Shown: piece after piece, positions 1-21,875 of the stretch | How the letters are laid out: every line of letters starts with the position of its first letter | Position numbering within the stretch: the first letter of the stretch is position 1 | Virus record (IMG/VR): IMGVR_UViG_3300030104_007226 | Span: 1,989 to 23,863 of that record | DNA: 21,875 nucleotides | Reading direction: 5' to 3' (one strand) | From: a virus | Notes under the pieces: generated by a model | Told to the model about the DNA's origin: nothing | The model's input: only the letters and a program-made list of their open reading frames with translations | The model's database searches: none | Position numbers and translations under genes: made by a program

Positions 1-388
1 TTTGTCCAGAAAATTCATCTAATGTAGACTTAACATTTAATGCTTTAGCTCTTGTAGTAGGAGGTAGATAATGTAGATTTAAACCATAGAACCCGCCAGG
101 TGCTCTCTCAAATGGGAACACTAAAGGGTACATATCCCAATATGGTAATTTTTTGGCAAACTTTGGATCGTACTTATAGAAGAACATTTTCCCCAACATA
201 ATATCATCTTCTGGTTGCCTTCTCAGAAGTTGATTTGGAGTAACTGCTCTCATACGAGCACTGGCCCCAGCTTGTCTAGTCTTTTCCCTAAACCAATCCC
301 CTGCAGCTCTGGCCTTTGCCCCAGCGGTACTTGTCTTGATTGCAGTCTTCAGTTTGTCGAGAAGACCTTCGTTTATTGCTTCTGCCAT
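1..388 (-). CDS. Probable DNA end protector, gp2-like (3' part cut by window edge)
   Basis: This reading frame starts at the ATG at 388 and stays open to the window edge, giving 129 N-terminal residues. The first 60 or so are helical and rich in Ala, Lys and Arg. A conserved-looking block follows (about residues 68-115): FFYKYDPKFAKKLPYWDMYP, then LVFPFERAPGGFYGLNLHYL and a PP motif. I associate the pattern 'Y-x-P-K...LPYWD.yPLvfPf...GfyGLNlHYLpP' from memory with T4-like virion proteins annotated as gp2. In T4, gp2 caps the packaged DNA ends and protects them from RecBCD. Its position beside the gp4-type gene fits, because genes 2 and 4 are neighbours in T4. Here it lies downstream of gp4, only one base from its stop codon, so the two are probably co-transcribed. 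The family name is inferred; the reading frame itself is secure. Confidence 0.55.
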   Translation of the reverse strand, partial: MAEAINEGLLDKLKTAIKTSTAGAKARAAGDWFREKTRQAGASARMRAVTPNQLLRRQPEDDIMLGKMFFYKYDPKFAKKLPYWDMYPLVFPFERAPGGFYGLNLHYLPPTTRAKALNVKSTLDEFSGQ

Positions 389-389
389 A

Positions 390-839
390 CTAATATTTAG
401 TCAGATCGTCTTCAGTTAATATTTTCCAGCCCCATTTTCTGTCATCACAATATGCCTTGGCAGCTTTCCATTTTGCCTCGTTGATTCCCCATGTCTTGAC
501 TTCTCTGATAAATCTACCCCTTTTCCTTCGGTCTTTGGGTGGAGCACCCTTTGGTGGGGAACATTGTGCCTTGGGTTTGACTTCTATGAGACTTTCTTTC
601 ACTAATCCTTCTGATGTTTTGACCTTTACCCAGAAATCGGGAAAGTATCTATGTCTTCTGCCATCTATTGGGGAACGATAGGGTATGACTATTTCTTCAC
701 TGGACCATTTTAAGACAGATGAAGTCGTATCAAGATACCGCATAAATCTTAACTCCCATAGAGAACGATATGTGATTGCGGTATGATCTCCTTTATATTT
801 TGCTCTGTTCTTTGGTTTAAATTTTCCTTTGTAACTCAT
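390..839 (-). CDS. 4: Head completion protein gp4 (PD-(D/E)XK nuclease-like)
   Basis: This 149-residue protein matches the T4 gp4 (gp50) head-completion family in length and in its opening MSYKGKFKPKNRAKYKGD followed by YRSLWELRFMRYLD. gp4 acts on the filled head before tail attachment. A PD-(D/E)XK-type nuclease signature is visible: E29 in the SLWEL helix, P67-D68 in YFPDFWV, and E86-V87-K88 in SLIEVKPK. It ends in a TnsA-like helix (WGINEAKWKAAKAYCDDRKW). A basic, proline-rich stretch at residues 91-112 could contact DNA. It is transcribed away from the baseplate genes. I see no clear Shine-Dalgarno before the ATG at 839, and the start codon overlaps the plus-strand late-promoter motif. 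The identity is confident; catalytic activity is inferred from the motif. Confidence 0.88.
   Translation of the reverse strand: MSYKGKFKPKNRAKYKGDHTAITYRSLWELRFMRYLDTTSSVLKWSSEEIVIPYRSPIDGRRHRYFPDFWVKVKTSEGLVKESLIEVKPKAQCSPPKGAPPKDRRKRGRFIREVKTWGINEAKWKAAKAYCDDRKWGWKILTEDDLTKY
394..400 (-). promoter_or_regulatory. CTAAATA late-promoter-like motif inside the end of gene 4
   Basis: The minus strand reads GACTAAATATTAGTATGG, where TAG is the gp4 stop and ATG starts the gp2-like gene. The same ACTAAATA string occurs at two other gene junctions here, and CTAAATA is, as I recall, the form of the T4 late promoter reported for marine T4-likes. Transcription starting about 6 bases downstream would leave almost no leader for the next gene, so this copy may be non-functional or a codon coincidence. 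Confidence 0.3.
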
Positions 840-846
840 ATAAATA
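839..846 (+). promoter_or_regulatory. T4-type late promoter (TATAAATA) for the baseplate operon
   Basis: TATAAATA is an exact match to the T4 late-promoter -10 element recognised by the gp55 sigma factor with the gp33/gp45 co-activators. It lies 29 bases before the ATG at 875, leaving room for a leader of about 20 bases containing GGAGA (866-870) as ribosome binding site. It is in the divergent gap between gene 4 (minus) and the gp48-like gene (plus), where a promoter is required. It overlaps the gp4 start codon, so late transcription of the plus operon could interfere with gp4 expression. Confidence 0.75.
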
Positions 847-874
847 TCTATGTATCATTCTATTCGGAGATTTC

Positions 875-1807
875 ATGGCAAATGTATTAAAATATCCTTT
901 TGATCTTGACACTAATACTTTATACTCACATTATATAAGTTTTAAAAATACAGTGCATCAAAGACAAACTACAAGAAGAGGTCTTGGTGCTACTAGTGTT
1001 CACCTATACTTACCACCAGATGCTCTTAAAACATCATATTCACAAAGTTATGCCGATACTGATTTAGGGGCAGTTGGTAATGCAATCAATCAAATTGATG
1101 AGAGATCAGTTGGTGCAATAGGTGAGGCAATTTCATCTGGAAGTGTGGGAAGAATGTTAGAGGTATTAAAAGGTGTGGGTGCAGATGATGCAACCAAGAC
1201 AGCACTCAAAAATGCAGCTGCAAGAGAAGCAGTGGGTAAGGCTGGTGCAATTAATGCTGGTGCTACTGCAGCAATTCAGAGAAGGTTAGGACAAATCGTA
1301 AACCCATTTAAAGCTGTAATTTATAGTGGGCCAGGTGGATTTAGAACATTTACTTTTACCTTTGTAATGCAACCAGAAAATGCTAATGAAGTTACCACAG
1401 TAAAAGACATAGTAAGATATTTTAAATTTCACATGCATCCAGGCGTTAGTGATTTAGAATTTTCGACACAGACAAATGCAGTGGGTGCAGGGGCAGCGGC
1501 AGCATCTTATGGTAATCCAAAACCAAAACCTAGACCTGGCTCAATAACATCTTCCGCCATGTTGACTTATCCAGATACATTCATGATAAGTATGTTTCCC
1601 AATGGAAAAGATCAAACAAACTCAAGAAAAAATTCATTGTTTAAAATTAAAGAGTGTTTTCTGGAAAGTTTTAATGTAGATTATTCTACCTCTGGTGGTC
1701 CTGCATTTTTTGATGATACAGATGGTTCTCCTGTTACAACCACTGTTTCAATGCAGTTTAAAGAGACTGAACTATTGACTAGAAACTCAATTTCTGAAGG
1801 ATTCTAA
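875..1807 (+). CDS. 48: Baseplate tail-tube cap, gp48/gp54-type
   Basis: This 310-residue protein opens with MANVLKYPFDLDTNTLYSHY and carries the conserved block YSGPGGFRTFTFTFVMQP at about residues 150-167, followed by VKDIVRYFKFHMHPG. That is the gp48/gp54 tail-tube-initiator pattern. In T4 these paralogues sit on the baseplate centre and nucleate the gp19 tube. Residues 60-140 are an Ala/Gly-rich helical stretch. The C-terminal part (LFKIKECFLESFNVDYS onward) resembles the tube-protein-like beta domain. The start is set by GGAGA at 866-870, and the stop overlaps the next start (TAATG). T4 has both gp48 and gp54; only one is in this window, and I cannot fully exclude that this one is the gp54 equivalent. 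Confidence 0.75.
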   Translation: MANVLKYPFDLDTNTLYSHYISFKNTVHQRQTTRRGLGATSVHLYLPPDALKTSYSQSYADTDLGAVGNAINQIDERSVGAIGEAISSGSVGRMLEVLKGVGADDATKTALKNAAAREAVGKAGAINAGATAAIQRRLGQIVNPFKAVIYSGPGGFRTFTFTFVMQPENANEVTTVKDIVRYFKFHMHPGVSDLEFSTQTNAVGAGAAAASYGNPKPKPRPGSITSSAMLTYPDTFMISMFPNGKDQTNSRKNSLFKIKECFLESFNVDYSTSGGPAFFDDTDGSPVTTTVSMQFKETELLTRNSISEGF

Positions 1808-2391
1808 TGTCTGAATATTTTTCAAATTTCCCAAAAATTCTTTATGACATTGATGGAACTAATTCTACTGCTCCTGAATTTTCTACTGCAATAAACCTCT
1901 TGATACGAAACAAACTAAGAGAGGTTGTCAAAGGTGATATTTCAACATACTATCCTTATATCATCCCAGAAGAAGTTAGAAGGCCAGATGTCTTATCACA
2001 AAATGTATATGGTGATGTGTCTTTCACATGGACCATCTTTTTAGTCAATAATATACTCGATCCCCTTTGGCAGTGGCCAATGGATTCCAGAGTCTTTGAG
2101 TCATACCTCACTAGAAAGTATGGTTCTGTAGGTGCATCTAAAATTACAGTTCATCATTATGAGTATACATGGCAGGAAAGAGTTGAAGCCACAGGAACTT
2201 CTGATCCCATACCCGCACAAAAAGTAGAAGTGGATTACGATACATATCTGGGTATCAATGAAGATTTCAGAGAAGTTATTTATAACTTTGAATATGAAGA
2301 GACTAAAAACGAAGCAAATCGTGAAATATCTTTGATTCAACCATTTTATATAAGTCAAGTCATAGATGAAGCCAGAGGATTATTCAGATAA
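1807..2391 (+). CDS. 53: Baseplate wedge protein gp53
   Basis: At 194 residues this is almost the length of T4 gp53 (about 196). It begins MSEYFSNFPKILYDIDG and contains VYGDVSFTWTIFLVNNILDP followed by LWQWPM, the most recognisable stretch of the gp53 family in marine T4-likes. gp53 links neighbouring wedges into the hexagonal baseplate. The gene overlaps both neighbours at TAATG junctions, which suggests translational coupling and roughly matched amounts. In T4 gene 53 also lies directly upstream of the hub genes. Confidence 0.85.
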   Translation: MSEYFSNFPKILYDIDGTNSTAPEFSTAINLLIRNKLREVVKGDISTYYPYIIPEEVRRPDVLSQNVYGDVSFTWTIFLVNNILDPLWQWPMDSRVFESYLTRKYGSVGASKITVHHYEYTWQERVEATGTSDPIPAQKVEVDYDTYLGINEDFREVIYNFEYEETKNEANREISLIQPFYISQVIDEARGLFR

Positions 2392-4208
2392 TGGCAGGAG
2401 GAAACCTCACAAAAGCACAAACCGAAACAGCCCATAATGAAAAAAGTTTGGGAAGACAGGTTGGTGAATATAAGATAAATCGTATCAGAATAATTTCTCC
2501 TTTGAGGTCTAGGGCTCTTGGGGTGGGATCTTACATAGACATTAGTGAGGGCACAAAAGCAGTCTGGTCTGAGATCAATTTTTATGCGGATATTGATACT
2601 CCAATAGTCTCAGGAGATATTACTCTTTCTGATGCAGTCGGTATTGTAGAGGCTACACCAATTCTTGGTGAAGAAATATTAGAAGTGTCCTTTTCTACTG
2701 CAGGTGCAACTCCTTTACCAATATCTGCAGATGCAAATAACGACCCACCTAGTGATGCAATTATAGTTAATAGGTTCAGGATACACAGAGTTGACCCACC
2801 AACAACTGGTAATCAAAATTTTAGATCAATAAAACTTCATTTTGTTTCTGATTTGGTCGTGAAAAATGAACAAATTGAAGTTCAGAAATCATTCAAAGGA
2901 ACTGCTAACTTTCCTAAAACTATTTCTGATATAGCAAGAAGTGTATATTATGATTCTTTTTGTATGGGTGATAGTCCTACTAAAAAAGAGTTTAAAGTAG
3001 AACCAACGAAAAGTATCTACTCTGTGCATATACCAAACTGGACTCCTTTCAAAGCAATTGAGTATCTTGCATCTAAGGCTGAATCAGTAAGTTCTGATGC
3101 AAATGGTGCTCATTTTGTATTCTATGAAACTCTCAAAGGATATAGATTTGTGTCTATCGAAACATTGATGAAAGGTGGTTTCAGAAATTACGGACAAGTC
3201 ATTGAAGATGATGTAGAATTTCAAAATAAGGTAGGATTTAAATATACAGAACATAGTAGTAAATCCTCACCAAATGCTTTTTTACCAATTTATAATGAGT
3301 ATAAACCAAACATTACAAGACCATCTCATGTGGCCAAATATTTTATGAGGCCTGCAAATATTGGTGTGGACGAACTTTCAAAAAGGTTTTCTGTATCTTC
3401 TTTGACTGTCTTGAATTATCCAGACACACTTCGTAATTTGAGGTCTGGTATGTATGCAAACAAAGTAATTACACATGATTTACTTGGGATGACTGTTCAT
3501 ACAAAAAATTATTTGTATAAAAAACAAAAAGACGTAATTAGAATAGAAGAGGGTGGAGTTCAAACTCTAGTGGATAATCCAGATAAGTTACCAGAGGATG
3601 CAGAAATTGACATTGACAATTTTACTACTGCAGAGGGAGGGGCACTCTGTTCCGAATTTGCAGATTACTTAGATAGACCACAATCTCATGTGTCTTTATT
3701 TCCTTCAACTAGAAATATTGGTGTAACTTTTGGAAATGGACCTACAAAGATGACTTTTAGAGATAGTGATGGTGATTTGATACCAAATGTAAATTTGAAA
3801 ACTCGTACCATAGATGGAAAACCAGAAACTGCATTTCCTATTGAAACTGATAGAAATATTGAAGAAGTTTTGGGTAAAAGAATTTCACAACAAAGACAAA
3901 TTGAATCAGTCAGAATACAGTTTCAAGTTCCTGGCGATTCATCAAGAGAAGTTGGAGATTTGATATACTTTAGTTATCCTTCTGATGAACCAGAAGATAG
4001 AAATACTGGTAATATAAAAGAACATAAGTACCTGAGTGGTAGATATTTGATCACGGCCCTTAGACACAAAATAACCCCAGAAGAATATGAAATGGTAGTT
4101 GAAGCTTCAAAAGACTCTTATCTATCTGAACCTTCGGTTGGATTTAAGGCAAATATACCCAGAACACAAACCCCAGATGGAACTGATTTTGTTGAAGAAG
4201 GAAGATAA
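2391..4208 (+). CDS. 27: Baseplate hub subunit, gp27-like
   Basis: The product is a 605-residue protein immediately upstream of gp5 and overlapping it (TAATG). Around residues 219-264 is FKAIEYLASKAESVSSDANG followed by an FVFYETLKGYRFVSIETL block. This is the typical 'solve on a coarse element, then read the function' segment of phage hub/VgrG-type gp27 domains. The C-terminal part (about 504-582) has IQFQVPGDSSREVGDLIYFS and RYLITALRHKITPEEYEMVV, resembling hub tube domains that end by defining the inner channel. gp27 trimers form the hub ring that holds the gp5 spike. It is longer than T4 gp27 (391), as hub proteins of marine relatives often are. The assignment rests on position and these motifs, not on close identity. 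Confidence 0.68.
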   Translation: MAGGNLTKAQTETAHNEKSLGRQVGEYKINRIRIISPLRSRALGVGSYIDISEGTKAVWSEINFYADIDTPIVSGDITLSDAVGIVEATPILGEEILEVSFSTAGATPLPISADANNDPPSDAIIVNRFRIHRVDPPTTGNQNFRSIKLHFVSDLVVKNEQIEVQKSFKGTANFPKTISDIARSVYYDSFCMGDSPTKKEFKVEPTKSIYSVHIPNWTPFKAIEYLASKAESVSSDANGAHFVFYETLKGYRFVSIETLMKGGFRNYGQVIEDDVEFQNKVGFKYTEHSSKSSPNAFLPIYNEYKPNITRPSHVAKYFMRPANIGVDELSKRFSVSSLTVLNYPDTLRNLRSGMYANKVITHDLLGMTVHTKNYLYKKQKDVIRIEEGGVQTLVDNPDKLPEDAEIDIDNFTTAEGGALCSEFADYLDRPQSHVSLFPSTRNIGVTFGNGPTKMTFRDSDGDLIPNVNLKTRTIDGKPETAFPIETDRNIEEVLGKRISQQRQIESVRIQFQVPGDSSREVGDLIYFSYPSDEPEDRNTGNIKEHKYLSGRYLITALRHKITPEEYEMVVEASKDSYLSEPSVGFKANIPRTQTPDGTDFVEEGR

Positions 4209-6046
4209 TGAACAATAATTTTATGGGAAAAGATGGATTCGTTTGGTGGCAGGGTGTAGTAGAAGACCGCCAAGATCCATTGTATTTGGGTAGATGTCGA
4301 GTCAGAATTCTTGGATGGGACACTGAAGATAAAGTAAAGATGCCCACAGAAGAGTTACCTTGGGCGTTTCCAATTCAACCAATCACTTCTGCTGCACAAA
4401 CTGGTGTGGGTACAAGTCCAACTGGACCAGTAGAGGGAACATGGGTTGTTGGTTTTTATCGTGATGGAGAAGAAGCTCAAGAAAGAGTTTTCTTTGGGAC
4501 TTTGGGTGGTATTCCACAAGCTCCAGGCGATCCAGTAAAAGGTTTTAGTGACCCTAGACTCACCAACTCTGAAATTAAAAAACATGAACTTGATGATGAG
4601 TATGAAACAGTTGGTCCAAGATTAGAGTACAGTGCAAAATCTGATCATAGAGTACCAACTGCCCCTGCAGGGATAGACCTTTATACTGGGGCTAAAAAAC
4701 TTAGTGTCGATCAACTAAAAACTAAAGATGATTTAGGAAATTATGTACATCGTGAGTTGATGGCACATGCCGTGGGTCCAAATCTCTTAACTCCTGTTCA
4801 GGTGATTCTCAAAGAGTATACTTCCAAGAGTAGATACCCAGATGTGGATTACATAGGAGAACCTACTACACCAAGACCTGCATTAGGAAGATTTGGAAAT
4901 TTTAAAGGTGTCACTTCTCATACTGGTGGTGGTATTGTAAAACAAAAAGTAGAGTGGTCAAAAATTACTCAAAATATCAGAAGATCAAAAATTCCCACAT
5001 TCAATCCTTCGGCAGGTGTGGTGAGAACAACATGGTCTGAAATTGATCCAGCAACTATCAACAAAGCAAAGTATCCATATAATCATGTACACCAATCAGA
5101 AAGTGGACACATTATAGAAATTGATGATACGCCAGGTTTTGAAAGACTACATCGTTATCATAGAGCTGGTACATTTGAAGAGATCGGTGCCTTAGGACAA
5201 AGAATTACAAAAGTGATGAATGAAGATCAAACATTCAAAATGATGAACTCGTTTGAAAAAATCTTTGGTGATTCTTTGATTAGTATTGATGGAGATTTGG
5301 ATATAGTTTCAGAAAGAGGTTACACTCACAGCACAGGTTCTTTCAGTCTTGATTCTAAATCTGCAATAAGAATGTCTGGATTAGGACAAGGATTGTTTTC
5401 GGCTCGTGGAGGTATAGTTGTTGATTCTGGTTCTGGATCATTAACTCTTAGAGGTCAAAATTTAATTCATGATTTTAAAGATTCTAGTCAAACACAAAAA
5501 ATTAGAGGAAATCTAGTAAATAAGGTAGGTGGTAAGTTTTCAACCAGAGCAAGTGGAATAAATTTAGGATCGAGAGGTGCAACATCAGTTAGTTCAGGTG
5601 GTTCTTATAATGTGATAACAGGAGATAATATTAATGAAGCGTCAACAAATTTGGCAGGTATATTTGGAGCTCCAGCAAGATCCTTCAAGTCTGCTATAGG
5701 TGAGATTATATTTGAGACTGCATTGCCTGGTCCAACTGGTTCTTTTGCATTTAATGCTGGAATTTCAGGATTACTTGGATCAATCTCAATGGATCAACTT
5801 GGACAAATATCACTCAATGTTGGTCCTGGCGGTTCTATTGCAAAATTAACTCTTGGGGCAACTGGTATTGAACTTTCTTATCTTGCAGGATTGGCAAAGA
5901 TTGAATTAAATGCAGCAGGTGTTTCCATAAACGGATTGACTTCAACAATGACAGGAACAGTACAAGCAAAAGTTGATGGAGCATTGGTCAACGTGGAGGC
6001 TTCGGGAATCAATACTGTTAAGGGTTCTCTTGTAATGATTAATTAG
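4208..6046 (+). CDS. 5: Baseplate hub/spike protein gp5-type (no lysozyme domain seen)
   Basis: The 612-residue product has an N-terminal OB fold at about residues 9-100 (FVWWQGVVEDRQDPLYLGRC, VRILGWDTEDK, LPWAFPIQP, GTWVVGFYRDGEEAQERVFF). At residues 292-326 is the gp5/VgrG signature NHVHQSESGHIIEIDDTPG followed by ERLHRYHRAGTFEEIG. A Gly/Ser-rich stretch of alternating short hydrophobic and polar segments runs from about 350 to the end, consistent with a triple-stranded beta-helix needle. In T4 a lysozyme domain sits between the OB fold and the helix. Here residues 130-290 lack any T4-lysozyme-like Glu-Asp-Thr motif and look like a linker, so the hub appears non-lytic. The trimer would be the membrane-piercing spike capped by the PAAR protein encoded at 8330. 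Confidence 0.87.
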   Translation: MNNNFMGKDGFVWWQGVVEDRQDPLYLGRCRVRILGWDTEDKVKMPTEELPWAFPIQPITSAAQTGVGTSPTGPVEGTWVVGFYRDGEEAQERVFFGTLGGIPQAPGDPVKGFSDPRLTNSEIKKHELDDEYETVGPRLEYSAKSDHRVPTAPAGIDLYTGAKKLSVDQLKTKDDLGNYVHRELMAHAVGPNLLTPVQVILKEYTSKSRYPDVDYIGEPTTPRPALGRFGNFKGVTSHTGGGIVKQKVEWSKITQNIRRSKIPTFNPSAGVVRTTWSEIDPATINKAKYPYNHVHQSESGHIIEIDDTPGFERLHRYHRAGTFEEIGALGQRITKVMNEDQTFKMMNSFEKIFGDSLISIDGDLDIVSERGYTHSTGSFSLDSKSAIRMSGLGQGLFSARGGIVVDSGSGSLTLRGQNLIHDFKDSSQTQKIRGNLVNKVGGKFSTRASGINLGSRGATSVSSGGSYNVITGDNINEASTNLAGIFGAPARSFKSAIGEIIFETALPGPTGSFAFNAGISGLLGSISMDQLGQISLNVGPGGSIAKLTLGATGIELSYLAGLAKIELNAAGVSINGLTSTMTGTVQAKVDGALVNVEASGINTVKGSLVMIN

Positions 6047-6053
6047 GAGTGAT

Positions 6054-8321
6054 ATGGCAAATCCTATAATTTTTTGGACTCAACCACTAGATTCACCAGC
6101 TACTATTGATGACCCACACATTCTTAGGAATGATTTAGTTACTATTTCTAGGAAGGCACCATCAAGTCCAGCAATTCCTGGCGTAACTGCAGGGGCATAC
6201 TATGCTCAATTTAATGATGTTGCAAGAACAATTAATCCTGCAAGAGATGCAGTTTCAGAATCGGGAACCTTCGGTACTCCTGGCTATGTTGCTGCTTCAC
6301 CCGCAATTCCTGCAAATACACAGTACACTTATACGGATGAAGGTAAGATAGGTTTAGATGGTGGAGTATTTGAGTTATTACCATTTTCGTCTGGGGTGTC
6401 TCCTGCAACAACAGTTACATTTACAGATTTTGCTGGTACTGGTGTTTCTGGTTATCCAAAAACTTATAACAGTAATGATGGTAGTCCACAACAAACTGGT
6501 ATCCCATTGTGTGGTGGAACTGCAAACATAGAAGTACAAACTTCTTACAGTATTGCACCAATGTCAGTTGCACCTGTTTCTGGCGGTACGTTTGGAACTG
6601 CTGCAACTGGTGCAAGTGAATCTCCTGGCGGAACAGGAGAAAGTCCAACTGTAACTCCTGCCAGAATAACAGCAAATCCTTGGACTGCATATTTTGGAGA
6701 TACAACTGGACCTACAGTTACAAGATTTTCAGTTGATACATCAGTCACTAGTGTAGGTGGTGGTGTAACTAATCATGGTCCAGAAAATAGAATATCTGAA
6801 CTTTATACAGTAGGTGGCACTTATCATAATGGAACTCAAGTTTATGATGTTCACAGAGGTTCAATTTTATTCGATGTTGTTTCGGATACAGAAGCAGAAA
6901 TTAGAGGTGGTAATGTCACACAAAGTAAAACTGGTACAGCAAGTTGGGCAGCAGGACAAGATAGAACATTAACAGTAACAACAAGTGGTGCACATGGACT
7001 TACGGATCAATATAATAGAGTTTACATAACTGGAGCTAGTAACAATGCAATGAATGGATTATGGAATGTTGCAACAGTTACGAGTGATACACAATTTACT
7101 GTCAAATTATTTGCAGCACAATGTGGTCCTGCTGCAGTTACATCATCTGTCAATGTGGTTACCTATGATGGTATTGATAAAAAGGGAGGTGTATTAAGAC
7201 AACAAACTGGAACTATTAATACGATACAAAAAGTTGTAATATTAAGTCCAGCTTCTGGAACTGGCCCATCTGCTACTCCAGCAACACATAGTATCAACTA
7301 TAGGTACACTGGTTCTCACGGATTAGGTTCTTCTGGAACTGTTAATGTATCCGTTTCTGGTTCAGGACTTGCAAGTGGTACTCATGGTTCTAATCCAATA
7401 CCTACTGGTGATTTTACTGGTGCTGTCACTATAGATAGTGGGACACAATTTACAAGATCAGTTGCTTCAGGACTTGCAGGTGCTTCTGGTACTGTATCTG
7501 GAACTGTATCTACTCTTGCATCTGGTTTGAGTGCAAAAACATTTAATGCAGGTAATGACCTTGAAGTTGTTGCTGGAGGTATGTTTGGAAACAATCAAGT
7601 CATATTGAGAGGAAATGTTTCAACAACCAGAGGCGTAACTTACAGTTTTCATGGAAATACTACTTCAAGTCAGGTAAGTTCTATTTCTTTTACTGGTTCT
7701 ACTAAACCAAAAACATTATTTTATGATGCAGGTTTTAGGTTAAATAGTACTACAGGGCGTGTTTTTACAGAGGGAGCTCCATCAACTCAACCAAGTGGAA
7801 CTGATGGTATGCCGGATGGATTTGACCCAAATAATAATCCGAATGGAGGTGTTAAAGAGATTGATAGTTGGTTACCAAGGTCTATGCATGCCAAGGCCAA
7901 AGCATTAGAAAGAAATGATGTAACAGAGTTATTAAAAGCAAATACTTCTGGACAACATCAATTGGATCAAATGTTAAATTCTCCTATGGTAGATGCAAGT
8001 GAAAATCTTACTACCTTGATGACTCCAAGAGAACAAAAAGAAGAAACTTGTTGGTTTACTCTTAGAGCATCTAAAAATCCTAATCACAGGAGAGTAATAA
8101 CCAATATAGAGAATGAAGATTTCATAGATAGACAATTTGGAATCAAAGTATATACAAACATGATGAGTGATAGGAATGAGATAATTTTAGATTACATTGA
8201 TCCATCAAATACACCAGAAGTTGCAAACACAGATACTGCATTTGTTGCAAATGGTGTACCAATCACGAACCAACAACATTTAGATAATGGATATGCAAAT
8301 GGAAGTTTTACAAACCAATAG
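6054..8321 (+). CDS. Unknown virion structural protein, 755 residues, between hub and spike tip
   Basis: I do not recognise a named T4 counterpart. The start follows AGGAG (6045-6049), with only 7 bases after gp5. The N-terminal 100 residues contain two SPAIP segments (about 38-42 and 82-86). The middle is Gly/Ser/Thr-rich, apparently all beta, and holds two 'HGL' modules: around 303-353 (SGAHGLTDQYNRVYITGAS to VTSDTQFTVKL) and around 411-477 (YTGSHGLGSSGTVNV to IDSGTQFT). The C-terminal part, from about residue 598, is different: charged, mixed helix/strand, with WLPRSMHAKAKALERNDVTE, CWFTLRASKNPNHRRVITN and EDFIDRQFGIKVYTNMMSDR. It ends in an Asn/Gly-rich tail. Its place between gp5 and PAAR, inside the hub cluster, suggests a baseplate or hub-associated component. 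It could instead be a short fibre. Confidence 0.8.
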   Translation: MANPIIFWTQPLDSPATIDDPHILRNDLVTISRKAPSSPAIPGVTAGAYYAQFNDVARTINPARDAVSESGTFGTPGYVAASPAIPANTQYTYTDEGKIGLDGGVFELLPFSSGVSPATTVTFTDFAGTGVSGYPKTYNSNDGSPQQTGIPLCGGTANIEVQTSYSIAPMSVAPVSGGTFGTAATGASESPGGTGESPTVTPARITANPWTAYFGDTTGPTVTRFSVDTSVTSVGGGVTNHGPENRISELYTVGGTYHNGTQVYDVHRGSILFDVVSDTEAEIRGGNVTQSKTGTASWAAGQDRTLTVTTSGAHGLTDQYNRVYITGASNNAMNGLWNVATVTSDTQFTVKLFAAQCGPAAVTSSVNVVTYDGIDKKGGVLRQQTGTINTIQKVVILSPASGTGPSATPATHSINYRYTGSHGLGSSGTVNVSVSGSGLASGTHGSNPIPTGDFTGAVTIDSGTQFTRSVASGLAGASGTVSGTVSTLASGLSAKTFNAGNDLEVVAGGMFGNNQVILRGNVSTTRGVTYSFHGNTTSSQVSSISFTGSTKPKTLFYDAGFRLNSTTGRVFTEGAPSTQPSGTDGMPDGFDPNNNPNGGVKEIDSWLPRSMHAKAKALERNDVTELLKANTSGQHQLDQMLNSPMVDASENLTTLMTPREQKEETCWFTLRASKNPNHRRVITNIENEDFIDRQFGIKVYTNMMSDRNEIILDYIDPSNTPEVANTDTAFVANGVPITNQQHLDNGYANGSFTNQ

Positions 8322-8329
8322 GAGATAAT

Positions 8330-8617
8330 ATGGGAATGCCGGCTTCAATTTCAGGTGATCCATCTTTGGGTCATGCTTTCAGTCCAAGTGCAATTACACC
8401 AACTCAAGCAACTGTTTTAATTTTAAATAAACCAGTGCATGTGGTCGGAGATGTAATTGGTGTACACGTTCTTGGAACATCTGCCCATGCTGGTACTATT
8501 GCACAGGCTTCAACTACAGTATTTGCAAATAGTAAAGGTGTTGCTAGAATTATGGATACTGGTGATTGTGGTGCTATGATTCTTGGCACTGCTGGAAATG
8601 TATTGATAGGAGGATAA
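8330..8617 (+). CDS. PAAR-type spike tip protein (gp5.4-like)
   Basis: This 95-residue protein has the repeated three-strand pattern of PAAR proteins. GDPSLGHAF at the start is followed by ATVLILNKPVHVVGD, then TTVFANSKGVARIMDTGD, then CGAMILGTAGNVLIGG. PAAR proteins form a sharp cone on the end of gp5/VgrG spikes, usually held together by a metal bound by His and Cys. Candidate ligands here are H15, H37, H46, H53 and C80. T4 gp5.4 plays this role. GGAGAT at 8321-8326 precedes the ATG at 8330; a second in-frame ATG at 8336 would remove only two residues. The stop overlaps the next start (TAATG). It occurs in a hub cluster whose gp5 ends in a beta-helix, as expected for a tip. Confidence 0.85.
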   Translation: MGMPASISGDPSLGHAFSPSAITPTQATVLILNKPVHVVGDVIGVHVLGTSAHAGTIAQASTTVFANSKGVARIMDTGDCGAMILGTAGNVLIGG

Positions 8618-8775
8618 TGTCAGAGTGGAAAGAAGGAAGACCAGAAAAAGTAGATGATTATATTAGTGATCTTAACAAATTGAAAGATACGATACATCAA
8701 ACTATCAGTGATCTAAAAGATAAGAAGAAAGAACTTCTACTGAAAATGGAAGAAGAAAAGGAAAAAAGTGGCTGA
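8617..8775 (+). CDS. Small charged coiled-coil protein, 52 residues
   Basis: An ATG at 8617 overlaps the PAAR stop in a TAATG junction with AGGAGG just upstream (8609-8614), a strong ribosome binding site. That favours this start over the in-frame ATG at 8566 inside the PAAR gene. The product begins MSEWKEGRPEKVDDYISDL and continues as a nearly uninterrupted, Lys/Glu/Asp-rich amphipathic helix with heptad-like Leu/Ile spacing (about residues 13-48). It has no signal peptide or membrane segment. Its stop overlaps the next gene by 8 bases. I know no family for it. A coiled-coil adaptor or assembly chaperone for the PAAR tip or for the following 653-residue protein is possible but unproven. Confidence 0.72.
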   Translation: MSEWKEGRPEKVDDYISDLNKLKDTIHQTISDLKDKKKELLLKMEEEKEKSG

Positions 8776-10729
8776 TTGGCAAAAAGTACAATTAAGTGAT
8801 AATCCTACATTAACTGCAATTGCCGAAACAGGAACTCAGGCAATAGGTACAGTCAATGCCGCACTTGAAGTGGTTAAAGCTGCAGGAGAAGCAGCAAAAT
8901 TATTTTTGTTAGGAAATGTAAATCCTGCTGCATTGGCTCTGATTCTTCTTGCAGATCAATTAATAGCGGCTCTACAAAATTTTAGAGAGTCGGGTCTTTT
9001 TGTAGTACAAGTCAATCCATTTCAACAACCTTATGGATTGAAAAATATTAATGAAATTGGGTTAGAAATGGAAAGAGACACAGAAGGATTAATAAAATTT
9101 TTACCATCCAGAGTTGTAAACAGGACATCTCCATTTTTTAATGAAGTATTTACAGTCAATGATGAATATCGAGAATCTTTAGATTTGAAGGATCTTCGTG
9201 GTACTGGAAGTGAAGGGACTAATGGTTATAAAGATGTAAATGGAAATAATAAAAATAGAAAAGGTTTCATACCACCAATACCAGAACTCGACAAGTCTTT
9301 GAAATTGGTGCCAGGTGGATATGACCCAGCAACATGGACAGGAACAAAAGTAAAATATCCAACAACAGATTTTGGAATACCTCTACCAGAATTTCCTGCA
9401 CCAGATTGTATAGAACTTCTTGCAGCTGCATTTGAAGATGAGGGAGATGTACCTAGATTTATACTGAATGTCTTAACTTACACAGGAGATGCATATACTT
9501 ATTCTGGTGATAAATTTCCTATAACAGATCCTACTGCACTTCTTCCTCAAGAACTATATCGATCTGCAAATACTTCTTTGGCAACTGCATCAAGAGATTT
9601 ATTAACAACCAGAATATCCTCTGGTAAACCAAATTATCAAGGAAATACTGAATTGTCAGGTTTAAGTGTTTCTGCCTTGGCTATGGTGGTTGCAGCACAA
9701 AACCCTAAAGAGTGGGTTGATGAACTTTTAAAAGTCTTGAAGTTTTTTCCTGGCGTATTTGCAGAGTTTGAAAGGCAGGTTAAGGATCTTTTGAATCAAC
9801 TTAATGAACTTACACTTCCAGTAGATACAGTCAGAATTAGAACTGATAATAGATTTGGTGGTGGTGACCTTGCTGTAGGTGATTTTGTGAAAGGGGGAAC
9901 TAGTGGTTGTGTCGGTAAAATTGAATCAATATCAGATAGTACTACTAGTATTATGAAAACAAAAGTTCCAACTGTCAGCAAATCAACTTTATTTGGGGCC
10001 AGTGGAGGTATTGTTCGGATTAACTCAGATTATATTAATGATGAAAATGCTAATAATAATTTTAATGATGTAACAATGACAATTAAAAATTATTCAGGAT
10101 TAATACCTATAAGAAATTGGGAAGTGGGAGAAACAATAATTGAGGCAGAATCCTTTGAAACTCCCGATGGTGAAAAATCTTATCAATATAGGTATCCTAA
10201 CGAAAGAGCCTCTGCTGCTCGTTCTGGAAGACCCATACCATTAAGTAGAAAACCAAAACAGGGATATGTTATAAATCAATTTCCTACAGTTCCAGATTCG
10301 GTTACTCCCGATTTCTTTAGTTATAGACTTGCAGATTTAATTCCAGGCTATTCAGACTTTTTCGATGACATGATCAATATTGCAGAGACAATAAAGGCAT
10401 TTGCAGAGGGGGTTCTTGAGGCAATACAAATCATAATTGATGCAATTGATGACCTAGTAGAATATTTTGAAGAGATTGCAGCAAATATTATAGCTCTTAT
10501 TGAATTATTAACTCAGGGATTGCCGAATGCTGGAGTTTGGTTTATGGGTATGACTTCTCAAAATGGTAGTGATGCTTTTGCAGCTGCTCTAAGGTCTGCA
10601 GGAAATGCACCAGATGCATCTTATAAAATATCTGCAGGATTTTGTTTTGTAGGAGCTCCCCAATTTGACCCAGATCCAGTAAAAGCATTCTTTTCCGCTT
10701 TGGGTGTAGAATATCAATCAGTCGGATGA
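8768..10729 (+). CDS. Unknown virion structural protein, 653 residues, GTG start
   Basis: The frame opens with GTG at 8768, preceded by AAGG, and overlaps the previous gene by 8 bases. No ATG occurs in frame until well inside the protein (the Met of EIGLEMERD), so GTG is the likely start. Residues 25-71 are an Ala/Leu-rich helix (including GNVNPAALALILLADQLIAA) that could be buried or membrane-seeking. Around 368-400 there is an SGATG-like module (LAVGDFVKGGTSGCVGKIES). Residues 529-586 form a long acidic amphipathic helix containing FAEGVLEAIQIIIDAIDDLV. The C-terminal part (SAGFCFVGAPQFDPDPVKAF) is compact. I cannot name a family. Position between PAAR and gp25 argues for a baseplate component; the hydrophobic helices would also suit a protein delivered through or housed in the hub. 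Confidence 0.8.
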   Translation: MADWQKVQLSDNPTLTAIAETGTQAIGTVNAALEVVKAAGEAAKLFLLGNVNPAALALILLADQLIAALQNFRESGLFVVQVNPFQQPYGLKNINEIGLEMERDTEGLIKFLPSRVVNRTSPFFNEVFTVNDEYRESLDLKDLRGTGSEGTNGYKDVNGNNKNRKGFIPPIPELDKSLKLVPGGYDPATWTGTKVKYPTTDFGIPLPEFPAPDCIELLAAAFEDEGDVPRFILNVLTYTGDAYTYSGDKFPITDPTALLPQELYRSANTSLATASRDLLTTRISSGKPNYQGNTELSGLSVSALAMVVAAQNPKEWVDELLKVLKFFPGVFAEFERQVKDLLNQLNELTLPVDTVRIRTDNRFGGGDLAVGDFVKGGTSGCVGKIESISDSTTSIMKTKVPTVSKSTLFGASGGIVRINSDYINDENANNNFNDVTMTIKNYSGLIPIRNWEVGETIIEAESFETPDGEKSYQYRYPNERASAARSGRPIPLSRKPKQGYVINQFPTVPDSVTPDFFSYRLADLIPGYSDFFDDMINIAETIKAFAEGVLEAIQIIIDAIDDLVEYFEEIAANIIALIELLTQGLPNAGVWFMGMTSQNGSDAFAAALRSAGNAPDASYKISAGFCFVGAPQFDPDPVKAFFSALGVEYQSVG

Positions 10730-10730
10730 A

Positions 10731-10737
10731 CTAAATA
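10731..10737 (+). promoter_or_regulatory. CTAAATA late-promoter-like motif upstream of gp25
   Basis: CTAAATA sits directly after the TGA of the preceding gene in the only sizeable gap (21 bases) between genes 8768 and 10751. The same motif occurs before gp8. A start about 6 bases downstream would fall at the GGAG (10743-10746), leaving a very short leader, so promoter activity is plausible but uncertain. Confidence 0.4.
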
Positions 10738-10750
10738 ATATAGGAGACTT

Positions 10751-11143
10751 ATGCCGACTTACACTAGAACTTACAAAGATTTAGATTTGGATTTTACAGC
10801 AAATCCAATCACAGGAGATGTAGCTACAGTTACGGATGCAACATCAATCAAGAGAGGCATACGAAATATACTTCTAACGGAGAATCAAGAAAGACTGTTT
10901 CAACCAGAAGTTGGTTCTGGATTGAAAAATTTGTTATTTGAACCAATGACAAATATCACTACTCAATTACTTGAGGATGAAGTGAGAAATGCCATTGAAA
11001 GTTGGGAAGGTAGAGCTGAAATTGTAGAATGTATAGTGACGCCGGAAGAAGACCTTAACAGATATAGAGTTGCTGTAACATTTACAATTGTGAGTCAAAC
11101 GGACGAACAGCGACTAGAAGTATTCTTATCCAGAGAGAGATAA
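10751..11143 (+). CDS. 25: Baseplate wedge protein gp25 (GPW/gp25 family)
   Basis: At 130 residues this matches T4 gp25 (132). The family core is clear: SIKRGIRNILLTENQERLF then QPEVGSGLKNLLFEPMT, containing the conserved FEP segment (the EPR-like motif of the family), then a helix LLEDEVRNAIESWEGR and a final beta pair. gp25 sits at the wedge core with gp6 and gp53 and contacts the first ring of tail sheath. It has a lysozyme-like name in old annotations but no visible catalytic site here. GGAG at 10743-10746 sets the start. Three bases separate it from gene 6. Confidence 0.93.
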   Translation: MPTYTRTYKDLDLDFTANPITGDVATVTDATSIKRGIRNILLTENQERLFQPEVGSGLKNLLFEPMTNITTQLLEDEVRNAIESWEGRAEIVECIVTPEEDLNRYRVAVTFTIVSQTDEQRLEVFLSRER

Positions 11144-11146
11144 CAA

Positions 11147-13024
11147 ATGGCAGATGTTTCTTCAAAATTAAAGGTTTCGGAATTAGATTTTGATACTATA
11201 AAATCCAATCTCAAAAATTTTTTGAGTGATCAGAATGAATTTGCTGACTATGACTTTGATGCATCGGCTATGTCTGTTCTGTTGGATGTTCTTTCCTATA
11301 ATACTCATTACAATGCATTCTATTTGAATATGATTGTCAATGAGATGTTTCTCGATACTGCATCAATTAGGAACTCAGTAGTATCAAGAGCCAAACATCT
11401 TGGATATACACCACAATCAGTCAGGGGTGCAAAGGCATACGTTGATCTTACAATAACTCCTGCAGACACACCCTCAACAATAATTATAGCCAAAGATACT
11501 CAGTTTGCATCTTCAGTGAATGGTATATCTTACATTTTCAGCACCACAGGGTCTACTACTTTAAATGTAAATTCAAATGGAGTTTACACCACTGCAAATG
11601 TTGAGATAAGTCAGGGTGTTCCTTTGACGCATCGTTATACTGCAAATACAGAGAATCCAGATCAAAGATTTATTCTTCCAAATGCAAATACTGACACAAG
11701 CACCTTGACTGTTAGGATTCAGACTTCTGCAGAAAATACCAATGTTTATACTTATACTATTGCAAATGATACAACTACAGTTTCATCAACATCAAATGTG
11801 TATTTTTTAGAAGAAGCAGAGGATGGTAAATATGAGGTCATCTTCGGTGATGATGTCATAGGTAGAAAACCAGTAAGTGGAAATATTATCTTACTTTCTT
11901 CTCTCATTGCAGATGGTCAAGATCCAAATGGTGCCTCAACATTTAATCCAGTTGGATCAGTTGGTGGTTATTCAAATGTCACAGTTTCTACACTTACTTC
12001 AGCTTCAGGTGGTTCTCTTAGAGACTCAATCAATAAGATAAAATTTAATGCACCAAGGAGTTATCAAGCTCAAAACAGAGCCGTAACGATTAATGATTAC
12101 AAAAGAATACTTGAGAGAGATTATCCTGCTGCAGAGGCGGTGGTTGCATGGGGCGGTGAAACAAATGATCCCCCTGTCTATGGTAAAGTATATCTTGCAA
12201 TCAAACCAGCATCTGGACTTACACTCTCAACTGCTACCAAAAAATTTATCAAAGATACAGTCTTGGCAAATAGGAATGTTGTGTCTGTAACCCCAGAGGT
12301 TACAGATCCAGACTATTTGTATGTCACAGTAGATACTACCATAAAATATAATTCAACGAATACCACTCTGACAGCAGCAAGTATTGAATCTTTATTGACT
12401 AATACTGTTTATCAATATGGCCAAACTGATTTGGGGTCTTTTGCAGATCAATTTAGATATTCCCCATTGATAAAGAAAATTGATGAAACTGAGTCTGCCA
12501 TTGAAAGTAGTTTGACAACAGTTAAATTAAGAAGAACTTTCACACCTACTTTGAACGTGGCAACTTCTTATACTTTAAAGTATTCAAATAAAATTCCCAC
12601 AGTGAATGGTATACCACAGATTACAAGTACTCAATTTTCGCATGTAGATGATAATGGTACTTTAAGGACTAATTGTGAACTACAAGATGCAAATGGTGTA
12701 CTTCAGGTTTTTAGAACATCTGGATCTGACAGAATAATAGTTGCAAATAACGTGGGTACAGTTACTTATAATTCTGGAAATGTTGCTTTGACTACTTTCA
12801 AACCAACAACTATCACAGATGGAACATCTAATGTTAGTATTACTGTTACATTAGATTCAAATGATATTACCCCATTGAGAGAGCAAATTCTCCTTATTTC
12901 AAATAATGATATTTCTATTACTATGATTGATACTGGTGGAACTGGACAAACGACGGCTGTAACGAATACCACATCTTCGACAACAGCCACAGATACGACA
13001 TCAACTTCAAGTAGTAGCTATTAA
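11147..13024 (+). CDS. 6: Baseplate wedge protein gp6 (baseplate J family)
   Basis: This 625-residue product (T4 gp6 is 660) begins MADVSSKLKVSELDFDTIKS and continues DYDFDASAMSVLLDVLSYNT, HYNAFYLNMIVNEMFLDTAS and VSRAKHLGYTPQS, the standard gp6 N-terminal block. The central YFLEEAEDGKYEVIFGDDVI and the NRAVTINDYKRILERDYP segment are hallmark baseplate-J elements. gp6 dimers form the continuous inner ring of the baseplate that holds wedges together during contraction. It ends in a Thr/Ser-rich tail of about 30 residues, a disordered extension absent from T4. The start follows gp25 by three bases, with a weak AGAGAGA as possible ribosome binding site. The stop overlaps the next gene (TAATG). 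Confidence 0.93.
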   Translation: MADVSSKLKVSELDFDTIKSNLKNFLSDQNEFADYDFDASAMSVLLDVLSYNTHYNAFYLNMIVNEMFLDTASIRNSVVSRAKHLGYTPQSVRGAKAYVDLTITPADTPSTIIIAKDTQFASSVNGISYIFSTTGSTTLNVNSNGVYTTANVEISQGVPLTHRYTANTENPDQRFILPNANTDTSTLTVRIQTSAENTNVYTYTIANDTTTVSSTSNVYFLEEAEDGKYEVIFGDDVIGRKPVSGNIILLSSLIADGQDPNGASTFNPVGSVGGYSNVTVSTLTSASGGSLRDSINKIKFNAPRSYQAQNRAVTINDYKRILERDYPAAEAVVAWGGETNDPPVYGKVYLAIKPASGLTLSTATKKFIKDTVLANRNVVSVTPEVTDPDYLYVTVDTTIKYNSTNTTLTAASIESLLTNTVYQYGQTDLGSFADQFRYSPLIKKIDETESAIESSLTTVKLRRTFTPTLNVATSYTLKYSNKIPTVNGIPQITSTQFSHVDDNGTLRTNCELQDANGVLQVFRTSGSDRIIVANNVGTVTYNSGNVALTTFKPTTITDGTSNVSITVTLDSNDITPLREQILLISNNDISITMIDTGGTGQTTAVTNTTSSTTATDTTSTSSSSY

Positions 13025-16000
13025 TGAGAACAGACGGAGGAGCTCTATATACTCAGATAGAGCAACAATTACCAAATTTCATACAACATAATCACTCAAA
13101 GTTTTCTAAGTTTGTAGAGAAATACTATGAGTTTTTAGAACTGAATCTGGTTACATTCAACGATCTTGATCTGAATGAAGATAAACCGATTCAAGAAAGT
13201 GATAATGTAACGTATACAGTTACAGTTGCAACTGGTAATAATGCATACAGTAACTCCGTCAATAAGTATTTTGTCGATGGTGCAGTTTCCCCTGTTCTTA
13301 ATGTATCTTCTGGAATTACCTACGTTTTTGATCAGAGTAATTCTACAAACGAAGGTCATCCTCTTAGAATATCAACAACTCCAAACGGAAGACATACACC
13401 AGGCGGAGAACAATACTCAAATGGTGTAAATGTTGTAGCATTTGGTACTCCAGGCACTGCAGGAGCTCAAACTTCAGTCTATATCAGTCCAGATATAGCA
13501 GGAACTTATCTTTACTATTATTGTAACACACACTCAGGGATGGGTGGTAATGTCGTTATTGCTAATACTACTCCATACATCTCACTTGAAAACGGCAATA
13601 CTGATTCCTCAAATACAAATAATACTTACATTGACCTTGAAAATCCAAATCGTCAGGGTGACCAGTTTTTAAGTGGTGAAACAGTTGAAGGGGCCAACTC
13701 TGGTGCAACTGGTATCGTAAGAGGTAAGTATTCTACTACACAAGCATACATTGAAGAAACCAATAACGGAAACTTTCAAGTTGGTGAAAGAATTGTAGGT
13801 CAAGAGTCAAGAGTTTCTGCAAATGTTACTGCATATACAAGACAAGCTTTAAATGCATCTAGGAATGTCAAATCGTTTCAAGATGTAGACAAAGCACCTC
13901 TTGGTTTTGTTGAGTTATTAAGGAAAGAATTTTTACAAGGTGTACCAAAGGGTGCGTTGGGTAGTAAAGCCAACATGCTCAAACACATCAAAGATTTCTA
14001 CCGAGCAAAAGGTAATGAGGCTTCTTTCCAGTTTATCTTTCGACTTCTCTATGGAAAAGAAAATGTAAGTTTTTATTATCCAAGTACAGACATAATGAGA
14101 TTGTCTGACGGAAGATGGACTCAAAATAAATCTCTTAAAATTGACTTCGATCAGGCAAATAACTTCTCATCCTTTGAGGGTAGATTTGTCAGAGGTTCAA
14201 TTTCAAATGTTGTTGCTCTCATTGAAAGAACAGAGACATATCAAGTAGGTTCTACAACTATATCAGAATTATATCTTTCTAATATTGATGCAAACAATGC
14301 TTCATATAATGCAAATACTGATTCTGGATTTACATCATTCTTACCTAGTGATACAATCACAACAACCACTGCAGACGATGATGGAAACTATGCAACTGCA
14401 CCACTTACTGGTATTCTTGCTTCAGTTGCAATTGATGCAGGTGGGTCAAACTATTCGGTAGGTGATGACATTGCAATATCTGGTGGTGGGGGTGGTAGAG
14501 AAGCTGGTGTTAAAGTTGCTTCGGTATCTGATGCTACAATTAGTGCATTCGACATAATAGATCCCGGCGATGGTTTTGCAGTCGGTGATGGAGTTACGTT
14601 TACGAATGAGGGAACTGGTGGAACAGGTGGTGCTGCCAGAGTTCAAACAATTACTCCAACTGCAAATGTATTTGTTGATACTCTTACAATCAACCCACAC
14701 AAAGAAGATTTACTTAGTGCATCAGCATTTACTGCACCATTACAAGGTGCCACAGTAAATACTCATCTATTTTCAAACTCAACAACTACTTTCTCTGCTG
14801 GTCTTACTGGAACTGCACCAAAGAAAGGTGATCTACTTTTTGAGTTGAGTATCAGTCAATTATTGGCAGAATCTGGAAATGATGGTGGTGGAACCTATGG
14901 TGGAGGGACACTTACTACAGAGACAGGTGGAGGTGTTAGAAGATTTGATATAGAATCAATAGCTGATGATACTAATTACAATGCCAATACTGCCAAGTTT
15001 GGAACAGTCGTTTCAGTAGATACCACAACCACACCAAATACTGTAATCTATGCACTTGGTTCGATTGTTGTTGATACAGTCACAGGAACAAGAACTATCA
15101 GAAACTTTGAGAATACAGAAACAGTATTTGTCTATGATACTCAGAGAGATGAAACTGGTTCACCTGCAGCGGCAAATGGATATAATGCCGTATTTTCTGA
15201 TACTGGTGCCAATGTAGTCTTTGCAAATACTCCTGCAGCCGTATCCTCGAACACATCTCATGGTGCATTGGCAGGGACTCTCAATGAAGTAGAGATTGGT
15301 GGTATTCGTTCAATACAAGTTCTCTCATCTGGACAAGGTTATACATCCATACCAGTTGTTGAGATTGCAAATACTAAAATAGAATCTTTCGGTAATGCTC
15401 CAGATAAGGTGGGAGCTAATTCTGTATTCGTAACTCTTGCATCTGCAATAGCAAATCAGTTTACTTCAAACACGATTGTCAAAAATCAAAGTAATTCTGC
15501 TTCAGGCATAGTTCTTGGGCCGATAATTTCAAATACTGCTTTGGTTGCAACAGGAAATACTGTACTTAGAGTACAGATGACAACCAGTAATAATTTTTCT
15601 GCAAGTGATACTCTTACAGTATATACAAATAATGCTGATGAAAACCCAGTAGGTATTGGTGACTTCGGAACTGCAAATGCAACAACATCTGGTGCCACGG
15701 CTACGTTTACTCAAGCGGATCATGGTTTTACAGCAGGACAAAGAATTGTTGTAACTGGTTCAAGTTCTGGGACAGATGCAACTGTATACAATAACAACCA
15801 CACTATTGCAACTGTATCGAACACTTCTACGTTCACAGTTACTTTTCCTTCAACTCCTAGTGATACGAGTGAGTCAAATCTCAGAACAAGAAGAGTAATT
15901 TCTGCAAATGTGGCAGGATCTAACTCAGTTTTTGCAAATACTGGAGCCGCTGGTAATAATGCATCTATTGCGATTTCATCTATTGCTATTGGTGCAATTC

Positions 16001-19000
16001 AGTCGGTAACGATATTCAACTTTGGTGCAAACTATACATCAGCTCCAACTCTTGATGCCTCAGGTATTGGTGGTGGAGATGCAACTTTGACTGCATCCCT
16101 TGGAGCTCTTGCAGAGTATGATGGTTTCTTTGATGGGGCTCAGGGATTATTGAGTGGTCAAAATAGGATGCAAGATAATTTTTATTATCAAGACTTTTCC
16201 TATGTAATTAAGACGGACATAGATACTGCAACTTATCGTGACCAAATTCTGAATCTTGTACACCCTTCTGGACTAAAGATGTTCGGAGAAGTGGTGATGT
16301 ATTTGAATGCTACTGCAGGATTGATGAACTCGGCAGCAAATACAATCAACCACATACAAGCAAATACGGCGCTTACTGGTGGGTCAGTCAATGTTCCAAA
16401 TTACAGAGTTCATGAAATTACAATTGCCAGTCAGAATACTGCATCATCTAATGTTCAAATTTCAGTACAAGCTTCACTTTTCAGACCAGCTGTTGTATCA
16501 CCACCGATTGATGCACGAGTAGAGTTTCCACATATCAACTTTGATCTGATACTAGAACAATCAAATGCCGGTATTGCTTCAGAAGGAGCACAAGATACTA
16601 TTGGATTTGAAACAGATAGTGGTGAAGGTAGTATTCTACTTGATGATGGTTTCTCAAAAATAAGATCAGAAGAATTTGAAGTTTCTTTCATACAAGAAGA
16701 TGAATCAAATCTTGAACTTGAAGTGGCAACTGATGGTTCAAGAAACTATCTCTTATCAGAACCGATTGTAGAAACTACACAGATAGTTAGTGAAGACGAT
16801 CACGATGTATTCAATATTCGTTTAGAAGAAGATGGTAATGATTATCTAATAGAGCAAGAAGGAACTGAATACGAATACATTCTTTTTGAAGATGAAGGTA
16901 AAGTGATGGGTATTGATTATGCCCAAGAATCATTGAGGTTGACTTTAGAATCTGATGTTGTTGTACAAGATGAAGATCATTTTATAGTCATTGATAGGAC
17001 ACACTCAGATGGTTTCTTGATGCCACAGATTCAGTTTCCAGAATCAGAGACAGGAGCTGTTCAGATTGATATGGGTTATGGTACTCAACTGAAACTTGAA
17101 GATGATAACTATCTACTCCTTGAAAGAACTGAAGGAATGTTCCCATTGTATTTGGCAATGGAAGATTCAATGCAAGATGAGATTATTGTCGGAACTCAAA
17201 TTCAAATCAATCCGATTGCTCATCCAGATCCACCAGTACAACCATTTATAGTCTCAACTGTAGACGAATCAGATTCTGCAACTCCTTATGAAGAACAAGT
17301 ATGGATTGCTGAAACTGGTGGTGAATTAGTAGAATTAGAAGACGATGATGGAGGTCATTTACTCCTTGAGAGTAATTTTCATTTAAAGATGGAAGGTGAT
17401 GAAAATGCTGTAAATAGATTCATCTTTGATTTTGCCACTACAACAAAAGCATCTGCAGTCCTTGAGAATCTTGAAGTCAATCTCCCATACGGAACAGGAA
17501 GGTCTTCTAGTTTTGAATATAAAGCAGAAGGTAATCTCAATGTCACTATGGGTGAAGAGTTTGAACTCCTTGCTGAAGATGGTAGAAAATTTGTAGAAGA
17601 ATCTGTTCCTGACGATTTGGCAAACCTTACTACAGAAGATGGAGACATTTATCTTCTTGAACAGTCTTATCTGAGTAATCAACAATTTGCAATAAATCGA
17701 GCATCTGATACTACTGCAGAGATGAGAAACTTTATTGCTGCATCTTATGATAGAAAACCAAGTATCACAGGTACAGGCACAAACTTTGATTCTGATTTTA
17801 ATGCACCAATCGTTCTTGAAGATGATGATCAGACATTGGTAACTGAGGGTCTAGATGCAGACTTTAGATTAATTCGTGAACACAGCGAATTAGGTGTTCA
17901 ACCTTTTGGAACTGAACATTCTGATAATGCAACAACTTACATTACTCTTGAAGCACATACAACGGATGGTGATCTTATTCTGATTGAAGGTGATGATAGG
18001 ACATTTATTCCAATTGAATTGGAGACAGCAACTGGTGGCGGTAATCTTGGACTTGAGGTTTCAGAATTTAATTCAAACAGAAGACTTATCTATAACGATT
18101 ATCTTGATGTTATTATTGAAGAAGAATTTGTGGCACTTGAGGAAGATGATAGAATCCTCATGGAAGATTATGTCTCTGGTGATCCCGAATCATATAAGAC
18201 AGAGGGTGGAGATAATCTTGTATTAGAACATTTGAATGACAATTTGGCAACAGAAGGTGTCACGGGTATATTTCATATAACTTATGATCTCAAGATTGAA
18301 GACTTTACAGCAAGTGTGGCTCTTGAGGATAATACGAGTGTAATGCTTGAGTCTCATACTCCAACTGGAATTGGTGATATACTCCTTACTGCAAATGGTG
18401 ATAGATTGATTCGTGAAGATGACTCTGGTGAAGATAAATTTTTTCTGTCAGAAACATCTTATGCCAGAACTTATGCAAATGCAACAATTACTGTAGTTGA
18501 TGATAATAGGAAAACTACAAATGCTACAAGAAATTTATTATCTAGTGTGGCTGGAGATACGGATGACAATTTAGTTGCAGAAGATGGTAGTAATCTCGTA
18601 ACTGAAACTGGACAAGATGTTCCAACCACATCAGAGATTGAAATAATCGGTGATGTCTTTCCTCATGGATCAGATGAATTTGCCAGAGTGGTATTTGCAG
18701 ATGGAGATACTGCAGAAATTGTCAGTAGAACAAATGATTACCTTTATAATGTAGACTATGGTGCAATCTTGTTAGAAGATGACCCGATAACTGGAGCAAC
18801 AGAGTATCTGCTTGATGAACCTTCTGGTTCTAAGATAATTAGAAACTATGGAACATCTGCTCAAAACTATAGACTTGAATATGGAAGACATAATCAAGCA
18901 AGTTCTATCAATCAGACTGATAGAGTTATGAAGACAGAGATTGGAACTACAGATACAAATAATGCTGGAAGAGAATACCAGTTTACCATCAATGGAATTA

Positions 19001-19434
19001 CTACAGATGGAACAACTCTTCCAAACTTACATGAATGGTCTGAGATTCATGGAGACAATGTTGTAATGGAGGATGGAGCAAACATTCTCACTGAGGATGG
19101 TGAAGTTGGGCAAGATCCAAATGCCATACTCCTTGAGTTTGAAAATGTATTGATGTCTGAAAATACAATAATAGAAGAAGCAATTCTCGATGAGGACGGA
19201 GGTAATATAGTATTGGAGGACGAAAGTGATGATAGTGAATACCTCACCTACGAAGAAAATGAACATCTTGAACTTGAAAGTTTTGGATATAATTACAAAT
19301 TACTCAATATGGAGGGTGGAAAGTATAGAATTGACTCTATAGCAAATAATACTTTCATGAAACTAGATCAAGAAACTGATCTGTTTACTAATGCACCCTT
19401 CCGTGTCAATCATTTAGAACAGGTTCCATCTTGA
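13024..19434 (+). CDS. Giant 2136-residue baseplate wedge protein (gp7 position) with cupredoxin insert and acidic repeat extension
   Basis: The protein lies between gp6 and gp8, where T4 has gp7 (1032 residues), but is twice as long. Its order is: helical N-terminus (1-45, ALYTQIEQQLPNFIQHNHSK); cupredoxin-like domain (62-182; H112, C167, H170, M173); SGATG module (211-275); a conserved core block (281-376: GALGSKANMLKHIKDFYRAK, FIFRLLYGKENVSFYYP, DIMRLSDGRW); paired Gly-rich G-x-x-Y modules (467-545) and further copies near 760-790 and 1000-1030; an HGF module (893-944); a second conserved block (1028-1103: NFYYQDFSYVIKTDIDTATY, LVHPSGLKMFGEVVMY); then an acidic repeat extension (about 1169-2120). 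The two conserved blocks recur, from memory, in marine T4-like wedge proteins. Only one cysteine, C167, is visible. The gp7 role is inferred from order; direct similarity to T4 gp7 is not evident. Confidence 0.85.
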   Translation: MRTDGGALYTQIEQQLPNFIQHNHSKFSKFVEKYYEFLELNLVTFNDLDLNEDKPIQESDNVTYTVTVATGNNAYSNSVNKYFVDGAVSPVLNVSSGITYVFDQSNSTNEGHPLRISTTPNGRHTPGGEQYSNGVNVVAFGTPGTAGAQTSVYISPDIAGTYLYYYCNTHSGMGGNVVIANTTPYISLENGNTDSSNTNNTYIDLENPNRQGDQFLSGETVEGANSGATGIVRGKYSTTQAYIEETNNGNFQVGERIVGQESRVSANVTAYTRQALNASRNVKSFQDVDKAPLGFVELLRKEFLQGVPKGALGSKANMLKHIKDFYRAKGNEASFQFIFRLLYGKENVSFYYPSTDIMRLSDGRWTQNKSLKIDFDQANNFSSFEGRFVRGSISNVVALIERTETYQVGSTTISELYLSNIDANNASYNANTDSGFTSFLPSDTITTTTADDDGNYATAPLTGILASVAIDAGGSNYSVGDDIAISGGGGGREAGVKVASVSDATISAFDIIDPGDGFAVGDGVTFTNEGTGGTGGAARVQTITPTANVFVDTLTINPHKEDLLSASAFTAPLQGATVNTHLFSNSTTTFSAGLTGTAPKKGDLLFELSISQLLAESGNDGGGTYGGGTLTTETGGGVRRFDIESIADDTNYNANTAKFGTVVSVDTTTTPNTVIYALGSIVVDTVTGTRTIRNFENTETVFVYDTQRDETGSPAAANGYNAVFSDTGANVVFANTPAAVSSNTSHGALAGTLNEVEIGGIRSIQVLSSGQGYTSIPVVEIANTKIESFGNAPDKVGANSVFVTLASAIANQFTSNTIVKNQSNSASGIVLGPIISNTALVATGNTVLRVQMTTSNNFSASDTLTVYTNNADENPVGIGDFGTANATTSGATATFTQADHGFTAGQRIVVTGSSSGTDATVYNNNHTIATVSNTSTFTVTFPSTPSDTSESNLRTRRVISANVAGSNSVFANTGAAGNNASIAISSIAIGAIQSVTIFNFGANYTSAPTLDASGIGGGDATLTASLGALAEYDGFFDGAQGLLSGQNRMQDNFYYQDFSYVIKTDIDTATYRDQILNLVHPSGLKMFGEVVMYLNATAGLMNSAANTINHIQANTALTGGSVNVPNYRVHEITIASQNTASSNVQISVQASLFRPAVVSPPIDARVEFPHINFDLILEQSNAGIASEGAQDTIGFETDSGEGSILLDDGFSKIRSEEFEVSFIQEDESNLELEVATDGSRNYLLSEPIVETTQIVSEDDHDVFNIRLEEDGNDYLIEQEGTEYEYILFEDEGKVMGIDYAQESLRLTLESDVVVQDEDHFIVIDRTHSDGFLMPQIQFPESETGAVQIDMGYGTQLKLEDDNYLLLERTEGMFPLYLAMEDSMQDEIIVGTQIQINPIAHPDPPVQPFIVSTVDESDSATPYEEQVWIAETGGELVELEDDDGGHLLLESNFHLKMEGDENAVNRFIFDFATTTKASAVLENLEVNLPYGTGRSSSFEYKAEGNLNVTMGEEFELLAEDGRKFVEESVPDDLANLTTEDGDIYLLEQSYLSNQQFAINRASDTTAEMRNFIAASYDRKPSITGTGTNFDSDFNAPIVLEDDDQTLVTEGLDADFRLIREHSELGVQPFGTEHSDNATTYITLEAHTTDGDLILIEGDDRTFIPIELETATGGGNLGLEVSEFNSNRRLIYNDYLDVIIEEEFVALEEDDRILMEDYVSGDPESYKTEGGDNLVLEHLNDNLATEGVTGIFHITYDLKIEDFTASVALEDNTSVMLESHTPTGIGDILLTANGDRLIREDDSGEDKFFLSETSYARTYANATITVVDDNRKTTNATRNLLSSVAGDTDDNLVAEDGSNLVTETGQDVPTTSEIEIIGDVFPHGSDEFARVVFADGDTAEIVSRTNDYLYNVDYGAILLEDDPITGATEYLLDEPSGSKIIRNYGTSAQNYRLEYGRHNQASSINQTDRVMKTEIGTTDTNNAGREYQFTINGITTDGTTLPNLHEWSEIHGDNVVMEDGANILTEDGEVGQDPNAILLEFENVLMSENTIIEEAILDEDGGNIVLEDESDDSEYLTYEENEHLELESFGYNYKLLNMEGGKYRIDSIANNTFMKLDQETDLFTNAPFRVNHLEQVPS
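13207..13569 (+). other. Cupredoxin-like domain with intact type-1 copper ligands (residues 62-182)
   Basis: The domain runs from VTYTVTVATG to GNVVIANTT within the 2136-residue protein. It contains VSSGITYVFDQSNSTNEGHP, with the first His at 112, and TYLYYYCNTHSGMGGNVVI, with C167, H170 and M173. Type-1 copper sites use His, Cys, His and Met. The C-x2-H-x2-M spacing equals that of amicyanin. Similar YYYCxxHSGMGG segments are, from memory, frequent in marine phage structural proteins. Copper binding is inferred, not shown. Confidence 0.75.
16528..19383 (+). repeat. Degenerate acidic repeat region (residues about 1169-2120)
   Basis: About 950 residues are built of irregularly spaced units of the form hydrophobic-x-hydrophobic-E-D-[D/G]-x-x-[IL]-[LV]-x-E. 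Clear examples are GSILLDDG (1202-1209), LEDDNYLLLE (1358-1367), LEDDDGGHLLLE (1438-1449), IVLEDDDQTLVTEG (1596-1609), VALEEDDRILMED (1703-1715), NLVAEDGSNLVTE (1849-1861) and NVVMEDGANILTEDG (2012-2026). Each looks like a beta-hairpin with an acidic D-G or D-D turn. The stretch is strongly acidic and cysteine-free. The DNA repeats are too diverged to be recent copies. Confidence 0.7.
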
Positions 19435-19441
19435 CTAAATA
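19435..19441 (+). promoter_or_regulatory. CTAAATA late promoter upstream of gp8
   Basis: CTAAATA immediately follows the TGA of the giant gene and lies 40 bases before the gp8 ATG. Initiation about 6 bases downstream would give a leader of roughly 34 bases containing GGAGG. This is the largest gap on the plus strand after 875 and the best-placed of the CTAAATA copies, so an internal late promoter that boosts gp8 and downstream genes is likely. Confidence 0.55.
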
Positions 19442-19467
19442 TAAAAGAACAATAACTCACAATATTT

Positions 19468-19472
19468 GGAGG
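19468..19472 (+). promoter_or_regulatory. Strong Shine-Dalgarno (GGAGG) fixing the gp8 start
   Basis: GGAGG lies 8 bases before the ATG at 19481. It overlaps the in-frame TTG at 19466, which would be the alternative upstream start, so translation must begin at the ATG giving MPALVTNKFRIHNAKQF. Confidence 0.85.
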
Positions 19473-19480
19473 ATTTTCTG

Positions 19481-21202
19481 ATGCCTGCTTTAGTAACAAA
19501 CAAATTTCGTATCCACAACGCCAAACAGTTTGTGGAGGCTTTTGATGAGGTGTCCTTCTCTTCGGGCGGTGCAGTCACAGACTCGAGCGGGCTCCTCAAT
19601 TCAAATATGTATCTGTTTATCGGTAAACCAACTGCTTGGTCAGATGACAGTACACCACCATCTCCTACGGATGCCGTAGCCAATACTCACTATGAGAACT
19701 GGCGAGACATGATTGCTGCAAAGAAGATTACAGCTTCTGATGTATCACATTGTATCCCAAGGAAAAACTGGACTAATAATACCAGTTATTTTGCATACAC
19801 TCATGCTGCTGCAACACTTACTAGTCAAGATTTCTATGTCATGACTACAGATTATAATGTATATAAGTGTTTGTCAAATAGTGATACTGCATCTGGTGGT
19901 TCTGTGGCCACAACTTCTACAGTACAACCAACTGGAACTGGAACGAGTATCATTTCAACTGCAGATGGATACAAATGGAAATTCATGTATCAAATCTCTG
20001 CTGCAGATGCACTCAAGTTTGTCACACCAAACTATATTCCTGTTGATACAGTGAGAAGAGCAAATGGATTTCTTGCCAATACTTTTGATAACTCACCAGG
20101 CCAAAATCAATTTGATGTTGAGACTGCAGCCGCTTCTACTGGAAATGGTGCAATTGAAGTAATTCACATGACAAGTAGAGGAGCACAGTATCTTGGTGAA
20201 ACTGGAACTCTTTCTTCTGGTGGAACTACAACCTCATGTACGATTGCTGGTTCTGGTATTGGTTTGAATACTCTTGCAGCTGCTGACTGTATTGTAAATT
20301 CAGACATATACTTCACAAGTGGAGATGCTTCTGGACAGGGTGCAACAATTACTGACTATAATCAAAGTACAAAGGTGGTTACATTCACACCAGCAATTAC
20401 TGCACCATCTTCGGGTAGTACTTATTCAATTGGTCCAAAGATTGTAATCTCAGGTGACGGACAGGCTGCCAATGCAAGAGCAACAGTTAATGCAACTGGT
20501 TCAATTAATGCAGTAACAGTTGTTGCAGGAGGTAATAACTACTCCAATGCTACAATCACAGTCATTGCAAATGCATCACAGGCAAATAGTTATAATCCAA
20601 CTGTTGCTACACTGACTCCTATTATCGGTCCAGCGGGTGGACATGGATCAGATGCAGTTAAAGAATTGGGTGGTTTCTATGTTCTCACAAATGCTCGACT
20701 TGAGTATTCGGAATCGAATAACTTCACAACCAACAACGACTTCCGTAAAGTTGGTATGCTTGCGCAACCTAAGTATGCAAATGGTGATTTTGCCACTGCA
20801 TCAGTTGTGGACCAAGCAACCACAATAGTACTAACTTCGTGGAATGGAACTCAGTATAAAGCTGACGAATTGGTAACAGGTGCAACTTCTGGTGCAACAG
20901 GCAGAGTCATTGATTTTACTGGAAACAATACACTTCGTTTATCAGATATTATTCCATCTGGAAACTCAGCGAATGCAGGATACAATGGCATTTATGGATA
21001 TTTCACAAATTCAGAAGTTATTGCTGCTAATACAACTGGAGCAAGTGGGTCTGGTGCATCAGCCACTGCAAATGGTTCTGGAGCAGTTACTGGTGGAGAC
21101 TTAACAAGGTTCTCAGGTGATATTCTTTATGTAGAGAATCGTTCTCCTGTCACAAGAGCAGCAGACCAGATAGAGGATGTAAAACTGATAATTGAATTTT
21201 AA
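19481..21202 (+). CDS. 8: Baseplate wedge protein gp8
   Basis: The 573-residue product carries the gp8 signature: NMYLFIGKPTAWSDD, ENWRDMIAAKKITASDVSHC, IPRKNWTNNTSYFAYTH, FYVMTTDYNVYKCLSN and GYKWKFMYQISAADALKF (about residues 40-195). The closing RSPVTRAADQIEDVKLIIEF is also typical. In T4 gp8 is a 334-residue dimer that joins gp7, gp10 and gp6 in the wedge. The extra 240 or so residues here are a modular insert: beta segments, a G-x-x-Y module (SINAVTVVAGGNNYSNATIT, about 340-360) and an SGATG module (YKADELVTGATSGATGRVID, about 459-478). The start is fixed by GGAGG at 19468-19472. Twenty-four bases separate it from the next gene. Confidence 0.9.
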   Translation: MPALVTNKFRIHNAKQFVEAFDEVSFSSGGAVTDSSGLLNSNMYLFIGKPTAWSDDSTPPSPTDAVANTHYENWRDMIAAKKITASDVSHCIPRKNWTNNTSYFAYTHAAATLTSQDFYVMTTDYNVYKCLSNSDTASGGSVATTSTVQPTGTGTSIISTADGYKWKFMYQISAADALKFVTPNYIPVDTVRRANGFLANTFDNSPGQNQFDVETAAASTGNGAIEVIHMTSRGAQYLGETGTLSSGGTTTSCTIAGSGIGLNTLAAADCIVNSDIYFTSGDASGQGATITDYNQSTKVVTFTPAITAPSSGSTYSIGPKIVISGDGQAANARATVNATGSINAVTVVAGGNNYSNATITVIANASQANSYNPTVATLTPIIGPAGGHGSDAVKELGGFYVLTNARLEYSESNNFTTNNDFRKVGMLAQPKYANGDFATASVVDQATTIVLTSWNGTQYKADELVTGATSGATGRVIDFTGNNTLRLSDIIPSGNSANAGYNGIYGYFTNSEVIAANTTGASGSGASATANGSGAVTGGDLTRFSGDILYVENRSPVTRAADQIEDVKLIIEF

Positions 21203-21226
21203 TTTATCTTCTTTAGGAAATTATAA

Positions 21227-21875
21227 ATGGCACTTACTACAGATTTCAATGTCGATCCATATTATGACGATTATGATGAATCTAAAGAGTTTTATAGAGT
21301 ATTATTTCGACCTGGCTATGCAGTTCAAGCAAGAGAGGTAACTCAGCTCCAAACGATCCTTCAGAAACAAATTGAAAGAAATGGAAGACACACCTTTGAA
21401 GAAGGCAGTATTGTTCTTGGTTGTGAACTCAACTATGACAATGAGGTAAGATCACTCAAACTAGAAACTCAGTTTTCAGGTGCAGACCTTACTATCAATA
21501 GTTTTTCAAATGGTGTTATAACTGGGGCTACATCTAATGCACGTGCAAAAGTTGTGTCCACAGCAGCTTCTACAACAAGTGACCAACCTACTCTGATGTT
21601 TCATTATCTCAATAACAATGAGTTTGATGATGGTGAAACAATTACAGTCGTAGGTACAACAGTTCAAGCAAACACAGTAAGTACCACAGGTGCCTCTGGT
21701 ATAGCAAATGCAGTGAGTAATGGTTCGGTAGTAAGTATCAACTCAGGTGTTTTCTATGTCGGAGGATTTTTCCTATTCAAAGATTCTGAGTCTTTAATTC
21801 TTGAAAAGTATACTAGTACTCCATCCTATAGAATTGGTTTACAAGTTACAGAGAGTACAGTAACTGCCGACTCTG
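21227..21875 (+). CDS. DUF4815-type virion protein, 5' part (3' cut by window end)
   Basis: An ATG at 21227, preceded by TAGGAAA (21214-21220), opens a frame that continues to the window edge (216 residues seen). The start MALTTDFNVDPYYDDYDESK, followed by FYRVLFRPGYAVQAREVTQL and LQKQIERNGRHTFEEGSIV, is the hallmark of phage DUF4815 proteins found next to gp8 in marine T4-likes. An SGATG-like module follows (GVITGATSNARAKVVS, about residues 96-111, then EFDDGETITVVG). In T4 genes 9 and 10 follow gene 8; whether this protein replaces one of them, for instance as a peripheral baseplate or fibre-attachment protein, cannot be settled from the N-terminus. Confidence 0.85.
   Translation, partial: MALTTDFNVDPYYDDYDESKEFYRVLFRPGYAVQAREVTQLQTILQKQIERNGRHTFEEGSIVLGCELNYDNEVRSLKLETQFSGADLTINSFSNGVITGATSNARAKVVSTAASTTSDQPTLMFHYLNNNEFDDGETITVVGTTVQANTVSTTGASGIANAVSNGSVVSINSGVFYVGGFFLFKDSESLILEKYTSTPSYRIGLQVTESTVTADS

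Follow-up and report, generated by a model that had tools for sequence, protein, structure and literature searches.

Background

Metal sites are known from the tails of bacteriophages, where iron is held at HxH sites in tail fibres (T4 gp37, Alteromonas phage R22Y), and such sites have been proposed for marine phages (PMC11705849). Viral nirK is an auxiliary metabolic gene and not a part of the virion (PMC8115048). In this work we analyze a domain of a phage baseplate protein for which a first-pass annotation had proposed a complete type-1 copper ligand set. Profile comparisons, a structural model and ligand co-conservation make it very probable that the domain is a divergent cupredoxin whose type-1 copper site is intact. 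What is new here is a cupredoxin subfamily in phage virions: a literature search for cupredoxin, plastocyanin-like or copper-binding domains in phage tails, baseplates or virions found no description, and the family libraries searched do not describe it either.

The baseplate gene cluster

The window, by which we mean the whole stretch of DNA analyzed, comprises 21.9 kb out of a 23,863-base IMG/VR virus record. Pfam and PHROG searches identify its gene content as a T4-like baseplate cluster, in which a DNA end protector and a head closure protein on the minus strand are followed in order by tube cap, gp53-type wedge, tail protein, hub-lysozyme, PAAR tip, gp25 and gp6. A 755-aa ORF within the cluster (6054-8321) had no match in the PHROG search. 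A nucleotide search with the window found no phage relative and a plasmid search gave no match; the nearest gp6 proteins among GenBank phages are those of Methylophilales phage Melnitz (42%) and pelagiphages Mosig and HTVC008M (40%). The genes that frame the domain are:

10751..11143, plus strand: gp25, baseplate wedge (PF04965, E 3e-14; PHROG 261, E 1e-45)
11147..13024, plus strand: gp6, baseplate wedge (PF21379, E 2.8e-20; PHROG 219, E 8e-173)
13024..19434, plus strand: baseplate-wedge-type protein of 2136 aa in the gp7 position, directly after gp6 (PF23786, PHROGs, gene order)
19466..21202, plus strand: downstream baseplate wedge subunit (PHROG 438, E 1.5e-106)

The 2136-aa protein matches PF23786 (Baseplate_wedge, E 5.8e-7), PHROG 26741 (E 1e-40) and PHROG 17744 (baseplate wedge subunit, E 3e-38), and the order gp25, gp6 and this gene recurs in Melnitz, Mosig and HTVC008M, supporting its initial designation as a baseplate protein. 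Its residues from about 1200 to 2136 (16620-19434) are very acidic, with 34-50 D/E per 200 residues and few K/R, and contain repeated LxLEDDG-like motifs.

An inserted domain with four candidate ligands

The domain lies near the N-terminus of this protein, with the following features:

13189..13584, plus strand: cupredoxin-like domain, residues 56-187 (AlphaFold2, Foldseek against PDB, profile-profile match)
13195..13656, plus strand: insertion relative to domain-less homologues, about residues 58-211, with approximate edges set by alignment with Melnitz, Mosig and HTVC008M
13357..13359, plus strand: His112 (His57 of the domain), predicted Cu ligand, present in 243/243 Cys-bearing non-redundant copies and aligned with the first copper His of plastocyanin
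13522..13524, plus strand: Cys167 (Cys112 of the domain), predicted Cu ligand, which the model places where the penultimate strand (107-112) ends
13531..13533, plus strand: His170 (His115 of the domain), predicted Cu ligand, whose phi with Cys112 (1.0) is the highest of all column pairs
13540..13542, plus strand: Met173 (Met118 of the domain), predicted axial ligand (Met in 240/243, Gln in 2, Tyr in 1)

In Melnitz, Mosig and HTVC008M the genes after gp6 (874-1016 aa) lack the domain and have a short linker in its place; their products align with the N-terminus of the window protein and again from about residue 212 onward. Likewise, positions 37 to 51 of PHROG 26741 stretch over query residues 40 to 281. 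The nearest contigs (L002-L011) do contain the domain.

All four residues named in the first-pass annotation are present, with the C-x2-H-x2-M spacing of amicyanin, and CxxHxxM occurs a single time across all large ORFs checked. Cys167 is, as claimed, the sole Cys of the protein. The ten neighbouring structural ORFs contain 17 Cys in 4557 aa, from which about 8 would be expected in 2136 aa; one is a low count (Poisson P about 0.003), and the argument drawn from a single Cys is sound for this protein.

Homology to copper proteins

When a profile of 80 relatives was compared with PDB sequences (177,635), 19 of 20 matches were blue copper or multicopper proteins, among them plastocyanins (E 0.0023), pseudoazurin and nitrite reductase, and the plastocyanin ligands aligned in register with those of the domain. 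Comparison of the domain profile by hhalign with plastocyanin/pseudoazurin-type copper proteins from bacterial genomes yielded E 1.2e-5 for this single comparison (probability 81%), and a profile comparison with sulfocyanin-like cellular copper proteins gave no match. Individual relatives also reached described models: 10 of the 80 matched PF00127 at E 0.1 or better (best 1e-4), five PF25489, the At5g54830-like domain (best E 2.1e-4), three the amicyanin model TIGR02657 (best E 1.5e-4) and two the rusticyanin model TIGR03095 (best E 5.8e-5). Homology to cupredoxins is thus statistically supported for the family profile.

The window copy by itself matched no Pfam or NCBIfam family, and a single-sequence search of PDB and Pfam with it found nothing. 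It did not match the amicyanin family model, with which it has the loop spacing alone in common, nor the plastocyanin model TIGR02656, its loop being C-x2-H-x2-M and not C-x2-H-x4-M. A smaller profile of 13 rows had matched mostly antibody chains in the PDB through a YYC motif; we took these matches to be due to chance, and they disappeared with the 80-row alignment.

Predicted fold

AlphaFold2 run on the alignment of 80 relatives (down to 20% identity) returned a nine-stranded model with a pLDDT of 91.6, superseding a poorly folded model from the 13-row alignment (pLDDT 53). Strands 107-112 and 120-125 flank the ligand loop, and the His and Met sit in the loop after the Cys strand. The top Foldseek match in the PDB was rusticyanin (PDB 1rcy; E 7e-4, TM 0.48), with Cu nitrite reductases and multicopper-oxidase-family proteins next; among the 50 PDB matches listed, 49 belong to these three groups and one is unrelated. 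The matches listed have moderate TM-scores (about 0.4-0.6) with an rmsd of about 5-8 A, and only two of them reach E <= 0.001. The domain is accordingly predicted to adopt the Greek-key beta-sandwich of cupredoxins, and from its topology and the alignment we infer that the four ligands converge in space.

Conservation and loss of the ligand set

The fetched loci yielded 361 domain copies, or 262 after reduction to non-redundancy at 90%. Because loci had been gathered partly by a CxxH pattern, two further scans were performed with ligand-free patterns. Both His are present in all 243 non-redundant copies that bear the Cys, with Met (240), Gln (2) or Tyr (1) as the fourth residue. Conversely, the second His is missing from every one of the 18 full copies without the Cys, and the first His from 10 of them, although in some of the 18 the local alignment stops near the second His or has gaps, making the loss less certain there. 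The correlation between Cys and second His (phi 1.0) compares with a median of 0.15 over column pairs, and the ligand set is retained in relatives down to 20-30% identity, more than would be expected by chance.

The ligand-free scans, whose samples overlap, agree with this pattern. The full set was found in 111/117 copies with FDQSDxSN and in 135/140 evaluable sites with GTPGxxGAYT, the remainder of the latter being one HCHY and four sites without Cys and second His; in both samples these two residues are lost only jointly. The co-conservation that the first-pass annotation proposed to test for is observed in the 262 copies and in both ligand-free samples. Homologues that freely lose the Cys or a His, which it had named as contrary evidence, were not seen, since site-less copies are rare (about 3-7%) and lack Cys and second His together.

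Cys-less copies still hold most other conserved columns (Q49 and N54, for instance, in 18/19, counting one truncated copy), and the existence of site-less copies implies that the fold does not need the metal. With one Cys per copy in 235/262, an intra-domain disulfide is not the reason for keeping this residue. The loop varies in length (C-x2-H-x3-M in L014 and L153), as cupredoxin loops do, and in two copies (L236 and L238) Gln replaces the axial Met (HCHQ), the choice made by stellacyanin. On the best tree, which is built from few columns and leaves most forks unresolved, the state of the site changes 11 times, at least four of them supported, implying several independent losses; the supported pairs available for independent-pair tests numbered four, too few to reach significance.

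Six proteins of about 365 aa (L041, L059, L078, L079, L095, L270) begin with a copy that has lost the Cys and both His (YALM, FALM, YTQM) and keeps the fold residues, and relatives of this group (L032, L134, L191) have the full set. A 1019-aa minus-strand ORF (L144) contains three copies, each with a broken set (YSQI, HGGQ, HGNQ).

The proposal of a type-1 copper ligand set in a cupredoxin is supported by the fold model and its copper-protein matches, by the register of the ligands and by their co-conservation, and is qualified by the losses in some copies.

Distribution and carriers

Marine phages carry the domain widely, in proteins of the tail and baseplate. It occurs in 51 GenBank phage records, from phages of Synechococcus, Prochlorococcus, Pelagibacter and Methylophilales, and in at least 577 IMG/VR stretches, in agreement with the statement in the first-pass annotation that the motif is widespread in marine phages; S-TIM5, P-SSM2 and Melnitz are cultured carriers. 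Its carriers are tail fibres, gp9-like connectors, baseplate wedges and other structural proteins; PHROGs 30742, 677, 708, 693 and 27200 cover proteins that contain it (tail fibre, gp9 connector and baseplate wedge). On a contig of a Pelagibacteraceae assembly (L108) it resides in a tail-fibre protein beside an internal virion protein, in a podovirus-like setting. PF00127 copper proteins are encoded by five of eight genomes examined whose assemblies contain the domain.

In Synechococcus phage S-BM3 (L023) the protein that contains the domain is very large and bears the annotation peptidase S8. A copy with the full ligand set was found on a contig of Epulopiscium sp. SCG-B11, from a fish-gut symbiont assembly (L105); its neighbours match unnamed PHROGs only, and the contig is likely of phage origin. 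Among viral models in BFVD, 65 match at E 1e-3 or better, including giant-virus proteins; A0A481Z6J5, A0A481Z7Q7 and A0A481YVH3, modelled beta-sandwich proteins of Pithovirus/Marseillevirus, match by fold.

Proposed role and alternative explanations

The first-pass annotation had suggested stability, binding of host copper proteins or redox sensing as possible roles. The reading we lean towards, with some reservation, is that of a divergent cupredoxin that serves as a mobile accessory module, binds copper after lysis and is thereby rigidified for adsorption contacts. In this T4-like marine phage, residues from about 56 to 187 of the baseplate-wedge protein at the gp7 position would constitute an accessory module with a blue-copper fold, with His112, Cys167, His170 and Met173 as a putative type-1 copper site of amicyanin loop spacing. 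We regard the module as mobile: it forms an insertion in this protein, the nearest homologous genes of named phages do without it, and marine myo- and podoviruses use it again in further structural proteins, including tail fibres and gp9-like connectors. The protein would be made metal-free in the cytoplasm, where free copper is presumably very low, and the site would be loaded with copper once the cell has lysed, either from seawater or at the host envelope. The metal may then rigidify the surface-exposed module, whose main work would be contact, through adhesion or packing, at the baseplate during adsorption; the possible adhesion role is suggested by where the carriers sit. Occasional copies that keep the fold without the whole site fit a scaffold able to work without metal.

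Among alternatives, it is doubtful that the site is occupied by a different metal (Zn, Fe or Cu(I) only) whose chief function is to keep the fold locked. Cys/His/His/Met sites can bind other soft metals, and Zn is more available than Cu in the cytoplasm, where virion proteins are made; nevertheless, spacing and fold match type-1 copper proteins, the choice of Met or Gln as axial ligand is typical of copper sites, and the fold residues outlast the ligand set. We consider a copper Trojan horse, conceived by analogy with iron-bearing HxH tail fibres, unlikely; in this reading the copper-loaded domain at the virion tip would either be recognized by an outer-membrane receptor of the host for copper or a metallophore, or dock to a host copper protein. 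The position of the carriers in baseplate, tail fibre and connector, the PF00127 proteins of five of eight genomes and a published model of tail-fibre iron and Trojan-horse receptors (PMC11705849) would accord with it, but this phage has no known host, no host copper receptor has been linked to the domain, and a single domain is common to phages of very different hosts. We think quite improbable a redox switch or electron carrier, which would act on the baseplate when copper passes between Cu(I) and Cu(II) at the host envelope and so contribute to triggering infection. The ligand set is that of electron-transfer cupredoxins, yet the window ORFs examined yielded no redox partner, unrelated proteins also make use of the domain, and about 3-7% of copies lack the site. 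Very improbable is a metal-free Ig-like adhesion domain with residues kept by descent. Phage structural proteins commonly have beta-sandwich accessory domains, and some copies drop the ligands while retaining fold residues; however, in relatives of as little as 20-30% identity Cys and second His stay invariant together although most other columns have drifted, and Cys is otherwise purged from the 2136-aa protein.

Under the favoured reading of a copper-binding accessory module, many phage particles may carry copper. If copper is bound, a common tail module of marine phages is a metalloprotein that databases label as tail fiber or hypothetical, the manner in which a virion protein acquires copper comes into question, and phage particles become possible copper ligands in seawater. 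It would be a long step from there, and one we think unlikely to hold, to a large share of marine tailed phages with functional blue-copper virion domains, loaded from seawater and aiding adsorption via host copper uptake or copper proteins, with virions forming a pool of copper ligands as proposed for iron.

Comparison with known systems

The domain resembles the plastocyanin/azurin family (PF00127, Copper-bind) in its predicted beta-sandwich and in the register of a His and a C-terminal Cys-His-Met loop. It differs from that family in its longer N-terminal strands, in a conserved FDQSDxSN..HPLRFSTT segment and in its location inside a baseplate protein with no evident signal peptide; it usually has His-Pro where plastocyanin has His-Asn. 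Amicyanin (TIGR02657) shares the C-x2-H-x2-M loop spacing but is a free periplasmic electron carrier, and rusticyanin (TIGR03095; PDB 1rcy) is the best structural match, yet its loop and function differ. The At5g54830-like domain (PF25489), named for a plant protein, is matched by five of the 80 relatives and not by the window copy, and was not found in 14 control genomes. PHROGs 30742, 677, 708, 693 and 27200 contain the same domain, but they are named for its carriers and none is described as copper-binding. As in the HxH iron sites (PMC11705849), a metal site, here a predicted one, is placed in a phage tail component; unlike this domain, HxH sites hold iron by paired histidines and have no cupredoxin fold. 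If copper is bound, it would join iron, known from T4 gp37 and HxH fibres, among the metals of phage tails.

Follow-up and report, generated by a model that had tools for sequence, protein, structure and literature searches.

The C-terminal 976 residues of a giant phage baseplate wedge protein carry a degenerate acidic octapeptide (the octad) far more often than expected by chance. This extension begins at a recognizable boundary after the conserved core, is under purifying selection, and differs between relatives by short modular indels; the glutamate that closes each octad is nearly invariant, and the motif recurs in other phage tail proteins. With moderate confidence, we interpret the extension as a peripheral, acidic, β-rich arm on the C-terminus of a gp7-type wedge protein, accreted from octad modules.

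The gp7-type core and its C-terminal extension

The DNA analyzed (the window) is 21,875 nucleotides long and represents positions 1989-23863 of a 23.9-kb IMG/VR virus record, whose source is called a marine phage. An open reading frame on the + strand (13024-19434) encodes a protein of 2136 aa. It sits between genes that match the gp6 (11147-13024, upstream) and gp8 (19466-21202, downstream) families in Pfam and PHROG, with a gp25-like wedge gene beginning at 10751, i.e., it occupies the gp7 position. Within the core (residues 1-1160; 13024..16503, + strand), residues 1043-1090, and only these, matched PF23786 (Baseplate_wedge; E = 5.8e-7, 29.7 bits against a curated cut-off of 27). Wedge PHROGs matched residues about 274-525 (phrog_17744/26741) and about 1034-1114. 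Judged by sequence, the giant protein is a T4-like baseplate wedge protein of the known gp7 type, having in common with T4 gp7 and PF23786 both the gene position between gp6 and gp8 and homology in the core. The sole PDB sequence with even a faint match was the gp7 chain 9f4a (1032 aa), of which residues 844-928 aligned weakly to core residues 1045-1124 (E = 0.013). As only this segment aligned, the initial annotation was right that the extension is unlike T4 gp7: 9f4a continues for about 100 residues past the shared segment, whereas the window protein continues for about 1000 acidic residues.

Based on the PF23786, PHROG, and 9f4a matches, we place the end of the core near residue 1160, leaving residues 1161-2136 (16504..19431, + strand; stop codon 19432-19434) as the extension. 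The initial annotation had started it at 16528, which is roughly where the core does end, although the boundary lies nearer residue 1160 (nucleotide 16504). The extension contains 216 Asp plus Glu and 50 Lys plus Arg residues (pI 4.05, charge about -164), compared with 103 and 61 (charge -41) in the 1160-residue core. It was first described as strongly acidic and cysteine-free, and both hold; however, the lack of cysteine is not distinctive, because there is only one (C167, in the core) in the whole giant protein.

That cysteine lies in a cupredoxin-like insert (residues 62-175; window 13207-13548) with the sequence ...EGHPLRI...YYYCNTHSGMGG, in which C167, H170, and M173, together with an upstream histidine, resemble a type-1 copper site. 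Cyanophage and pelagiphage proteins contain comparable stretches, as does, by eye, another gp7-type protein (L131). At the other end of the window, 21227-21874 encodes the beginning of a large protein with a match to phrog_358/DUF4815, the rest of which is cut off by the end of the record; in HTVC008M, the gene following gp8 is annotated VrlC.

The octad motif in the extension and its orthologues

The octad consensus in the extension is E-D-G-(D/N)-x-(I/L)-L-x|E, roughly EDG-x-x-ILL, although it is degenerate; the consensus pooled over the family is E-D-G-(D/N)-(R/Y)-I-L-L|E-D-G, with a period of 8. The extension contains 23 instances of the pattern [ED][DNGST][GDN]x(1-3)hhx[ED], compared with 1.1 ± 1.1 in shuffled sequences (maximum 6, n = 500), and the core has none. 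To avoid circularity, we also used a 13-residue profile trained on 90 tandem octads of other IMG/VR phages. The training octads came in part from gp7-type proteins in other lineages, but not from any of the ten orthologues described below. An earlier iterative profile, built from the window only, had been overfitted and was replaced by this one. With the new profile, the extension had 13 sites (0.12 per shuffle) and the core had none; with a stricter cut-off there were 12 sites in the extension and none in ten other window proteins. The degenerate acidic hydrophobic-E-D-G repeat that had been noticed after the conserved core is therefore real and well above background. The motif is also concentrated by gene, with 23, 13, and 6 copies in the gp7-type genes of G000, G001, and G003, and no more than one copy in any other open reading frame listed for them.

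The best-scoring profile site was E2057 (score 22.5), within a 29-aa segment, LEFENVLMSENTIIEEAILDEDGGNIVLE (residues 2037-2065; 19132..19218; all sites here are on the + strand). Other sites included LKLEDDNYLLLER (E1359; 17089..17127; score 16.6), the tandem pair VVMEDGANILTED (E2016; 19060..19098; 14.9), LLAEDGRKFVEES (E1518; 17566..17604; 14.6), which was kept in 10/10 aligned relatives, LVAEDGSNLVTET (E1853; 18571..18609; 12.2), which lies in a segment missing from L015-L017 in the alignment, and LTTEDGDIYLLEQ (E1538; 17626..17664; 10.4).

The repeat is less regular than the initial annotation implied. Octads are often paired, 8 residues apart, and 8 is the modal spacing of the 45 hhxE strands in the extension, but it accounts for only 9/44 intervals; the remaining spacings are irregular, with a range of 5-82 residues, and there is no global period. 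Among Glu-Glu lags in the window protein, 20 was the only one above z 2.5, although a lag of 8 was seen in the relatives L017, L015, and L009. Because the strand intervals vary so widely, a uniform solenoid is not supported and, judged by sequence, there is no constant coil length.

Querying IMG/VR with the core yielded orthologues with 51-80% identity across its full length. In those that were usable (L007-L017), the extension varied from 547 to 1202 aa and the motif from 6 copies (L016) to 23 (the window protein), confirming the variable repeat content that the initial annotation had proposed looking for in related phages; the L011 extension (705 aa) stops at a contig end. The L008 orthologue is in two open reading frames (2290-6255 and 6597-8477), representing either a true split or a sequence error. 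The isolated relatives HTVC008M, Mosig, and Melnitz and the cyanophage giants (S-SSM5) have cores homologous to that of the window protein. However, the gp7-type proteins of HTVC008M, Mosig, and Melnitz (875-1016 aa) are not motif-rich and, unlike the window protein, have no octad-rich extension, and the part of the S-SSM5 giant examined (L005) was not among the motif-rich open reading frames.

Among the closest proteins, those of the window, L014, and L007, which have 68-72% identity, the indels of at least 20 aa were without exception pieces of 26-42 aa containing octads, and motif coverage was 0.26-0.42 in the inserts versus 0.08-0.15 in the rest of the extension. In the more distant pairs L009/L007 and L015/L016, the inserts were not clearly richer in motif than the remainder. 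Examples from the pairwise indels are the 29-aa segment containing E2057, which is missing in L014, and a 31-aa segment, GELVELEDDDGGHLLLESNFHLKMEGDENAV (residues 1433-1463; 17320..17412, + strand), missing in L014, L007, and L012. By contrast with these repeats, part of the extension (e.g., the FPHG...DGDT region, about residues 1879-1895) does not look repetitive and is shared with L015-L017, which, like the inserts of the more distant pairs, speaks against an arm built of octads.

The dN/dS ratio was 0.23-0.31 in the extension and 0.08-0.16 in the core; these ratios are rough because dS is high, but the extension diverges more quickly than the core while remaining under purifying selection. 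The Glu that closes each hhxE strand had a conservation of 0.92, compared with 0.57 for other Glu (p = 6e-7), although defining these sites from the window sequence may favor conserved blocks. We regard the extension as a translated and selected part of the protein, rather than a functionless spacer.

Octads in other phage proteins

A DNA pattern encoding an octad pair (EDGxxhhhEDG) gave at least 120 matches in IMG/VR, with those listed being mostly in frame within open reading frames, compared with 31 in all of IMG/VR for a reversed-peptide control. A triple-octad pattern also gave at least 120 matches, of which 120/120 listed were in frame; the triple octad had only 14 matches among roughly 85,000 genomes of bacteria and archaea. 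The octad carriers scanned included gp7-type wedge proteins, siphovirus J proteins, minor tail proteins, one tail protein, and one head-closure protein, and the tandem octads lay at their termini and in loops. The motif is therefore not specific to the gp7-type giant but is widespread among virion proteins of environmental phages.

In the J proteins, an octad meander takes the place of a short DDPAGTPTY-type loop; it is present in about 80% of the 55 sequences aligned (column occupancy 0.80), a share that is not a survey because the sequences were found with an octad-bearing query. The closing Glu residues of this insert were conserved in 100%, 100%, and 93%. At a second site, octads are present in L123/L174, but not in N15 or MED4-117. 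By eye, the wedge proteins L140 and L146 look similar, except that their octads appear to occupy different loops.

Another acidic motif, approximately (I/L)LDGTDSSSTNAGDNxLxE, recurs in the gp7-type proteins L131, L140, L146, and L002 (that of HTVC008M), and often adjoins octads. In many short open reading frames, octads immediately precede the stop codon; those of L104, L358, L359, L416, L384, and others end in two or three octads, and an ATG lies within about 10 bases. Their last Glu codon often yields GGAG, a possible ribosome-binding site for the next gene, and in L104 and L358 that gene has weak tail-fibre matches.

Pfam, PHROG, and PDB searches of the extension gave sub-threshold matches only. 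The region 16528-19434 had no Pfam match, to PF23786 or otherwise, and a single sub-threshold PHROG match, and no Ig-like family profile matched in the Pfam and PHROG searches. Searches (tblastn) with the extensions of the window protein, L017, and L016 found no matches in 50,697 phage records; an idealized octad string gave none either, probably owing to low-complexity filtering. No relevant paper on the motif was found in the open-access literature searched, which is not proof of absence. The extension matched no family tested, and the octad appears to be uncatalogued.

Interpretation of the extension

With AlphaFold2, the extension (10 sequences) gave a pLDDT of 33, with short strands and neither a confident fold nor a solenoid; in a J-protein domain (55 sequences), the strands of the domain reached about 80 and the octad insert about 50. 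Because confidence was low in both, we infer from the sequence pattern that each octad is probably a short β-strand followed by an acidic D-G turn. The arm would have grown as small modules, each comprising one or a few octads, were repeatedly gained (and lost) in frame.

We considered whether the extension might instead consist of several small globular β domains that do the work, with the octads as decoration of their loops. This is a possibility we take seriously, although we doubt it. The octad-poor regions align among distant relatives that lack the octad segments (e.g., TITQTGTTITLSGSIFPHG in L016 against the interrupted window protein), octads do occupy domain loops in J proteins, and the by-eye comparison of L140 with L146 gives the same impression. 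However, no part of the extension is significantly matched by any Pfam, PHROG, or PDB family, and the residue types best conserved in it, namely E, L, and G, are those of the octads rather than of typical domain cores. A regular calcium-dependent solenoid or β-roll, the idea put forward in the initial annotation, has in its favor the acidic turns, the period of 8 in adjacent octads, and the one nearly invariant Glu per octad. In the RTX nonapeptide β-roll, short acidic Gly/Asp repeats are likewise combined with a hydrophobic strand, and calcium is conceivable in the extension too. Against this, the octad spacing is irregular, and indels of 26-42 aa would break the register. The period of 8, with three hydrophobics per unit, also differs from RTX; there were no matches to GGxGxDxUx nonapeptides, strict or relaxed, and a motif scan found no DxDxDG or cadherin-type calcium loop. 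The AlphaFold2 model contains no solenoid, but is itself uninformative. We therefore regard a solenoid as improbable.

Alternatively, the octad could be a DNA element that is mobile, or was duplicated recently, and that inserts in frame, as do the palindromic elements of Rickettsia, with only an incidental effect on the protein. The modular indels and the dispersal of octads over unrelated genes would fit, but the octad copies within each of nine genes had no more synonymous codons in common than expected from codon usage (z -0.3 to 1.8), so that a recent DNA element as their origin was rejected. Moreover, the extension contains no arrays of tandem DNA repeats, other than one 48-bp pair, and the Glu is kept even though synonymous sites are near saturation. 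We consider this explanation very improbable.

If the extension is an arm accreted from octads, its most likely position would be the outer baseplate rim, and its many uniform acidic edges may there contact the host surface or other parts of the virion, with the obligatory Glu acting as a functional residue, possibly via divalent cations. An adhesin-like arm, as originally suggested, is plausible, although a function in adhesion or cation binding is perhaps rather less than an even prospect. A known parallel is the Ig-like domains of phage virion proteins such as T4 Hoc, which has been discussed as binding bacterial surfaces (PMC10385173). Like the proposed octad arm, these domains are acidic surface modules of variable number on a conserved virion anchor; however, they are whole Ig folds, whereas octad modules are units of 8 residues in pairs or triples. 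More tentatively, the octad may be a structural or binding module that is shared across phages and has not been described before: an acidic unit of strand and turn, 8 residues long, in which the Glu is obligatory. It would be inserted in frame at the termini and in the loops of proteins of the baseplate, tail tip, tail, and head closure in myoviruses, siphoviruses, and probably podoviruses, and would provide them with a shared element for docking or adhesion. The gp7 extension would then be among its largest accumulations.

Baseplate wedge proteins are usually regarded as conserved assembly parts, yet one of them has here gained an acidic arm of ~109 kDa, one that can evolve by gain and loss of short modules. 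If phage tail parts follow a shared sequence rule that can be tested, it would aid the annotation of many unknown proteins.
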